Shown here piece by piece: positions 1 through 64,000 of a stretch of DNA of 64,000 bases (positions are counted from its first letter, which is position 1; each line of letters opens with the position of its first letter). Source of the DNA: an uncultured Bacteroidia bacterium (GTDB taxonomy: Bacteria > Bacteroidota > Bacteroidia > Bacteroidales > UBA932); assembly GCA_902780935.1 (NCBI GenBank), contig CACZHP010000001.1, forward strand, positions 62,001 through 126,000, given 5' to 3'. Under the pieces are notes generated by a model. The model was not told the DNA's origin and searched no databases. It saw only the letters and a program-made list of their open reading frames with translations. A program made the translations under genes and the position numbers.

Positions 1-162
1 CGGGATCTGGTCGCTATGGACTTGGTACAAACTGTACAATGCCGGAAAGTAATGTCTGGCACTTATATGGTTGATATATAACATAATAACCGACTTTTAA
101 GTAGGCAAACAAAGCACTTAAATTATAACAAGTTGTTGATTGATAATTAAATAAACGCCAGA

Positions 163-903
163 ATGACATTGCTAAAAATAAAAGGCCTCCACGCCGGAAT
201 CGGGGATAAAGAAATCTTGAAAGGGATAGACCTTGAGATAGGTCCAGGTGAGATTCACGCCGTGATGGGTCCGAACGGAGCCGGGAAGAGCACCCTATCA
301 GCGGTCTTGACAGGAAAACCGGACTATGAGGTTACAGCCGGAACGATTGAGTTCCAAGGACGGAACCTGTTGGAAATGAAGCCAGAGGAAAGGGCTTGGG
401 CCGGAATTTTCCTCTCTTTCCAGTACCCTGTCGAGATCCCTGGAGTGTCTATCACCAATTTCATGAAAACCGCCATCAACTCCCGTCGCAAGGCTGAGGG
501 TCTTGAGCCGATTAAAGGTGGGGATTTCCTGAAGCTGATGAAGGAGAAGATGGCCTTGGTCCAGATGAAACCGGAGTTCGCTAAAAGGGAAGTCAACGTG
601 GGTTTCTCCGGAGGCGAAAAAAAGCGTAACGAGATCTTCCAGATGGCGATGCTGGATCCGGTGCTGGCAATCCTTGACGAGACTGACAGCGGCCTGGATG
701 TGGATGCCTTGAAAATAGTTGCTGATGGAGTAAACGCCCTGCACACTCCGGAAAAATCAGCCATCGTCATCACTCATTATCAGAAACTTCTGGAATATGT
801 CCAGCCGGATGTGGTCCATGTCCTGAAGGACGGGCGTATCGTGGCCGAGGGCGGAAGGGAACTCATCGATAAAATCGAAAGCGATGGATTCGAACAGTTC
901 TAA
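163..903 (+). CDS. sufC: SufC, Fe-S cluster assembly ATPase
   Basis: Cytosolic ABC-type ATPase of the SUF system, which energises the SufB-SufD scaffold during Fe-S cluster assembly. The 246-residue length is normal for SufC. Seen: Walker A GPNGAGKST at residues 36-44, Q-loop Gln87, signature FSGGEKKR at 148-155, Walker B LDETDSGLD at 171-179, and an H-loop ITHYQ near 204. The EKKRNE form after the signature is typical of SufC rather than of transporter ATPases. The start is the first ATG after an AT-rich leader. A short open frame at 1-81 upstream has no recognisable content, and SufB, the usual partner, is not visible in the window. The gene overlaps the SufD-like gene by 20 nt, so the two are probably translationally coupled. 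Confidence 0.96.
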   Translation: MTLLKIKGLHAGIGDKEILKGIDLEIGPGEIHAVMGPNGAGKSTLSAVLTGKPDYEVTAGTIEFQGRNLLEMKPEERAWAGIFLSFQYPVEIPGVSITNFMKTAINSRRKAEGLEPIKGGDFLKLMKEKMALVQMKPEFAKREVNVGFSGGEKKRNEIFQMAMLDPVLAILDETDSGLDVDALKIVADGVNALHTPEKSAIVITHYQKLLEYVQPDVVHVLKDGRIVAEGGRELIDKIESDGFEQF

Positions 904-1612
904 GCAGGCCGGAGCGGCTGCCGAGCTTAGGCCGTACTCAGCCGCAGCGAGCGAAGCGAAGCGAGAATGGACGCGGCCGGGCTCGGACAGCCGTCCGGCG
1001 GTGATTATCGTTGGAGGAAACAACCCCGATGGCAAGACATGCTATCAGGAAGTTTTTACGGTTGGGGAGGGAGAACGCCTTGACATCACTTTTATCGTTC
1101 TGCCGGGAACATCTGCGGAAATACCTGTCACTGTGGATATTACCGGATCCGATGCAGAAGTGGAGCTTAAAGGGATATATCTTAGTTCCGGCTCAGACAA
1201 GGTGACTTTCGACATCACTATGAACCACCTTGTCGGAGGCAGCGTCTCCCGCCAGCTTTTCAATGGCCTGGCCACCGGGGCCGCCAAATGCGCCTTCAAC
1301 GGAAAGATCATAGTGGCTCAGGACGCACAAAAGACCGAGGCCTATCAGGAGAACCACAACATAGTGCTCTCAGATGACGCCAGTGTCGATACAAAACCAC
1401 AGTTGGAAATCTATGCTGACGACGTGAAGTGCTCTCACGGGGCGACCGTAGGTAAACTCAATGAGGATGAGCAGTTCTACATGCGGTCAAGGGGCATTCC
1501 GGAGGATGAGGCTAAGGTGCTGCAGATGATCTCTTTCGTCGCTCCGGTACTTGCCGGCATAGAGGATGAGGAACTTACCGCAAGAATAGAAAACGCTATC
1601 CGTTCGTTGTAA
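884..1612 (+). CDS. Short SufD-like protein (SufBD core only)
   Basis: Carries the C-terminal SufBD beta-helix core, with the family motif LEIYADDVKCSHGATVG (Cys183, His185) and the following YMRSRGI segment. It should act with SufC as scaffold. At 242 aa it is much shorter than usual SufD (about 420-450 aa) and lacks the N-terminal half. Residues about 9-39 are not SufD sequence: they translate a palindromic repeat (family A, 909-998). The ATG at 884 sits inside sufC; a GTG at 1001, just past the repeat, is an alternative start that would leave the repeat in an untranslated gap and give about 203 aa. The gene ends 2 nt before ispE. Family assignment is firm; the start and whether this is a full SufD substitute are open. 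Confidence 0.85.
   Translation: MDSNSSKQAGAAAELRPYSAAASEAKREWTRPGSDSRPAVIIVGGNNPDGKTCYQEVFTVGEGERLDITFIVLPGTSAEIPVTVDITGSDAEVELKGIYLSSGSDKVTFDITMNHLVGGSVSRQLFNGLATGAAKCAFNGKIIVAQDAQKTEAYQENHNIVLSDDASVDTKPQLEIYADDVKCSHGATVGKLNEDEQFYMRSRGIPEDEAKVLQMISFVAPVLAGIEDEELTARIENAIRSL
909..998. repeat. Palindromic element family A, copy 1
   Basis: The left arm CCGGAGCGGCTGCCGAGC (909-926) pairs with the right arm GCTCGGACAGCCGTCCGG (981-998), 17 of 18 positions with one bulge on each side. The interior from 926 to 981 is identical over 56 nt to positions 1824-1879 in ispE, but the arms are unrelated to that copy's arms. A second, inner pairing GGCCG/CGGCC (930-934 with 975-979) lies inside the core. 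It sits directly after the sufC stop and is open in the sufD-like frame, where it reads RPYSAAASEAKREW. This is seen directly; mobility is inferred. Confidence 0.85.
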
Positions 1613-1614
1613 AC

Positions 1615-2757
1615 ATGGTTCTCCAGACAAATGTTAAGCTGAATTTAGGGCTTGAGGTTCTCTGCAAGAGGCCAGATGGCTTCCATGACATTGAGACGCT
1701 TTTTGTCCCGTGCCATGAGTTCGGCGACACCCTGGAGGTCATCACCGGCGACGACTACAGCCGCACTTCGGCCTCCCTCTTCGCCCGCTATAGCACATCT
1801 CTGGCTCAGGAGGAGCAGCCGGCCTTAGGCCGTACTCAGCCGCAGCGAGCGAAGCGAAGCGAGAATGGACGCGGCCGGGGCCGGACTGCTCCTCCGGTTT
1901 GGGAAGGCGAGTTAGTTCAGGGGATAAGCGAGGATGGGAGGTTGATGATCACGATCGCAAGGGAAGAGGGCGTGGACTGGGATCCTCTGAAGGATCTGTG
2001 CGCTAAGGCTTACTTCTTGCTGGCCAACGACTTCCAGTTGCCTCCAGTCAAGATATTCCTGGAGAAAAAGGCTCCTGTCGGGGCCGGGCTTGGCGGTGGT
2101 TCCGCAGATGCGGCATTCACGCTTAAGGCCATCAATGAGCTTTGCTCCCTCGGACTATCAAATGAAAGTTTGGCTGAATATGCCTCAAGACTGGGAAGCG
2201 ACTGCGCGTTTTTCATCTGGAATCGGCCTATGATCGGTACCGGGCGGGGCGAGATCCTTGAGCCGTTCGATGTGGATCTTTCCGGCTATGAGGTCAAAGT
2301 CCTCGTCCCAGAAGGCATCAGCGTCTCTACAGCCGAGGCCTACCGCGGCATCGTGCCTCGCGATAGATCCTTCGCTGACGCTCAGGATGACAATAGTGTC
2401 GCTCATGATGACATGGTTGTGGTTAGTGCCGCCAAGGGGAAGGGTGCCACAACCGCTGCCACCCTCGGCACGCTAAGAGGGGGGACCGGAGCGGAGCGGA
2501 GCGAAGCGAGCGGTGGGGTCGAGCGAAGCGAGACGGTTGTGGCACCCTTGCCCCTTGGCGCAAATAATATCAAAGAGGTTCTGCGGGGGCCGGTGGAGGA
2601 ATGGAAGGGGTTGCTGGTGAATGACTTCGAGGCGACAGTCTTCAAGGCGCATCCGGAACTGGCCGCGATCAAACAGTCGCTTTACGACAGCGGAGCGGTC
2701 TATGCCGCCATGTCCGGCTCCGGCTCCGCCATGTTCGGAATATACAAGAAACAATAG
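1615..2757 (+). CDS. ispE: 4-diphosphocytidyl-2-C-methyl-D-erythritol kinase (IspE) with three inserted elements
   Basis: GHMP-family kinase of the MEP isoprenoid pathway, phosphorylating CDP-ME in the cytosol. Seen: the N-terminal substrate segment NVKLNLGLEVLCKRPDGFHD, the ATP-binding motif PVGAGLGGGSADAAF at about 153-167, and the C-terminal GHMP motif MSGSGSAMFG. At 380 aa it is about 100 residues longer than usual IspE (270-290). The excess is explained by three in-frame repeat insertions: family A (about residues 66-93), family C (about 251-259) and family B (about 272-315). All catalytic motifs remain in one frame, so the gene is probably functional. The start lies 2 nt after the SufD-like stop, and the next gene begins 2 nt after its stop, so it appears to be part of the same operon. 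Confidence 0.93.
   Translation: MVLQTNVKLNLGLEVLCKRPDGFHDIETLFVPCHEFGDTLEVITGDDYSRTSASLFARYSTSLAQEEQPALGRTQPQRAKRSENGRGRGRTAPPVWEGELVQGISEDGRLMITIAREEGVDWDPLKDLCAKAYFLLANDFQLPPVKIFLEKKAPVGAGLGGGSADAAFTLKAINELCSLGLSNESLAEYASRLGSDCAFFIWNRPMIGTGRGEILEPFDVDLSGYEVKVLVPEGISVSTAEAYRGIVPRDRSFADAQDDNSVAHDDMVVVSAAKGKGATTAATLGTLRGGTGAERSEASGGVERSETVVAPLPLGANNIKEVLRGPVEEWKGLLVNDFEATVFKAHPELAAIKQSLYDSGAVYAAMSGSGSAMFGIYKKQ
1811..1893. repeat. Palindromic element family A, copy 2 (inside ispE)
   Basis: Left arm AGGAGCAGCCGGCC (1811-1824) pairs with right arm GGCCGGACTGCTCCT (1879-1893) with a single bulged base. The interior 1824-1879 is identical over 56 nt to the copy at 926-981, but the arms are not similar to that copy's arms. 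In ispE it is translated in a different frame from the sufD-like copy, reading LGRTQPQRAKRSENGRGR. The third frame would stop at a TAG near the start of the core. It interrupts a variable region between the IspE N-terminus and the ATP-binding motif. Confidence 0.85.
2365..2392. repeat. Family C short repeat (inside ispE)
   Basis: AGATCCTTCGC followed by TGACGCTCAGGATGACA. It is the reverse complement of the TGTCATCCTGAGCG...GAAGGATCT type repeat, and is translated in ispE as RSFADAQDD. A short stem ATCCT/AGGAT encloses the TCGC-rich loop. Related copies lie at 22958-23006, 54849-54875 and 59628-59657. Confidence 0.7.
2430..2560. repeat. Palindromic element family B, copy 1 (inside ispE)
   Basis: A 26-nt left arm (2430-2455) pairs with a 27-nt right arm (2534-2560); the only irregularity is one bulged C. 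The interior 2456-2533 begins TGCCACCCTCGGCACG and contains two GAGCGAAGCGAG runs. The core matches the queH copy (16090-16169), including a 36-nt block with a single mismatch, but the arms are unrelated to that copy's arms. Translated in ispE as ATLGTLRGGTGAERSEASGG, in the same frame as in queH. Confidence 0.85.
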
Positions 2758-2759
2758 AT

Positions 2760-4835
2760 ATGAGGATTCTGAAAGTTATCGCGCTAGCTCTTGCGACCGC
2801 GACGATGATAAGTTGCGGAAACAACTCAGGAAGAACCATTTACGTTAACACACAAACCACAGACAACGACCTTGTCAACCTGCTTGGCAAAGAGCGGTTC
2901 AAGATAATCTCCTGCGAATCCGTCTCAAAGACCCTGGAAATCGCCAAGCCAGGCTCGGCGGTGATCCTGACATCTGACAATTATCCCGACAAGCCCCAGA
3001 ACCTGACAGAAAGTGACCTCAACACAATCAAGGAAAAAGGGCTGCGAGTCTATGCTGAGTTCGTCACTCTTCCAAGCCAGAATCCTGAGATAAACGAGAT
3101 CAGCGTCGAGAGGGTCGTGGTGACGAAACCCTTAGGCGACAGCCTTAAGCCCATGGACCTGCTGACTATCAACAGGGCAGCATATCTAAAGGCTGAAGCC
3201 GCTGATCCTCTGATGGTTATAGCGAGGGTAGCGGGCTTCGACACAGCGGTCTTCGGACTGGAAGACACCCCTTTTAGCCCCCTTGTATACAAACACGGGG
3301 ACAACCTGTGGATCAGCACCTCGAAACTGACGGACTTCTCAAGGCTCAGGCTGATGCCCGAAAGCAAGTGGCAATCATTCTGGGAATACGCTCTTTCCGA
3401 TCTGACAGGAAAGAAAGTCTACTTCAAGGAATGGCCTGCTTTGATCGCCCCGGCATATTCAGAAAACGCCAAACTTCCAAAGGACGCCAGGAAACAAGCT
3501 GTCCAAAAGGGCATCGAATGGTTCTATAACGGCCATTTCCTCATCCATCAGGACTGGAAAGAGTCCTGGATCATGAAATACATCGGGGACGGGACGATGC
3601 CGGTCGGGCCGGAACTCCCGGAAGACTCCCCAAATGGCGACGGCTCACTCGGAGTCCTCGAGGGACATTGCTCAGCGATCTACAAAGACGGCCGCCAGGC
3701 CTACCGCTACTGGATCCGGGACGACATCCAGGGAGAGAGCTCCATGGCCTTCGCAATCGCCGGGGAACTTCTTGATAACCAGGAATATAAAGCCATTGCG
3801 GAACGTCTTTCCGACTATTCGTTCAAGGAGTTCCAAGATGGTCCGAGAAGCGACCCCAATAGTCCGACATACGGTCTGCTCGGGTGGGCATATACCCACA
3901 AATGGGTCTATTACGGCGACGACAACGCGCGCTCCATCCTCGGCTCCATCCTCGCCGGGAAAGTCCTTGGGACGGACAAATGGAAGAAGAACCTCGACGC
4001 CGCGATAGAGGCGAATCTAAACACCACGGGGAAAAACGGATTCAGGGGGCCAAGGCTTCACGAGCAGGACATCCAGAGAAACGGTCTGGAGTATTATCAG
4101 AACGGGGAACTCATCAATCCTCACCCCCATTTCGAGAGCTGGCTCTGGGCTTGCTACCTATGGCAATATGCCAACACTGGCGACAAGAAGTATCTGGAGA
4201 CAGCAGAGAAAGGAATATCCCTTACCATGGCCGCTTATCCCGACGGCTGGAGCTGGACCAACGGAATACAGCAGGAAAGGGCCAGGATGGTTCTTCCGCT
4301 GGCCTGGCTCTACAGGGTCAGTCCGACAGAAGAACACAAAGCCTGGATAGACCTCATAACGGCGGACATCGCCAAGAACCAGGTCGGATGCGGAGCGATC
4401 AGGGAAGAGCTAGGAGACCCTTCCAAAGGCTCTTATGGAGCCGAACGATGCAACGACGATTACGGTCGCAACGAGGCTCCGCTGATATTCAGGAACGGAG
4501 ATCCAGTCGCTGACATGCTCTATACCAGCAACTTCGCCGTGTTCGCCCTCAACGAGGCCGCTTGCGCTACCGGGGATCCCAAGATCAGGAAGATGGCCGA
4601 CGACCTCGGAGAGTTCCTTGTAAGGATCCAGGCGAGAAGCGAGAAGCGGAAGAATGTGGACGGGGCCTGGTTCAGGGCGTTCAACTACCGGAACTGGGAT
4701 TACTGGGCATCCAACGCCGACGCCGGCTGGGGCGCGCAAAGCACCCTGACGGGATGGATCCAAAGCTGGATCATCACTACCCTCGCCCTGATGGAAAAGG
4801 GTACGTCGTACTGGGATATTACTCTCGGGGACTGA
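2760..4835 (+). CDS. Lipoprotein with glycosidase-like alpha/alpha-toroid domain
   Basis: A 691-aa secreted lipoprotein. The signal peptide ends in lipobox MISC with Cys19, so it should be membrane-anchored. Residues about 240-690 are rich in Trp, Tyr and acidic residues in helical repeats, with stretches such as GLLGWAYTHKWVYYGDD, HPHFESWLWACYLWQY and YPDGWSWTNGIQQERAR. This resembles six-hairpin (alpha/alpha)6 glycosidase-like folds. No specific GH family was recognised, so no substrate is assigned. It starts 2 nt after ispE and ends immediately against the convergent dipeptidase gene with no gap, so no separate terminator is visible. The fold is inferred from composition and repeat spacing. 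Confidence 0.6.
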   Translation: MRILKVIALALATATMISCGNNSGRTIYVNTQTTDNDLVNLLGKERFKIISCESVSKTLEIAKPGSAVILTSDNYPDKPQNLTESDLNTIKEKGLRVYAEFVTLPSQNPEINEISVERVVVTKPLGDSLKPMDLLTINRAAYLKAEAADPLMVIARVAGFDTAVFGLEDTPFSPLVYKHGDNLWISTSKLTDFSRLRLMPESKWQSFWEYALSDLTGKKVYFKEWPALIAPAYSENAKLPKDARKQAVQKGIEWFYNGHFLIHQDWKESWIMKYIGDGTMPVGPELPEDSPNGDGSLGVLEGHCSAIYKDGRQAYRYWIRDDIQGESSMAFAIAGELLDNQEYKAIAERLSDYSFKEFQDGPRSDPNSPTYGLLGWAYTHKWVYYGDDNARSILGSILAGKVLGTDKWKKNLDAAIEANLNTTGKNGFRGPRLHEQDIQRNGLEYYQNGELINPHPHFESWLWACYLWQYANTGDKKYLETAEKGISLTMAAYPDGWSWTNGIQQERARMVLPLAWLYRVSPTEEHKAWIDLITADIAKNQVGCGAIREELGDPSKGSYGAERCNDDYGRNEAPLIFRNGDPVADMLYTSNFAVFALNEAACATGDPKIRKMADDLGEFLVRIQARSEKRKNVDGAWFRAFNYRNWDYWASNADAGWGAQSTLTGWIQSWIITTLALMEKGTSYWDITLGD

Positions 4836-6389
4836 TCAGAAGCCCCTTCCGTGCTTCATCCAGAGGTCTTCCTCAAGTTTCTTCCAAAGATCCGCCGCCG
4901 CTTTGTAAATCTTGGCGGTATAGGCATTCAGATTCTCCTCTGAAGGGTTCTTCTCAACCTTTGGAAGTCCCTCGAAACCAAGGTCTTCGATGGTCTGGAT
5001 GTCTTTATACACCCTCTCCTTATTGGTCTGCCAGGCAAGGGTCGCAAGACGGTTCGGACGACGGAAAGTCCATAACGCCCCCTCAGGAACATAACGTCTC
5101 ATGCCGCAGGTGTCGAATGCGGCGGGAAGCTCGGTCGTTCCGCTGAATATCGGGAAACGGGGACTCTCGCCGGGATTGTCAAGGGCATACCAGCAGACCC
5201 CTCCGACAGCATCGGGCAACCAGTCCCTGGCTTGGATCACTGTCGAATGGGAGCACCATGCCACGGCGATCGTGCGGGCGAACTCGACCGCACCGGGGGC
5301 GACCCCGTTGATCATGTTGCGGGTGTCGGTGGTAAGCCAAGGATTAGCCACGGGACTGACTTTCTTGGTGGCAGGCTTGCCGTCCTTTGCGGGAACCTCA
5401 ACCAGCAGGTTCTTCGTCATGTCGAACGGCAGTCCCTCATAAGTCCCCCGCAGAATCTCCATGACCTTGCGGACATCCACTTTCTCGTCCGGCTTGACGG
5501 AAAACGGCAGCTCAGGAGCATCGTAAGAGAGATTCAGGGAAGGAGCCAAAGTGCTGAGTATCACATATTCCCTCTCCTTGAAATTCTTACCGTCGCCGTA
5601 GGAGCTGTGGTAGGCTTTCCAGAAGACGAAATCGCCCTGGCCGTCCCATAGGCCATATTCCTTCGCCACGGACTCCACATTGTCAGAGGCCATGAAATAA
5701 TCCTTGTTCTTACGGTCTATCTTCCCGATTCTGGGAATATTGGCGGACACGGCGACCTCGTCGTCAGGCACCCTCTGGGCGGCCCAGACAGCTCCGGTCT
5801 TCCCTCGTCCGCAGCCGAGAATCTCAAAGAACCAGGCCTCTTTCTTGTCAATCACAGTGATGCACTCGCCTCCGTCGGCATAGCCGTATTTCTCGGCCAG
5901 CTCACCCATCATCCGGACAGCGTCCCTGGCGTTGTCGCACCGCTGGAGAGCAATCCTCTGAAGCTCCTCGATCAGAAACATCGAGCTGCCGTTGCGAAGG
6001 GTGTCCGGCCCGGAGAACGTGGTCTCGCCCATGGCGACCTGCTTCTCGTTCAAACAAGGATAAGCCGTGTTGAGGTATGCGAAGGTGTGGCGCGCCTGGG
6101 GGATCTGGCCGACGTATCTAACACCCGTAGTATCACCCTTGAAAGCGTTCTTCCTGGTGTTTTTGTAGATATCCATCATCGCCTTGCGGGGATAGTCCGC
6201 CGCCGGTTCCACCGTTATCCATGTGCGCGAGACTCCGTCGCAGGTGTGAGAGGTGATGACGGAGCCATCAGCGGAGGCAAGACGTCCTACCACCAGACTC
6301 GTACACTCGTCCCTTGAATACTCATCATCCTGTCCCCAAGCGGAAACCGCCAGGAAAAGAGAAGCTAGCAGGATTGTTATTTTCTTCAT
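4836..6389 (-). CDS. Secreted C69-family dipeptidase
   Basis: Resembles peptidase family C69 (PepD-type dipeptidases), Ntn hydrolases whose nucleophile is an N-terminal Cys exposed by processing. Seen: a signal peptide (residues 1-19, ending SAWGQ), then DECTSLVVGRLASADGS with Cys29 as the likely nucleophile, then GSVITSHTCDG, and 517 aa total, as expected for the family. The protein should act in the periplasm on short peptides. It lies 6 nt downstream of the S41-like lipoprotein gene and is probably cotranscribed with it, placing two peptidase-like proteins at the tail of the export operon. Its stop codon directly abuts the stop of the convergent lipoprotein gene. Confidence 0.85.
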   Translation of the reverse strand: MKKITILLASLFLAVSAWGQDDEYSRDECTSLVVGRLASADGSVITSHTCDGVSRTWITVEPAADYPRKAMMDIYKNTRKNAFKGDTTGVRYVGQIPQARHTFAYLNTAYPCLNEKQVAMGETTFSGPDTLRNGSSMFLIEELQRIALQRCDNARDAVRMMGELAEKYGYADGGECITVIDKKEAWFFEILGCGRGKTGAVWAAQRVPDDEVAVSANIPRIGKIDRKNKDYFMASDNVESVAKEYGLWDGQGDFVFWKAYHSSYGDGKNFKEREYVILSTLAPSLNLSYDAPELPFSVKPDEKVDVRKVMEILRGTYEGLPFDMTKNLLVEVPAKDGKPATKKVSPVANPWLTTDTRNMINGVAPGAVEFARTIAVAWCSHSTVIQARDWLPDAVGGVCWYALDNPGESPRFPIFSGTTELPAAFDTCGMRRYVPEGALWTFRRPNRLATLAWQTNKERVYKDIQTIEDLGFEGLPKVEKNPSEENLNAYTAKIYKAAADLWKKLEEDLWMKHGRGF

Positions 6390-6395
6390 ATAGAA

Positions 6396-8267
6396 TTATT
6401 TAACTCTCTTTTTTACCAACTCTCCCACATCTTCGATATCGTAAAAGTCCTCGTAGTTCTTGACTTTTATCTTCGTGTCATTAGGACCCTCTATCTCGAC
6501 CATCTCATCATTGGCGATCGGGATGGTGGGGGTGACACCGGCGTCGATATTCTCTCCAGCGAGGGTGTTGAGCCTTGAACGGAATGATGAGATCTGGAAG
6601 CAGAACCCGTCAGCGGTACACATGGCCTGGATGGCGCAGCTTCCACCACCGGAAGTCTCCCCAATCACAGGGATTCCAGCGTCTTTAAGCATTGAAGGGA
6701 AGAGGTTTCCGCAGGAGAATGAGACCTGGGATGTGAGGACTCCGAAGTTGAGGTCATAGTGGACCTTCTTGTCCTTCTTATCGAAAACACCGTCGAAATT
6801 ACGGTCAACCTCATATTCGACAATAGACCTCTGCCCCGTCAAGGGATTGTCGTAAGAGAGATAGCTCTTGTTCATGATCAGGGAGGTCATGGCCATGACG
6901 ATGTCAGCGGATCCGCCTCCGTTGGCGGTGATGTCCACGATGAAATTCTCAACCTCAGGGTCAGCGGCCGCCTTTTCGAGAGCGTCCAGGAATATCACCA
7001 TAGAGTCTCCCTTGTTGTCGTTGATGTTCGGCTTGGGACCTTTGCCAGCATAATAGGCGTTCCAGGCGTCCTCGGCCCTGGTGTTGAATGAATTGAACAC
7101 ACAGACCGCGGTGTTGCCTTTCTTGATGTAGGTGTCCTGGGTCTCATAGCATTCCGGACGCTGAGTGCGAATCGCCATGACATCCTGGTAGCGGCCTCCC
7201 ATGCTGGAGCGTCCTGCCCTGATGGCATCCATGACATCTTTATGCTTTTCCTGAAGACCGCGCATCTCAGAGACGAGGTCCTCGTACTTCGAGCGGTCAC
7301 GGCCCATCACAGAGGAAATGTCCATCGAGGTGTGGCCATCGTAATAAAGAGCGTTCAGACCGCTCATTCCAACGAAATACTCAGCTAAGTTAGTGGATTT
7401 GAGGAGTTTCTTTATAGTACGGCCGGCAGCGAGATCTTCCTCGAGAGTCCTGTCCATTCCCTTGGCCTTCAAGCTGGCGTCCAAGGCGACACGACCGGGG
7501 TGGCCGTAGAAATGGTCCATGGCGAAGCAGAGCTCCCTATAAGCGAAGTCCGCCATAGACTGGGAACGGGTTTTCTTGGAGAGAAGAGTCTTGTTGTAGT
7601 CAGGGTCAATCCTGGCAAGGCTGATCTCGTTGACCGAGGTGTTCGCCACGACTTTCTCGCCATTGAAACCGGCATGGTGATAAAAGAGATCTGAATACAT
7701 GTCAGCCAGGGTGGCGAAGGGGAAATACACAGTACCCTTTCCGTCGGCGTGGATGTCTATTCCGTATTTGGCGAAATCCAGAGTGACAGTGGAGACCGCC
7801 GGCATGTATTTGATGCTCTTGTAGCGGACGAAGGGCATGCCGTCATAATAGACGTTTGCCATTCCTGGCTGGAGGAGATCCATCATATTCGTGAAAGCGT
7901 CAAAGTCAGAGGACACGAAAACGTCTTTGTTGACATTCACGACAGCCTTGGCTCCGGCGTTGTCGAGAGTGTATTCCCCGACACCGGTATGGGTCACCTT
8001 CATGGTCGATCCAGGAAGGACAATTGACTGGAAATCAGCGGCTGAGATGTAAGCCACGTCTGGGAGGTCATTATAGAAACGAAGGGTGACCTTGCTATCA
8101 GGAGCTACCTTTGTCACTACAGGAACCGTCTTTTCAGTGTAAGCGCCTCCGTCGGGACGCTCATCGGCGACCACGCTTTTTGTGGAGACGGCTTTGGGGC
8201 CGCAGGAGGCGAGGATCGCCAGGGCGGCCAGGGTGGGGAAGAATAAAGTTCTGTTTATCATGATCAT
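6396..8267 (-). CDS. S41-type peptidase-like lipoprotein
   Basis: About 623 aa. I chose the ATG at 8267 because it gives a clean lipoprotein signal ending LASC; an upstream TTG at 8288 is unlikely since a -7 box (8293-8300) would leave almost no leader. The C-terminal half resembles the S41/tail-specific protease domain: FIVDITANGGGSADIVM, then VSFSCGNLFPSMLKDAG with a candidate catalytic Ser, then GETSGGGSCAIQ. The N-terminal half is unassigned. It should be anchored in the envelope. The gene follows the TolC-like gene, and its own promoter suggests it can be expressed apart from the export operon. Confidence 0.75.
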   Translation of the reverse strand: MIMINRTLFFPTLAALAILASCGPKAVSTKSVVADERPDGGAYTEKTVPVVTKVAPDSKVTLRFYNDLPDVAYISAADFQSIVLPGSTMKVTHTGVGEYTLDNAGAKAVVNVNKDVFVSSDFDAFTNMMDLLQPGMANVYYDGMPFVRYKSIKYMPAVSTVTLDFAKYGIDIHADGKGTVYFPFATLADMYSDLFYHHAGFNGEKVVANTSVNEISLARIDPDYNKTLLSKKTRSQSMADFAYRELCFAMDHFYGHPGRVALDASLKAKGMDRTLEEDLAAGRTIKKLLKSTNLAEYFVGMSGLNALYYDGHTSMDISSVMGRDRSKYEDLVSEMRGLQEKHKDVMDAIRAGRSSMGGRYQDVMAIRTQRPECYETQDTYIKKGNTAVCVFNSFNTRAEDAWNAYYAGKGPKPNINDNKGDSMVIFLDALEKAAADPEVENFIVDITANGGGSADIVMAMTSLIMNKSYLSYDNPLTGQRSIVEYEVDRNFDGVFDKKDKKVHYDLNFGVLTSQVSFSCGNLFPSMLKDAGIPVIGETSGGGSCAIQAMCTADGFCFQISSFRSRLNTLAGENIDAGVTPTIPIANDEMVEIEGPNDTKIKVKNYEDFYDIEDVGELVKKRVK

Positions 8268-8292
8268 TATATTGAAAGTTCGGATCAACTCT

Positions 8293-8300
8293 CAAAGATA
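8293..8300 (-). promoter_or_regulatory. Bacteroidota -7 element for the S41-like gene
   Basis: TATCTTTG on the minus strand matches TAnnTTTG. It lies about 26 bases upstream of the ATG at 8267, in the short gap after the TolC-like gene. No good -33 TTTG was found. Confidence 0.45.
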
Positions 8301-8311
8301 ATGATGATTTT

Positions 8312-9637
8312 TCAGAACTCCAGCGGACGACCCCTGTAGAAGTCAAGAAGTTTAGCCGAATATAGATATTCGTAACGCGAACGGACAAGGTCAGACTCGG
8401 CACGGAGGAAGGCGTCCCTGGACTCGTTGAACTCCGTGATGTTAGCCTTGCCATTCTCGTACTTTGCCTGGACAAGATCGAAAGACTCCTTGGCGCTCTC
8501 CCTGGCCTGATCACTTGAGCGGTATTTCTCTGAAGCGGCTACCGCGTTGTAATAAGCCTGCTGGATCTCCTTGTAAAGGGTCTTTTTGGTGTTCTCAAGC
8601 TGGAGCATCTGATTTGTCCTGGAAAGCTCAGCCGCCCTGACCTGATTTCTTGTCTGGAACCCGGAAAAGATCGGCACACTGAGCGAGACGCCGAGATACT
8701 GGCTGAAATTGTGCTTTATCTGCTCCATGAAAGCGGAGGAGGGAGCGGCGCTCATCGTGTAGTAATTGGTTCCAAGCCCTCCATTGGCGCTTATCGACGG
8801 AAGGAAGGCTCCCTTGGAGCTCTTGATGGAAAACTCGGTGGCGTCCAGACGGAACTTCTCCGCCTTGATCGAAGGCTTGTTATCGAGGGCCTCGGCATAG
8901 ATGTCCTCCGGGTTACCAAGCAAGATTCCTTGGATAGGGACATCCGGGCGAACTATGCTGAATCCTTCAGGATCAGGTAGTTCCAAAAGCTGAGACAAGT
9001 CCAGCAACGACAAGTTAAGATTATTTCTCGCCTGGGTGGCGGAAAGACGGCTCTGCCCGAGGGCTGCTTTCTGCTGAGCCACCTGGGCGGATGAGGCCTT
9101 TCCGTTCTCCAGCATGGCGGAAAGACGCTCCACTTGCAGGGAGTCAATCCCTACCTGGTTCAGGGCCACATCCAACAACTCCATGTTGTAGAGGATCTGG
9201 ACATAGGCCTGGGCGACCGCCACGCTCATGTCCTGCCTTGCCTTTTCCAGGTCAGCGGTTGCTGCCTTGAGATTCAAATCGCTCTCCTTGATGCTGTTAT
9301 TTATCCTGGAACCCTGAAATATCGGCACCGCGGCGCCAAGGGATATTCCGGTACTGGTCGTATTGGTGTTGGAATATGTGTTGTCGGCGGTAAGGCCTCG
9401 TCCGAAAGAGAAGTTCTCGCTGGCACTGCCGCTTACCTGGGGCAGGCGGCTACCTTTCGCGGTCTCAAGCATGAGCTCCTGCTGCTTGACTTGAAGCTCG
9501 GTCTGTTTGAGGGTAATATTGTTCTCCTGGGCGTGACGGACGCACTCGGCGAGTGTCCAGGGGCCGCTGTGGGTCTGGCCGAAAGCGGCCCCGGACATCA
9601 AAATAACGGTTATGGGTAAAAAAAGGTTTCTCATCAC
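8312..9637 (-). CDS. TolC-family outer membrane efflux protein
   Basis: A 441-aa outer-membrane channel subunit. The signal peptide ends near SGAAFGQ, followed by WTLAECVRHAQENNITLKQ, the usual start of TolC/OEP proteins. The remainder is long amphipathic helices with two repeats, and a NAIQ-like LSVPIFSGFQTRNQVRAAE segment. It overlaps the adaptor gene by 4 nt (ATGA type), which supports one export machine: ATPase, two permeases, adaptor, channel. Substrate is unknown. Confidence 0.92.
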   Translation of the reverse strand: MMRNLFLPITVILMSGAAFGQTHSGPWTLAECVRHAQENNITLKQTELQVKQQELMLETAKGSRLPQVSGSASENFSFGRGLTADNTYSNTNTTSTGISLGAAVPIFQGSRINNSIKESDLNLKAATADLEKARQDMSVAVAQAYVQILYNMELLDVALNQVGIDSLQVERLSAMLENGKASSAQVAQQKAALGQSRLSATQARNNLNLSLLDLSQLLELPDPEGFSIVRPDVPIQGILLGNPEDIYAEALDNKPSIKAEKFRLDATEFSIKSSKGAFLPSISANGGLGTNYYTMSAAPSSAFMEQIKHNFSQYLGVSLSVPIFSGFQTRNQVRAAELSRTNQMLQLENTKKTLYKEIQQAYYNAVAASEKYRSSDQARESAKESFDLVQAKYENGKANITEFNESRDAFLRAESDLVRSRYEYLYSAKLLDFYRGRPLEF

Positions 9638-10728
9638 TTCTTCTCGATTATCTGGTTGCCCCTGACCTTGTCGCCTTCTTTGAGACCTGACTTGATCTCA
9701 ATGTTGATGCCGTCTGACAAGCCGGTCACCACAGGGATCTTGTCGTATTTCTTTTCTCCCGCGACTTTGTACACAAAAGTTGAATCTCCCTCGAAAGTGA
9801 GGGCGCTCTCCGGGACAGACAAGACTCCTTCCACTCCCTCAAGCTGGATCTCCGCATTGGCGCTGTAGCCGGAGCGGATAGTCACTCCCTCAGGCACAGA
9901 GACCGCCGCCTTGATCTCGAACTCATTGGTCCCATTCTTCTCCTGGGCTTTCGGGGATATGAACTCCATGACAGCGTCGAACGACACGTCTTTCAGAGCT
10001 CCGACGGTGATCTTCATCGGGACTCCCTCGCTGACACGGCCCACCTCGGTCTCGTCAATAAAACCGTCGAAGATGAGATCCCCCATATTCGCTACCGTGG
10101 CGATGGTGGTACCGTCATTGAAAGTATTGCTTTGAGTCACAGAATTCCCAACCTTTACGGGAATATCCAAAATCAGCCCGGAAATAGTTGACCTAATGAG
10201 AGTTGAGCTTGATTTGGCATTGCTCTTCGAGACTCCGTCCCTCACCACCTCAAGGCTCTCGACCGCGGCGGCCTTCTCCTCTTTCGCTTGGGAGAGAGCC
10301 TGCTTGACCTGGTCAAACTCCTCGGCGCTAACGAGGTTCTTGTCGAAGAGAGCCTTCTCACGATCATAATTTGTCTGGGCTTGCTTCAGATTAATATCAG
10401 CGAGCCGCACCCTTGACTGGGCGGAACTCAGCGAGCTCATCTCTGGAATCACCTTGACTTTGGCGATGATCTCGCCCTCGGCCACATTCTCCCCGGCTTC
10501 TTTGTATAGCTCGGAGATGATACCGCTGATCTGGGGCTTGATGTTGACCTCATCCCTCGGGATGATCTTACCGGTCACGACCGATGTCTTGTGGATGTCC
10601 TTCACAGTGGCCTCAAGATGCTCGTAACGGATCTCCTTGGGGCGGGAGTTCTTCCAGAGGGCCACGAAGGTCCCCACGAACACTATGGCGACCAGCGCCA
10701 GGATGATGTACTTAAGGTTCTTTTTCAT
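9634..10728 (-). CDS. HlyD/MacA-type periplasmic adaptor
   Basis: A membrane-fusion protein of 364 aa with a single N-terminal membrane anchor (residues about 6-25). It has a biotinyl-lipoyl half near IKPQISGIISELYKEAGENV, a coiled-coil hairpin (about 105-190, QSRVRLADINLKQAQTNYD onward), and beta-barrel and membrane-proximal domains at the C-terminus. It bridges the inner-membrane ABC permeases and the TolC-like channel. It lies 14 nt after the second permease gene. Family certain; cargo unknown. Confidence 0.92.
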   Translation of the reverse strand: MKKNLKYIILALVAIVFVGTFVALWKNSRPKEIRYEHLEATVKDIHKTSVVTGKIIPRDEVNIKPQISGIISELYKEAGENVAEGEIIAKVKVIPEMSSLSSAQSRVRLADINLKQAQTNYDREKALFDKNLVSAEEFDQVKQALSQAKEEKAAAVESLEVVRDGVSKSNAKSSSTLIRSTISGLILDIPVKVGNSVTQSNTFNDGTTIATVANMGDLIFDGFIDETEVGRVSEGVPMKITVGALKDVSFDAVMEFISPKAQEKNGTNEFEIKAAVSVPEGVTIRSGYSANAEIQLEGVEGVLSVPESALTFEGDSTFVYKVAGEKKYDKIPVVTGLSDGINIEIKSGLKEGDKVRGNQIIEKK

Positions 10729-10742
10729 ATCTGTTGTTATTA

Positions 10743-11993
10743 TTATTCATCGCGCATGGCGTCAACTGGTTTGATGTCCATGGCTCTAAGGGCTGGGGCA
10801 AGGCCGGCCAGGACTCCCAGCACGACCAAAAGCAGCAGTACGGCTATTCCTGTCCAGAAGCCTATCTGGAAGGATATTCCGGAAGAGAAGTCGGGCATGC
10901 TGGAAACTACGCTTCCCGCGGCCCAGAGGATCAGCACGGAGAAAAGGATCCCAAGCATCCCTGCGAGGATGGTCAGGCCTATGCTCTCGGTTATGATCTG
11001 GGAAAGAATCATCTTCGGAGTCGCACCTATCGCCCGGCGGATACCGATCTCAGTCGTGCGCTCCTTGACTGTCACCATCATGATGTTCGAGACTCCGATG
11101 GCTCCGGCCAGCAGGGTTCCGAGACCAACCAGGATCACCAGGATATTGACCCCCGTGAAGAGGTTGTCAACAATCTTGAATATCTTCTCCGTGTCAAGCA
11201 TCATCAAGGCGTTCTTGTCATCAGGAGCGATGGAGTGGCGACGTGATAGCAAGCCCCTGACTTTTTCCTGAAGCACATCAGAATCAGCTCCTTCCTTGGC
11301 GGTCATGCAAATCATGTCGAACTTTCCGCCGCTATTATTCATCTTGTCCATAAGCGGATAAGGAATCACTACACTCTGGTTAGGACTTCCGTTAATGTTG
11401 ATTCCTCCGTTGCGCCCGTCCACGCCTATCACCTGGAAATATGAGTTCTTGACTTTTACGTATTTGCCGGTCGGATCATCTCCCTCAGGGAACAAATTGG
11501 ACCACACGCGTTTACCGATGACGCAGACTTTTCGCTCCTGGATACAATCCACCTCATTAAGCCAACGACCGAACATCATCTGGGGAGATTCCACCCCGGC
11601 ATATCCATTTGTCAGGCCTTTGATTATTCCGGAAAACGTGTTCTCTTCGTAAGCGACGGAACTTCCCCAGTCGGCATCCATCATGGTGACTATTTCAGCC
11701 TCCGGAACAAGGGTCTTGATAGCCTCAATATCGCTCTTGTCCATAGTCCAGTAACGATCCCTCTTGAATCCTCCGTAAGGCTTTGAAGTCCTGTTGGTTC
11801 CAGCGATAATGGCATTGGAAGCAAAGCCTTCGAAATTCTGATTGAGGATCGCTTTCAGACCATTCCCGCCACCAAGCATCACAAGCAGCATGAAAATGCC
11901 CCAGAATATTCCGAAACCCGTCAGAAGAGTCCTGCTTCGGTTGCGGGAGAGGGTGTCAACTATCTCTTTATATCTGTCGATATCGAATTTCAT
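10743..11993 (-). CDS. MacB/FtsX-type ABC permease 1
   Basis: A 416-aa permease with one N-terminal TM helix (about 20-45), a large periplasmic MacB-like domain, then three C-terminal TM helices. The FtsX signature region VSNIMMVTVKERTTEIGIRRAIGA is present (about 305-328). It lacks the fused ATPase domain of true MacB; the ATPase is a separate gene upstream. It is 12 nt downstream of a paralogous permease, suggesting a heterodimer. Confidence 0.92.
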   Translation of the reverse strand: MKFDIDRYKEIVDTLSRNRSRTLLTGFGIFWGIFMLLVMLGGGNGLKAILNQNFEGFASNAIIAGTNRTSKPYGGFKRDRYWTMDKSDIEAIKTLVPEAEIVTMMDADWGSSVAYEENTFSGIIKGLTNGYAGVESPQMMFGRWLNEVDCIQERKVCVIGKRVWSNLFPEGDDPTGKYVKVKNSYFQVIGVDGRNGGININGSPNQSVVIPYPLMDKMNNSGGKFDMICMTAKEGADSDVLQEKVRGLLSRRHSIAPDDKNALMMLDTEKIFKIVDNLFTGVNILVILVGLGTLLAGAIGVSNIMMVTVKERTTEIGIRRAIGATPKMILSQIITESIGLTILAGMLGILFSVLILWAAGSVVSSMPDFSSGISFQIGFWTGIAVLLLLVVLGVLAGLAPALRAMDIKPVDAMRDE

Positions 11994-12005
11994 GGCCCTG
12001 ACCTC

Positions 12006-13268
12006 CTATTTTTCCGCCCTTAAAGCCTCGATGGGGCGAACCCTGGCGCCCTTCCAGGCCGGAATGATTCCGGCGATCGTACCTGCCACGATCAGGAGCA
12101 GAGTAGCCTCAATCGCGACATCGAATCCGACTCCGATGTTTTTGAAAATGTACAACTGAGTTATCCCGACGTCCATCGGATGTGACCCTATCGTCTTGTC
12201 AAGGGCAAAATCAGCAAGCATCCCGATAACCATGCCGATGTAACCGAAAAAGGCTGTGATCACAACGCTCTCGACAACTATCAGTTTCATGATTGACATA
12301 GGTTTGGCTCCTAAAGCCTTTCTGATGCCGAACTCGTGTATCCTTTCCTTGACTGTGATGAGCATGATGTTGGAGACTCCGACTATGCCGCTCAGCAAGG
12401 TCAGGAAACCAAGGATCCAGAGGGCGGTGCGCATGATCCGGATAGCCTTGTCCATCTCCTGGTTGTTTAGGTAATAATTGGACAAGTATGTTGTCCTGGT
12501 GTCTTCCGGATGCATTCCGTGGAAGTTGTTGATTCCCCGCTTATAGGCCGCCTCGAACTCATCGTTGGCTTCCTTGGTCTCAAGGCCGTGGAACTCGAGA
12601 GTTAACCTGCTGAGCCATGCTCCGTCGGTACGCATCGTCTTGGCCGTTGTGTAGGGAATGTACGACTGATGCCCCCAAGACTGCTCTTCTGACTCCCTGA
12701 TTCCTATGACTTTAAATGGAATGTTTCCGACATTGATGAATTGTCCGAGCAATTTTGAGTAATCCTTATCATCTCCAAGAAGCTGGCTGGCGGCATTCTC
12801 ATCGATGACAATGTGTTTGCTCTGGTCTTCCATGTCTTTCTTATTGACAAAGCGCCCGTTGACCATCCGGACCCTCCAAATGTCCTTGATCATCGGATCA
12901 ACCCCATAGATTTGGGATGACAAGGCTTCACTACCAAGGCTGATCGTGTCGGAATATTCCAAATTGCCAAATGCCCGGTCTATCTTCTCGCTGAACTGTT
13001 CGGAGAAATCCAGATCGCGATAGTTGAAGCGCATCATCGTGCCTTCCTTGATGCCATTATAAGGCTTGCTGGAGAAGCCGGGATAGACTGCGATGATGTT
13101 CTGGATCTCATCGCTGGCATTGTTCATCAGGGCATTCATCAAACCGTTTCCGGTGCCGATCAGCACAATGATGATAATGATGCCCCAACTGACAGCCATG
13201 CCGGTCAGGGTGGTGCGCAGCTTGTTCTGCCGCAGAGTGCTCCATATTTCCTGAAATAGATCCAGCAT
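12006..13268 (-). CDS. MacB/FtsX-type ABC permease 2
   Basis: A 420-aa paralogue of the neighbouring permease with the same layout: N-terminal TM, periplasmic domain, three C-terminal TMs, and the signature SNIMLITVKERIHEFGIRKA. It follows the ATPase gene by 9 nt and precedes the second permease by 12 nt. Together they probably form the heterodimeric inner-membrane core of a MacAB-TolC-like exporter or mechanotransmission system. Confidence 0.92.
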   Translation of the reverse strand: MLDLFQEIWSTLRQNKLRTTLTGMAVSWGIIIIIVLIGTGNGLMNALMNNASDEIQNIIAVYPGFSSKPYNGIKEGTMMRFNYRDLDFSEQFSEKIDRAFGNLEYSDTISLGSEALSSQIYGVDPMIKDIWRVRMVNGRFVNKKDMEDQSKHIVIDENAASQLLGDDKDYSKLLGQFINVGNIPFKVIGIRESEEQSWGHQSYIPYTTAKTMRTDGAWLSRLTLEFHGLETKEANDEFEAAYKRGINNFHGMHPEDTRTTYLSNYYLNNQEMDKAIRIMRTALWILGFLTLLSGIVGVSNIMLITVKERIHEFGIRKALGAKPMSIMKLIVVESVVITAFFGYIGMVIGMLADFALDKTIGSHPMDVGITQLYIFKNIGVGFDVAIEATLLLIVAGTIAGIIPAWKGARVRPIEALRAEK

Positions 13269-13277
13269 CGTTTCCGG

Positions 13278-14000
13278 TTATTTGAGCATTCCTTCGCCAC
13301 CGAAATGGACAGAATTATGAGCATGGTTCTCCTCGATCTCGCCGATAACTCCGTCTTTGATGTGGATGATCTTGTTCGTGTAATTGGCGACACCGCTCTC
13401 GTGGGTCACGACGATGATCGTAAGTTTCTCTCGCTCATTTAGTTCCTTGAGAAGATCCATGATCTCGACTGAGGTCTTTGAGTCAAGGGCTCCGGTCGGC
13501 TCGTCGGCGAGGATGATGTCCGGCTTCGTCACAAGAGCCCTGGCTATGGCGACCCTTTGTTTCTGGCCTCCTGACATCTCGTTCGGATAATGCCCAGCCC
13601 AATCCTTAAGCCCAAGGCGCTCAATATATTCCATAGCCATCTCATGGCGCTTGTGGCGGCTGACTCCCTGATAGAACAGAGGCAACTCGACATTCTCAAC
13701 CGCGGTCTTGAAACCTATCAGGTTATAGGACTGGAATATGAACCCTATCATCTTGTTGCGGTATTCGGCGGCCTTGGATTCCGTCAAATCCCAGATCAAC
13801 TTCCCGCCAATCCGGTATTCTCCGCTGTCGTAGTTGTCCAAAATACCTAATATATTGAGTAGGGTTGACTTACCTGATCCGGAAGCACCCATGATTGACA
13901 CGAACTCCCCGCGCTCTATCCCAAGGTTGATCCCCTTCAGGACATGCAGCGGCTGCGCTCCGAAATAGGTCTTGTTGACATCTTTAAGCTCTATCAGCAT
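13278..14000 (-). CDS. ABC transporter ATP-binding protein (LolD/MacB type)
   Basis: A 240-aa ATPase. Walker A GASGSGKST at 38-46, signature MSGGQKQRVAIARAL, Walker B IILADEPTGALDSKT, and an H-loop VVTHE. The DEPTGALD form places it in the LolD/MacB branch. It is the first gene of a five-gene operon (ATPase, permease, permease, adaptor, channel), with a consensus promoter and a hairpin upstream. Confidence 0.94.
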   Translation of the reverse strand: MLIELKDVNKTYFGAQPLHVLKGINLGIERGEFVSIMGASGSGKSTLLNILGILDNYDSGEYRIGGKLIWDLTESKAAEYRNKMIGFIFQSYNLIGFKTAVENVELPLFYQGVSRHKRHEMAMEYIERLGLKDWAGHYPNEMSGGQKQRVAIARALVTKPDIILADEPTGALDSKTSVEIMDLLKELNEREKLTIIVVTHESGVANYTNKIIHIKDGVIGEIEENHAHNSVHFGGEGMLK

Positions 14001-14023
14001 ACTATCGCTCTGGTTTGTGTGTT

Positions 14024-14078
14024 GTGTATTAGTTTGCTAATACACTGCAAAGGTACAAATGATTTTCATTTATGCAAC
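14024..14078 (-). promoter_or_regulatory. Promoter and TSS-proximal hairpin of the ABC export operon
   Basis: Minus strand: GTTG (14078-14075), 19 nt, then TACCTTTG (14055-14048), close to the Bacteroidota consensus. Just downstream is a perfect 9-bp inverted repeat GTGTATTAG/CTAATACAC with a 4-nt loop (14024-14045), straddling the expected transcription start. It could be an operator or a 5' UTR hairpin; no adjacent regulator gene is seen. Confidence 0.65.
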
Positions 14079-14140
14079 ACTTTATTATCAAAAATCATCC
14101 CCTCGCATATTAAATGACGATTAATATCGCCTTTTGTAAC

Positions 14141-14168
14141 AAAAAAGCGCGGCCAAAACGACCGCGCT
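14141..14168 (-). terminator. Rho-independent terminator of the phosphatase gene
   Basis: On the minus strand the stem AGCGCGG...CCGCGCT with a GTTTTG-type loop is followed by a run of T. It lies about 36 bases past the end of the histidine phosphatase gene. Confidence 0.75.
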
Positions 14169-14204
14169 AAAATCTGAGTCTCTCACAGTTGCTCGCTCAT
14201 TTTG

Positions 14205-15509
14205 TTATCTCTGGTATCCTTTGATATTGTCTTTGACTGCCTTCCAGCTGTAATAAGGGCCTTCAACGGGCTCAAGGCCACGGATGAGAGTCTCTTTCTC
14301 GTTGTGGAGAAACTTGACCAAAACGTCTCCTTTCCGGTTCTTGTAGAATACTATCTGCAGATTAGTGGCGAAAGGGACATTCCAGGGGGCGAACCACTGG
14401 CGACGGGCCTCCTCGACGGAGAGTTTGTCTCCAACCCCCTCAAGACCTAGATAAGAGCAAAGGGCAAGGATGTCATAGTCATGGCCGAAACGAAGATCGG
14501 CGGCGACGGTTCCGCTGGACAAGGCTTCGTCAGCCCGGGTAACGATGTCATTGACAAGTGGTTCCGCTATGGGCATCCTCAAATGTCCAACCTCCTTGGA
14601 ATTACATTGCGAAACATAAAGATGAATGTTCGTAAGCTCGAACCACTTGTAAACCGCGTCAAAAGGAAGAAAGCGGAGAATCGGCCTCAACTCGAAGGCA
14701 TCAGTCACGACCCCGGCCTCGAAAATATATTTCTCAAACCGTTCCAAGCCGTCAAGATTATTGAGGATATGCTTTCTTGCCCTTGCGGGATCCGTAAACA
14801 GACGACGCATGACCTGAACCGTGTCCGGCCGATACTCGGCATCCACCGCTTTCTCGATTTTATATTCCGCATTCCAAATCTCTTCGGTCGGGTTGGTAGC
14901 CATATATTTCTGGTAAGTCTCGCCGCAATCCCAACTAATGTCAAGTTTAGGCTGGATGGCCTTAAGCTGACTTGTGAACGCGGTCATGCTGACTATGCAT
15001 CTTGGTACAGTGCTGGAGATAGCCCTTATGGACGCACCCCTTCGACGGAACACTTTCTTGAAACGACGGTACATCCTGTCAGCAAGCTTCTGGTGCTCCT
15101 CACAACCCAATCTGGTCAGCCTTCCATGCATCCCGTCATTAATCTCATTGACAGTGATCACCTCCTGAAGAAGCGAATCACCAGAGGCGGTAAGAAGGCC
15201 GCTTTCCTTCGCTGAGGAAAGGATATTGATCAGAGCCTCATATTGGGCTCCGCCCCAGTTGGAGCGGGATCCGTGGCGGCCATAATGACTGATATATAAG
15301 GGCTTATACCCCCTGGGCGCTTTTGTGTCATGGATCGGACCGAATTCATAACTGTGGGTGTTGCATCCGGCCCTTGAGAGGTCTTCCCTCAGCAGCCTTG
15401 CGAACTCAGGGTTCTGGTACTGGCCGCCCGACTCCTGAGCGAAAAGGCCGATAGAGAATAAAACAACTACTGAAAAACAAAAACAGTGAAAAATAATCCT
15501 TTGTCTCAC
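14205..15509 (-). CDS. Histidine acid phosphatase (MINPP/phytase-like), secreted
   Basis: Histidine phosphatase superfamily, branch 2. Seen: catalytic GRHGSR (RHGSR at about residues 78-82) and a downstream FGHD (DLRFGHDYD) proton-donor motif. The protein should hydrolyse phosphomonoesters, possibly inositol phosphates, in the periplasm or outside. I chose the GTG at 15509, which gives a signal peptide ending SIGLFAQ. The longer TTG start at 15533 falls inside the -7 box and is unlikely. Monocistronic: own promoter, own terminator. Substrate is inferred only from family resemblance. Confidence 0.82.
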   Translation of the reverse strand: MRQRIIFHCFCFSVVVLFSIGLFAQESGGQYQNPEFARLLREDLSRAGCNTHSYEFGPIHDTKAPRGYKPLYISHYGRHGSRSNWGGAQYEALINILSSAKESGLLTASGDSLLQEVITVNEINDGMHGRLTRLGCEEHQKLADRMYRRFKKVFRRRGASIRAISSTVPRCIVSMTAFTSQLKAIQPKLDISWDCGETYQKYMATNPTEEIWNAEYKIEKAVDAEYRPDTVQVMRRLFTDPARARKHILNNLDGLERFEKYIFEAGVVTDAFELRPILRFLPFDAVYKWFELTNIHLYVSQCNSKEVGHLRMPIAEPLVNDIVTRADEALSSGTVAADLRFGHDYDILALCSYLGLEGVGDKLSVEEARRQWFAPWNVPFATNLQIVFYKNRKGDVLVKFLHNEKETLIRGLEPVEGPYYSWKAVKDNIKGYQR

Positions 15510-15530
15510 GGGAAATAGTTTTAAATCAAG

Positions 15531-15538
15531 CAAAGATA
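15531..15538 (-). promoter_or_regulatory. -7 element for the phosphatase gene
   Basis: TATCTTTG on the minus strand, about 22 nt upstream of the GTG start. A similar plus-strand TATCTTAG (15563-15570) may serve the divergent queH gene. Confidence 0.45.
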
Positions 15539-15591
15539 GGCAAATAATACAGAAATATTAAATATCTTAGCGGCGCCGGAATTAAGATGTC

Positions 15592-16326
15592 ATGGGACAT
15601 TTCGAAGGATGCGTTTTCAGGCCGGAAGTGCCTGAGGGGATCGACTTGAAAAAGAGCCGGATCCTGCTTCATTGCTGTTGCGCACCGTGTTCTACCGCCA
15701 TCCTGGAATGGATGGTCGAGGAAGGACTCAGGCCTGGGGTGTTTTTCAGCAACTCTAATATCGTCCCCTATGAGGAATATACTAAGCGGCGGGACGAACT
15801 GGCCAGATACGCTGCCTCTTTCGGACTGGAAGTCATTGAAGATGAATATGATCACGCCGCATGGCTGGAATACGTACGTTCTCGATCCGGGGCCGCTGTA
15901 TCTGGTCCGGAGCGAGGCCCAAGGTGCCTGGCCTGCTTTGAGTTCCGACTTCTCAGAGCGGCTAAGTATGCGGCGGCTCATGGCTACGACATCCTCACCA
16001 CCACCCTCGCTTCCTCCCGCTGGAAAGATCTCTCCCAGGTAGATTCCGCCGGCCGCCAGGCGGTCGGGAGATACTCTCCCCCAGTGAACACTGCCACCCT
16101 CGGCACGTTAAGAGGGGGGACCGGAGCTTCGCAAAGCGAAGCGAGCGGTGGGGCCGAGCAGAGCGAGGCGTTCATCGGGGGAGAGTATCTCCCGGCCGAA
16201 CGATTGGTCTGGTGGAACCAGAATTGGAGGAAGGGTGGACTTCAAGAGCGCAGGAACTTCCTAGTGAAGTCCTGCGCCCTGTACAATCAGACCTGGTGCG
16301 GCTGCGAGTTCAGCTCACACAAATAG
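15592..16326 (+). CDS. queH: QueH epoxyqueuosine reductase with inserted palindromic element
   Basis: Resembles QueH (former DUF208), which reduces epoxyqueuosine to queuosine in tRNA using metal/Fe-S Cys ligands. Seen: HCCCAPCS (Cys28-30, Cys33), the paired Cys in RCLACFEFRL, TTTLASSRWKD, NWRKGGLQERR, and the C-terminal YNQTWCGCEFS. Two thirds of the way along, residues about 157-202 are not QueH sequence but a family B palindromic element (16061-16198), kept in frame between AGRQAV and LVWWNQNWRKGG. All Cys motifs flank the insertion, so activity is plausible. Protein 244 aa against roughly 200 for the family. Confidence 0.88.
   Translation: MGHFEGCVFRPEVPEGIDLKKSRILLHCCCAPCSTAILEWMVEEGLRPGVFFSNSNIVPYEEYTKRRDELARYAASFGLEVIEDEYDHAAWLEYVRSRSGAAVSGPERGPRCLACFEFRLLRAAKYAAAHGYDILTTTLASSRWKDLSQVDSAGRQAVGRYSPPVNTATLGTLRGGTGASQSEASGGAEQSEAFIGGEYLPAERLVWWNQNWRKGGLQERRNFLVKSCALYNQTWCGCEFSSHK
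16061..16198. repeat. Palindromic element family B, copy 2 (inside queH)
   Basis: The left arm 16061-16089 and right arm 16170-16198 are both 29 nt and complementary except at three positions. The core 16090-16169 shares the TGCCACCCTCGGCACG start and the AGCGAAGCGAGCGGTGGGG segment with the ispE copy, with a variable 7-nt patch between them. The arms are unrelated to the ispE arms. Translated ATLGTLRGGTGASQSEASGG, the same frame as in ispE. Confidence 0.85.
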
Positions 16327-16328
16327 CT

Positions 16329-16514
16329 CTATTTGAACCAATCGGTGATGTGGTCCTTCGCCCAAAGATAATAGACAAGGAGGCCGATCCAGCTCGTCGC
16401 CAGGACAATGACCGAGCAGATGATCTTGCCAACGATTGAAATAGGCTTCTTGCAAATGTCTATGACCGCCAGGATGGCGAGTACCAGACCGATGATGTAG
16501 ATAATTGATGACAT
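16329..16514 (-). CDS. Small two-TM membrane protein (PLDc_N-like)
   Basis: 61 aa from the ATG at 16514. Two hydrophobic segments (about 5-18 and 28-46), with a C-terminal YYLWAKDHITDWFK. The pattern of two helices with W-x-G-L-L-V-Y-Y-L resembles the short phospholipase D nuclease N-terminal (PLDc_N) domain, a common small membrane protein. An extended start at 16553 adds residues with no supporting feature. Its stop is almost adjacent to the convergent queH stop. Function unknown. Confidence 0.6.
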   Translation of the reverse strand: MSSIIYIIGLVLAILAVIDICKKPISIVGKIICSVIVLATSWIGLLVYYLWAKDHITDWFK

Positions 16515-16568
16515 ACTCTGTATTTTTATTTGACACAATATAGTTAAAATCACAGAAAAAACGAAGGA

Positions 16569-18041
16569 TCAGTCGATTTCCTCGGCGGGAATTTCCCAAT
16601 CATCGGTGCGGAAAGGGACAACAGGCTGACCGAGTGTGGTCTTGAGATTCGTCTCAGAGTAGTTGTTGAAGCAATACCTGACCGCAACTGGATCCTTGAC
16701 ATCTTCCGACCAGACCTCAACCTGGTTATCAGACCAAAGTAGCCTCGCCTTTGCGGGATGGAATTTTTTATCAGTTCCGGCGATCTCAAACCCCTTGACC
16801 GAACGCACCACCTGCCCCTGGTCGTCCAACCAGTTGAAACTGCGGGGATCGGACTGGTCGTTGGGTTCGCAGAGGTTGTTGAAAGATATAACTGCTTTAC
16901 CGTCTTTTACTTCCATCGATTTGTAGGTCGGAGCTTCCGCTGGAACGCCCTCTATCCCATAGTCTCTTGCCAAGGCAAGCCATGCGAGACGCTCGCCAAC
17001 AGAGAGTTTGTCTGGCTCATGGATAAGGGAATATGTCCCGACATCCGTGGTGCTGGCCATTGCGCAATTAGGAACCATTGTCGTCGCCTTGATCTGGTTC
17101 TCGACCAGCAGGGCGGAGCGACGCTTCTCCGCCCCGCTATAGCGGTAAGGAGCGATCTGGGTGATATAGAAAGGCATTTTATCGTTTCCCCAGACTTCCC
17201 TCCATTGGCGGATCATCTCAGCCTGCATGTCGGCATATTCCTTATAATTCCCGCGGTTGGACTCCCCCTGGTACCAGATGAATCCCTTGGCCGTGTAGTT
17301 GGCGATCGGAAGGACCATTCCGTTGTAAAGAACCGAACACGGGAGATAGTACTCGTCCCAATTCTTCTTGGTATATTCCTCGTCCACACCGAGTTTGGCG
17401 TTGGACTCGGGAGACATCCAGGCCTCGATGTTGGTTCCTCCCCAATTGGTGGTTATAAGTCCGATGGGAACTCCCAGGTATTGGTTCAGGCATCTCCCGA
17501 AATAGTAACCCACGGCGCTGAACGCCCCGACGGACTTCGGATCGGAAAGGAGCCATTCTCCCTTGCAGTCGTCCTTGGGAATGTCTGTTGAATCCCTCTG
17601 GACGGTGAAAAGCCTGATGTCGGGATATTGGCGGGCCTCCCTCATCGTCTCCGCGGCATGTAGGCAAGGCTGCCCCAGGAATCCCTGCACCGGCATCTCC
17701 ATGTTGGACTGGCCGGAGCATATCCACACCTCGCCGAGCAGGATATTCTCGAGGCGGGTTTTCTTTCCATCTGAGATCGTGATCGTATAAGGCCCTCCGG
17801 CTCCAATAGTTTTCACTTTGACAAACCATTTCCCATCGGACCCAGCCCGCACACGATACCGTTTTTTGTTCCATGAGGTCTTGATTCTCACTTTCTTCCG
17901 AGGGGTGGCCCATCCCCACAGGGAAGCTTCCGACTCTCGTTGAAGCACCATGTTGTCTCCTAAGACGGCAGGGAGCCGAATTTCTGCGGTAACCGGAATA
18001 GTCATCAGCAGGATAGCCGACAGTAATAATAGTTTTTTCAT
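16569..18041 (-). CDS. Sialate O-acetylesterase
   Basis: SGNH/SASA-family esterase that removes O-acetyl groups from sialic acids. Signal peptide 1-19; EVWICSGQSNMEMPVQGF carries the catalytic-Ser motif GQSNM, then IWYQGESN, and a downstream HEPDKLSVGERLAWLA segment with a candidate His. 490 aa is normal. The start overlaps the stop of the upstream GH110-like gene (TAATG), so the two are translationally coupled. The pair suggests host mucin glycan processing. Confidence 0.9.
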   Translation of the reverse strand: MKKLLLLSAILLMTIPVTAEIRLPAVLGDNMVLQRESEASLWGWATPRKKVRIKTSWNKKRYRVRAGSDGKWFVKVKTIGAGGPYTITISDGKKTRLENILLGEVWICSGQSNMEMPVQGFLGQPCLHAAETMREARQYPDIRLFTVQRDSTDIPKDDCKGEWLLSDPKSVGAFSAVGYYFGRCLNQYLGVPIGLITTNWGGTNIEAWMSPESNAKLGVDEEYTKKNWDEYYLPCSVLYNGMVLPIANYTAKGFIWYQGESNRGNYKEYADMQAEMIRQWREVWGNDKMPFYITQIAPYRYSGAEKRRSALLVENQIKATTMVPNCAMASTTDVGTYSLIHEPDKLSVGERLAWLALARDYGIEGVPAEAPTYKSMEVKDGKAVISFNNLCEPNDQSDPRSFNWLDDQGQVVRSVKGFEIAGTDKKFHPAKARLLWSDNQVEVWSEDVKDPVAVRYCFNNYSETNLKTTLGQPVVPFRTDDWEIPAEEID

Positions 18042-19762
18042 TACTCCTGAACTGTCACGTTGTCACAATTCTTGAATATAAAACGGTCTTCAGGCGATCC
18101 GAAGGCCGGATAATCCGCGTCCGTAAACTCAATCTTGTTGTCTTTGAAGGTGAAGCCGTCAACGCAATAGAGATTGACAATCCTATGGTCGAAGCCACGG
18201 AAGGTGTTGTCTTCCACGAGGATATTCTTGTGATAACGGGAATGTTCCTTGTCGGGGATTCCGCTGCCTACCGCTATCACCGCGCTGCCCCAGGTGGCGG
18301 AGCCGTACATGCAGTTGTCAAACACGTTGTTCCTGATGGTTACATCCCTGACTCCTGACTGCTCATACCAGTAACGTCCGTCCCCCTCGAAAAGGATCGC
18401 CGTTCCTGGAGTGTGGAAGGTGTTATTCTCAATCACAACTTTGCTTCGGGAACCGATCAGAAGACCTCTCGCACGGTTGTTGCCGATGTAGCAACCGCTG
18501 ATGAGAACCTCGGGGTACGCATCGTCTTCGGCCACGACGTCACCTTCCTTGACGCTTTCCGGAAGTGGCTCATTAAACGAAACTTCCGCATATTCAGAAT
18601 TAAGATACTCCACCTCTTTGACCACTTTCCGATCCCTCGCTTCCATAATTTGGCTATCGACAATCTCAAGGGTCATCCCCGGCTTTATGAACCGCACTCC
18701 GTACTGTCCGGTGTTGCGCCAGCGGAGGAGCAGCTTGTCCGGAGAAAGGACCTTGTCAACAGCCATGTACCATCCATGGACATTGGTGGCGTCGTCCTTC
18801 TGGTTCTTGAACACACAGTCTATCATCCTGATGTAGCCCTTGCAGTTTACAAAATGGGTGGCGTCGGCGGAGATGCTGATGATCCTGTCGGAGCCAGGAG
18901 TTGGCTCGACATCCATCCTCAGGAGCTCTATATCCTTGGAACTCTGGGCGATAACACCCATCCCGCAGCAATTGTAAAGCTTGACATCGGTGAGGTTGAA
19001 ACCCTCGCAGTCGAGCAGCGTAAAGGCCGGATTGTTCCTCGTCGAGGCCCCAAGCGCCATCACGTTGCCGACAGTCGCATCACCGTAGTCGTCACGATAG
19101 AAACGGAACCGGTTCGGCCCGACCTGGGCCGCCTGGGAAGACTCCGTCCAGATCCAGTAATCATGGACGTGGTAAGCGACCTCTTTCTTTGAGGAATCGA
19201 ACTCCAGAAGGCTTGAATATGGATAAGTCTCATTGTTCTCGTCCCTGAACACGAGGTTGCCTTCCCTGAAAGTGGTCTCGTAACTGTCGGGGAATTGAAG
19301 CTCGAAAAATCCCTTGCCGGCAGCGGTGACCACTCCCTCTGAGACAAAAGGCCTCTTGAAATCAATCGTAAGGTCTTTTACGGAGATGTTGGCGCAGCCT
19401 TCAAGATTGAACGGGGAAATGTGTCCGGAAAACAGCAATGTGGTCCCGTTCCCCTCTACCGCGAAATCCTTCATGCCTTTCATCTGGAAGGCAATCCGCT
19501 TCATCGAGGGGTCGTTGTTGCTGATGTACTGGTACTCCTCGTAAGCTTTGGCCGGCTTGATCCTGAGGGTGTCACCCGGCAAAACCAGCTTGGAAGCCTT
19601 AAGGCGTACACAGTCGTCAAGGGCCGCCCTGATGGCGGGCATGGCATCCTCTGACATCGAGTCGTCAAGGTAATCCTTGAGATACACCGTGGCGGAGTAG
19701 GAGCATCCCGCCAGGAGAACCGCGGAGACTAATGCCGCAAACAGAAAAAGAATCTTTCTCAT
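18041..19762 (-). CDS. GH110-like alpha-1,3-galactosidase lipoprotein
   Basis: A 573-aa lipoprotein (lipobox LAGC) with a right-handed parallel beta-helix. The sequence pattern ISVKDLTIDFKRPFVSEG, TPGSDRIISISADATHFVNC and MIDCVFKNQKDDATNVHG matches what I recall of glycoside hydrolase family 110, which removes terminal alpha-1,3-galactose (blood group B type and linear epitopes). It should act in the periplasm or at the cell surface. It is coupled to the sialate O-acetylesterase gene downstream. If it is not GH110, it is another beta-helix glycan-active enzyme. Confidence 0.75.
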   Translation of the reverse strand: MRKILFLFAALVSAVLLAGCSYSATVYLKDYLDDSMSEDAMPAIRAALDDCVRLKASKLVLPGDTLRIKPAKAYEEYQYISNNDPSMKRIAFQMKGMKDFAVEGNGTTLLFSGHISPFNLEGCANISVKDLTIDFKRPFVSEGVVTAAGKGFFELQFPDSYETTFREGNLVFRDENNETYPYSSLLEFDSSKKEVAYHVHDYWIWTESSQAAQVGPNRFRFYRDDYGDATVGNVMALGASTRNNPAFTLLDCEGFNLTDVKLYNCCGMGVIAQSSKDIELLRMDVEPTPGSDRIISISADATHFVNCKGYIRMIDCVFKNQKDDATNVHGWYMAVDKVLSPDKLLLRWRNTGQYGVRFIKPGMTLEIVDSQIMEARDRKVVKEVEYLNSEYAEVSFNEPLPESVKEGDVVAEDDAYPEVLISGCYIGNNRARGLLIGSRSKVVIENNTFHTPGTAILFEGDGRYWYEQSGVRDVTIRNNVFDNCMYGSATWGSAVIAVGSGIPDKEHSRYHKNILVEDNTFRGFDHRIVNLYCVDGFTFKDNKIEFTDADYPAFGSPEDRFIFKNCDNVTVQE

Positions 19763-19782
19763 ATCCCTGAATATCTCTGAAA

Positions 19783-21144
19783 CTAACCTATCAATCCGAT
19801 TATGAATATCACCGCGATTGTGACCGGGGCGACATATTTGATAAGGAAATATACGAAAGGGAAAAGCTTACCGGAGCTTTTGAGGGTTCCTCCGTTGGTC
19901 AGCTCGTCCCTGACCGCGGCCTTGTCCATCTTCCACCCTACAAACAGGCTGAACAGAAGCGCTCCGATAGTCATCAGGAAATTGGAGGCGAGACGGTCGC
20001 AGAAATTGAAGATTGTCTGCCCGAGAAGTTTTATGTCGGACAGGACTCCGAAAGAAAGCGAGCAGAGCACCCCTATCACGAGTGTCACGAGGAAAAGCAG
20101 GACCGTGGCTGAGTGGCGGGAATAGTTTTTCTCCTCAACTAAGTAAGCCACACCTACTTCCATCATCGAGATAGAAGAGGAGAGGGCAGCAACCAAAATA
20201 GTTAGGAAGAACAGAATCGCTACTGACGCGCTTATAATCTGCCCTCCGGCGCCCATCTTCGCGAAAATGAACGGAAGAGTCTCGAACACAAGCCCTGGCC
20301 CTGAAGATGGTGCTATCCCGGCGGCAAAGACCGCTGGCATCACCGCAAAACCGGCCAGGATCGCGAAAAGCAAGTCAAAGAAAGCGGTCCCGGTAGCGGA
20401 AGCGATAATATTCTCATCTTTGTTCACATAGGAAGCGTAAGTGAGCATTGTCCCAACTCCGAGAGAGAGGGAGAAAAAGCTTTGGCCTAAAGCGGCAGCG
20501 TAAGCTCCGGGAGTCAGTTTAGAGAAGTCCGGCTTAATCAGGTACTTGACTCCTTCACCTGCTCCAGGAAGGGTTATCGAATAAACGGCGATAGTGACAA
20601 TCAACACGAAGAGAACCGGGATTGATATCTTGCTGAATCGTTCTATGCCCTTGTTGACTCCGAGGTAAACGATCAAGGCTGTCAGGAAAAGGAATATGAA
20701 CATGCAGGCGAGCGGCCCCCATGTGGAGGATGAGAACTGTCCGAACATCGAGGTGACCGCTTCAGCGTTCTCGGGCTTGAACTGGAACGAGACTGCCTTG
20801 CAAAGGTAAGCGAAAGACCAGCCGCCGACTACGCTGTAGTACGACAGGATGATCAGCGGGGAGAAAACGGTCAAGAGTCCCAACCACTTCCATCCGGATC
20901 CCGGAGCGAGCGTATTCATGGCCCCGAAAGTGCCTTGATGGGTCCTGCGTCCTATTATCGTCTCCGAGAGAAGGATCGGCATCGATAGCAGGAAACAACA
21001 GAAAATGTAAACCAATATGAACGCGGCTCCTCCATATTCACCGACAATGAAGGGGAACCTCCAGATATTACCGAGACCTATGGCCGATCCAGCCATGGCC
21101 ATTATCACAGTCGCGCGGCTGCCGAAACTTTCCCTGTTTGTCAT
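19783..21144 (-). CDS. Neurotransmitter:sodium symporter family transporter 1
   Basis: LeuT-fold NSS/SNF transporter, 453 aa with about 12 TM helices. The N-terminal signature GSAIGLGNIWRFPFIVGEYG contains the sodium/substrate unwound segment of TM1. It should import an amino acid or similar solute with Na+. It overlaps the upstream paralogue by 4 nt. Substrate unknown. Confidence 0.93.
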   Translation of the reverse strand: MTNRESFGSRATVIMAMAGSAIGLGNIWRFPFIVGEYGGAAFILVYIFCCFLLSMPILLSETIIGRRTHQGTFGAMNTLAPGSGWKWLGLLTVFSPLIILSYYSVVGGWSFAYLCKAVSFQFKPENAEAVTSMFGQFSSSTWGPLACMFIFLFLTALIVYLGVNKGIERFSKISIPVLFVLIVTIAVYSITLPGAGEGVKYLIKPDFSKLTPGAYAAALGQSFFSLSLGVGTMLTYASYVNKDENIIASATGTAFFDLLFAILAGFAVMPAVFAAGIAPSSGPGLVFETLPFIFAKMGAGGQIISASVAILFFLTILVAALSSSISMMEVGVAYLVEEKNYSRHSATVLLFLVTLVIGVLCSLSFGVLSDIKLLGQTIFNFCDRLASNFLMTIGALLFSLFVGWKMDKAAVRDELTNGGTLKSSGKLFPFVYFLIKYVAPVTIAVIFIIGLIG

Positions 21145-22430
21145 AGTACAAGATTAGAGATGAATATAACCAGGACAGTGATGGGCGCGATGTACCTGAC
21201 AAGGAAATAAAAGATTCCGAACAGCTTGTTGTTGACAGAACCTTGGTTGGTGAGCTCAGCCCTGACATCTTCCTTGCCCATCTTCCATCCAACAAAGAGA
21301 ACGACCAACAGGACTCCGGCGGTCAGCAGGAAATTGGAGGAGAACGCGTCCACTTTCCCGAAAAGATCTATCGAGAAGACACTGGCAAGGCCAAGAATCC
21401 AAGCTACAAGGAAGACTACAACGCAGGCTATATTTCTTTTAAGTCCCTTCTCCTCAACAAGATAAGCGACACCGACCTCGATAAGGGAAATGCTGGAGGT
21501 CATCGCCGCCACAATCACGGAGAAGAAGAACAGGACGGCCACGGCGGTGCCTACAATCGGGGAAGCCTCTCCCATACCGGAAAAAACATGAGGCAGCGTC
21601 TGGTACACGAGACCAGGACCGCTGCTGGGCGCTATTCCTGCCGAGAAGACCGCCGGCATGATGGCGAAACCAGCAAGGATAGAAAAAAGCAAAGCGGCAA
21701 GGACTGTCCCGACACCAGAAGCCACCAGATTCTCGTCTTTGTGGATATAGGAGGAGTAGGTGATCACTATTCCCATTCCCAGGGACATCGAATAGAAACT
21801 CTGGCCGAGGGCGAAAGCAAAGGTCCTTCCGGTGAGTTTAGAGAAATCCGGCTTGATCAGATACTCGACTCCTTTGCCCGCTCCAGGCATATTCAGGGAA
21901 TAAATCATGATGAGCACGATCAAGACGAAAAGGAGCGGGATCGAGATCTTGTTGAACTTCTCGATTCCAGCCTTGACTCCTAACCCTACTATGACCGAGG
22001 ATAGGGCGAGAAAAATGGTGTTGAACAAGAGAGGTGTCCATCCCGATGGACGGAACTCGCCGAAATTCAACGAGAAAGACTTGAAGAAATATTCAATGGA
22101 CCACCCGCCGACAATGCTGTAATAAGAGAGTATGATCGTTGGAGTGATGACACTAAGGTAGCCCAAAACCTTCCACCCGCCGTTTGGCGCCAACTGTTTC
22201 ATCGCGCCTATGGCGTTGGCGTGGGTTTTCCTGCCGATAACCGCCTCGGAAAGGAATATCGGGAAGGACAACAAGAAGGAGCAAAGGATGAAGACGAGGA
22301 TAAACGCCGCACCTCCATATTCTCCTACCATGTAAGGGAACCTCCAGATGTTTCCCAGGCCGATGGCCGATCCTGCCATGGCCATTATCACAGCGGCCCG
22401 GCTGCTGAAATTATCTCTTTTGGTTGTCAT
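21141..22430 (-). CDS. Neurotransmitter:sodium symporter family transporter 2
   Basis: A 429-aa paralogue of the neighbouring NSS transporter, sharing GSAIGLGNIWRFPYMVGEYG and near-identical blocks such as PAVFSAGIAPSSGPGLV. It is the first of the tandem pair, with a 4-nt ATGA overlap with the second. It lies 21 nt after folA and may be read through from the galM-thyA-folA operon. Differences concentrate in the mid-protein loops. Confidence 0.93.
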   Translation of the reverse strand: MTTKRDNFSSRAAVIMAMAGSAIGLGNIWRFPYMVGEYGGAAFILVFILCSFLLSFPIFLSEAVIGRKTHANAIGAMKQLAPNGGWKVLGYLSVITPTIILSYYSIVGGWSIEYFFKSFSLNFGEFRPSGWTPLLFNTIFLALSSVIVGLGVKAGIEKFNKISIPLLFVLIVLIMIYSLNMPGAGKGVEYLIKPDFSKLTGRTFAFALGQSFYSMSLGMGIVITYSSYIHKDENLVASGVGTVLAALLFSILAGFAIMPAVFSAGIAPSSGPGLVYQTLPHVFSGMGEASPIVGTAVAVLFFFSVIVAAMTSSISLIEVGVAYLVEEKGLKRNIACVVVFLVAWILGLASVFSIDLFGKVDAFSSNFLLTAGVLLVVLFVGWKMGKEDVRAELTNQGSVNNKLFGIFYFLVRYIAPITVLVIFISNLVL

Positions 22431-22451
22431 TTGTCTTGTTCGTTCGATATA

Positions 22452-22952
22452 TCATTTCCTTGTGTAAATCGTGAACTCATACCCGTAGCCAGTCTCGGGG
22501 TCAACTGCCACGGGGGTCGTGGATTCCACTTTCCATATTGCCGGATCGATCACGGGGAAGAATGTGTCGGCATCCTCAATAACAGTGTGGACATGGGTAA
22601 TGTAAAGTTTGTCGGCGGTCGGAAGGGCTTGGCGATAAGTCTCTCCGCCTCCCATCACGAAGACCTTCCCGTCTTCAGGGACATCAACCATGCCGTATGC
22701 CTCCTCGAGGCTGCCCGCGACTTTAACTCCCTCGGGTTTATCGGGCCAAGGGAAAATAGATATAACTACATTATCCCTTTTCGGAAGCGGCTTACCTCCA
22801 ATAGATTGGAAAGTCATCCAACCCATGACTACCGGGCTGCCGGTAGTGGTCTGACGGAAGTACTTCATATCTTCCGCGATGTGCCAAAGAAGGGCGTTGG
22901 ACTTGCCGATGGCACGATTGTCGGCGATGGCCACTATGACGCATTTTTCCAT
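22452..22952 (-). CDS. folA: Dihydrofolate reductase
   Basis: A 166-aa enzyme reducing dihydrofolate to tetrahydrofolate with NADPH. Seen: IVAIADNRAIGKSNALLWHI, then EDMKYF with the acidic substrate residue, then MGWMTFQSIGGKPLPKRDNVVIS, and a later VFVMGGGETYRQAL. Trp45 occupies the position usually held by Arg or Lys next to the NADPH site (MGR/KxTFES), an unusual substitution. It is downstream of thyA, its metabolic partner, separated by family C repeats (22958-23006). Confidence 0.93.
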   Translation of the reverse strand: MEKCVIVAIADNRAIGKSNALLWHIAEDMKYFRQTTTGSPVVMGWMTFQSIGGKPLPKRDNVVISIFPWPDKPEGVKVAGSLEEAYGMVDVPEDGKVFVMGGGETYRQALPTADKLYITHVHTVIEDADTFFPVIDPAIWKVESTTPVAVDPETGYGYEFTIYTRK

Positions 22953-22957
22953 ATTAT

Positions 22958-23006
22958 AGATTCTTCACTTCGTTCAGAATGACAGGCGTTTCGTTCAGAA
23001 TGACAG
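22958..23006. repeat. Family C repeats, one full and one partial copy, thyA-folA gap
   Basis: AGATTCTTCACTTCGTTCAG (22958-22977) runs on through AATGACA to 22984, followed by a partial second copy TTTCGTTCAGAATGACAG (22989-23006). Stem ATTCT/AGAAT. The spacing suggests a tandem or nested insertion between two genes of one operon. Confidence 0.7.
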
Positions 23007-23011
23007 AGGGA

Positions 23012-23806
23012 CTAGACTGCGACAGGAGCTTTTATGGCGGGCCAGGGGTCGTAACCCTCAAGGGTAAAATCCTCATAGACAAAGTCAAACACGCTCTTGA
23101 CCTCAGGATTGAGAATCATCCTCGGCAAAGGTCTTGGCTCACGGGACAACTGCTCCCTGACCTGGTCGAAATGGTTCAGATAGATGTGGGTGTCTCCTGT
23201 AGTATGGATGAACTCCCCGGGCTTGAGGCCGCATGTCTGGGCGATCATCATCGTCAGGAGGGCATATGAGGCGATGTTGAACGGCACGCCGAGGAAGGTG
23301 TCGGCGCTGCGCTGGTAGAGCTGGCAGGATAGTTTGCCGTCGGCAACATAGAACTGGAACAGGCAGTGGCAGGGAGGCAGGGCCATCTTGTCCACCTCGC
23401 CGGGATTCCATGCGGAAACAAGGATTCTCCTTGAGTCAGGATTATTCTTGATTGTCTCTATCACCTGTGACAGCTGGTCTATCGACCTGCCGTCGGGAGC
23501 TGGCCACGAGCGCCATTGGTGGCCATAAACCGGACCAAGATCGCCATTCTCATCTGCCCACTCATCCCATATCGAGACTCCATGATCTTTGAGATACTTG
23601 ATGTTGGTGTCTCCGGAGATGAACCAGAGCAACTCGTAAATAATTGATTTCAAGTGGACTTTTTTAGTGGTCAGAAGAGGAAATCCCTCTGAGAGGTCGA
23701 ACCTCATCTGGTGGCCAAAGACGGACTTGGTCCCCACTCCGGTGCGGTCATGCTTGACCACACCCTCGTCCATTATCCTTCGCAGAAGGTCAAGATACTG
23801 TCTCAT
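23012..23806 (-). CDS. thyA: Thymidylate synthase
   Basis: Classical ThyA, 264 aa, the same length as the E. coli enzyme, converting dUMP to dTMP with methylene-THF. Seen: the N-terminal [18 protein letters not shown], the catalytic Cys in [29 protein letters not shown], and a C-terminal KAPVAV. The start overlaps the galM stop by 4 nt. Followed by folA, which regenerates its cofactor. Confidence 0.98.
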
Positions 23807-24852
23807 GCCACGGAGAATTGCCAGATGATCGCCTCTTCGAACTGCTCCTCAGGACGCAGTACCGTCGTGGGATATTCTGGTTTGTTCGGAGAGTCAGGGC
23901 AATGCTGGCACTCTATAGCGACACCCTCATAATCAAAATAGCTCCGGCCACATTTGCCGGCAGGGCAGCCGGCGAGCCAATTGCCGGTATAGACCTGGAC
24001 GGCCGGCTGGGTGGTCAGAACCTCGAGCATACGGCCGCTCTGCGGTGAATAAAGCTTTGCTGCGGACTGGAGCTGGCCGGGCTCATAACCGTTGATCATC
24101 CAACAGTTGTCATAACCTTTTCCGTATTTCAGGGCCGGGAAATCCTCCTTAATCTCGGTGCCGATCTTCTTGAACTCCAGAAAATCCATCGGAGTGCCGG
24201 CCACAGGATCAGGCTCGCCGACTGGGATAAGGGTCTCGTCGGTAGGGAGATAGACAGAGGCGTTAAGCTTGAGCTCATGGCCAAGGATGTCCCCGTTACC
24301 TTCTCCGTTGAGGTTGAAATATGCGTGATTGGTGAGATTGACGACCGTGGTCTTGTCTGTCCTGGCTGTAAGATAAAGCTTGAGGGCGTTATCCTCGCTC
24401 CATTCGTACCTCGCGACGACTTTCAGGTTGCCAGGGTAGCCGGCCTCCCCGTCTTCCGAGAAATACATGAACTCAACGGCATTATTGGCTATCCTGCTGT
24501 CCCACACCTGGTTCTGGAAACCTTCAGGGCCGCCGTGGAGGTGGTTGGGGCCATTGTTGATTGGAAGTGTATATTCCACTCCTTCCAGGGTGAACTTGCC
24601 CAAGGCGATGCGGTTGGCGTACCTTCCGGGGACTTTTCCGGCGCAAGGCCCGTCCGCGAAATAGCTTTTAGCCTCCGGGTAACCAAGCACAACATCGGCG
24701 ATTTTTCCGTCCTTGTCCGGAACTCCGATGGATACGATACCCGCTCCAACGCTTGACAGCCTGACAAAAGCTCCGCTCTCGTTCTGGATGGTATAAAGGA
24801 ATATTTCCTTTCCGCAAGGGCTGACGCCCCATGATTCTTTCGTGAGTCTCAT
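23803..24852 (-). CDS. galM: Aldose 1-epimerase (galactose mutarotase)
   Basis: A 349-aa GalM fold. Seen: the [12 protein letters not shown] segment, [13 protein letters not shown], the catalytic-His region [22 protein letters not shown], and the C-terminal general-base Glu in [14 protein letters not shown]. It interconverts alpha- and beta-galactose/glucose and feeds galactokinase, present at 31.3-32.5 kb. It is the upstream partner of thyA (4-nt overlap). Confidence 0.93.
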
Positions 24853-24864
24853 ATCGTTTATCTG

Positions 24865-25830
24865 TTATATATTTTCAAGATAATGAATAACCTTCTCAAC
24901 CGGAGCGTCTTTCATCAAGACCCTTTTATCCTCGTCGAGGACATAAAGGGACGGGATGGCCCGGACATTATAAGTCAAATCCTTACGGATCGTGTAATTC
25001 TGGTCGTAACCGTTTGTCCACGTTTTGGGATATTCAGAAGCCATGGCTCTCCACTTGTCAACCTCAAGGTCTATGTAGAGATTGACAACTGCCAGATGTC
25101 CGGAACGGACCGCCTGACCGATCACGTCGTTGCCGGTGAGGCTGGATATCACCTCCTCGCAGTTGTGGCAGCCCGGATTGGTGAAAAGAAGCAGGACTTT
25201 GTCCGCCTTTATCCCGTAAAGGGTCCGCACCCTCCCGTCCAGGCCTGTGAACCTGATGTCCGCCGCCTTGGTTCCAACTCGGTTCAAGGAGCACATTTCG
25301 GCATCGCGGGAATATGCCGGCCTCATTTCTTCCCTGACAATCTCAGACGTTGCCAGGCCGTTGACATATGGCTGGTACAGATCCTCGTCCCTTACGGGGG
25401 AATTGGGGTCATACAAATATTTTGGAACCATCTTCTCGAAAAAACCGAACACGCCGGACGAAGGGTTATTGGTCTGGAAGTCGCTGACTTTCCGGAAGAA
25501 ACTTTCGACGGACTTCGTGGCTCTCCCCCTCTCGCAGAAAGTCTCGAGGATGGTGACATATCTTCCGAGCGCCGATTCCACATCCTCCGCGCGGACTCCG
25601 TTCACAAGGGAACTGTCGCCAGGGTAGGGTTTCTCAAGGAAAGCGTCCCAGAAATGATCGGCGACATAACCATATATCTCCGCAGGCTCGGTCATGACCG
25701 AAGGCACCTGTGGCGGAGGAGGAAAAGAGCGCGGCTCTCCGACGGCGACGGGACGCCCTTTCCCGCCACATGCGGAAATGAGGATCGTCAGGCAGACCGC
25801 TTGAATAATATGTCTCAAACCAACTCCCAT
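24865..25830 (-). CDS. Thioredoxin-fold lipoprotein (DUF5106-like)
   Basis: A 321-aa lipoprotein (lipobox ISAC). The N-terminal half is helical and resembles Bacteroidota DUF5106. The C-terminal half is TlpA-like with the redox motif CHNC in LLFTNPGCHNCEEV, and ends VRAIPSLYVLDEDKRVLMK, the cis-Pro loop of thioredoxin folds. It may be a periplasmic thiol oxidoreductase or carrier. First gene of a group leading into galM (12-nt gap). Partner unknown. Confidence 0.75.
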   Translation of the reverse strand: MGVGLRHIIQAVCLTILISACGGKGRPVAVGEPRSFPPPPQVPSVMTEPAEIYGYVADHFWDAFLEKPYPGDSSLVNGVRAEDVESALGRYVTILETFCERGRATKSVESFFRKVSDFQTNNPSSGVFGFFEKMVPKYLYDPNSPVRDEDLYQPYVNGLATSEIVREEMRPAYSRDAEMCSLNRVGTKAADIRFTGLDGRVRTLYGIKADKVLLLFTNPGCHNCEEVISSLTGNDVIGQAVRSGHLAVVNLYIDLEVDKWRAMASEYPKTWTNGYDQNYTIRKDLTYNVRAIPSLYVLDEDKRVLMKDAPVEKVIHYLENI

Positions 25831-25846
25831 AAGAAAGATATTCCTA

Positions 25847-25884
25847 CAAATTTACTGAAAACTTGTCATTAATCCGTATCTTAG
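25847..25884. promoter_or_regulatory. Divergent promoters between the thioredoxin-fold lipoprotein and the large OM protein
   Basis: Minus-strand TAAATTTG (25854-25847) for the lipoprotein gene, plus-strand TATCTTAG (25877-25884) for the gene starting at 25893. No clear -33 elements. Confidence 0.4.
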
Positions 25885-25892
25885 CCATACAA

Positions 25893-28800
25893 ATGAGACG
25901 ACTTGCTTTATTCTTTTTTTTACTGCTATCCTGCTGGACACTCAAGGCTCAGTTCTCCCTGAACGGCAGCGATCCCGGAAAAACGCGGTGGATGAGCGTG
26001 GATTCTCCTGGATTTAGAATAATTTATCCGGTTGGTGAGGACTCTCTGGCAAGGGTCTATGGCTCCTGGCTCGAAAAAGCCAAGGTCGCGGTCAGCTGGT
26101 CTTCCGGAATGAGGATAGGGGAGTATTACGACCGCAGGATGCCTGTCATCCTGCATAGTTTCAAGCCCATTTCCAACGCCTCCGTCGCATGGGCCCCGAA
26201 AAGGATGGACATCTACACGACCTTGGATCCGTTCTCTCCGACTCCGATAAGGTGGGAAAAGCTTCTCGCTTTCCATGAGGGTCGGCACGCCGCTCAGATG
26301 CAGGCCGGCGCCGGAGGCCGGTACAAGATCCTTGGCCGGCTCACAGGAGAGTTGTTCGCCGGAGCCGTGGCGGGAATATATCCCGGACCGACCCTGCTTG
26401 AAGGCGATGCCGTCGTGACGGAAACCGCTCTGACAGAATCAGGTAGAGGACGACAAGGATCCTTCCTTTCCTATCTTGCCCCGGCCTTCGACTGCGAAGA
26501 CTGGAGAGACTATTGGAGGATGTCGCTCGGATCCGAGAAATACTATACCCCCGACCATTACAGGGCCGGATACATGCTCATATCCGGAATGAGGGTGTTC
26601 TTCGACGACCCTTCGTTCACTGACGAGTATTTCTCAAGGGTCAGAAAGGGTGGTTTCTTCTTGTTGCCTAAAACAGTGAAGGCCGTAAGCGGAACCGGTT
26701 TGAGGCGGACCTTCGGGCTCATCGAGAACGCCTACGAGGCTCTTTGGTCTGAAGAGGCGCTGGGGAGGGGTCCTTTCATGCCGGCGGCCCAGGTGTCAGC
26801 CAAACCTTGGCGTCATGTGGCATATTCGGGATCGGTGATCGACTCCGACGGAGTGATCTGGACAAAGAAATCCGGGCTGACGGAGCCCCGGTCCCTAACG
26901 GCCAGTACCTCCTCGGGTAAAGAGAAGAAAGCCAGGGCTTTCGCCTCCTATACCAGCAATCTTTCCTACGACAAGGCAAACGGACGTATTCTCTGGTCTG
27001 AGGCAATCTCGGACAGCAGGTGGGATCTTGGCGGCTCGTCAAGGATCCGGTATGTCCAGACAGAATCGCCCTCAAGGGTTCATGACCTTACAAAGGAGGG
27101 GAAATATTTCAACCCGGCGGCTTCTCCGGATGGCGCCCTGGTCTGCGCGGTGGAGTATCCTCTTGCCGGAGGATCCAGGATCGTACTGCTGAACAGCTCA
27201 GACGGGACGGTCGGGTCAATTATAGAAGCTCCTGATTCTCTTCAGTTTACTGAACCCGCATGGATTGGATCCCGGCTTTTCGCAGCCGGCCTCTCTGACC
27301 ACGGAATGGGATTATACGAGGTCAGTTCCAAGGGCGTCGTGAAGATCCTCGGCCATCAGCCGGTCGAGTTGTCGAGCCTTAATACCGCCCCGGAGACCGT
27401 GGAAGGGCCAGCGCTGACGTTCGTTTGCGACAGGACGGGTGTTAATGAGATGTATCTGCTGGAGGTTGACTCGGGCAGATTGACGCAAGTGACTTCCACC
27501 CGCTACGGGATCACTTCCCCGGTGTTCAATGTCGCTGCCGACACCCTGTTTTACAGTTCTTTGGCTCCCTCTGACCATCCAGAGGCCTATCGCCAGGGAT
27601 GGGTGATCTACTCAACTCCCGCCAAAGACTTGCCGATGAGAGAGGTGTCTTTTGACGATGTCCACAAGTACCCCGTGGCGGAGAAATTGTCCGAACAAGA
27701 GAGGGTCCTGGCCGGACAAGGTTGGGAGGATATTCTGGAATATTCAGAAACCAGCTTTTCCGAGCCGAGGAGACGCCGCAAACTGACCCCGACAATCCAT
27801 TCCTGGACTCCCCTGTATTTCAACTACGACAACGTTGAAAACACAAGCGGGGACGAGTATTTCCGCACAAGCTCCCTTGGAGCCACTGTGATGTTCCAGA
27901 ATCTAATAGGAGACGGATACGGCTTCGTGGGATACTCCTTGCACGAGGACTCGGATCTGAGAGAAAACTGGCGTCACTCCGGCCATGTGAAATACGTTTA
28001 CAGCGGCCTGCTGCCGGTGTTGGAGCTCTCGGCCGACTTCGGGGACAGGTCGGCAAAAGAGATCTGCAGGGTCCAGCTTGATGACCAGGTAAAGAAAGCG
28101 GTGTCTGTCTTCTCGGAGACAAACAGAACCGGAAAACCCTATTTTGAAGGATCGCTCCGGGCATATGTCCCCCTGAATCTCAGTTCGGGCGGTATCTCAA
28201 GGGGCCTTATCCCGCAAGTCCGCCTCAGGATGACCAACGACTTGCTGAACGACAAGATCAGCCTTCGAAGCCTTAAGGAAGAGGGAAGAGAGGCCGAAGA
28301 GACCGGCTTTCTCGGAGAGGACCACGTCTCCACGTTGTCAACGGTGGACTTGTCGGTCAGGGGATATATATTGAGGGAAAGGGCGGCATCACAAACCTAT
28401 CCCCGGCTCGGGATAGGGGCCGAGGTTGGTGTCAGGTCGCGTCCTGGCCATTTGGGCTCCTTCGGTAACGCCGCTTACTTCTACACTTACGGATACCTTC
28501 CCGGTATTCTTCAAAACCAGGGAATAAGGCTCTCGGCCACCTTCGGAAAATCTTTTGGAGGCGGGAAATACAGCTATACGGACAACCCGGTTTCTTTCGC
28601 CCCGAGGGGCTTCGCCGGATCCACGGTGAAGACTGTCTTGAATTCCTGCGCCCCTGAAAAGCTTAAGATCACTTTCGATTATTACGCTCCGATCCTCAAC
28701 CTGGATTGGTCCGGCTTGTGTCCTCTGGTCTATGTGAAGAACGTCGCCTTGGCTCCATTCTTTGATCTGGCCACCTTTAATCTCAACCAGTTCAGCGACT

Positions 28801-29009
28801 TCCATATCAACATGAACAACGTGGCGTCTGAAACCCTGATCAGTGCCGGGGTGGATGTCGTGGCCAAACTCGGCAATCTACTATGGCTTCCTTTCAACTC
28901 GCAAGCCGGAATAAGATGTGCATATAACTCCTGGACCGCCATCGATCGTCTCAACGTGAAGGGACTTGATAAGTATTACATTGGACTCCTCTTTGATGTG
29001 TCATTGTGA
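25893..29009 (+). CDS. Metalloprotease-propeller-barrel outer membrane protein
   Basis: About 1038 aa from the ATG at 25893, which starts MRRLALFFFLLL, a signal peptide ending LKAQ. An ATG-less upstream start at 25863 would precede the -7 box and is rejected. Residues about 25-290: a gluzincin-like domain with HEGRH (in AFHEGRHAAQMQ) and a later LLEGDAVVTE that fits a third zinc ligand. About 300-620: repeated strands with DGALVCAVE and RTGVNEMYLLEVDSG-type blades, consistent with a WD40/TolB propeller. About 640-1038: alternating strands ending in YYIGLLFDVSL, consistent with an outer-membrane barrel. Function unknown. Confidence 0.65.
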   Translation: MRRLALFFFLLLSCWTLKAQFSLNGSDPGKTRWMSVDSPGFRIIYPVGEDSLARVYGSWLEKAKVAVSWSSGMRIGEYYDRRMPVILHSFKPISNASVAWAPKRMDIYTTLDPFSPTPIRWEKLLAFHEGRHAAQMQAGAGGRYKILGRLTGELFAGAVAGIYPGPTLLEGDAVVTETALTESGRGRQGSFLSYLAPAFDCEDWRDYWRMSLGSEKYYTPDHYRAGYMLISGMRVFFDDPSFTDEYFSRVRKGGFFLLPKTVKAVSGTGLRRTFGLIENAYEALWSEEALGRGPFMPAAQVSAKPWRHVAYSGSVIDSDGVIWTKKSGLTEPRSLTASTSSGKEKKARAFASYTSNLSYDKANGRILWSEAISDSRWDLGGSSRIRYVQTESPSRVHDLTKEGKYFNPAASPDGALVCAVEYPLAGGSRIVLLNSSDGTVGSIIEAPDSLQFTEPAWIGSRLFAAGLSDHGMGLYEVSSKGVVKILGHQPVELSSLNTAPETVEGPALTFVCDRTGVNEMYLLEVDSGRLTQVTSTRYGITSPVFNVAADTLFYSSLAPSDHPEAYRQGWVIYSTPAKDLPMREVSFDDVHKYPVAEKLSEQERVLAGQGWEDILEYSETSFSEPRRRRKLTPTIHSWTPLYFNYDNVENTSGDEYFRTSSLGATVMFQNLIGDGYGFVGYSLHEDSDLRENWRHSGHVKYVYSGLLPVLELSADFGDRSAKEICRVQLDDQVKKAVSVFSETNRTGKPYFEGSLRAYVPLNLSSGGISRGLIPQVRLRMTNDLLNDKISLRSLKEEGREAEETGFLGEDHVSTLSTVDLSVRGYILRERAASQTYPRLGIGAEVGVRSRPGHLGSFGNAAYFYTYGYLPGILQNQGIRLSATFGKSFGGGKYSYTDNPVSFAPRGFAGSTVKTVLNSCAPEKLKITFDYYAPILNLDWSGLCPLVYVKNVALAPFFDLATFNLNQFSDFHINMNNVASETLISAGVDVVAKLGNLLWLPFNSQAGIRCAYNSWTAIDRLNVKGLDKYYIGLLFDVSL

Positions 29010-29061
29010 TTTTTTTCCTATATTCGCGAAATAGTAGAATCTTTTACTAATTTTTGTTTTT

Positions 29062-30414
29062 ATGGATAAAACCAAGACCGTCCCCGCTTTCTGGGGAAAA
29101 GAGGACTGGCAGGCCGTATGGCTGGGATTCATAGTGATCCTGATCGCCTGCGTCGCCGTCCTTACCAAAGCATTTGATTTCTCCGCTGTCAAATTTTCCA
29201 CCTGGGCTGCTGGAGAGGCCGCAGCTACAAAGGCCGTCCCTCTCGCCGAACAACTCGGGGCATGGGCTTTCTGGCGCAAACTCATTGTCACTGTCGTTGT
29301 GCTTTGCACCCTTTTCACTCTCGGAGTCAAGCTCCAGGGAGAAAGCGTGAAGAAGTACATCCCGGCCTTCCTGTGTCTGTTTGTGATTGCCTTGGTCGTA
29401 CGTTTCGTCAGCGCTGAGTTCACTCTCAACCGTTATCTTGAATGGGCTTTCTGGGCTCTTCTTATCGGTCTTCTTATCTCCAATACGGTCGGTGTCCCGG
29501 ATTGGCTGAAGCCTGCGATCAAGACCGAGTTCTACATCAAGACCGGACTCGTTATCATGGGCTTCTCCGTCCTCTTCTCAAACATCGCCAAATTCGGCCT
29601 TTATGGCCTGGGCATCGCCTGGATCGTCACCCCGATCGTCATCCTTTTCATGTGGTGGCTCGGCACAAAGGTCCTGAAGATTGACAACAAGCCTCTTGTT
29701 ATCACCTTAGCTTCAGCTACTTCCGTCTGCGGAACATCAGCCGCCATTGCGACCGGAGCCGCCTCGGGAGCCAAGAAGGACGACCTGTCCATTGCCATCT
29801 CGATCTCAATCATATTCACCATCCTGATGATGGTTTTCGAGCCGATGATCATCAAGGCCGTCGGGATGAGCCAGCTGATGGGTGGTGCCCTTATCGGAGG
29901 TACCGTTGACTCCACCGGCGCCGTGGTGCTGGCTGGTAACGCCCTTGGACCAGAGGCCGAGCAGGCCGCTGTTCTGGTTAAGAGCATCCAGAATATCCTG
30001 ATCGGCTTCATCGCGTTCTTCGTCGCGGTATTCTTCGCCACCAGGGTTGAGAGGAACTCCGAGAAGAAAGTCGGCGCCGGAGAGATCTGGACCCGCTTCC
30101 CGAAATTCATTATCGGTTTCTTCGTGGCCTCGCTCGTGGCCTCATTCCTGATCCAGCCTATCTTCGGTGGAGACCAGGTCAGCGCCATCAACAAGGTTCT
30201 GGACCAGTACAAGAACTGGTGCTTTGTCCTCGCCTTCACTAGCATAGGTCTTGACACCAATTTCAAGGAACTTGCCAAGAATATGCAGGGCGGAAAGGTC
30301 CTTTGGCTCTACATCATCGGCCAGACCTTCAATATCGCCCTGACTTTCTTCGCGGTATGGTTCCTCCTCTCAGGAGTGGTCTTTGACGTGCCTGTCCTCG
30401 ACCTCTTCAAATAG
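29062..30414 (+). CDS. YeiH/UPF0324 family membrane transporter
   Basis: 450 aa with about 11-12 TM helices. The sequence matches the conserved YeiH-type family (putative sulfate exporter), with TASATSVCGTSAAIATG-type and GGTVDSTGAVVLAG cores. Substrate assignment in this family is tentative. It overlaps the next small gene by 1 nt (TAGTG) and forms a three-gene unit with it and the CpXC protein. Confidence 0.8.
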   Translation: MDKTKTVPAFWGKEDWQAVWLGFIVILIACVAVLTKAFDFSAVKFSTWAAGEAAATKAVPLAEQLGAWAFWRKLIVTVVVLCTLFTLGVKLQGESVKKYIPAFLCLFVIALVVRFVSAEFTLNRYLEWAFWALLIGLLISNTVGVPDWLKPAIKTEFYIKTGLVIMGFSVLFSNIAKFGLYGLGIAWIVTPIVILFMWWLGTKVLKIDNKPLVITLASATSVCGTSAAIATGAASGAKKDDLSIAISISIIFTILMMVFEPMIIKAVGMSQLMGGALIGGTVDSTGAVVLAGNALGPEAEQAAVLVKSIQNILIGFIAFFVAVFFATRVERNSEKKVGAGEIWTRFPKFIIGFFVASLVASFLIQPIFGGDQVSAINKVLDQYKNWCFVLAFTSIGLDTNFKELAKNMQGGKVLWLYIIGQTFNIALTFFAVWFLLSGVVFDVPVLDLFK

Positions 30415-30695
30415 TGGGAAAAGGAAAAGAAAAAGCATTCAAAGTGGTCACGATCCTCGTGGTTGTGGCCATTTTGGTTTGTGCCCTGTGGATAATGGGA
30501 AACCATCTCGGGCTCGTTCAGGGATATGATTTCGGTGCCGGAGCCTATTACTATGCGGACATCCCCGGTATTGAGAATATAGAAAAAGAGAGCGTCTATA
30601 CCACCAAGGTGCCTTACTGGACGCATGTGGTCCTGTTTCTTTGCTGGGGCTGGCTGATGTACCGTCTTTGGGTTTGGATTGATAAACGGAAATAG
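30414..30695 (+). CDS. Small two-TM membrane protein
   Basis: 93 aa from a GTG that overlaps the previous stop. TM helix at about 9-28 and another near 68-85, separated by a loop rich in Tyr/Gly. Basic ends (MGKGKEK, DKRK). No family recognised. Its coupling to the YeiH-like transporter suggests an accessory subunit. Confidence 0.65.
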   Translation: MGKGKEKAFKVVTILVVVAILVCALWIMGNHLGLVQGYDFGAGAYYYADIPGIENIEKESVYTTKVPYWTHVVLFLCWGWLMYRLWVWIDKRK

Positions 30696-31346
30696 ATGAA
30701 AACCAACATTATAGCAAAATGTTCCTCCTGCGGGGAAACCCACGAAATCTCCTTTTACACCGGCATCAACGTCGCAGAGGAGCCGGAGCTGAAAAACAAG
30801 GTCAAGGATGGTTCCCTGTTCCTTTGGGAATGCCCCCACTGCGGTAAAACCAACCTGATCTCCGGACAGGTGATCTACCATGATCCGGAAGAAAGGCTTA
30901 TGGTCTGGCTTCTTCCCGAAGGATCCCTGGCGGAAGAAAGTGTCAGGACTATAGAGAAAAGCCTGACAGCGGCTTCTGAGACCCTTGATGGATATACTTT
31001 CAGGAGAGTGGATGATGTTGGGTCGCTGATTGAGAAGGTGAACATCTTTGACGCCGGACTCGACGATGCCGCCGTGGAGATGGTGAAATACGTCACAAAG
31101 ATGGAAATGGCCACAAAGGCCGGAGGCCAAGCGGTCATGGCGGCGCCTTTCAAGTTCTTCCGGATAGAAGGAGCAGACCATGAGCTGACTTTCACCTATC
31201 CCGCTGAAGGTCAGATGCAAGGCGTCCAAATAGGGTTCAATGTATATGAGGATTGCGCCGGAATTCTCCGACGCAACCCTTCGATTAAACCTTCTTCCGG
31301 TTTTTCCCGTGTGGATCAGGATTGGGTGGCCCGGTTTTTCAGATAG
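30696..31346 (+). CDS. CpXC-domain protein
   Basis: 216 aa. Two CxxC pairs near the N-terminus (AKCSSCGE and WECPHCGK) match the CpXC zinc-binding domain, followed by a helical C-terminal region. Immediately downstream of the small membrane protein (adjacent, no gap). Probably cytosolic; role unknown. Confidence 0.75.
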   Translation: MKTNIIAKCSSCGETHEISFYTGINVAEEPELKNKVKDGSLFLWECPHCGKTNLISGQVIYHDPEERLMVWLLPEGSLAEESVRTIEKSLTAASETLDGYTFRRVDDVGSLIEKVNIFDAGLDDAAVEMVKYVTKMEMATKAGGQAVMAAPFKFFRIEGADHELTFTYPAEGQMQGVQIGFNVYEDCAGILRRNPSIKPSSGFSRVDQDWVARFFR

Positions 31347-31348
31347 CC

Positions 31349-32503
31349 CTACTCAACCTTCCTGGCACCGTCGCTGATGACGACATCGTAGATCTTGACA
31401 TCATGGCCGAACTCGGCTGGGAATTTCTCCTTGACAGCCTCGATGAACTTGTCGTAAAGCTCTTCCTTGACAAGGTTGATGGTGCAACCTCCAAAGCCGC
31501 CGCCCATAACGCGTGATCCAGTCACGTCGCACTTCCTGGCGAGCTTGTTCAGGAAATCAAGCTCGGGGCAGCTGACCTCGTAGAGCTTGCTCATTCCAAA
31601 GTGGGTCTGATACATCATCTCTCCAACGGTCTCATAGTCACCTCTCTCAAGGGCATCGCAGACATCCAGAACCCTCTGGACCTCGCCGATGACATATTCA
31701 GCACGAAGGAAATCCTCCTCGGGAATCTCCTCGCGGACTTCCTCCAGCCAAACTCTCTTGGCGTCGGACAGGAACTCGACCTCGGGATGGTTCTTGCGGA
31801 TCGCGGCGGCCGCATTCTCGCATGACTCGCGGCGCTTATTGTAAGCGGAAGAAGCGAGCTCATGCTTCACGCAAGAGTCAATCAAGACAACCTTATAACC
31901 CTGGGGGTCAAAGGGGAAATACTTGTGTTCCAGCGTTTTGCAGTTCAGACGAATCAGACAGCCCTTCTTGCCGAAAATAGAAGCGAACTGATCCATGATG
32001 CCGCACTTCACGCCGCAATAGTTGTGCTCAGTGCTCTGGCCGATCTTAGCCAACTCGAACTTGTCAATAGAGCCTCCGTTGAACAGCTCGTTCAGGGCAA
32101 AGGCGAAAGCGCTTTCCAAGGCCGCGGAGGAAGACAGGCCGGCTCCGAGGGGAACATCCCCCGCGAAAGCGCAGTCGAATCCCTCGACCTTGCCGCCGCG
32201 CTTGAGAATCTCGCGGCAAACTCCGAATATGTAACGGGGCCAGTGCTGCTGGGGCTTATCCTCCTCGGCAAGGCCGAACTCGACATATTCGTCATAGTCG
32301 ATAGAGAATGCCTTGACTTTGTCAGTTCCATTGGGCTTGATCTCGACCATGATACCGCAGTCGATGGCTCCCGGGAACACGTAGCCGCCATTATAGTCGG
32401 TATGCTCACCAATAAGGTTGATTCTTCCGGCGGAGGCGAACACCTCACCTTCCGTCTTGTACAGGGCTTTAAATTTCTCCCTGATTTTGGTTTTCATTTC
32501 CAT
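31349..32503 (-). CDS. galK: Galactokinase
   Basis: A 384-aa GHMP kinase of the Leloir pathway. Seen: GRINLIGEHTDYNGGYVFPGA (galactokinase signature), PLGAGLSSSAALE (ATP motif), catalytic-Asp region CGIMDQFASIFG, and C-terminal MGGGFGGCTINLV. It phosphorylates galactose produced by GalM or by GH110-like activity. Monocistronic with its own -7 box; convergent with the CpXC gene. Confidence 0.97.
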   Translation of the reverse strand: MEMKTKIREKFKALYKTEGEVFASAGRINLIGEHTDYNGGYVFPGAIDCGIMVEIKPNGTDKVKAFSIDYDEYVEFGLAEEDKPQQHWPRYIFGVCREILKRGGKVEGFDCAFAGDVPLGAGLSSSAALESAFAFALNELFNGGSIDKFELAKIGQSTEHNYCGVKCGIMDQFASIFGKKGCLIRLNCKTLEHKYFPFDPQGYKVVLIDSCVKHELASSAYNKRRESCENAAAAIRKNHPEVEFLSDAKRVWLEEVREEIPEEDFLRAEYVIGEVQRVLDVCDALERGDYETVGEMMYQTHFGMSKLYEVSCPELDFLNKLARKCDVTGSRVMGGGFGGCTINLVKEELYDKFIEAVKEKFPAEFGHDVKIYDVVISDGARKVE

Positions 32504-32538
32504 AATTATGCGATTAGAGAGTTAATATTCCATTCTCA

Positions 32539-32546
32539 CAAATATA
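32539..32546 (-). promoter_or_regulatory. -7 element for galK
   Basis: TATATTTG on the minus strand, about 36 nt before the galK ATG. Confidence 0.45.
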
Positions 32547-32553
32547 ATAAATA

Positions 32554-33519
32554 TTATTTGATCATGAGCGTTATGGGACAATGATCGCTGACTCCGCCGA
32601 GGTATCTCGGCCCAGAATATGTCCTGAGTGGTTTCTCTCCCGAATGGGTATTGTCCTTGACCATGAGGAACGGAATCTTCTCAACATTCATTGACACGGT
32701 CTGGCAGCCAGCCGCTATCCCGGGAGATATGAAAAACATGTCTATCATCTCCCATTTGCCTGAATATTTGATGGTTCCGAGTCCTTTTCCAGCCAAAGGA
32801 GCCGCAAGGTTAATCATCGTCTTGGAATATTCACTGGTGGAAGGAGGCGTGTCATTGAAGTCCCCCATCGCCACTATTTGTTTCCATCCAGCCGCCATCA
32901 AAGAGTCCGTAATCTCTCCAAGCCGATCCATGGCTGCCTTCCTTCGCGAAGACGAGTTAGACCCGTATTTGGAAGGATGGTGGTTGACCAGAAACGCTGC
33001 GCTATCGCCGCCGGACCTTTGGAATCCGGCAAAAAGGATATCCCTCGTCAAAAGCGGAACCCCGCCCCCGGAATTTATCTTTAAAGATTTGGAAAACAGT
33101 GGTTTAAGTCTTGTCTTCCGATACAGTAGAGCGACATCTATTCCCCTTGGGTCCGGAGAGTCGTAATGGATGATCGCATAGTCTTTCCTTCTTAAAGGTG
33201 TCTCCGAGAGCAACTTGTCAAGAACAAACCGGTTCTCCACCTCGGCTAAACCAATCACGTCTGGAAGCGATCCGCGCTCGTCCGCGATCCATAGCACCGT
33301 CTTAGCCACATTATCGCATTTGGCAAGAAACCGTCTCTTTGTCCATCGTCTTTTCCCGAAAGATGAGAACTCCTCGTCTGAGGCGCTGGTCAGGGCCGAG
33401 TCTCTCTTCCAATCAAAAAAGTTCTCCAGATTCCAGAACATCACAAAAAGAGAATCTTCCCCGGCGGGCACCTGTGGCTCCCGCCAGAGAACGCCCGCTA
33501 TGAGAAGACATAAAAACAC
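32554..33519 (-). CDS. Endonuclease/exonuclease/phosphatase family protein, exported
   Basis: 321 aa. A hydrophobic N-terminus suggests export. EEP-fold motifs: MFWNLENFFD, GLAEVENRFVLD, VNHHPSKYGS, AMGDFNDTPPS, and C-terminal GVSDHCPI. Such proteins are metal-dependent phosphoesterases (nuclease or lipid phosphatase). Substrate unknown. Confidence 0.8.
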   Translation of the reverse strand: MFLCLLIAGVLWREPQVPAGEDSLFVMFWNLENFFDWKRDSALTSASDEEFSSFGKRRWTKRRFLAKCDNVAKTVLWIADERGSLPDVIGLAEVENRFVLDKLLSETPLRRKDYAIIHYDSPDPRGIDVALLYRKTRLKPLFSKSLKINSGGGVPLLTRDILFAGFQRSGGDSAAFLVNHHPSKYGSNSSSRRKAAMDRLGEITDSLMAAGWKQIVAMGDFNDTPPSTSEYSKTMINLAAPLAGKGLGTIKYSGKWEMIDMFFISPGIAAGCQTVSMNVEKIPFLMVKDNTHSGEKPLRTYSGPRYLGGVSDHCPITLMIK

Positions 33520-33626
33520 TTAACCTAAACTAAATTAAACTATGTCTTGAAAAACTTCACTGGCGAAGATGGCCAAAGGAAACGGAAAAAAAGAACAGAA
33601 ACAGAAAAACATTTTCTTATGATTAG

Positions 33627-33634
33627 TATCTTTG
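33627..33634 (+). promoter_or_regulatory. -7 element for ychF
   Basis: TATCTTTG, 40 nt before the ychF start, in the divergent gap with the EEP gene. The rest of 33520-33674 shows nothing else. Confidence 0.45.
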
Positions 33635-33674
33635 TCTTAAATATTATTTAACAGAACCTATAAATCAGAGGAAT

Positions 33675-34778
33675 ATGTCCTTGAAATGCGGAATAGTCGG
33701 ACTTCCCAATGTCGGGAAATCAACTTTGTTCAACTGCGTCAGCTCCGGAAAGGCCCAAAGCGCCAATTTTCCTTTCTGCACGATTGAGCCGAACCTTGGA
33801 TCCACAAACGTGCCGGACAAGAGGCTTGAAGTACTTGCGGACATGTGTAAACCCAAGAGCGTAGTGCCGGCGACGGTGGACATTGTGGACATAGCCGGAC
33901 TCGTCAAGGGCGCCAGCAAGGGAGAAGGCCTCGGAAACCAGTTTCTCGCCAATATCCGCGAGACCGACGCCATCCTTCATGTGCTGCGCTGCTTTGACGA
34001 CGGAAATGTGGTTCACGTGGACGGCAGCGTTGATCCAGTGAGGGATAAGGAAGTCGTTGATCTTGAGCTCCAGATCAAAGACCTTGAAACCGTGGAGTCC
34101 AGGCTCGCCAAATCCGTCAAACAGGCTACCACGGGAGGAGACAAGAACGCGAAAAAGCTCGTGGATCTTCTCCAGCGCTATAAAGAGGCTCTTGAGAGCG
34201 GGAAGTCTTGCAGGACAGTAGAACTGGTAAACGAGGAAGAGGTCGCCATGGCCAAGGATCTTTACCTGCTCACAAACAAACCCGTAATGTATGTCTGCAA
34301 CGTGGACGACTCAGCCGCGGCCTCAGGCAACAGTTACGTGGATGCCGTAAGGGAAGCTGTCAAAGACGAGAATGCCGAGATCCTCGTGATATCCGCCAAG
34401 ACTGAGTCTGAAATCGCCGAGATGGACAGCTACGAAGACCGCCAGATGTTTCTTGAGGAGATGGGGCTGAAAGAGTCCGGGGTTGTCCGGCTGATTCAAG
34501 GTGCTTACCATCTGCTTGGGCTGCAGACCTTCTTCACGGCCGGTGCAGACGAGTGCCGCGCCTGGACCATCCACAAGGGAGACAAGGCGCCGAAAGCTGC
34601 GGGGGTCATCCACACCGATTTCGAGAGGGGTTTCATCCGGGCCGAGGTGATCAAGTACGAGGACTATGTTGCTCTCGGCAGCGAAAGCGCCGCCAGGGCG
34701 GCCGGAAAACTCGCCACGGAGGGTAAGGATTATGTGGTTCAGGACGGAGACATCATGCACTTCCTTTTTAACGTCTAA
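33675..34778 (+). CDS. ychF: YchF/OLA1 ribosome-binding ATPase
   Basis: A 367-aa Obg-like P-loop protein. G1 GLPNVGKSTLFN, G3 DIAGLVKGASKGEGLG, the coiled-coil middle, and a C-terminal TGS domain ending YVVQDGDIMHFLFNV. YchF prefers ATP and binds ribosomes. Length and motifs are standard. Followed 14 nt later by a small lipoprotein gene. Confidence 0.97.
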   Translation: MSLKCGIVGLPNVGKSTLFNCVSSGKAQSANFPFCTIEPNLGSTNVPDKRLEVLADMCKPKSVVPATVDIVDIAGLVKGASKGEGLGNQFLANIRETDAILHVLRCFDDGNVVHVDGSVDPVRDKEVVDLELQIKDLETVESRLAKSVKQATTGGDKNAKKLVDLLQRYKEALESGKSCRTVELVNEEEVAMAKDLYLLTNKPVMYVCNVDDSAAASGNSYVDAVREAVKDENAEILVISAKTESEIAEMDSYEDRQMFLEEMGLKESGVVRLIQGAYHLLGLQTFFTAGADECRAWTIHKGDKAPKAAGVIHTDFERGFIRAEVIKYEDYVALGSESAARAAGKLATEGKDYVVQDGDIMHFLFNV

Positions 34779-34792
34779 ACTCCCATATTGAT

Positions 34793-35326
34793 ATGAAAAC
34801 AAAAGTTATCGTCGCTTTAGCCACCGCGCTGGCCATTATGGCTGGTTGCGCCACAACAATGAGCCTACCCGACCAGCTCGACAAATTTGTTGAGAAGACG
34901 GAGAAGGAATATAAGACCTACACAGAGAAGGAGTGGGAGAAATCCCAGGAAGAATACGAGGAACTCAAAGCCAAGATCAACGAGAGTTACGACTCCTTCT
35001 CAACCTCTGATAAGGTCCGGACAATGAAAGCCATGGGCAAATATGGGTCTTTTGTCCTGGAGAAAGAGCTCGCAGGTGCCTCTGAGACTATTGGAAGCGT
35101 GCTGGAAAGCATTCCACAGACCATAAACGGTATTATCGACGAGATCGACACCACCGCTATACGGGAAGGTGTTGAAGGAGTCAAAAAGGGTATTGAGGGA
35201 ATAATTGAGAGTGTGGATACGGCAAGGCTACGCAAGTCCGTGGAAGGACTTACCGAAAGCATCGACACGGCTAAGCTCAGAGAGAAACTTGAAGCTCTTA
35301 TCAAAATATTCGGAGAAGAAGAATAA
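34793..35326 (+). CDS. Coiled-coil lipoprotein with short repeats
   Basis: 177 aa; lipobox MAGC. After a charged helical stretch, the C-terminal half repeats a unit resembling IDTAxLRxxVEGLxxxI three times (VDTARLRKSVEGLTESIDTA and flanks). It resembles small Bacteroidota DUF6565-type lipoproteins. Likely periplasmic, helical. Ends at a clear terminator. Function unknown. Confidence 0.7.
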   Translation: MKTKVIVALATALAIMAGCATTMSLPDQLDKFVEKTEKEYKTYTEKEWEKSQEEYEELKAKINESYDSFSTSDKVRTMKAMGKYGSFVLEKELAGASETIGSVLESIPQTINGIIDEIDTTAIREGVEGVKKGIEGIIESVDTARLRKSVEGLTESIDTAKLREKLEALIKIFGEEE

Positions 35327-35343
35327 ACTCCCGTAATAATACA

Positions 35344-35374
35344 AACAGGCTGACCGATTGGCCAGCCTGTTTTC
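35344..35374. terminator. Bidirectional hairpin terminator
   Basis: AACAGGCTGACC pairs with GGCCAGCCTGTT (one mismatch), followed by TT on the plus strand. Lies between the convergent lipoprotein and ppiD genes and could serve both. Confidence 0.75.
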
Positions 35375-35391
35375 GTATATGCTCTTTTCTA

Positions 35392-37488
35392 TTAGAAGAA
35401 ACGGGCCCTGTAATCCTTCACATCGGCCTCCTGCATCATCACAGGAAGGATCATCTGGGAGGCGTAGGAATTCATCTGAGCGGCGTTGTTCTTGGCATCC
35501 TCCTCTGTGTAGAAGGCTTCTGTCTCACGGGAATTAACCTTGAACACATAAGTTCCAATCGTCCCGGCGACGGGGCCGCAAATCTGGCCTTCGGGAGCCA
35601 CGGAGACAGCACCTATAAACTTGGGATCGAGGCCCTGGCCAGCCAGGGAAGCGAAGCGGACATCAACTCCGGAGCTAACAATGCTGTGGAGGGTGTCGGC
35701 TATGACTTGGAGATCGCTCAGACCCTTGATCTTGTCTGCCACGGTGGCGGCGGCTTTGGCGCTGGCAAGCTCTCCGTAGAGCTGCTGGTTGATCATAGGA
35801 CTGACCTCGGCGAGAGTCGCTATGCCTTCTTTGTGGATATTCTTGACGGTGGTGATGAAGAAGTAGTTGTTGTTCACCGTGATAATAGGTGAAACCTTAC
35901 CAGCCTTGTTGTCGAAAATCCACCTTGTGACTTCCTTGGCCTGATCGATAGCTCCATAGGTGGACGTGCTCTCAAGCACTCCGTTCATAGGGTGGGAATA
36001 CGTACCGCAAGAGTCAACGGCAGCGAGATAGTTCTGATAACCGCCGGCGGCAAGTTTGGCGAACTTGCTGGCCTTGGAATAATATTCATTGAAGGTCTCG
36101 TTGCTAGCGAGAGCTGTCTTGGAGAGGATGGCAACCTGCTTCTTGGCCAGAGGAGCCGTCCTGTTGGTGACCTCGACGATATGGGTTCCGTACTGGGTCT
36201 TGAGGATGAACGGCTTCTTAAGCTGGGCGGTGAAAATCGGGTTGAACCCAGCCACCATATAGTTCTGGGTCATCCAGCCAAGATTGCCCTGCTCTCCGTC
36301 ATAAGCGGACTGGGTGTCGTCGGAGTACGAAGCGGCGAGGTTGGAGAAGTTCTCTCCCTTGCCAAGGACGTTGAGAAGACTGTCGGCAAGATGGGCCTGA
36401 TTGGTTCCGCGGAGAAGGATGTGCCTCACATACACAGAATCCGGAATCTGGGCGGCGTCCATGATCCTGGCGGCATAGAACACGTTGTTGTTGTCCTTGA
36501 AGATGGGTGACGTGCCGGTGGCGTTGCTGAAAACGAAGGTGTTGACATCGGAATTCACGACGTTCAAATCACCGTCCTTGTACCAACGCTCGTCAAGGGA
36601 CCTCTCTGAATTCTTAGCAAGGAAAGACTTCATGGCGTCTGTTCCGGTGAACTCGTCATAAAGGTTGTCCATTGTCTCGCGGGTAGCCTGGATGTCAGCG
36701 TCAGAGGGTTTCACCTCGAATACCACATATTCAATGTCCCTGGAGGCGTTCTGCTTGAACATCTGCTTGTGGTCGTCATAATACTTCTTGATGTCGGCGG
36801 CCGGGACCCTGATGGTGGTGTCGGTAGAGAAACCAAGAGGGACCATCACGAAATCAACATTGGCGGTGACGTTGTTCTCCTCTATGGACTTCTTGAGCAT
36901 CAAGGGGTTCTGTACGTTGCTCTGGTTGAAGAGCGAACCATACTTGGCATAATACTGTTGCGTGGTGACCGAGTTCTGGAGATAGTCCCAGTAAGCGGCC
37001 AACCTTCCGGTATTGTCCTGAGAGATATTGCTGACAAAATTCTGGAGGGCTGTCTTTGAGAAGGCACCGTTCTCGTCCATGAACGCGGGGTTCTGGGAGA
37101 TGACGGGAGATATCACGTCGCCGGAAAGAAGAGCTTTCTTCTCTTCGTCACCCACCTTGATACCGGCCTCATTGGCTTTCTTTGTGAAAAGATACCTGTC
37201 GACAAGGCTCTGCCAGGCGGCATTGCGGATCTGCTCCTGCTGCTGCTCGTTCTGGGCGGTGGTGCCGGTCACCATCTCGTTGATGGCGGTGAAATTCTCT
37301 ATATCCTGCTGGAAATCCATGTAAGATACAGCCTTTCCGTTAATCTCACCTACATTGTTCTTAGAAGACATCAACTGAACCGCGGACTCAAGGGTGCCCG
37401 GGTCGATAATGAATGACAAGAGGGCCAGGGCGATGATGATAGACACCGCCATTCCGGCCTTTTCGCGAGTTTTTTGAAGAATCGCCAT
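35392..37488 (-). CDS. PpiD-like periplasmic peptidyl-prolyl isomerase/chaperone
   Basis: 698 aa, one N-terminal TM (SIIIALALLSFII), a SurA-N-like helical region with INGKAVSYMDFQQDIENF, and a parvulin domain at about 350-450 starting YVRHILLRGTNQAHLAD and ending IVEVTNRTAP. It helps fold outer-membrane proteins. Last gene of the mfd-coaX-OMP-TPR-lptC cluster. Confidence 0.9.
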   Translation of the reverse strand: MAILQKTREKAGMAVSIIIALALLSFIIDPGTLESAVQLMSSKNNVGEINGKAVSYMDFQQDIENFTAINEMVTGTTAQNEQQQEQIRNAAWQSLVDRYLFTKKANEAGIKVGDEEKKALLSGDVISPVISQNPAFMDENGAFSKTALQNFVSNISQDNTGRLAAYWDYLQNSVTTQQYYAKYGSLFNQSNVQNPLMLKKSIEENNVTANVDFVMVPLGFSTDTTIRVPAADIKKYYDDHKQMFKQNASRDIEYVVFEVKPSDADIQATRETMDNLYDEFTGTDAMKSFLAKNSERSLDERWYKDGDLNVVNSDVNTFVFSNATGTSPIFKDNNNVFYAARIMDAAQIPDSVYVRHILLRGTNQAHLADSLLNVLGKGENFSNLAASYSDDTQSAYDGEQGNLGWMTQNYMVAGFNPIFTAQLKKPFILKTQYGTHIVEVTNRTAPLAKKQVAILSKTALASNETFNEYYSKASKFAKLAAGGYQNYLAAVDSCGTYSHPMNGVLESTSTYGAIDQAKEVTRWIFDNKAGKVSPIITVNNNYFFITTVKNIHKEGIATLAEVSPMINQQLYGELASAKAAATVADKIKGLSDLQVIADTLHSIVSSGVDVRFASLAGQGLDPKFIGAVSVAPEGQICGPVAGTIGTYVFKVNSRETEAFYTEEDAKNNAAQMNSYASQMILPVMMQEADVKDYRARFF

Positions 37489-37534
37489 TTTGTATTGTTT
37501 TATTCTATAATTTCAACAAATAGGTATTGGGGTG

Positions 37535-37542
37535 CGAAGATA
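37535..37542 (-). promoter_or_regulatory. -7-like element for ppiD
   Basis: TATCTTCG on the minus strand, about 47 nt before the ppiD ATG. One mismatch to TAnnTTTG. Confidence 0.35.
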
Positions 37543-37561
37543 GTGATTTTTATTCAATTAA

Positions 37562-38194
37562 TCATCTTTTTTTAAGGAAAGGCCCGATAAAGTTGACCGA
37601 GTCAATCACAACCTTCGTCGAGTCCTGAAGCACATACACATAGCTATTGAAGGGCCTGTATAGCACAGAGTTCCGTGCCATCTCATCGGAGCGCATCCCA
37701 TATCCCTGCATGAAGTCATCGGGGGTGTACATGCGCACATAACAGTCCGTGTATATCTCCTTGTTGGCCTGGTCCCAATACAAAGTGTCGGTCTGAAGGG
37801 TCTGCTGCTTCACGATGTTCTGCACCGTCACATTCCCGAACGCGGACCATTTCTCCGTGGTGCCTTTCTTGGATTTGAAATGCTTGGCGTTGTTGGAATG
37901 AAGCACCGTCTCAAGCTGGTCGTCCTCAGAGTAAGCGAACACATGAAGACCTTTCGGGAACAACTCATAGGAGCTGGTGTCTGTCTCATACCTCTCCATC
38001 ACGTCGGCCTCCACCCTCATCTTCAAACCTCCGTCGCGGGTCTGGACCATGAACAGGCTGTCGACTGTCTGCAACGGTGTCTCGTCCAAATTCAAATGGT
38101 CGGCCTCCGAAAGTTTGTTGGAACACGAATATACGACGAAAGCAACCGCTGACGCGGTTGCAATCGTCTTCAGTGTATGTGACAGGCGTACCAA
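37562..38194 (-). CDS. lptC: LptC-like LPS export protein
   Basis: About 210 aa from a TTG at 38194; this gives a lipoprotein-like start (lipobox VYSC) and an 8-nt gap after the TPR gene. An ATG at 38248 would overlap the TPR gene by 46 nt. The DGGLKMRVEADVMERYETD and beta-jellyroll (OstA-like) strands match LptC, which shuttles LPS from LptB2FG to LptA. Start uncertain; family fairly certain. Confidence 0.8.
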   Translation of the reverse strand: MVRLSHTLKTIATASAVAFVVYSCSNKLSEADHLNLDETPLQTVDSLFMVQTRDGGLKMRVEADVMERYETDTSSYELFPKGLHVFAYSEDDQLETVLHSNNAKHFKSKKGTTEKWSAFGNVTVQNIVKQQTLQTDTLYWDQANKEIYTDCYVRMYTPDDFMQGYGMRSDEMARNSVLYRPFNSYVYVLQDSTKVVIDSVNFIGPFLKKR

Positions 38195-38202
38195 CCTAAA
38201 AG

Positions 38203-39504
38203 CTACTTCTGGGTCCTTACGGTTGTGGTGGCGCGCATTCCTCCGCAATTGACGGTGTAGGACTGTCCGTCCACGATGTCATACATGAAAGCCTCGGCTT
38301 TCTGGGGATAGTAAACGCTGTAGGATCCGATCAGTTTGTTGCAGTCGGCGGTGAGGGACTCGTCGGCGGCTTTGGCCTTCTGGAGGTAATCGACGGCCAC
38401 CCAGTAGTTAGCCCTTCTTTCAACCTCGTTTCCTCCGCAACGGACAGAACCCCAAATGGTTCCGATAAGGTAGTAAGCTTTGCCCTGGTTAGCCGGATCA
38501 AGCTCAGCAGCCTTCATGGCAGCGCTGAAAGCCTTTCCGTTCATGCCGTTCTTAGTGCAGAACGTGGCAAGCTCAAGCTGGTAATTGGCCTTCGTCTGAG
38601 AATCCAGATCCGGGAAGGCGAGAGCCTCCTCAAGATACTTGACGGCGGTGTCGTTCTCGTCCTTTGAAGCATGCAGCTTGTAAAGATAGTAAGCAGAAGC
38701 GGCTGAAGGCTCGTTTGCGTGCATCTTGGTGACAGCTTTCAGGAAGAGGTCGTTGTTCTGGCATCCTTCGGTGTTACCCATCATCTTGACGATGTTGGTC
38801 ACGAGCTCGATGTTCTCCGGATCGGCCTCATAACGAGGAGTGAACAGAGCGATAAGGTTGTCGCAGCTCGCCACCTGGCTGGTGATGAACAGCCCCTCGA
38901 TATCTCCCTTGGTCTTGACGACGTCCTCGGTCTGCTCAGCCTTGCCGATCAGCGCTATGGCGTTCTGATAGGTATTGATAACCTCCTCGGCGCCAAGGTT
39001 TCCGTCTTTGAACATATCGATGGCTGAATTAAGCTGGAGAAGAAGAAGACTGGGCTTGGTTTTCTCCTGGTTGACCGCGACAATCTTGCCCAAACCCTCA
39101 TAGAGAGCCTTGGGGTCTTTATAGAACTGGGTCATGTACTGTCCCTTCGTATTCATCGCGGCGACGGCATAGTTGGGATAATACTCAGCCCTGAGGTCGT
39201 TCAGCATAAGGAGCGAATCAACCAGTGCGGCGCGGGTGGCGGGATCCTTGGTCTTGTTTATCTCCTTTCCAAGCAGGGTCATACCATTAAGAAGCATGTT
39301 CTGGCTCGCGGTAGGAGGGCAGAGCTTCATTGCGGTCCTCCAGTTGGGGAGGGCGTCATCATAGTTCTTAGCCTTGTAATACTCTTGGTAATAAGACAGA
39401 TACTTTATGCACTCGTCTTTGTTAGGACCGTATTTGTCCTGCGCGGAAAGGTTCATCCCGAGCGTCATGGCGAAAGCCAGCAGTACAAGAGTGATCTTTT
39501 TCAT
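38203..39504 (-). CDS. Tetratricopeptide repeat protein, exported
   Basis: 433 aa. Signal peptide MKKITLVLLAFAMTLG, cleaved near LSAQ. Helical TPR-like repeats through the body (for example DAMKLC/ NDLRAEYYPN blocks and PANQGKAYYLIG). Conserved neighbour of lptC and coaX in Bacteroidota clusters. Probably periplasmic scaffold; partner unknown. Confidence 0.8.
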   Translation of the reverse strand: MKKITLVLLAFAMTLGMNLSAQDKYGPNKDECIKYLSYYQEYYKAKNYDDALPNWRTAMKLCPPTASQNMLLNGMTLLGKEINKTKDPATRAALVDSLLMLNDLRAEYYPNYAVAAMNTKGQYMTQFYKDPKALYEGLGKIVAVNQEKTKPSLLLLQLNSAIDMFKDGNLGAEEVINTYQNAIALIGKAEQTEDVVKTKGDIEGLFITSQVASCDNLIALFTPRYEADPENIELVTNIVKMMGNTEGCQNNDLFLKAVTKMHANEPSAASAYYLYKLHASKDENDTAVKYLEEALAFPDLDSQTKANYQLELATFCTKNGMNGKAFSAAMKAAELDPANQGKAYYLIGTIWGSVRCGGNEVERRANYWVAVDYLQKAKAADESLTADCNKLIGSYSVYYPQKAEAFMYDIVDGQSYTVNCGGMRATTTVRTQK

Positions 39505-39533
39505 GGTCTTTCTGTTTTATATTCTTTATTATC

Positions 39534-40859
39534 TTATTCGTATCTCTGTTTTATGAACCAGATGTCATGCACATTCAATCCTATATTGAAGTTGATGTAT
39601 CTTTCCCTAACCATTATTCCGCTCATTCCACCTCTCTGCCCCATGTCCACACCTAATGTCAAGCCATTATTGAGCTGGAATACTGGAATGGTGACTCCAA
39701 AAGTCAGACCAAAGGCGTTGAGACTCTGTCCGTCAATAGTGCAATACGCTTGATCCCAATAGGTTCCGACCCTATATGTTATTCTCTTCCAGTCATATCT
39801 AATGTCATTCCTGTTCGGAACGTAAGACATTCCGGCCCTTACGGACTGGGCTTGGGTCGCCGCGAATACGGCATTTCCGACGTTGGCGAAGCCGGTAACC
39901 TTGTCCATTCCGGTGGAAGTCCAGTCGGAACGGAGATAATTGACCTCCGCGGTCCACTTATCCCCTCCTTTAAGCGCGATGCCGAAACCCATCTCGCTGG
40001 CTAGCCTGACCTTTCCTTTTCCCAACTTCTCTGAGAATGTGCGTGGAGATGGCGTGGAGTCATTTATGGAAGATATGGTCTGCACCTCAAACCGGTCGAC
40101 CGTTCCCTTCAAGTCGGCACCCAACTCGTATGTGGCTCCAAGAACCATTGATGCCTTGTTTGACACCGGGAACGCATACTGAACCCCGAACTTTCCCTTA
40201 AAGGAATTAAGACCAAGTGTATAACCGCTCTCGATGCTCCTAAAAGTGGTGTTTGACATCGTGAAGCTGTTGTCCTTATGGAGGTTACCGAAAATATACT
40301 GCGCTTCTCCCCCTATCGAGAAACCCTTGAATGGAGTGAAGCCTCCTCCAAGAAACAGTTTTGTCAAACTTCCATATCCTTCAACTTGATTGAGGATAGG
40401 ACCTGTGACGGCTATCACTGCAGGATCCTTCTCCCATGCGGAAATACTATACCCTATACTGCTGTAAGGGGCTAAACCACCGTACATGGCAAAAGATTTC
40501 CAGACAGGGAAGGATATGATAATATCATTGACGTTGAAGGTGTTGTTTGAGCTTCTGAGGTCGCCTTGAGCATAATACCTGTTACCCTGGGAAAGACTGA
40601 AATCCAGCATGAATGACTGGACGTCCCTCTCGGTGACGGCGGCCGGATTGAGAATATTGATGTTTCTCTTGTCCCTGGTCGCGATCCCGATACCTCCCAT
40701 GCTCCTGTTGTACGCGGACCCGAATCTTGAGAGATCCCCTATACCATACATGGAATAAGGTGAATAAGAAGAATACGCCTCATCCTGCCCCCAGGAATTC
40801 AAGGAGCAAAAAACCAGGACAAATCCGAGAAGTATGTGTCTAATCGTTCCTTTCCGCAT
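39534..40859 (-). CDS. FadL/PorV-like outer membrane beta-barrel protein
   Basis: 441 aa. Signal peptide ends NSWGQ. MYGIGDLSRFGSAYNRSMGG is the conserved start of a Bacteroidota OM protein family, then alternating hydrophobic strands to a C-terminal aromatic-rich WFIKQRYE. It overlaps coaX by 20 nt. Substrate unknown. Confidence 0.82.
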   Translation of the reverse strand: MRKGTIRHILLGFVLVFCSLNSWGQDEAYSSYSPYSMYGIGDLSRFGSAYNRSMGGIGIATRDKRNINILNPAAVTERDVQSFMLDFSLSQGNRYYAQGDLRSSNNTFNVNDIIISFPVWKSFAMYGGLAPYSSIGYSISAWEKDPAVIAVTGPILNQVEGYGSLTKLFLGGGFTPFKGFSIGGEAQYIFGNLHKDNSFTMSNTTFRSIESGYTLGLNSFKGKFGVQYAFPVSNKASMVLGATYELGADLKGTVDRFEVQTISSINDSTPSPRTFSEKLGKGKVRLASEMGFGIALKGGDKWTAEVNYLRSDWTSTGMDKVTGFANVGNAVFAATQAQSVRAGMSYVPNRNDIRYDWKRITYRVGTYWDQAYCTIDGQSLNAFGLTFGVTIPVFQLNNGLTLGVDMGQRGGMSGIMVRERYINFNIGLNVHDIWFIKQRYE

Positions 40860-41565
40860 AATTGTCAGCGATTATAGCTAACCCCATCAACACAAGATTA
40901 CAGACTACAAAGATGGAGTTTTTCATTCTTTTTGCAAAATATAAAGCGTCTCCACCCGTAAAAACAGGGGTTTTTTCAGGAAATTGAGACAAGTACCCCT
41001 GTATTTCAAACATTATGCCGCCAATAACCCCCGACTCGATCGAAGAAACAAGAGAATCCCCTGTAGGATTGACAGTTGAAGGGGTGTCCACAAGCGGGAG
41101 TGTCCTTGAGTAGCGGTTAAGTGCCTTGAACCTGGTCCGACATCCCGGAGATATGTTTCCTCCCTCATATATCCCTTCGGGGCCTATAAGATCGACGGAG
41201 AGGGTGGTTCCAAAGTCGAAAACCATGCTTCCTGTCCCTTTGAAAAGATACCTGGCCGCTATGACAGAGGCAACCCTGTCGGGTGTGATATATTCGGGAA
41301 TATTATTGGAAACAGCTGTGTATGTGTGATTTCTGTCAAGCAGGATAAGCCTGCCGCATTTTCCTTGAAGACGTTCCTCCTCCAAGTGGCTTATGTCTAT
41401 GATTGAGGATATGACCATGACTGAAGGCTTTTCCTTTGTCACAAGAGAGTCTATGAACTCAAACATTTTCTCCCCTTGATACCGGAAGGTCTTTCCGAGG
41501 GTCATTCCCTCGGACCAGGCAGCCTTGAGCGCCGTGTTTCCTATCTCTACCAATAAATTCGACAT
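40840..41565 (-). CDS. coaX: Type III pantothenate kinase (CoaX)
   Basis: 241 aa, first step of CoA synthesis. VFDFGTTLSVDLI and GGNISPGCRTRFKALN are typical. The N-terminal phosphate/metal motif reads EIGNT with Glu7 where Asp is usual (DxGNT). Downstream of mfd with a 7-nt gap, overlaps the OM barrel gene by 20 nt. Confidence 0.9.
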   Translation of the reverse strand: MSNLLVEIGNTALKAAWSEGMTLGKTFRYQGEKMFEFIDSLVTKEKPSVMVISSIIDISHLEEERLQGKCGRLILLDRNHTYTAVSNNIPEYITPDRVASVIAARYLFKGTGSMVFDFGTTLSVDLIGPEGIYEGGNISPGCRTRFKALNRYSRTLPLVDTPSTVNPTGDSLVSSIESGVIGGIMFEIQGYLSQFPEKTPVFTGGDALYFAKRMKNSIFVVCNLVLMGLAIIADNYAERND

Positions 41566-41572
41566 GACAATG

Positions 41573-44500
41573 CTACGCTAATCTATACAATGCGGACAAG
41601 GCGGCTGGAAGCGAGTCTATTCCCCTTGACACGATCTTGAGTTTCCCTTCAGTCTGCTTCAGGTTGAACAACTTCTCATTGACGCTTACTTTCGCCAATA
41701 TGTCCGAGAACACTTTTGTCTTGAAATACGGCGACATCGGATTGGAAATGAAGAACAGTATCATCATACCGTTCTTTATTATTATTTTCTCAAATCCGAG
41801 TCTGCCTCCCAAATTCCTGATCCTGACAACATCAAAGAGATTCTCCGCCTCTGGAGGCAGGGCTCCGAAACGATCTATAAGACTTTCCCGGAAACGATCT
41901 ATCTCCTTATTGTTGGATATATTGTCAAGTTGCTTGTATATCCTTATCTTCTCGGCGGTTATGTCTATATAAGAATCCGGGATCATAGCCATCTGGTCAG
42001 TCTCGATAGTGCAGTCCGGGGAATAAGTCTCCCCACTGTCACGGGATTTCATCCCGGTCTCAACACCAAGCTCTTCCATCGCCTCGGCAAGGATCTTTTG
42101 ATATGTCTCATATCCCATATCCATTATGAAACCGCTCTGCTCCGCGCCGAGAAGGTTGCCCGCTCCGCGGATGTCAAGATCCTGCATGGCTATGTTGAAG
42201 CCGCTTCCTAGATCCGAAAACTCCTCGATTGCCTTCAGCCTTCTCCTGGCGTCTTCAGTTATTGACACCAAAGGGGGAACTATCAGGTAACAGAACGCGC
42301 GCCGGTTGGATCGCCCGACCCTGCCCCGAAGCTGGTGCAGGTCGCTCAAGCCGATATTCTGCGCCTGGTTAATTATAATCGTGTTGGCATTGGGTATGTC
42401 AAGACCATTCTCTATAATGGTGGTGCAAAGAAGCATGTCATAGTCTCCCCTTATGAAATCCAACATTCTGTTTTCCAGTTCCTTAGGCTCCATCTGTCCA
42501 TGAGCGACACATATCTTCATGTCGGGGACTAGCCTGTGGAGGATCTCATGGATGGAAGGAAGTTCCTCCACTTTGTTGTGAAGAAAGAATATCTGACCTC
42601 CGCGGGCTAGTTCATAATTAATGATGCTCTTTATCTCTTCCTCATTGAAAAGGATAATCTCTGTCTGGGTGGGTATCCTGTTGGGAGGCGGCGTGTTTAT
42701 TATAGACAAGTCCCTTGCACCGAGAAGGGAAAACTGCAAAGTCCTCGGAATAGGGGTGGCCGTCAAAGTCAAGGTGTCAACGGAAGACTTGATCTGGCGA
42801 AGCCTTTCCTTGGCAGAGACCCCGAACTTCTGCTCCTCATCTATTATAAGAAGGCCTAAGTCCTTGAACTCAAATCCTTTCCCCAGCATCTTGTGGGTTC
42901 CTATGACTATGTCGAGAGACCCTTCCTTGAGCCTTTTCTTAATATCGTTCACCTCCTTGACCGTCCTAAGCCTGCTGATATAGTCTATTGAGCACGGGAA
43001 GTCTTTCAACCTCGAAGAGAACGTAGTGTAGTGCTGCAAGGCAAGAATAGTGGTAGGAACAAGAACCGCAACTTGCTTGCCATCGGTCACAGCCTTGAAA
43101 GCGGCCCTGATCGCTATCTCAGTCTTTCCGAATCCCACATCTCCGCATATCAGGCGATCCATCGGACTTGGATCCTCCATATCCCTTTTCACAGCCTTGG
43201 TGGCCGTTTCCTGATCCGGAGTGTCCTCATACATGAATGAAGACTCCAACTCTTCCTGAAGATAACTGTCGGCAGAGAAAGCGAATCCTTTAGAGGATTT
43301 ACGTTTAGCGTATAGTTGGATAAGGTCTTTGGCTATATCCTTTATCCTCGATTTGGCGCTGGTCTTTAAAGTCTGCCAGGACTTTGATCCCAGTTTATTT
43401 ATTTTCGGAGTCTCACCTTCTTTCGACCTGAAGCGGGAAATCTTGTTGAGGGAATGGACAGAAACGAACACCACGTCCCCGTCCTTATACATGAGTTTCA
43501 CTACCTCATGCATCCTCCCTTTGTCGTCCCTCATCCTGACAAGTCCGCCGAAAACGCCGACTCCATGATCTATATGGACAACGTAATCCCCTATATTGAA
43601 AGCGGTTAGGTCATTAAGGGTAAGTTGCTCGCTCTTCTCCACAGTACGCCTTACGCTCACCCTATGGAAACGGTCGAATATCTCATGGTCCGAGTAACAA
43701 CATACCTTGTCCTGGTTGTCGATGAAGCCGGCATGGATATTTTTACCCTGGATAAAGTCAGGAACGAGTCCCTTATTCTCCTTTAAAATAGAGTAAAGTC
43801 TATCTACCTGAGACTTTTTCTCACTGAATATTAATACTTTATAACCTCTTTCAATGTTTTTGGCAATGTCGGCGGAAAGCAGCTCAAAATTCTTGTTGAA
43901 AACTGGCTGGGGAGAAATGTCGAACTTTATTACCTCATCGTTGTCAACTTCAAGGGGAACCTCCATGAATACCTTCTTGAAAGGATCCATCTCTTTGAAG
44001 AATTCCTCTTTCCTATACATGTCCGAGGAGTCGGCCCAGATAACTGTTTCCTTGGGAAACAAACCTGAGACGCTTATCAGATTATGATCTTGCCCTGATG
44101 ACAAGTCAGGGAAAATATCAATCCTGTCACGCTCTTCTTTAGACAGTTGGGTATTGCAGTCAAACACATGTATCTTCTCAACCTCATCCCCGAAGAAAGA
44201 TATCCTGAAAGGATAATTGAAAGAGAAGGAAAACACGTCTATTATTGATCCCCTTATAGAGAACTGTCCAGGAGCCGAGACAAAATCAACCTTCTCAAAT
44301 CCTTGAGATACAAGTATTTCTTTTATCTCCTCATGAGATATTTCCTGTCCTGTACTTATTGTCAGAAGCGATTTCTCTATATTAACTTCTGAAGGTATCT
44401 TCTCTTTGAGAGCATCAGGGTAAGTTACTATGAAAAGCCTCTGGGAGTTGTTTTTGTTGGAAACCAGTTTTCCTATTGCCGAAGTCCGCTGGACTCCAAC

Positions 44501-44764
44501 GGAAGATTTGAAGTTGCTTTTCTCCACAACCTTTCCGCTGTCCGGCAAATAGAAAACTATATCCCCCTCTACCAGGTCATAAAGATCAGAGGCGCAATAC
44601 TCAGCACTTTCCTTATCCGGAAGAATCACCACATTGGTTCCTTCCTTAGCTACCTGACTCACTACGAACCATCTTGCGGAAAGGAAAAGACCTTTGCAGT
44701 AAACTTCTTTCCTGACCGAAAGCCTGGAGGCGAGCTCAGATGTGGATTTTGAACTTATCAACAT
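41573..44764 (-). CDS. mfd: Transcription-repair coupling factor Mfd
   Basis: 1063 aa. N-terminal UvrB-homology region, RNAP-interacting domain YVVHIDHGVGVFGG, translocase with Walker A CGDVGFGKTEIAIRAA and DEEQ box IIDEEQKFGV, RecG-like motor, C-terminal TRCF domain. It removes stalled RNA polymerase and recruits UvrA. It heads a long minus-strand cluster that runs away from the AT-rich gap at 44.8 kb. Confidence 0.98.
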   Translation of the reverse strand: MLISSKSTSELASRLSVRKEVYCKGLFLSARWFVVSQVAKEGTNVVILPDKESAEYCASDLYDLVEGDIVFYLPDSGKVVEKSNFKSSVGVQRTSAIGKLVSNKNNSQRLFIVTYPDALKEKIPSEVNIEKSLLTISTGQEISHEEIKEILVSQGFEKVDFVSAPGQFSIRGSIIDVFSFSFNYPFRISFFGDEVEKIHVFDCNTQLSKEERDRIDIFPDLSSGQDHNLISVSGLFPKETVIWADSSDMYRKEEFFKEMDPFKKVFMEVPLEVDNDEVIKFDISPQPVFNKNFELLSADIAKNIERGYKVLIFSEKKSQVDRLYSILKENKGLVPDFIQGKNIHAGFIDNQDKVCCYSDHEIFDRFHRVSVRRTVEKSEQLTLNDLTAFNIGDYVVHIDHGVGVFGGLVRMRDDKGRMHEVVKLMYKDGDVVFVSVHSLNKISRFRSKEGETPKINKLGSKSWQTLKTSAKSRIKDIAKDLIQLYAKRKSSKGFAFSADSYLQEELESSFMYEDTPDQETATKAVKRDMEDPSPMDRLICGDVGFGKTEIAIRAAFKAVTDGKQVAVLVPTTILALQHYTTFSSRLKDFPCSIDYISRLRTVKEVNDIKKRLKEGSLDIVIGTHKMLGKGFEFKDLGLLIIDEEQKFGVSAKERLRQIKSSVDTLTLTATPIPRTLQFSLLGARDLSIINTPPPNRIPTQTEIILFNEEEIKSIINYELARGGQIFFLHNKVEELPSIHEILHRLVPDMKICVAHGQMEPKELENRMLDFIRGDYDMLLCTTIIENGLDIPNANTIIINQAQNIGLSDLHQLRGRVGRSNRRAFCYLIVPPLVSITEDARRRLKAIEEFSDLGSGFNIAMQDLDIRGAGNLLGAEQSGFIMDMGYETYQKILAEAMEELGVETGMKSRDSGETYSPDCTIETDQMAMIPDSYIDITAEKIRIYKQLDNISNNKEIDRFRESLIDRFGALPPEAENLFDVVRIRNLGGRLGFEKIIIKNGMMILFFISNPMSPYFKTKVFSDILAKVSVNEKLFNLKQTEGKLKIVSRGIDSLPAALSALYRLA

Positions 44765-44989
44765 TAATGGTCAAATACGTGTTGAAAACCTGTTTAAACT
44801 TTTGTTGAAATCAAGTGTCCGAATGTCATTATCGGGACACCAGAAGTTTTTCAACATTTTTTTAGAGATATACCAATAGCCGACTATTGAAAAATTACCT
44901 TAATAAATAGTTGATTATCAATATATTCTAATAGTTATAAACATTTCAACATCTAAAACAAAACCATCAAATCTTATAAAAAATATCAA
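44765..44989. other. Candidate replication origin region (AT-rich divergent gap)
   Basis: Very AT-rich gap between divergent mfd and ruvB. Four copies of a 9-mer TGTTGAAA[A/T]: 44780-44788 and 44803-44811 on the plus strand, 44848-44856 and 44943-44951 on the minus strand. This resembles a degenerate DnaA box. An imperfect hairpin GTGTCCGA/TCGGGACAC lies at 44815-44840. The 44881-44989 part is almost pure A/T, as expected of an unwinding element. Most genes on both sides are transcribed away from it, and two parS sites lie 13-15 kb to the right. Inference only; no dnaA adjacent. Confidence 0.4.
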
Positions 44990-44997
44990 TATATTTG
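44990..44997 (+). promoter_or_regulatory. -7 element for ruvB
   Basis: TATATTTG, 21 nt before the chosen ruvB ATG. The longer TTG start at 44995 would fall inside it. Confidence 0.5.
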
Positions 44998-45018
44998 TAT
45001 CTGATAATTGACTCTTTG

Positions 45019-46050
45019 ATGACAGAATTCAATCCTCGCGACACAAACGCTGACAAAGATAAGGATTTGGACGGAATTATCCGCCCGAGAGAACTTGAAG
45101 ATTTCACAGGCCAAAAAGAGATTGTGTCCAATCTCAACGTTTATATAAAAGCGGCCAAAATGAGGGGAGAGGCTCTTGACCATGTGCTTTTCCATGGCCC
45201 TCCTGGTCTCGGTAAGACAACATTGGCTCATATTATAGCTAATGAGATGGGGGTTAACATGAAGATAACCTCCGGTCCCGTCCTTGACAAGCCGGGCGAC
45301 CTTGCCGGTCTTCTCACTTCCCTTGAGACTGGAGACGTACTGTTCATTGACGAGATCCACAGGCTTTCTCCGGAGGTGGAAGAGTATCTGTACTCAGCGA
45401 TGGAAGATTATGTGATTGACATAATGATCGACAAGGGGCCTGGCGCGAGATCCGTCCGGATATCCCTCAACCCTTTCACCCTTGTGGGAGCCACCACCAG
45501 GAGCGGACTGCTTACCGCACCTCTCAGGGCAAGATTCGGAATCACTTGTCCTTTAGAGTATTATGATACTTCAGATTTGATCAAAATAGTAAAGAGAAGT
45601 TCCCAGATACTCAATGTGACCATAGATGATGAGGCTTCAAGGGAGGTTGCCCTGCGAAGCCGCGGCACTCCCCGAATAGCCAACGCCCTTCTCAGGAGAG
45701 TTAGGGATTTCGCCCAGGTTATGGGAGACGGTCATATCGACATAGATATAGCGAGATATGCTTTGAATAAGCTCAAGATTGACACTCGTGGGTTGGATTC
45801 TATTGATAATAAGATATTAAGGACTATTATAACCACTTTCAAGGGAGGCCCTGTCGGATCAAACACTATCGCGACCGCGATAAGTGAGGATCAAGGTACT
45901 TACGAGGAGGTATATGAGCCGTTCCTCATAAAAGAGGGGTTCATAGTGCGTACCCAGCGCGGAAGGATAGCTACCGAAATGGCTTACCGTCATCTGGGAC
46001 TGGATGCTGAACTTGAATCTAACAGGACTGAAAATGGCACGTTGTTTTAG
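45019..46050 (+). CDS. ruvB: Holliday junction branch migration ATPase RuvB
   Basis: 343 aa from the ATG at 45019. Walker [13 protein letters not shown], Walker [16 protein letters not shown], sensor [19 protein letters not shown]-terminal winged-helix domain ending [12 protein letters not shown]. The partner ruvA is at 58.0-58.6 kb, not adjacent. The 3' end overlaps the next gene by 17 nt. Confidence 0.98.
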
Positions 46051-47095
46051 GTTATTGTTGACTGCGGCACTGACTGTTGTCTCATTTCAGGCTTTTTGCT
46101 GCACTTCAGTCATCATTTCTGGCAATGCGAGAAAAGATGGCAGGCCTGTAATGCTCAAGCACAGGGATACAGGTGAACTTAATAACATGATGCAATGGTT
46201 CCAAGGTCCTTATTATAGTTTCATCGGTTTGGTGAACTCTTCCTCCAAGGGAGGAGAAGTGTGGTCTGGAACCAATTCTGCCGGTTTTTGTATAATGAAT
46301 ACTGCCACTTACGACTTGAAAGATGATGATGTCCCATCCTCTGAGATGGATCAGGAAGGAGTGGTGATGTTCAAGGCGCTTGGCCTGTGTGCGGATCTGC
46401 GTGATTTTGAGCGACTTCTGGAATCATTACCCAAACCGTGGGGAGTAGAGGCTAATTTCGGTATTATCGATGCGAAAGGAGAAGCGGCTTATTATGAAGT
46501 GAATAACTATTCATATAGGCGTTTTGATGTCTCTGATGAGCCTGAAGGTTATATGGTGGTTACCAACTTCACAAGGTCTGGACGTCCTTCTGAGAGAAAA
46601 GGTGAGGACAGGTTTGCCAAAGCGGTCGATATCCTTAAGGGAATCGATATCTCGACAGCAGGGCATAAGGAACTTATCAATTATGTTTCCCGCTCCGGCA
46701 AACCGATCATGAGGGACATTTCAGCTTCGGCGATTGTATTTGAAGGAGTCCTTCCTGGAGAGAATCCTTCACAGACAGTTGCTTGGACTGTTTTGGGATG
46801 TCCGACCACTTCGGTCTATATTCCCCTTAAGGTGTTTTCGAGCGATCATATTCCTTCATTCATGAAAGATTATAAGGGTGGAGATGAGGCACAAATATGC
46901 AGTCAGTCGTTAGTAATCAAAGGAATATATGGATTTGAGCACGGATGCCAGGAAGAGTGTGCGGAGGTTGAGAAATACATTGACAGTCATTTTTCAAATA
47001 ATATGTCCTCTTCAAGATATGACCGATTCGTAAGGAAAGTTTACCGGAAATATAAGATGATGTATCTCCGTAAATTACCGAAAGTGGTGTCTTGA
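46034..47095 (+). CDS. Exported linear amide C-N hydrolase-like protein (Ntn hydrolase)
   Basis: 353 aa from the ATG at 46034. Signal peptide ending FQAFC, then Cys as likely N-terminal nucleophile (CTSVIISG), followed by [12 protein letters not shown] and [19 protein letters not shown]. This matches the choloylglycine hydrolase/C45-like superfamily. The substrate may be a bile-acid-like or peptide amide; not determined. Starts within the ruvB 3' end. Confidence 0.7.
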
Positions 47096-47127
47096 ATTGT
47101 TTTATACGATAAAAATGACTAAAATTG
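47096..47127 (+). promoter_or_regulatory. Likely promoter of the sdhAB pair
   Basis: ATTG (47096-47099), 20 nt, then TAAAATTG (47120-47127); one mismatch in each element to the Bacteroidota consensus. 40 nt before the sdhA ATG. Confidence 0.4.
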
Positions 47128-47167
47128 CAGACTGATTCCACATCAGCAAATCATTAATTACTATAAT

Positions 47168-49114
47168 ATGGCCGATAAATTAATCTCAAAGATCCCCGAC
47201 GGACCCTTGGCGGAAAAGTGGACCAAGCGTAAGTCGGAGCTTCGTCTCGTTAACCCCAACAACAGGAGAAAACTCGAGATCATCGTGGTCGGTACCGGTT
47301 TGGGAGGAGCCTCCGCAGCTGCTTCCCTCGGTGAGCTTGGCTACAATGTGAAGGTTTTCTGTATCAGTGATTCTCCTAGAAGGGCGCATTCCATCGCCGC
47401 TCAGGGAGGTATCAATGCCGCCAAGAATTATCAGAATGACAATGATGCCGTGTACCGCCTTTTCTATGACACTATCAAAGGAGGCGACTACCGTAGCAGG
47501 GAGGCAAACGTCTATCGCCTTGCTGAGGTTAGCGCGGCTATTATCGACCAGTGTGTGGCTCAAGGTGTTCCTTTCGCCCGTGAATATGGCGGATATCTCG
47601 CCAACCGTTCGTTCGGAGGAGTCCAGGTGAGCCGTACTTTCTATGCGAGGGGGCAAACCGGCCAGCAGCTGCTTCTCGGTGCATACGCCGCCCTTAACCG
47701 CCAGGTTGCCGCCGGCACTGTGACAAGTTATCCCCGTCATGAGATGCTTGACCTTGTTATTATTAACGGTCAGGCTAAGGGTATCATCGCCCGTAACCTT
47801 GTGACAGGCAAGCTTGAGAGGTTCGGAGCCCATGCCGTAGTCATAGCTACCGGAGGATATGGAAACACTTATTTCCTTTCCACCAACGCTATGAACAGCA
47901 ACGGATCCGCTGCTTGGCAGTGCTATAAGAAAGGCGCTTATTTCGCCAATCCTTGCTTCGCCCAGATCCACCCCACATGTATTCCAGTCCATGGAGAGCA
48001 GCAGTGCAAACTTACATTGATGTCTGAGTCTCTCCGTAACGACGGCCGTATCTGGGTACCGAAGAAGAAGGAAGATGTGATGAAACTGCGCAAAAAGGAG
48101 ATAAAGCCTTCCCAAATACCTGAGGAAGACCGCGACTATTATCTTGAGCGCCGTTATCCCGCTTTCGGAAACCTTGTTCCCCGTGACGTGGCCTCACGTG
48201 CCGCTAAGGAAAGGTGCGATGCCGGTTATGGTGTGAATGAGACTGGTCTGGCGGTGTTCCTTGACTTCTCTGACGCTATCAAGAGACTTGGTCACCAGAG
48301 GGTTCAGGAACGTTATGGTAACCTCTTCGATATGTATTTCAAGATCAATAACGTCAGCCCTTGGGAAGAGCCTATGATGATATATCCCGCCATCCACTAC
48401 ACAATGGGAGGCATCTGGGTTGACTATGATCTCCAGACCACCATTCCTGGTCTGTACGCTATCGGAGAGGCCAACTTCTCTGATCATGGCGGAAACCGTC
48501 TTGGAGCTTCCGCTCTTATGCAGGGTCTGGCTGATGGTTATTTTGTGCTTCCTGTCACTATAGCCGATTATCTTTCCAACAAGTTCGCCGAGCCTAAGAC
48601 GGACATCAACGATCCTGCTTTTGATGAGGCTGAGAAGGCGGTCCAGGCCAGGATTGACAAACTCTTCTCAATAAAGGGCAAGAAGACTGTTGATTCTCTC
48701 CATAAGAAACTTGGTAACATTATGTGGGAGTATGTCGGAATGGCCCGTAATGAGGCAGGTCTTAAGAAGGCTATTGAGGAAATCAAGGCTCTTAAGAAAG
48801 AATTCTATGAGGATGTTTGTGTTCCCGGAGAGCAGAACCAGTTCAATCAGGAGCTTGAGAAAGCTTTGAGGCTTGAGGACTTCTTCGAGATCGGAGAGTT
48901 GATGGCACGTGACGCTCTCAACAGGAACGAGTCCTGCGGTGGCCATTTCCGTGAGGAAAGCCAGACCGAGGAAGGAGAGGCCAAGAGGGATGACGCTAAC
49001 TACATGTACGTCGCCGCTTGGGAGTATAAGGGTGAGGATAAGGAGCCTGAACTCCATAAGGAGCCTCTCAAGTATGAGTTTATCGAAGTCAAAACCAGAA
49101 ACTACAAAGAATAA
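47168..49114 (+). CDS. sdhA: Succinate dehydrogenase/fumarate reductase flavoprotein subunit
   Basis: 648 aa. FAD-binding [19 protein letters not shown], His-FAD linkage region [17 protein letters not shown], active-site HPTCIPVHG and [12 protein letters not shown], then [15 protein letters not shown]. It interconverts succinate and fumarate at the inner membrane. Bacteroidota-type long form. The cytochrome b subunit that normally precedes it is absent upstream and downstream. Confidence 0.96.
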
Positions 49115-49120
49115 CCGGAT

Positions 49121-49900
49121 ATGGATTTTAATCTTAAGATATGGCGTCAGAAGAACGCCCAGCAGAAGGGTCATTTCGAGACCTACCACATCTCTGGAAT
49201 CGAGGAGGATGCCTCTTTCCTCGAGATGCTCGACATTCTTAATGAGCAGCTTATCCGGGAAGGAAACGATCCTGTGGCCGTTGAGAGAGGTTGCCAGAGC
49301 AGCGGTCCGGTCTCTTTTGACCATGATTGCCGCGAGGGTATATGCGGAGCCTGCTCCTTGTATATCGACGGTCGTGCGCATGGTCCGGACGACCATGTGA
49401 CCACTTGCCAGCTTTTCATGCGTCATTTCAAGGACGGAGCCACCATCACAGTTGAGCCTTTCAGAAGTCCTGCTTTCCCTATAATCAAGGACTTGGTTGT
49501 GGACCGCAGCGCCTTCGACAAGATTCTCCAGGCTGGAGGATTCATCTCTGTTCGTACTGGTTCCGCACAAGACGGCAACGCTATTCTCATTCCTCACGAG
49601 GACGCTGAGAAGAGTATGGATGCCGCCGCTTGCGTTGGTTGCGGAGCTTGCGTAGCCACTTGCAAGAACGGATCTGCTATGCTGTTCGTCGCCGCAAGGG
49701 TCAGTTCCCTCGCTCTGCTTCCTCAGGGTCGTCCTGAGGCCGCCAGAAGGGCAAAGAATATGGTGGCAAAGATGGAGGAGCTTGGCTTTGGTGGTTGCAC
49801 CAACACCAGGGCTTGCGAGATGGAGTGTCCTAAAGGAATATCCATTGATCATATTGCCCGCCTTAACCGCGAGTTCCTTAAAGCGAAGTTCAGGGATTAG
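49121..49900 (+). CDS. sdhB: Succinate dehydrogenase/fumarate reductase iron-sulfur subunit
   Basis: 259 aa. [2Fe-2S] ligands in [15 protein letters not shown] with the later Cys, then [14 protein letters not shown] and [14 protein letters not shown] for the [4Fe-4S]/[3Fe-4S] clusters. Starts 6 nt after sdhA. Its stop overlaps the tail of a decayed glycosyltransferase gene on the other strand. Confidence 0.96.
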
Positions 49901-50221
49901 TTACCCTTGTTCTTCATAAGCGTCCGGATTATCGAGACATAACTCCTCATCTGGACACCGCGGTTTCTCCGGCCGAAATTATTTGAATGGTAACGTCTGG
50001 CAAGTGCAACAATGTCAGACGTTTCCATTTTCAGTTTCGGTTTATTACAACATCCTGCCCCGTCCGTAAGGCGGCACTATGCATTTCGGCCAAATAATCC
50101 CCGTCGACCCGTAGTCAATGCAGATTATTTCCAAATCCCTGTAGGATTGAGCCACTACAGAATCCAGACATTCTGACAGGAATGGCGCTGTATTGTAAAC
50201 GGATATGACAACGGAAATCAT
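49897..50221 (-). pseudogene. Remnant of a family 2 glycosyltransferase
   Basis: From the ATG at 50221 the minus strand reads ISVVISVYNTAPFLSECLDS and continues VVAQSYRDLEIICID, the GT-A N-terminus of family 2 glycosyltransferases. The usual DDGSTD is YGSTG. A TAA stops it after 59 codons (50042-50044). A second open piece (about 50005-49897) reads like a C-terminal tail (SDIVALARRYHSNNFGRRN), so the middle is gone. The ATG overlaps the upstream stop as ATGA, so it was once operon-coupled to the nucleotidyltransferase gene. This is the only content of the 317-nt gap after sdhB. Confidence 0.75.
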
Positions 50222-51153
50222 AGTTTTCCGCGTTTTAAGTAACGCCAGATCAAATACTTCAATGCAGAGGGAGTGTTTCCCCTGATAATTCCCTTTTCCC
50301 CTTTTTTGGACAATATGTCCCTTCTGAACAAGAAGTTGACAAGGCGCTTTCTCAGAAGCCTTCCGGATAAATCCGGCATTTCTACTAATTGATCCGGAAC
50401 TAATCCCGGCAAAAGGGCGGCTATGGCCTTTGAGGCAAGGGAGACCTGAAAAGATTTGTTGCTGAATAAAGCGTTTTCCAGTACGATTCCGGCGTCAAAG
50501 TCTTCTTTTGACTTAACCAGATACTTAATCGAAAGGAGCGAAGTGAGACAATTGTCTAAAGATTGGCCTCCAATCAGATTCTCGTAAAGATTCACAAGCG
50601 AGAAAAAGGCTAGGTCTTCAGGACAAGAGCGGTTGAACACTGCTTCAGAAACAGGATAATAGGCGGTGTGAATATTCAAGATGTCTCCGTTTTCTATCGA
50701 GGAGGTGGCCTTGATGGCGGAATCGCAATCTTCCTCCGGAACGAGAATATCTATACTGTCAATCCACCACGGATGTTCCGGACAAAAGGACCGCATCGCC
50801 ATATCCCCTATGACAATAAAGCGTAATCCCTTGTCTTTAAATAATTTGGTAATATCATGGAAGATGGCCTCCGTACGCAGGTTCTTAAAGCGGCTATATG
50901 ATAAAACACCATTGAACCTTGGCGCTACGATTCCAGGAAACCTAAGATCAGGCCTGGTTTTCATCACGTAGGCCAGCAGAATGATAAGCTTTATAGGAGC
51001 TTTATCTATGTCCCAGCCTTTAAGAAAAGCGTCAAGATCTTCCTGTGTCCCGTTTTCCTGCAGGATAAGCCTCTTAAGGCCGGTTTCGATATTTCCTATT
51101 GATGAGAGAGCCTCATCGTAGAGAGCCGTTATTATGCGATTGTCCTTCCTCAT
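50218..51153 (-). CDS. NTP_transf_5-like protein with degraded active site
   Basis: 311 aa. Resembles the uncharacterised nucleotidyltransferase family PF14907-type, like the gene at 52523. The paralogue has LKGGAMR and PRWTSDIDILVP; here the same places read IGDMAMR and PWWIDSIDILVP. The Lys-Gly-Gly is lost, Arg is Trp, and the first catalytic Asp is Ser133. Probably inactive or repurposed. Overlaps the ABC gene by 4 nt and the GT2 remnant by 4 nt. Confidence 0.6.
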   Translation of the reverse strand: MRKDNRIITALYDEALSSIGNIETGLKRLILQENGTQEDLDAFLKGWDIDKAPIKLIILLAYVMKTRPDLRFPGIVAPRFNGVLSYSRFKNLRTEAIFHDITKLFKDKGLRFIVIGDMAMRSFCPEHPWWIDSIDILVPEEDCDSAIKATSSIENGDILNIHTAYYPVSEAVFNRSCPEDLAFFSLVNLYENLIGGQSLDNCLTSLLSIKYLVKSKEDFDAGIVLENALFSNKSFQVSLASKAIAALLPGLVPDQLVEMPDLSGRLLRKRLVNFLFRRDILSKKGEKGIIRGNTPSALKYLIWRYLKRGKL

Positions 51154-52418
51154 TCCGCCTCAAGCCCGATAAAACCATCTCTCCTTAATATCATAGGCCG
51201 GCAGAAAGGATCATAGAAGCCTTCAATATGAAGGTTCAGACAGCCTAATGCCCGGAAGAAATCCTGCGTTGACGGCTGAAATAAAGTCAGGTCAATGAGG
51301 TAATCCCCGTTTGCGATGTACTTCGGCAGACGAATTCGTTTAACTATCTCAAAAGGCCCTGGAGCCAGGGACATGATCTTATCTGAATATCTTCCTTCTA
51401 TGTATGCGGCCAAGGGGGTGCCGTCTGTTTTTTTGATGAACAACTTGACTTCGCACTTGATAGGATTCTCGGTCTCACCCTTGATGACTACCTCGAGAAA
51501 GTCCTGCCTCTTGCTGATTGATTGACGGTTAGCTTCGCTGCCGTTAATGGTTATGGAAGATATGGATATGTAGTCTTTCCGATAATTGATGGCGTCGATG
51601 ATTTTTCCCTCGGCGACAGTACCCAGATCCTGTAGATAATAGTCCACCGCTTCATCAACACCTCCGTCGAATGCCATCTCGCCGTTTTTCAGCACAATTC
51701 CTCTCTCGCACAAACTTTTTATTGCGCTAAGATTGTGACTCACGAACAAGACCGTTCTACCATCTCCATGCGAGACATCCTGCATCTTTCCTATAGCCTT
51801 CTTTTGGAACTCGGCGTCTCCTACGGCCAGAACCTCGTCAACCACAAGTATTTCCGGCTCCAGGAAGGCGGAGACGGCGAACCCGAGTCGTACAGTCATT
51901 CCGCTTGAATACCTTTTTACCGGAGTGTCGATATACCTTTCCACGCCGGCAAATTCAATGATATCATCGAGTTTTCGGTTGATCTCAGCGCGGGTCATGC
52001 CCATAATTGAGCCGTTCATGTAGATGTTTTCCCTGCCGGTCATCTCCCCATGGAAGCCTGTTCCGACTTCGAGAAGCGAAGCGATCCTTCCTTTGGCTTT
52101 GATGGTGCCTGTGGTCGGTGATGTTACCCTTGACAGAAGTTTAAGGAGAGTGGATTTTCCTGCTCCGTTCTTCCCGATGATTCCCACCACCTCTCCTTGT
52201 TTAACATCGAAGGTAATATTCCTCAGCGCCCACACATAGTCAGAGTTGCCTTTTTGTGTACGGTCGTTGACCTCGCCGACTTTCATGAAGGGATCTTCGT
52301 TTTTGAGGATTTTGACTTGCCACCATCGGTACAAGTCACTGCGCAAAGTCCCGGTACCCACCAGTCCAAGGCGGTATAATTTACCGATGTTATCGAATTG
52401 TATGGCGATATCACTCAT
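51150..52418 (-). CDS. Polysaccharide ABC exporter ATPase (Wzt-like)
   Basis: 422 aa from the ATG at 52418. NBD with GIIGKNGAGKSTLLKLL, GTGFHGEMTGRENIYMNG (typical of Wzt/TagH), YSSGMTVRLGFAVS signature, LVVDEVLAVGD Walker B. The C-terminal about 170 residues resemble the Wzt carbohydrate-binding beta-sandwich. It would power export of an O-antigen-like glycan, but no permease (Wzm) is in the window. First gene of a short operon. Confidence 0.9.
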   Translation of the reverse strand: MSDIAIQFDNIGKLYRLGLVGTGTLRSDLYRWWQVKILKNEDPFMKVGEVNDRTQKGNSDYVWALRNITFDVKQGEVVGIIGKNGAGKSTLLKLLSRVTSPTTGTIKAKGRIASLLEVGTGFHGEMTGRENIYMNGSIMGMTRAEINRKLDDIIEFAGVERYIDTPVKRYSSGMTVRLGFAVSAFLEPEILVVDEVLAVGDAEFQKKAIGKMQDVSHGDGRTVLFVSHNLSAIKSLCERGIVLKNGEMAFDGGVDEAVDYYLQDLGTVAEGKIIDAINYRKDYISISSITINGSEANRQSISKRQDFLEVVIKGETENPIKCEVKLFIKKTDGTPLAAYIEGRYSDKIMSLAPGPFEIVKRIRLPKYIANGDYLIDLTLFQPSTQDFFRALGCLNLHIEGFYDPFCRPMILRRDGFIGLEAE

Positions 52419-52522
52419 GTTGGCCAGACGTGCGAGAAAGTACAATATATTTTGGCAAAAATAAAGAATTAATTCATAATTTCGCAGGATTCTTCATATG
52501 CAAAAGCCTTAATAACGAGATT

Positions 52523-53599
52523 ATGGTAAATAAGAGAGAAGAAGAATGTCTGGCCGAATTGTCGAAAGAGGTTTTCAACAATGTCGAAGTCAAGATGTTG
52601 CGTTTGGCAATGTCTCCTTCTGTAGATCAGGGGGAGCTCGACTCTTCTTTGGCGCGGTGGAATATTGAACAAGCTTCCGTCCAAAGCCAGACAATTGCCT
52701 TTAATTTATCGAAAACGCACCCGGAGATTTCGTTTCCCAAAGAGTGTCAGCCAGTTCTCCAGAGAATGAGGTTTTCCTGCCGGGAAAGATATCTGACCAT
52801 CTTGCCCCATTTCGTCAAGGTTATTAAGGTTTTGGAGTCGAAGGGGATAAAATACATAATACTGAAAGGCGGCGCCATGAGGGTGTATCGGCCGGATTAT
52901 CCCCGCTGGACGTCCGACATAGACATCCTTGTTCCTGGAGCCCAGTACAAAGAGGCTTTGGAAATATTTAAAAATCAAGGATATACACTATTTAAAAGCA
53001 TCCATAGCACCGGTTTGGAGGATCCTGTCACAAAACAGTCATTCGTAGATATACACCGCTTTGTCGGCACCGGGACAGTTAAGGCTAAGCTTTTGAGTCA
53101 CGATCTGGCTGATCGTGCGCTTTCCCTAAAATTCTCGTCTTCAAGCGCTACCGTACCCTGCCCGGAAGACATGGTGTTTATATCCCTGGTCAACTTTTGG
53201 AAAAACGTCACGGACAGGACCAGCGAGAACAGCATGGCCAATCTTTGTTTTGACCTTAAGTTCCTTAAGGATTATTCCGGCGGTTTAAACTGGGATATTA
53301 TCCGTTCAGACGCCCGGACGACGGACACCGTAGAGGCCGTCTATATCTCAAAGCGGCTTCTTGGATCTGTTCTTACGGATTTCTTTCCAGAAGGATTCAT
53401 TGACGAGGATGTGGATCCGTCCAAGCTGCGGAAATTGATTTCACGCACCCGCTATACGAGGAACTCCGTTTCCGTGTTAAGAGACTTCTCCCTTCCGGGA
53501 GCCATAAAGAACGCCAAAAGCCTGTCCCAATATTTTCTTTATAGGGTCAAGTTCTTCTTTGTCAAGAGGTTCCACCTCTTGTTTGATAAAGATAGCTGA
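52523..53599 (+). CDS. Intact NTP_transf_5-like nucleotidyltransferase
   Basis: 358 aa from the ATG at 52523 (a longer frame at 52430 adds no conserved sequence). IILKGGAMRVYRPDYPRW and TSDIDILVP give the full KGG and D-x-D motif of this family, with a downstream SFVDIHRF. Role in the family is unknown; often beside polysaccharide or peptide loci. Divergent from the Wzt-like gene. Confidence 0.7.
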   Translation: MVNKREEECLAELSKEVFNNVEVKMLRLAMSPSVDQGELDSSLARWNIEQASVQSQTIAFNLSKTHPEISFPKECQPVLQRMRFSCRERYLTILPHFVKVIKVLESKGIKYIILKGGAMRVYRPDYPRWTSDIDILVPGAQYKEALEIFKNQGYTLFKSIHSTGLEDPVTKQSFVDIHRFVGTGTVKAKLLSHDLADRALSLKFSSSSATVPCPEDMVFISLVNFWKNVTDRTSENSMANLCFDLKFLKDYSGGLNWDIIRSDARTTDTVEAVYISKRLLGSVLTDFFPEGFIDEDVDPSKLRKLISRTRYTRNSVSVLRDFSLPGAIKNAKSLSQYFLYRVKFFFVKRFHLLFDKDS

Positions 53600-53607
53600 C
53601 AATCTTT

Positions 53608-54807
53608 TTACCAAAGGAAATTATTGAACGGGTATCTCCCGGCGTGGATTTCAGCTACCATCTTATAAAGGTCGTTGCGTAACTTCTCGATGTTCGTCTT
53701 GTTGATGGCGGACATGAATATGCAAGGTGTCTTCTCCTGTGCGATCCACGAGTTCTTCAGTTCCTCCAGGGTGAGGTTCTCCTTTCCTTTAGGCGTCAGT
53801 GAGAACTCGTCATATTCCTCATATTGATAAGCGTCAATCTTGTTGAATATCACGTAAACGGGCTTATTGGCGGCCCCGATGTCCCTGAGGGTGTTCTCAA
53901 CCACTTCCATCTGCTCCTCGAATCCAGGATGTGAGATGTCCACCACATGAAGGAGTATGTCTGCCTCCCTGACCTCATCAAGAGTGCTCTTGAACGCCTC
54001 CACGAGTTGTGTCGGGAGTTTTCTTATGAATCCTACAGTGTCGCTTAGAAGGAAAGGAACGTTTTCAATCACAACCTTTCTGACGGTTGTATCAAGGGTT
54101 GCGAAGAGTTTATTCTCGGCGAAGACGTCTGATTTAGCCAGCAGGTTCATTATCGTGCTTTTGCCGACATTGGTGTAGCCTACGAGCGACAGACGCACCA
54201 TAGAGCCCCTGTTTCCCCTTTGTGTGGCCATCTGGCGGTCCACTTTCTTTAGCTGATCTTTCAGGCGCGAGATCCTTTCCTTGACAATTCGGCGGTCTAT
54301 CTCTATCTGGGTCTCACCCATACCGCCACGCGTTCCCATACCACCTCTCTGTCTCTCAAGATGGGTCCACATTCCGGCCAGACGCGGGAGCATATAGTTG
54401 TATCGGGCCAACTCGACCTGCATCTTGGCGTAGGAGGTTTTAGCCCTTTGAGCGAAGATCTCAAGGATAAGGCTGGTTCGGTCAATTACCGCGGCGGTCT
54501 TGATGACCTTCTCGATATTACGCTGCTGCATACCGGTCAGCTCGTCGTCGAAAATAGCGTAAGTGATATTGTTATCTTCGCAATAATCAGCTATTTCCTG
54601 GAGTTTTCCACTTCTTATGTAGGTCGATTTCTCTGGCTTGTCGAGCCGCTGCACAAACTTTTTGTCACCGATTGCGCCAGCGGTCTCAGCCAGAAACTCA
54701 AGCTCGTCAAGGTATTCCACAACCTTCCTCTCGTCGTCGTTTTGGCGTATGATCCCTATGAATACCGCCTTTTCTGTCCTTTCTTCTATTTCTTTCTTTT
54801 CAGTCAT
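53608..54807 (-). CDS. hflX: GTPase HflX
   Basis: 399 aa from the ATG at 54807 (MTEKKEIEERTEKAV). A longer frame from 54891 would add KILRFAQNDR, the translation of a family C repeat (54849-54875), so it is rejected. HflX N-domain, G1 GYTNVGKSTIMNLL, G3 DTVGFIRKLPTQLVEAF, G4 NKID. Binds ribosomes, rescues stalled ones. Confidence 0.93.
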   Translation of the reverse strand: MTEKKEIEERTEKAVFIGIIRQNDDERKVVEYLDELEFLAETAGAIGDKKFVQRLDKPEKSTYIRSGKLQEIADYCEDNNITYAIFDDELTGMQQRNIEKVIKTAAVIDRTSLILEIFAQRAKTSYAKMQVELARYNYMLPRLAGMWTHLERQRGGMGTRGGMGETQIEIDRRIVKERISRLKDQLKKVDRQMATQRGNRGSMVRLSLVGYTNVGKSTIMNLLAKSDVFAENKLFATLDTTVRKVVIENVPFLLSDTVGFIRKLPTQLVEAFKSTLDEVREADILLHVVDISHPGFEEQMEVVENTLRDIGAANKPVYVIFNKIDAYQYEEYDEFSLTPKGKENLTLEELKNSWIAQEKTPCIFMSAINKTNIEKLRNDLYKMVAEIHAGRYPFNNFLW

Positions 54808-54848
54808 TATTATTTCTGATACTATGCTGTCGTTAGATAATACTATTC

Positions 54849-54875
54849 TGTCATTCTGAGCGAAGCGAAGAATCT
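54849..54875. repeat. Family C repeat upstream of hflX
   Basis: TGTCATTCTGAGCGAAGCGA (54849-54868) then AGAATCT. Stem ATTCT/AGAAT. Lies in the 5' region of hflX, just past the tonB terminator. Confidence 0.75.
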
Positions 54876-54879
54876 TATC

Positions 54880-54910
54880 AAAAAAGGCCATCCGGTTGGG
54901 GACGGCCTTT
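54880..54910 (-). terminator. Rho-independent terminator of tonB
   Basis: Minus strand: AAAGGCC...GGCCTTT stem (with inner GTCC/GGAT pairs) followed by TTTT. Confidence 0.75.
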
Positions 54911-54928
54911 AAGTCATTTGCTCCTCGA

Positions 54929-55618
54929 TTATCGGAGCTGGAAGATCACAGGGAAGGTGTAGGTAACCTTGACGGCGCGGTCACGCTGCTTTCCGGGCTT
55001 CCACTTGGGAGAGCTCTGGACAACACGGACAGCCTCTTTGTCAAGTGATGAGTCAACACCTCTGAGGACCTTGACATTGGTCACTGAACCGTCCTTCTCA
55101 ACCGTGAACTGAAGGGTTACACGGCCCTGAACACCATTTTCCTTTGCGATCTCAGGATAGACGAGCTTGGAGTTGACCCACTTGGAGAACTCGTTGGCGT
55201 CTCCGCCGTTGAAAGAAGGTTTCTCCTCAACCAACTGGAAAGGAATGGCCTCTTCCTCAACGACTTCTTCCTTGACTTCCTCAACATAGTCCATGATCTC
55301 AACACCGAGGTTGGCGTCGTCCTCAAGGCTCATGAAGTTGTCTTCCACCTTGATGTCATCCTCGACGATATCGATCTGGTCTGACAAAACAGGGATCTGT
55401 GGTGCCTCAGGTGGCGGGGGAGGGGTCTCCTGAGTAATGGGAACCATTTCCTCGACTTCCACAACCTCTTGGTCAGTGTCGAACATTGCAACGGTCTTCT
55501 CTTTTGTTCCATAGGAGAAAGCTCCCCAAACAACGAGCAGCGCCGCGACGAGTCCGATCTCTGTAAAGAGCAGTCTCCTGTTCTCAAGATTGGCTTTTTC
55601 GGTTTTCTTAACTTCCAT
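54929..55618 (-). CDS. TonB-family energy transducer
   Basis: 229 aa. TM at about 19-36 (FTEIGLVAALLVVWGAFSY), a PPPPPEAPQIP proline/acid linker, and a C-terminal TonB domain GRVTLQFTVEKDGSVTNVKV ending VTYTFPVIFQLR. Transfers proton-motive force to TonB-dependent receptors. Own consensus promoter and terminator. Confidence 0.93.
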   Translation of the reverse strand: MEVKKTEKANLENRRLLFTEIGLVAALLVVWGAFSYGTKEKTVAMFDTDQEVVEVEEMVPITQETPPPPPEAPQIPVLSDQIDIVEDDIKVEDNFMSLEDDANLGVEIMDYVEEVKEEVVEEEAIPFQLVEEKPSFNGGDANEFSKWVNSKLVYPEIAKENGVQGRVTLQFTVEKDGSVTNVKVLRGVDSSLDKEAVRVVQSSPKWKPGKQRDRAVKVTYTFPVIFQLR

Positions 55619-55651
55619 ATTCAGTGAGTTTATACGTCTACATTAGGCTTT

Positions 55652-55682
55652 CAAAGTTAGAAATAATAATTTTCATTTCAAA
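55652..55682 (-). promoter_or_regulatory. Consensus promoter of tonB
   Basis: TTTG (55682-55679), exactly 19 nt, TAACTTTG (55659-55652). The clearest Bacteroidota promoter in the window. Confidence 0.7.
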
Positions 55683-55701
55683 CTTTTTGAATTAATAGTT
55701 G

Positions 55702-55709
55702 TAGATTTG
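55702..55709 (+). promoter_or_regulatory. -7 element for ybeY-mnmG
   Basis: TAGATTTG, 25 nt before the ybeY ATG. Confidence 0.45.
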
Positions 55710-55734
55710 CGAAGAAATTTGCAAACATCGTGCT

Positions 55735-56154
55735 ATGATAAGGTATTTTACAGAGGACATCAAGTTCGTATTGAAGGATAAATTGGCGAATAACCGCTGG
55801 TTGAAGATGGTAGCCGGAAGCGAGATAAGGACTATCGGCGACATTAACATAATATTTTGTTCTGACAATTATATTCTTGATGTCAATGTGAAGTATCTGC
55901 AGCACGACTATTTTACAGATATCATAACTTTTGATTATTGTGAGGGCAAGAAGCTCTCTGGGGATTTATTTATTAGTATTGACTCTGTCAGGGAGAATGC
56001 CCTGGAATATGGAGTCGAGTTTGACGAGGAACTTCACAGGGTCATGGTCCATGGCCTTCTTCATCTCATAGGATATGACGACCATACTCCTGAAGAGGAG
56101 AAGCTGATTCACGAAAAAGAAGATTATTACCTCAAGTTGAGGGCGGTGGTCTAG
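55735..56154 (+). CDS. ybeY: Endoribonuclease YbeY
   Basis: 139 aa. C-terminal HRVMVHGLLHLIGYDDHTPE gives the H-x3-H-x5-H zinc site. 16S rRNA maturation and quality control. Three nt before mnmG. Confidence 0.95.
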   Translation: MIRYFTEDIKFVLKDKLANNRWLKMVAGSEIRTIGDINIIFCSDNYILDVNVKYLQHDYFTDIITFDYCEGKKLSGDLFISIDSVRENALEYGVEFDEELHRVMVHGLLHLIGYDDHTPEEEKLIHEKEDYYLKLRAVV

Positions 56155-56157
56155 CAG

Positions 56158-58020
56158 ATGCAGGGAGTATATGACATAATTGTCGTTGGCGGAGGACACG
56201 CCGGTTGTGAGGCTGCCGTCGCGGCTGCCAATCTGGGGTGCTCAGTTCTCCTCCTTAACGCCGATCTTAGGAGTTTCGCCAGGATGTCTTGTAATCCGGC
56301 TGTAGGTGGAATAGCGAAAGGGCAGATCGTCCGGGAGATAGACGCTCTCGGCGGAATGATGGGTCTGGTCACAGATTCCGCAACCCTTCAGTTCCGGATG
56401 CTGAACCGCTCTAAGGGTCCGGCGATGTGGAGTCCAAGGGCCCAGTGTGATAAACAGGCTTTTTCCCTACGCTGGCGGCAAATTCTCGAAACTCATTGTA
56501 AATTAGATATTTACGCCGATTTTGCAGACTTATTCCTCTTTGAGAATTCAAAAATTGCGGGAGTCCGGACAACTACCGGGGCAATTTTCAAGTCTCGGGT
56601 GGTTATTTTGACCGCCGGAACCTTCCTTAACGGGAAGCTTTTTATAGGAAGGACTTCTTTTGATGGCGGAAGGATAGGAGAGCTCTCGTCTAGCGGACTG
56701 ACCGAACAGCTTGTGTCTCTCGGACTCCGGACCGGGAGGATGAAGACAGGAACTCCTCCAAGGATAGATATCTCTTCGGTTGACACATCGCGGCTTGCTC
56801 CCCAGGTTGGAGACCAGGAACCCGAGCGTTTTTCTTATCTCGATATTCCGTCTTCGGTTCAAGGGAATGACCCCCAGATGTTGTGTTTTATCCTTCATAC
56901 CAACGAGAAAGTACACGATATCCTTCGTGAAGGTTTCAAGGACTCTCCTCTACTTAATGGGCTAATTACCGGCAAGGGGCCGAGATACTGTCCGAGCATA
57001 GAGGATAAGCTTCGCGTATTCCCGGATAATGATTCTCATCAGTTGTTCCTGGAGCCTGAAGGAAGGAGCACAAACGAATATTACCTTCAAGGTTTCTCCT
57101 CATCCCTTCCTCTCCAGACGCAGCTTGATGCTCTTCATAATATAGTAGGCTTGGAGTCGGCTAAGATTTTCAAGCCAGCCTATGCCGTCGAGTATGATTA
57201 TTTCGACCCGACGCAATTGAAAGCCACCTTAGAACTGAAAGATATTGAGAACTTATATCTCGCCGGGCAGGTTAATGGCACGACTGGTTATGAGGAAGCA
57301 GCCGCTCAGGGGCTCATGGCCGGCATCAATGCGGCGCTTAAGGTTCAGGAAAAAGATCCCTTCATCCTTAGGAGGGACGAATCCTATATAGGTGTTTTAA
57401 TCGATGACCTTATCACCAAGGGGGTTGATGAACCGTACAGGATGTTCACCTCAAGAGCGGAATATCGGATACTGTTAAGGCAGGATAATGCCGACTTCAG
57501 ACTCACTGAAAAATCTTTCAATCTTGGCCTGGCCTCAGAGAAGCGTTACACAATAATGGCCTCCAAACGCACTCAGGCTGCGATTTTGAAAGAAGAGTGT
57601 GACACAATCAAGATTCGAAAAGAAACGATTAATTCCTATCTTGAGTCTTGCGGATCCACGCCTTTGACCGACTCGAAGCGGCTTACCGAATTGGCTTCAC
57701 GTCCTGAAGTGCGGCTGTCCGATTTGTTGAATTTTGTTCCACGTGGAACAAAATATCCCAAAGATGTAGTTGAATCTGTCGAGATAGAGATTAAATATAA
57801 AGGATACATCGAGCGGGAGCGTGCCGTTGCTGAGAAAATCTCCCGACTGGAGAATCTCAAGATTCCTGAGGGATTTGATTTTGACAGTATATCGGGATTG
57901 TCGATAGAATGCCGTCAGAAATTCAATCGTTATCAGCCCAGAACTATTGCTCAGGCCTCCCGAATATCCGGCGTTTCCCCCTCAGACATCTCCATCCTCC
58001 TCGTCTATTTTGGGAGATAG
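56158..58020 (+). CDS. mnmG: tRNA uridine-5-carboxymethylaminomethyl modification enzyme MnmG (GidA)
   Basis: 620 aa. FAD-binding [38 protein letters not shown], and the C-terminal helical domain. It modifies the wobble uridine with MnmE. A 24-bp perfect palindrome (57731-57754) containing a parS site is translated as FVPRGTKYP in a variable loop. mnmG is often near the origin in bacteria. Confidence 0.97.
57735..57750. other. parS (ParB-binding) site 1, inside mnmG
   Basis: TGTTCCACGTGGAACA fits the parS consensus TGTTNCACGTGNAACA at all 16 positions, within a 24-bp perfect palindrome (57731-57754). Confidence 0.8.
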
Positions 58021-58023
58021 ATA

Positions 58024-58614
58024 CTACATCATCTGGAGGGCGGACTTGATGATCTGCTCGACCTTGGCGTTGGGATTTGCTTTGAGGATAGCCTGAACAG
58101 CCTTGTTGACAGCAGGTTTCGCAAAGCCAAGCATAACCAGTGCCCTGGAAGCTTCCTCGACGACTTCGCTCCTTCCGGCTCCGCCGAATAGCTCAGATGA
58201 GTCGGCACCCTCGCCTTTGACAACCTTGTCTTTAAGCTCTATAATCAGCCTTTGAGCACTCTTTACGCCGATTCCTTTCACGCTCTTTATCCTGGCCACA
58301 TCCTCAGACAGAATAGCTTGGCGTATCTCTTCCGCAGAAAGGGAAGATAGCATCATTCTCGCGGAGGAAACCCCTATTCCTGACACGCTGATAAGGAGTT
58401 CGAACAACTCCCTTTCGTCCTTTGTCGCGAAACCGTAGAAATCCTCCATGTCCTCACGCAGGTAGTGGAAGATATAGACCTTCGCTTCTTTTTTCTCCTG
58501 CAGGGCCTGATAGGTCTGCAACGAGATCAGGATGCTATAACCGATGCCGTTGTTTTCCAACGTCAGCTCCGCAGGGGAGAGCTCGGTGATGGTGCCTTTG
58601 ATGTAGTCGATCAT
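58024..58614 (-). CDS. ruvA: Holliday junction DNA-binding protein RuvA
   Basis: 196 aa from the ATG at 58614 (MIDYIKGTITEL); the longer frame is not conserved. OB fold, then helix-hairpin-helix motifs SVSGIGVSSARMMLSSL and SVKGIGVKSAQRLIIEL, and a C-terminal domain binding RuvB. Convergent with mnmG. Confidence 0.95.
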   Translation of the reverse strand: MIDYIKGTITELSPAELTLENNGIGYSILISLQTYQALQEKKEAKVYIFHYLREDMEDFYGFATKDERELFELLISVSGIGVSSARMMLSSLSAEEIRQAILSEDVARIKSVKGIGVKSAQRLIIELKDKVVKGEGADSSELFGGAGRSEVVEEASRALVMLGFAKPAVNKAVQAILKANPNAKVEQIIKSALQMM

Positions 58615-58631
58615 GTCTTTGTAATTATTCT

Positions 58632-58670
58632 CAAATATACAAAATCTTAAAGAATGATTTGTTAAATTTG
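58632..58670. promoter_or_regulatory. Divergent -7 elements, ruvA (-) and sufS (+)
   Basis: Minus-strand TATATTTG (58639-58632) for ruvA; plus-strand TAAATTTG (58663-58670) for sufS, which implies a very short leader before the ATG at 58683. An ATG at 58695 is an alternative. Confidence 0.45.
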
Positions 58671-58682
58671 TAGGATAGAGCA

Positions 58683-59915
58683 ATGAATCGCCAGATGAGA
58701 ATTCAGGATATTAGACAAATGTTTCCGGCCTTGTCGAAGAGCATCTACGGCAAGCCTCTGGTTTATTTTGACAATGCGGCCACAGCGCAAAGGCTGAAAT
58801 CTGCCGTGAACAAAATGGAGAGCCTCGCTTACGAATCTAACGCCAATATCCACCGGGCGGTCCATAAGCTTGCCGCCGAAGCCACGGAGGAGTATGAGAG
58901 TACTCGTGACGCTGTCAAGGATTATATTAACGCCGGTTCTCGTGAGGAAATCATATTTACCTCAGGCACAACGGCTTCCATTAACCTTGTGGCTTTTTCA
59001 CTTGGAGAGGTCCTGATCCATGAGGGAGACGAGATTATCGTCTCGGAAGAGGAGCACCACTCCAATATCGTTCCATGGCAGATGCTCTGCCAAAGGAAAG
59101 GCGCTTCCTTGAAAGTACTTGGAGTTGATGACGAAGGTCATCTGAAAGTTGAGGAACTGGAGTCACTGATCACAGAGAGAACAAAGCTTGTCGCGGTTAC
59201 CCATGTCTCCAATGTACTGGGAATCGTCAATCCAGTAAAGCGGATTGTAAGTATTTGTCACTCAAGAGGTTGTCCTATTCTCGTTGATGGTGCGCAAGGT
59301 ATAGTCCACGAGCGGGTGGATGTCCAGGACCTGGATTGCGATTTCTATGCGTTTTCCGGGCACAAGATATATGCGGCCACGGGAACCGGAGTGCTTTACG
59401 GGAAGAAAAAATGGCTGGAGAAGATGGTTCCATATCAGGGTGGCGGTGAGATGATCGCCACGGTCAAATTCTCTGGTACAACTTACGCGCCGCTTCCCGG
59501 AAAGTTTGAGGCTGGGACTCAAAATATCAATGCGATTCCGACATTGAAGCCGGCTATCGAGTTTATGAAGTTGTTGAGAGATAAGGAATTACAGGATGAG
59601 ATAAAGATGGTGAAGGAATATATGGAGAGATCCTTCGCTTCGCTCAGGATAACGACATATGGGGTTCCACGTGGAACAGAACCGAAGGTTCCGCTTTATT
59701 CATTTACCGTGGAAGGCGCTCATCACGAGGATCTTGCGCTGATACTCGATAAAATGGGTGTTGCGGTCCGTTCAGGGCAGATGTGCGCGGAACCTATAAT
59801 GGACAGGTTCGGGGTGACGGGAATGGTAAGAGTCTCCCTTGCTCCTTACAATACTATGGAAGAGGCTGAATATTTCTTTAAGTCGCTTGAAAAAGCGATT
59901 TCAATGCTGGTTTAA
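58683..59915 (+). CDS. sufS: Cysteine desulfurase SufS
   Basis: 410 aa. PLP Lys in FYAFSGHKIYAATG, and catalytic Cys in VRSGQMCAEP. Supplies sulfur to SufE and SufBCD. Residues about 316-332 carry a family C repeat and a parS site, in frame (RSFASLRITTYGVPRGTEPK), replacing the variable loop before the VPLYSFTVEG strand. Separated from sufC/sufD by about 58 kb. 10 nt before the SufE-SufT gene. Confidence 0.96.
   Translation: MNRQMRIQDIRQMFPALSKSIYGKPLVYFDNAATAQRLKSAVNKMESLAYESNANIHRAVHKLAAEATEEYESTRDAVKDYINAGSREEIIFTSGTTASINLVAFSLGEVLIHEGDEIIVSEEEHHSNIVPWQMLCQRKGASLKVLGVDDEGHLKVEELESLITERTKLVAVTHVSNVLGIVNPVKRIVSICHSRGCPILVDGAQGIVHERVDVQDLDCDFYAFSGHKIYAATGTGVLYGKKKWLEKMVPYQGGGEMIATVKFSGTTYAPLPGKFEAGTQNINAIPTLKPAIEFMKLLRDKELQDEIKMVKEYMERSFASLRITTYGVPRGTEPKVPLYSFTVEGAHHEDLALILDKMGVAVRSGQMCAEPIMDRFGVTGMVRVSLAPYNTMEEAEYFFKSLEKAISMLV
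59628..59657. repeat. Family C repeat (inside sufS)
   Basis: AGATCCTTCGCTTCGCTCAG (59628-59647), then GATAACGACA. Stem ATCCT/AGGAT, matching the ispE copy. Read as RSFASLRITT. Ends 5 nt before parS site 2. Confidence 0.75.
59663..59678. other. parS (ParB-binding) site 2, inside sufS
   Basis: GGTTCCACGTGGAACA, 15 of 16 to TGTTNCACGTGNAACA, with a perfect 14-bp palindromic core. Read as VPRGT, the same as at site 1. Confidence 0.75.
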
Positions 59916-59925
59916 GTGGATAGGT

Positions 59926-60690
59926 ATGATTACTTTGGAAGAAGCTAAAAAAGCGGTAATAGAAGATTTCTCGATGTACGATGAGTGGCTCGACAAATAC
60001 GAGTATCTCATTGAGTTGGGTAAGAATCTCGAGCCTTACCCCGACGAGGATAAGACTGATGATAAGTTGATTAAAGGTTGCCAGTCAAGAGTTTGGCTTG
60101 ATGCCGGAATTGAGGACGGGAAGTTGTTTTTCAAGGCCGACAGTGACGCCATTATCACTAAAGGAATCATTTCCCTATTGATAAGCGTGTATTCCGGAAG
60201 GGAGCCGAAGGAGATCGCAGGGGATGATTTCGGCTTCATTAATGAGATTGGGCTCAAGGAGAATCTTTCTCCGACCAGGGCCAATGGCCTCGTGTCGATG
60301 ATAGCGAGGATTAAAGAACTTGCCGAGTCATATTCCTCCCCAAAAGACGATGAGGTTTTGACCGCTGAGGACGCCAAGGAATTGGCTCCATTGTACGATA
60401 ACGTCGTGCTTGCGCTCAAGCAGGTTTACGATCCCGAGATTCCGGTCAATATCTATGATCTGGGTTTGATTTATGAGCTTGTAATAAATAAAAAGCACGA
60501 GGCGTTTATCAAGATGACGTTCACGGCCCCGACCTGCCCAATGGCCGACGAGGTTCTTGCGGAAGTCAAGAAAAACGTCGCCGACGTGCCTGGAATCAAG
60601 GCTTGTGAGGTAGAGCTGACATTTGAGCCGCCGTGGGATCAATCAATGCTTTCTGAGGAAGCCCGGGTGGATCTTGGCTTGGACGGATAA
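59926..60690 (+). CDS. SufE-SufT (DUF59) fusion protein
   Basis: 254 aa from the ATG at 59926 (MITLEEAKK). Residues about 1-140 are SufE: sulfur acceptor Cys in LIKGCQSRVWL, then YSGREPKEI. Residues about 150-254 are a DUF59/SufT (MIP18-like) domain: QVYDPEIPVNIYDLGLIYEL, FTAPTCPMADEV and FEPPWDQSMLS. SufE activates SufS; SufT helps maturation of Fe-S proteins. In related bacteria I recall the two as separate neighbouring genes. Confidence 0.9.
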   Translation: MITLEEAKKAVIEDFSMYDEWLDKYEYLIELGKNLEPYPDEDKTDDKLIKGCQSRVWLDAGIEDGKLFFKADSDAIITKGIISLLISVYSGREPKEIAGDDFGFINEIGLKENLSPTRANGLVSMIARIKELAESYSSPKDDEVLTAEDAKELAPLYDNVVLALKQVYDPEIPVNIYDLGLIYELVINKKHEAFIKMTFTAPTCPMADEVLAEVKKNVADVPGIKACEVELTFEPPWDQSMLSEEARVDLGLDG

Positions 60691-60722
60691 AAGATTATTT
60701 ATAACCACATAACGATATAACC

Positions 60723-61751
60723 ATGAGAAGAATATTATTATTGATCACTATGATTCCGTTTCTCGTCACGGGATGCGGAAACAAGGGAGAGAAAGACAGC
60801 CAGGTCATTAACTTGATTATGGAGACAGACATCGGGAATGATGTCGATGACGCCTTGGCCATGGATCTGCTCTACAAGTATCATGACGCCGGAACAATCA
60901 ATCTTCTTGCGGTTTGTATCAATAAAGAAGGTCCCGCCCCCGGGGAATTCACAGATATTTTAAACACATGGTATGGTCATCCCGACATTCCTATCGGCAT
61001 CATCCGCAAAGGGGCATTTTGCGAGAACGACGGCGTCAACTATGCCAAGGCGGTTGTCAATTTGAAGGACGAAGAAGGGAAACCGTTGTTTGCCAGATCA
61101 TTAAAGGGATATGACAATCTTCCGGAAGCGCCGGAACTTTACCGGAAAATCCTCTCAAAGGCCAAGGATAAGTCGGTGACTATAGCCTCTGTCGGGTTCT
61201 CTACCAACCTTGCCAGGCTCCTTGAGACTGGTCCGGATGAGTATTCAGACTTGGACGGAAAGGCCCTTGTCGAGAAGAAAGTCAAATTGCTTGTGACAAT
61301 GGCTGGGCAGGTTTCTGATCCAAAATATCATGAATATAACATTATCAGGGACGTTCCTGCGGCGCAAAAGGTTTTCGCCGAATGGCCGACACCCATCGTA
61401 ACGTCTCCTTTTGCCGTCGGATGCGCTGTCGAATATCCGTCCAAAAGCATAGAGAATGATTTCGGCTGGGCAGGTCCCCATCCGATGATAGAGGCATATA
61501 AAGCATACGCCCAGATGCCTTATGACCGTCCGACCTGGGATCCTACAGCGGTGCTGTATGCGGTTGAGGGAGATAAGTGGTTCAAAGTTTCTGAGCCAGG
61601 TAACATAGAAGTGACAGACGAGGGAGGCACTATTTTCACTCCTGATCCTAAAGGCTCGAGACGTTATCTCGAGGTAAATCAAGAGCAGGCGGATGCGATC
61701 CTGTCGCATTTCATAGAGATAATCACATCTCGTCCGGCAAATAGGAAGTAG
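60723..61751 (+). CDS. Nucleoside hydrolase, lipoprotein
   Basis: 342 aa. Lipobox VTGC, then METDIGNDVDDALAMDLL with the DxDxxxDD calcium site of nucleoside hydrolases. Splits nucleosides into base and ribose in the periplasm. First of a four-gene group ending off the right edge. Confidence 0.92.
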   Translation: MRRILLLITMIPFLVTGCGNKGEKDSQVINLIMETDIGNDVDDALAMDLLYKYHDAGTINLLAVCINKEGPAPGEFTDILNTWYGHPDIPIGIIRKGAFCENDGVNYAKAVVNLKDEEGKPLFARSLKGYDNLPEAPELYRKILSKAKDKSVTIASVGFSTNLARLLETGPDEYSDLDGKALVEKKVKLLVTMAGQVSDPKYHEYNIIRDVPAAQKVFAEWPTPIVTSPFAVGCAVEYPSKSIENDFGWAGPHPMIEAYKAYAQMPYDRPTWDPTAVLYAVEGDKWFKVSEPGNIEVTDEGGTIFTPDPKGSRRYLEVNQEQADAILSHFIEIITSRPANRK

Positions 61752-61777
61752 TTGATAACAATAAACTTATAACCAAG

Positions 61778-62680
61778 ATGAAAGGCAAGATTCTGGTGAT
61801 TGGAAGCACCAACACCGACATGACAGCGTTCTGCTCCAAGATGCCCGCACCGGGAGAGACGGTGCTTGGAAACGACTTCGTTATGGGTCCTGGAGGCAAA
61901 GGTGCCAACCAAGCCGTCGCGGCCAAAAGGCTTGGCGGTGACGTGAAGTTCATCTGCAAGGTCGGTGACGACATATTCGGAGAGAATACGAAAAGGCATT
62001 TCTCGGATGAAGGGCTGGACACTTCAGGGGTCATGATATCCCAAAAGCCATCTGGGGTTGCCCTGATTACTGTTGACAAGAGCGCCGAGAACTGCATTGT
62101 GGTCGCATCAGGGGCCAATAATGACTACACCGAGGAGGACATCCGCTCCTGCCGAGAGGCCATCATGGAATGCGACATCCTTCTGATGCAGCTGGAGATT
62201 CCTGTTCCCGCTGTCGTCGAAGCCGCGAGAATAGCTCATGAGGCAGGAAAGACCGTGGTCCTCAATCCGGCGCCCGCTCTCGATTTGCCAGAAGAGATAT
62301 TCAAATACATATCCTTGTTTATTCCCAATGAGAATGAACTTGAGAAATACTCCGGGCTTCCCGTAAGTGATGAGGCTTCTGCCGCGCAGGCCGCCTGGGC
62401 TCTGATGTCCAGGGGAGTCGGGAATATAATAGTCACCATGGGTAGCAAAGGATCCTTGATCTGCAGGGAGGATCAGGCGAGTTTCGTGGCCGCCAGAAAG
62501 GTGGAGGCAGTGGACACCACAGGAGCGGGGGATTGCTATTGCGGGGCGCTTTGCGTGGCTCTTTCAGAGGGTGAGACCCTTGAAGCCGCGGCGGAGTTCG
62601 CGACTAAAGCCTCTGCCCTGGCGGTCCAGCGTCCCGGAGCCCAAAACGCCATGCCTTATAGAAAGGAAATAGTTGATTAA
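61778..62680 (+). CDS. rbsK: Ribokinase
   Basis: 300 aa PfkB kinase. GPGGKGANQAVAAKRLGG and DTTGAGDCYCGAL (anion hole and catalytic Asp). Phosphorylates ribose to ribose 5-phosphate, the likely product path for the upstream nucleoside hydrolase. Confidence 0.94.
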   Translation: MKGKILVIGSTNTDMTAFCSKMPAPGETVLGNDFVMGPGGKGANQAVAAKRLGGDVKFICKVGDDIFGENTKRHFSDEGLDTSGVMISQKPSGVALITVDKSAENCIVVASGANNDYTEEDIRSCREAIMECDILLMQLEIPVPAVVEAARIAHEAGKTVVLNPAPALDLPEEIFKYISLFIPNENELEKYSGLPVSDEASAAQAAWALMSRGVGNIIVTMGSKGSLICREDQASFVAARKVEAVDTTGAGDCYCGALCVALSEGETLEAAAEFATKASALAVQRPGAQNAMPYRKEIVD

Positions 62681-62691
62681 TAATTATTTTG

Positions 62692-63765
62692 ATGGATAGG
62701 AGAGATTTTTTAAAGAATTCAGCTTCAGCTGCTTTGACCGGGGCGGCGATGACCATTCCTGGTATCGGAGCGATTGGAGCCCAAAAGCCTGGCGAAGAAG
62801 AGAAAATTCCCTCCGACGGCATTGCCCACCGCCTGAAATACAACAAAAACGGCAAGATAAAGATAGTCCAGTTCACGGACACCCATTATGTCTCCGGCGA
62901 TCCGGATTCCGAGCGTGCCCTGAAGACGGTCATGCAGACCCTTGATGCGGAAATGCCTGATTTTGTTATACATACCGGCGACATTGTCTTCGGGAAGCCA
63001 GCAGGCCAGTCCGCAAAGGAGATTCTCCAGCCGCTTGTGGATAGAAGGATCCCCTTCGCTGTGGCCATGGGCAACCACGACAGCGATTTCGACCTTTCGA
63101 GGACCGAGATGTTCAAGGTTCTGCGCTCGATTCCCGGTAACGTAAACACTGTCGATGACGACGGAATATCCGGCTGCTCCAACGACATCATAACTATTTC
63201 CGGAAGCAAGGGAGTTGACAGGATCCTGTATCTCTTCGATTCCGGCAATAGGGCAGAAGTGGGCGGCGTCAGCGGCTGGGGATATGTCCACCAGGACCAG
63301 GTCGCATGGTACAAGAACCATAGCCGAGAGTTCACTAAAGCCAACGGCGGCAAGCCGGTCCCTTCCGTAGCCTTTTTCCATATTCCTGTACCGGAATACA
63401 ATGAGGCTTTAAGGGATCCTTCAAAAGTTTTGATGGGTAATATCGGAGAGGAGCCATGCTCTCCGTCGGTCAACTCCGGCCTCTATCTCGCCATGAGAGA
63501 GATGGGGGACGTGCAGGCTATCGTCACCGGGCACGACCACAACGATGATTTCGTCATGAAATGGCGGGACTTCTTTTTCATTTACGGCCGCTTCAGCGGT
63601 TGCGACACCGTTTATAATGACCTCAAACCAAACGGGGCGAGGGTCTTTGAGTTTAAGGAGGGAGACGACGGGTTCCGCACATGGGTGCGCCTGTATGGCG
63701 GCAAGATCGAGCAGGATCTGTATCTCTATCCAGGAATGAAGAATCTTACATCACCCAGAGAATAA
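62692..63765 (+). CDS. Exported calcineurin-like metallophosphatase
   Basis: 357 aa from the ATG at 62692. A twin-arginine-like RRDFLKN signal. Motifs: FTDTHYVSG, HTGDIVFGKP, AMGNHDSDF, GHDHND. A metal-dependent phosphoesterase that may strip phosphate from nucleotides in the periplasm. 11 nt after rbsK. Confidence 0.92.
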   Translation: MDRRDFLKNSASAALTGAAMTIPGIGAIGAQKPGEEEKIPSDGIAHRLKYNKNGKIKIVQFTDTHYVSGDPDSERALKTVMQTLDAEMPDFVIHTGDIVFGKPAGQSAKEILQPLVDRRIPFAVAMGNHDSDFDLSRTEMFKVLRSIPGNVNTVDDDGISGCSNDIITISGSKGVDRILYLFDSGNRAEVGGVSGWGYVHQDQVAWYKNHSREFTKANGGKPVPSVAFFHIPVPEYNEALRDPSKVLMGNIGEEPCSPSVNSGLYLAMREMGDVQAIVTGHDHNDDFVMKWRDFFFIYGRFSGCDTVYNDLKPNGARVFEFKEGDDGFRTWVRLYGGKIEQDLYLYPGMKNLTSPRE

Positions 63766-63771
63766 ACTTTT

Positions 63772-64000
63772 ATGAATATGAGAACTAACGTATTATCAAT
63801 CATTTCCATTGCGATGCTGGCTTTGCTCGCCAGCGCCTGCGGTGATAAGGCCGCAAAACAGGCCAGTCTTCCTTCGGAAGTCACTATCTCCAAGGAAAAA
63901 CTGATGGACAAGATCAAGGGCGGCTGGGCCGGCCAGATGATCGGCTGCACCTACGGCGGCCCGACTGAGTTTGTCTATAGTACGCTGATCAATGACAACA
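63772..64000 (+). CDS. ADP-ribosylglycohydrolase-family lipoprotein (partial)
   Basis: Starts 6 nt after the phosphatase gene and runs off the window. Lipobox LASAC; then DKIKGGWAGQMIGCTYGGPTEF, the N-terminal signature of ADP-ribosylglycohydrolase (ADPRH) proteins. It completes a nucleoside/ribose/ADP-ribose salvage set. Confidence 0.8.
   Translation, partial: MNMRTNVLSIISIAMLALLASACGDKAAKQASLPSEVTISKEKLMDKIKGGWAGQMIGCTYGGPTEFVYSTLINDN

Follow-up and report, generated by a model that had tools for sequence, protein, structure and literature searches.

A hairpin element with covarying arms around a conserved core, dispersed through genes and intergenic DNA of gut Bacteroidales

INTRODUCTION

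Rickettsia palindromic elements (RPEs) are described as palindromic repeats that have entered unrelated genes while keeping the reading frame (PMC10969869, PMC3733652), one of which, RPE-1, lies in the truB gene of R. conorii (PMC3733652). In the literature cited here in-frame palindromic inserts come chiefly from Rickettsia, and the gut Bacteroidales provide a second case. The element described below, family A, has the RPE as its nearest described kind. It too is found in frame in unrelated genes, truB included, and the likeness to RPEs drawn by the original prediction, which was made from the window sequence, is supported by these in-frame inserts. Family A differs from RPEs in its phylum, in its length (~90 nt compared with ~150), in its hypervariable arms that covary around a fixed core, in its GNA tip and in its frequent inversion in place; the two have been compared by description rather than by sequence.

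Three further systems bear on the element. Like REP/BIME sequences and their RAYT transposases, family A comprises short dispersed hairpins in genomes that also contain Y1 genes, but it lies mostly inside genes, shows no GTAG/CGTC tag, and flanks none of the Y1 genes examined. The yeast GC clusters are similar repetitive hairpin-forming elements. Hairpin repeats of mitochondria, some of them inside genes, are described as differing by complementary substitutions (PMC2800124); these are likewise hairpin repeats, but organellar, and are likened to family A by description. Finally, template switching at short inverted repeats is reported to homogenise the arms and invert the spacer (PMC8604942), and an excess of stable loops is reported for instant compensatory changes (PMC8794818). 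Both the homogenised arms and the inverted spacers of such quasipalindrome correction have their likeness in family A. As described in those two reports the inversions span a few bases at single inverted repeats, whereas family A is a dispersed family with a core of 40–64 nt that is inverted repeatedly.

The in-frame behaviour within genes is already known, while the covarying arms around a fixed core, the GNA tip and the inversion in place set family A apart. Among the titles and abstracts listed by searches of open-licence PMC papers, none describes a family of this type for Bacteroidales; two of the papers listed appear to touch on Bacteroidetes repeats (PMC5771137, PMC6006769).

RESULTS AND DISCUSSION

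Two copies of the element in sufD and ispE

The window is the whole 64 000-nt stretch of DNA that was analysed (G000:C1:62001–126000), taken from a 3.05-Mb genome assembly. G000 denotes the genome of the window, G with another number that of a relative, and L with a number a locus. The features of the window are listed in Table 1.

Table 1. Coordinates of the elements in the window
Feature	Position	Strand	Description
Family A element, sufD	908–999	+	left arm 908–926, core 930–978, right arm 981–999; 908–926 pairs with 981–999
Family A element, ispE (ORF 1615–2757)	1809–1895	+	left arm 1809–1824, core 1828–1876, right arm 1879–1895; 1809–1824 pairs with 1879–1895
56-nt stretch	926–981	+	exact identity with 1824–1879
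56-nt stretch	1824–1879	+	exact identity with 926–981
Family B element, in ispE ORF	2427–2562	+	arms 2427–2455 / 2534–2562, other core with GCGAAGC
Second family B element	16061–16198	+	arms differ from first copy

The sufD element, which reads AGAAAELRPYSAAASEAKREWTRPGSDSRPA, begins 8 codons into the open reading frame 884–1612. It shares an exact 56-nt stretch with the ispE element, which reads EEQPALGRTQPQRAKRSENGRGRGRTAPP. The original prediction had stated this identity as well as the pairing of the two arms within each copy, and both are confirmed. The two copies fold better than shuffled DNA (z scores of −2.9 and −3.8 on the + strand, −2.8 and −3.7 on the − strand). When up to three mismatches are allowed, a 24-nt stretch of the core is found at only these two places in the window and in none of 100 shuffles. 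The phase of the core differs between the sufD and ispE frames, in agreement with the claim that it is read in two frames; five are used across the family. The arms had been said to differ completely between the copies, which does not hold. The two match with 90% ungapped identity over 81 nt, a stretch that takes in some of the arm sequence. In the inner left arms 11 of 16 positions agree (counted by eye). The arms of the two copies are diverged relatives rather than unrelated sequences. There were no Rfam matches in the window at gathering scores.

G017 and G042 have the same ispE insertion; in G017 its arms differ by a compensated change, and in G042 they are nearly those of G000 but enclose a different tip. 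The ispE genes of G016, G021, G005 and G007 are without a family A insert, and that of G024 has a different insert at that place. In sufD the copy of G000 is inverted with respect to that in the same gene of G041 (L203, L266), while the site is occupied by a different palindrome in G042 and by a short palindrome in G017.

Size and distribution of the family

The original prediction had proposed a search of the genome and its relatives with the core, and this yielded many further copies. An exhaustive pattern scan of DNA collected from Bacteroidales assemblies, mostly of ruminant gut, gave 163 distinct copies, on which the family-wide counts are based. The genome of the window gave 35 matches to a 60-nt query, of which 20 have E ≤ 2.4e-5, and 21 family A matches were found in G049. 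With an 83-nt query matches were confined to three of 41 genomes (G000, G017 and G020), and there were none in the other 22 genomes of the same genus or in 16 of the same order. In a wider sample, a pattern that demanded exact core letters, but left free the arms and the G, N and A of the tip, found at least 110 stretches in the genome collection; core conservation in that sample is therefore partly by construction. The 80 matches listed are all from Bacteroidales or Bacteroidia, and many are named after ruminants or belong to a rumen MAG series, which we take the RUG names to denote. The same pattern matched no viral contig, and on that ground carriage by viruses was rejected.

Since 125 copies fall into 32 groups that share a site, insertion, loss, inversion and arm change can each be placed on a tree.

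The structure of the hairpin

Family A is ~90 nt in length. It can form a single long hairpin in which the stem of the arms is bulged and that of the core is short. The base pairing was analysed in alignment A1. For this, 118 copies were selected that have 40-nt cores and differ in their inner arms; 117 were aligned, and L033 was left out because of its degenerate core edge. These copies come from a first catalogue of 151, collected with a best-match pattern that passes over a weaker copy when a better one follows in the locus, and that missed L017, for example. The A1 hairpin comprises 18 arm pairs, a core stem of 6 pairs and short apical stems. Within it 89.3% of cells are paired, compared with 73.7% for shuffled partners and 25–44% for partners slid by 1–3 columns. 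All 18 arm pairs have changes on both sides, with 483 doubly changed cells against 148 when shuffled. The core stem also covaries (for example GGCCG/CGGCC and GGCGA/TCGCC). Twenty of the 88 columns are invariant, which is due in part to how the copies were found.

Across the family the pairing score of a copy's own arms is 14.5, compared with 7.6 when paired with the arms of other copies and 6.3 when shuffled, and in 154 of the 163 copies the own-arm pairing lies above the 99th percentile of shuffles. The original prediction had proposed to test whether arms pair within a locus but not between loci; by these scores own arms pair better, and some loci share their arms.

The sequence GCGNAGC is located near the apex in 147 of 163 cores. 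The tips of the 136 40-nt cores are GCGAAGC (85), GCGGAGC (30), GCGTAGC (5), GCGCAGC (2) and others (14). Cores range from 40 to 64 nt, and the longer tips mostly have a C-GNA-G turn as well. GNA loops closed by G–C pairs are described as extra-stable DNA mini-hairpins (PMC4686876). A GNA triloop is formed in the predicted DNA fold of L035, whereas a six-base loop replaces it in the DNA fold of L018 and in the RNAalifold consensus. Since the fold predictions are divided, the argument for the tip is based on the sequence pattern and the literature. Small hairpins with GAGCGNAGNCGA-like centres, such as CCCTGAGCGAAGTCGAAGGG, are found in the window at 54850–54875 and 59628–59653; hairpins of this kind stand alone and also serve as family A tips (L008, L069 and L255), and a GAGCGNAGNCGA-like centre with its own, different arms is present in sufD of G042.

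Mismatches of transition type in the arms are biased on the + strand of the element, with 38 G·T compared with 15 A·C (22.8 and 4.6 when one copy is taken per site group). In the fixed columns 10–21 of A1 there are 77 G·U and 25 A·C. The G·T:A·C ratio is 12:8 and 18:6 for the two strands of the host gene, and 8:1 for unassigned copies. As the sign is the same on either host gene strand, the wobble bias is a property of the element rather than of the mRNA, and the structure of the host mRNA is disfavoured as the function of the hairpin. The bias may reflect selection on the single-stranded + strand, or mutation of it.

The arms are inherited

There are 26 pairs of copies that lack homologous flanks and have all 18 arm pairs identical, from which it follows that the element spreads together with its arms. 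The original prediction had suggested that the arms may be made at insertion, a view that by its own terms other copies with conserved arms would refute; the 26 pairs are such copies. We regard it as highly improbable that each insertion builds new arms out of host DNA. Some arms do look unrelated across the family, as when truB is compared with ispE, and at some loci the arms have no clear likeness to those elsewhere; yet against this stand the 26 pairs, the drift of orthologous arms with compensation, and the four central outer pairs CCGG/CCGG, each kept by ~70% of the 117 copies (78, 83, 87 and 80). Because identical arms occur in different genes, and compensated changes at shared sites, the arms are inherited and not made at insertion.

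The drift is seen directly at orthologous sites. In truB the arms form the series TGAACCTG/CAGGTTCA, TGGGCCCT/AGGGTCCA and TGAACCCG/CGGGTTCA. In ispE they are GGAGGAGCAG/CTGCTCCTCC in G000 and GGAGGGGCAG/CTGTCCCTCC in G017, with one pair changed on both sides and one pair on one side. These two series run counter to the earlier argument that drift with compensation could not easily leave such a pattern. Between close relatives the sole difference in the arms can be a paired one, with GATGTC/GACATC in G000 and GAGGTC/GACCTC in G042.

Between nearest relatives, in four classes of divergence, the doubly changed pairs number 9, 32, 110 and 12, compared with 2.8, 18.4, 60.4 and 3.3 expected from independence; the first class has flanks diverged by <8%. 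The ratios of single to double changes are 16:9, 72:32, 135:110 and, for the fourth class, 8:12. In three of the four classes there are more single-sided than double changes, so that two-step compensation of the ordinary kind, under selection, fits as well. The counts of single and double changes are rough, because arm pairs were counted in one fixed register, while L019 and L260 use another, and the paired change between G000 and G042 is scored as two singles. Template switching, which had been suggested as the origin of the arms, is supported as a likely process acting on them, though not at insertion.

Inversion in place and exchange of cores and tips

The element is reversed in 33 of 93 nearest-relative comparisons, and in 19 of 32 site groups. 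Both flanks were required to be homologous in these comparisons, with no minimum number of identical arm pairs. Of the 18 arm pairs, a mean of 12.1 are shared by flipped orthologues, 13.7 by those in the same orientation and 7.7 by copies without homologous flanks; flipped copies are therefore the same insertions. Misassembly is an unlikely cause of the inversions, since an element of ~90 nt would fit in one short read. Over the 33 flipped edges, the arm positions that are informative about orientation follow the core by 67:16 in the inner arm, 31:10 in the middle and 47:27 in the outer arm. The core is followed more by the inner arm than the outer, as expected for switch points located within the arms. 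Homogenised arms and an inverted spacer, seen among close relatives, are the marks of a quasipalindrome hotspot, and suggest its mechanism.

The tip is 9 nt longer in G000 and some relatives, while the copies of G017 at ispE, TldD and L006/L058 have a short tip and related arms. In truB of G042 the left arm of G000 is followed by the core the other way round and then by a second copy. As related arms thus enclose different tips or a reversed core, some exchange between copies is needed.

Insertion within reading frames

Unrelated protein genes carry the element in frame, as with RPEs: 135 of the 163 copies lie inside one long open frame (≥180 codons, and 1.4-fold the length of the next frame), in both orientations and in five of the six frames. 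By strand and phase these are (−,0) 60, (+,1) 42, (+,0) 21, (−,2) 7 and (+,2) 5. The other 28 copies are intergenic or ambiguous. From sequence motifs we take the host genes to include sufD, ispE, ksgA, dnaG, truB, atpG and atpH, and further those of a U32-type peptidase, TldD and glycosidases. In G020 the GH95, U32 and GH3 proteins are shorter and the element is absent at the same places, as it is in the likewise shorter IspE of G016, G021, G005 and G007, indicating that the inserts are additions.

The length of the core is 1 mod 3 in 162 of 163 copies. Copies with no gene assignment have this length too, so it is no proof of translation. Bypass or splicing of the insert is disfavoured, because the frames are kept. 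With lengths that keep the frame, and three frames of the element that would usually be free of stops, the element could survive within genes. It would be translated as a loop of ~30 residues; on the predicted reading frames IspE, KsgA and ATP synthase subunits would carry such an insert, readable from either strand of the element.

The 3′ end of ksgA is a hotspot (L010, L032, L060, L254, L265 and L270), with family A in G000 and G017, whereas G042, G041 and G044 have other sequence there that includes palindromic pieces. Close to the 5′ end of ksgA, a second site is occupied by family A in G017 and by a relative of family B in G000.

The insertions also bear on whether a host function is served at each site. 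Purifying selection on the structure, as a binding site or as RNA, combined with two-step compensation of the classical kind, would account for the single-sided changes and wobbles as intermediates, and for the very conserved core, although the invariance of its columns is in part a product of the search design. Such selection is nevertheless improbable as the general explanation, as the sites are unrelated genes, the orientation is labile, insertions are missing in relatives, and the wobble bias tracks the strand of the element and not that of the mRNA.

A proposed mechanism

We consider it fairly probable that family A is a non-autonomous palindromic hairpin element, ~90 nt in length, which has dispersed to genic and intergenic sites in a group of gut Bacteroidales, with arms and orientation shaped by template switching. 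The relevant form would be the element's own + strand as single-stranded DNA, with an exceptionally stable GNA tip. During replication the hairpin would provoke template switching, which would copy one arm onto the other, so that the arms drift yet stay complementary, and would sometimes turn the core around. By analogy with the reported hotspots, a hairpin with an extra-stable DNA tip may be a natural trigger of such switching. Spread to new sites is probably by an enzyme acting in trans. Two points weigh against this reading: mutation instead of selection could have produced the G·T excess, and a further process is required for loci to exchange cores and tips.

A replicator with no transposase, in which template switching during host replication, primed by the GCGNAGC tip, would not only spread and invert the element but also mend its arms and swap cores and tips between loci, seems to us quite unlikely. 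If true, the sole inherited identity would be the core and the shape.

On either account the shared sites offer a natural experiment on how the pairing of a hairpin is kept up, by instant templated change or by two-step compensation. The scattered family would be a natural record of hairpin mutation in DNA and of the reshaping of proteins.

Y1 transposases and the mobility of the element

The trans-acting enzyme might be a Y1 transposase, for which the original prediction had proposed to look. An REP-type element could be mobilised and rearranged by a RAYT of the same genome, the hairpin being cut, exchanged or re-inserted, and covariation would then follow from a need for the structure. Family A is indeed a hairpin DNA element with a favoured strand, there are several Y1-like genes per genome, and one of them lies just downstream of a ksgA that carries a family A element. 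Moreover, one clade of Y1 proteins (≥55% identity) is present in nine of the 22 searched relatives that bear family A and in none of the 22 searched genomes without it. This correlation may reflect kinship, however; the remaining 13 A-bearing relatives lack the clade, and G049, rich in family A matches, gave no Y1 candidate with that query. The tree of Y1 proteins has 22 rows, including two spurious long branches (G005_L101 and G005_L105).

Nine Y1 loci were examined, five of the seven matches in G000 and four from relatives. All nine are edged by other hairpins (judged by eye), no cognate Y1 gene flanked by family A was found among them, and these Y1 genes were rejected as the cognate mobiliser on that ground. 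The nearest family A element is ~0.3 kb from a Y1 gene, inside ksgA. No conserved tag stands beside the element: in 157 copies, no GTAG/CGTC foot tag or other strongly conserved base was seen in the 9 nt outside either end. Mobilisation by a RAYT is thus unlikely, and we retain the non-autonomous hairpin shaped by template switching as the preferred reading. Target site duplication of the MITE type was not clear; the longest shared word has a mean of 1.78 nt compared with 1.50 nt for mismatched ends, a slight excess only, given inexact element ends.

Other palindromes

A second family, B, has variable self-complementary arms and tips of the GCGNAGC type, and is also found inside genes; besides the window it occurs at L022–L027 of G000. 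Its own-arm score is 16.1, compared with 6.8 for the arms of other copies. There were 40 pattern matches, several of them spurious, and the pattern skips weaker copies before a better one. At the GH3 site family A is present in G000 and family B in G017.

Two GTTCCACGTGGAAC palindromes are located in the window at 57732–57756 and 59657–59681; these resemble parS sites.

Repeats of the form GCGCCATGTGTCC..GGGACATGTGGGGCAT are arrayed around the Y1 gene at L062 and L076 (G000:C8 ~143000–145000), an arrangement that resembles a REP/RAYT cluster. The Y1 genes at L060 and L084, and at L061, L104 and L087, have matching hairpin units on both sides, of the GCATGGTAGAATCTACCATGC type, the ACGGTCC..GGACCGT type or similar, as if they were single-gene mobile units.
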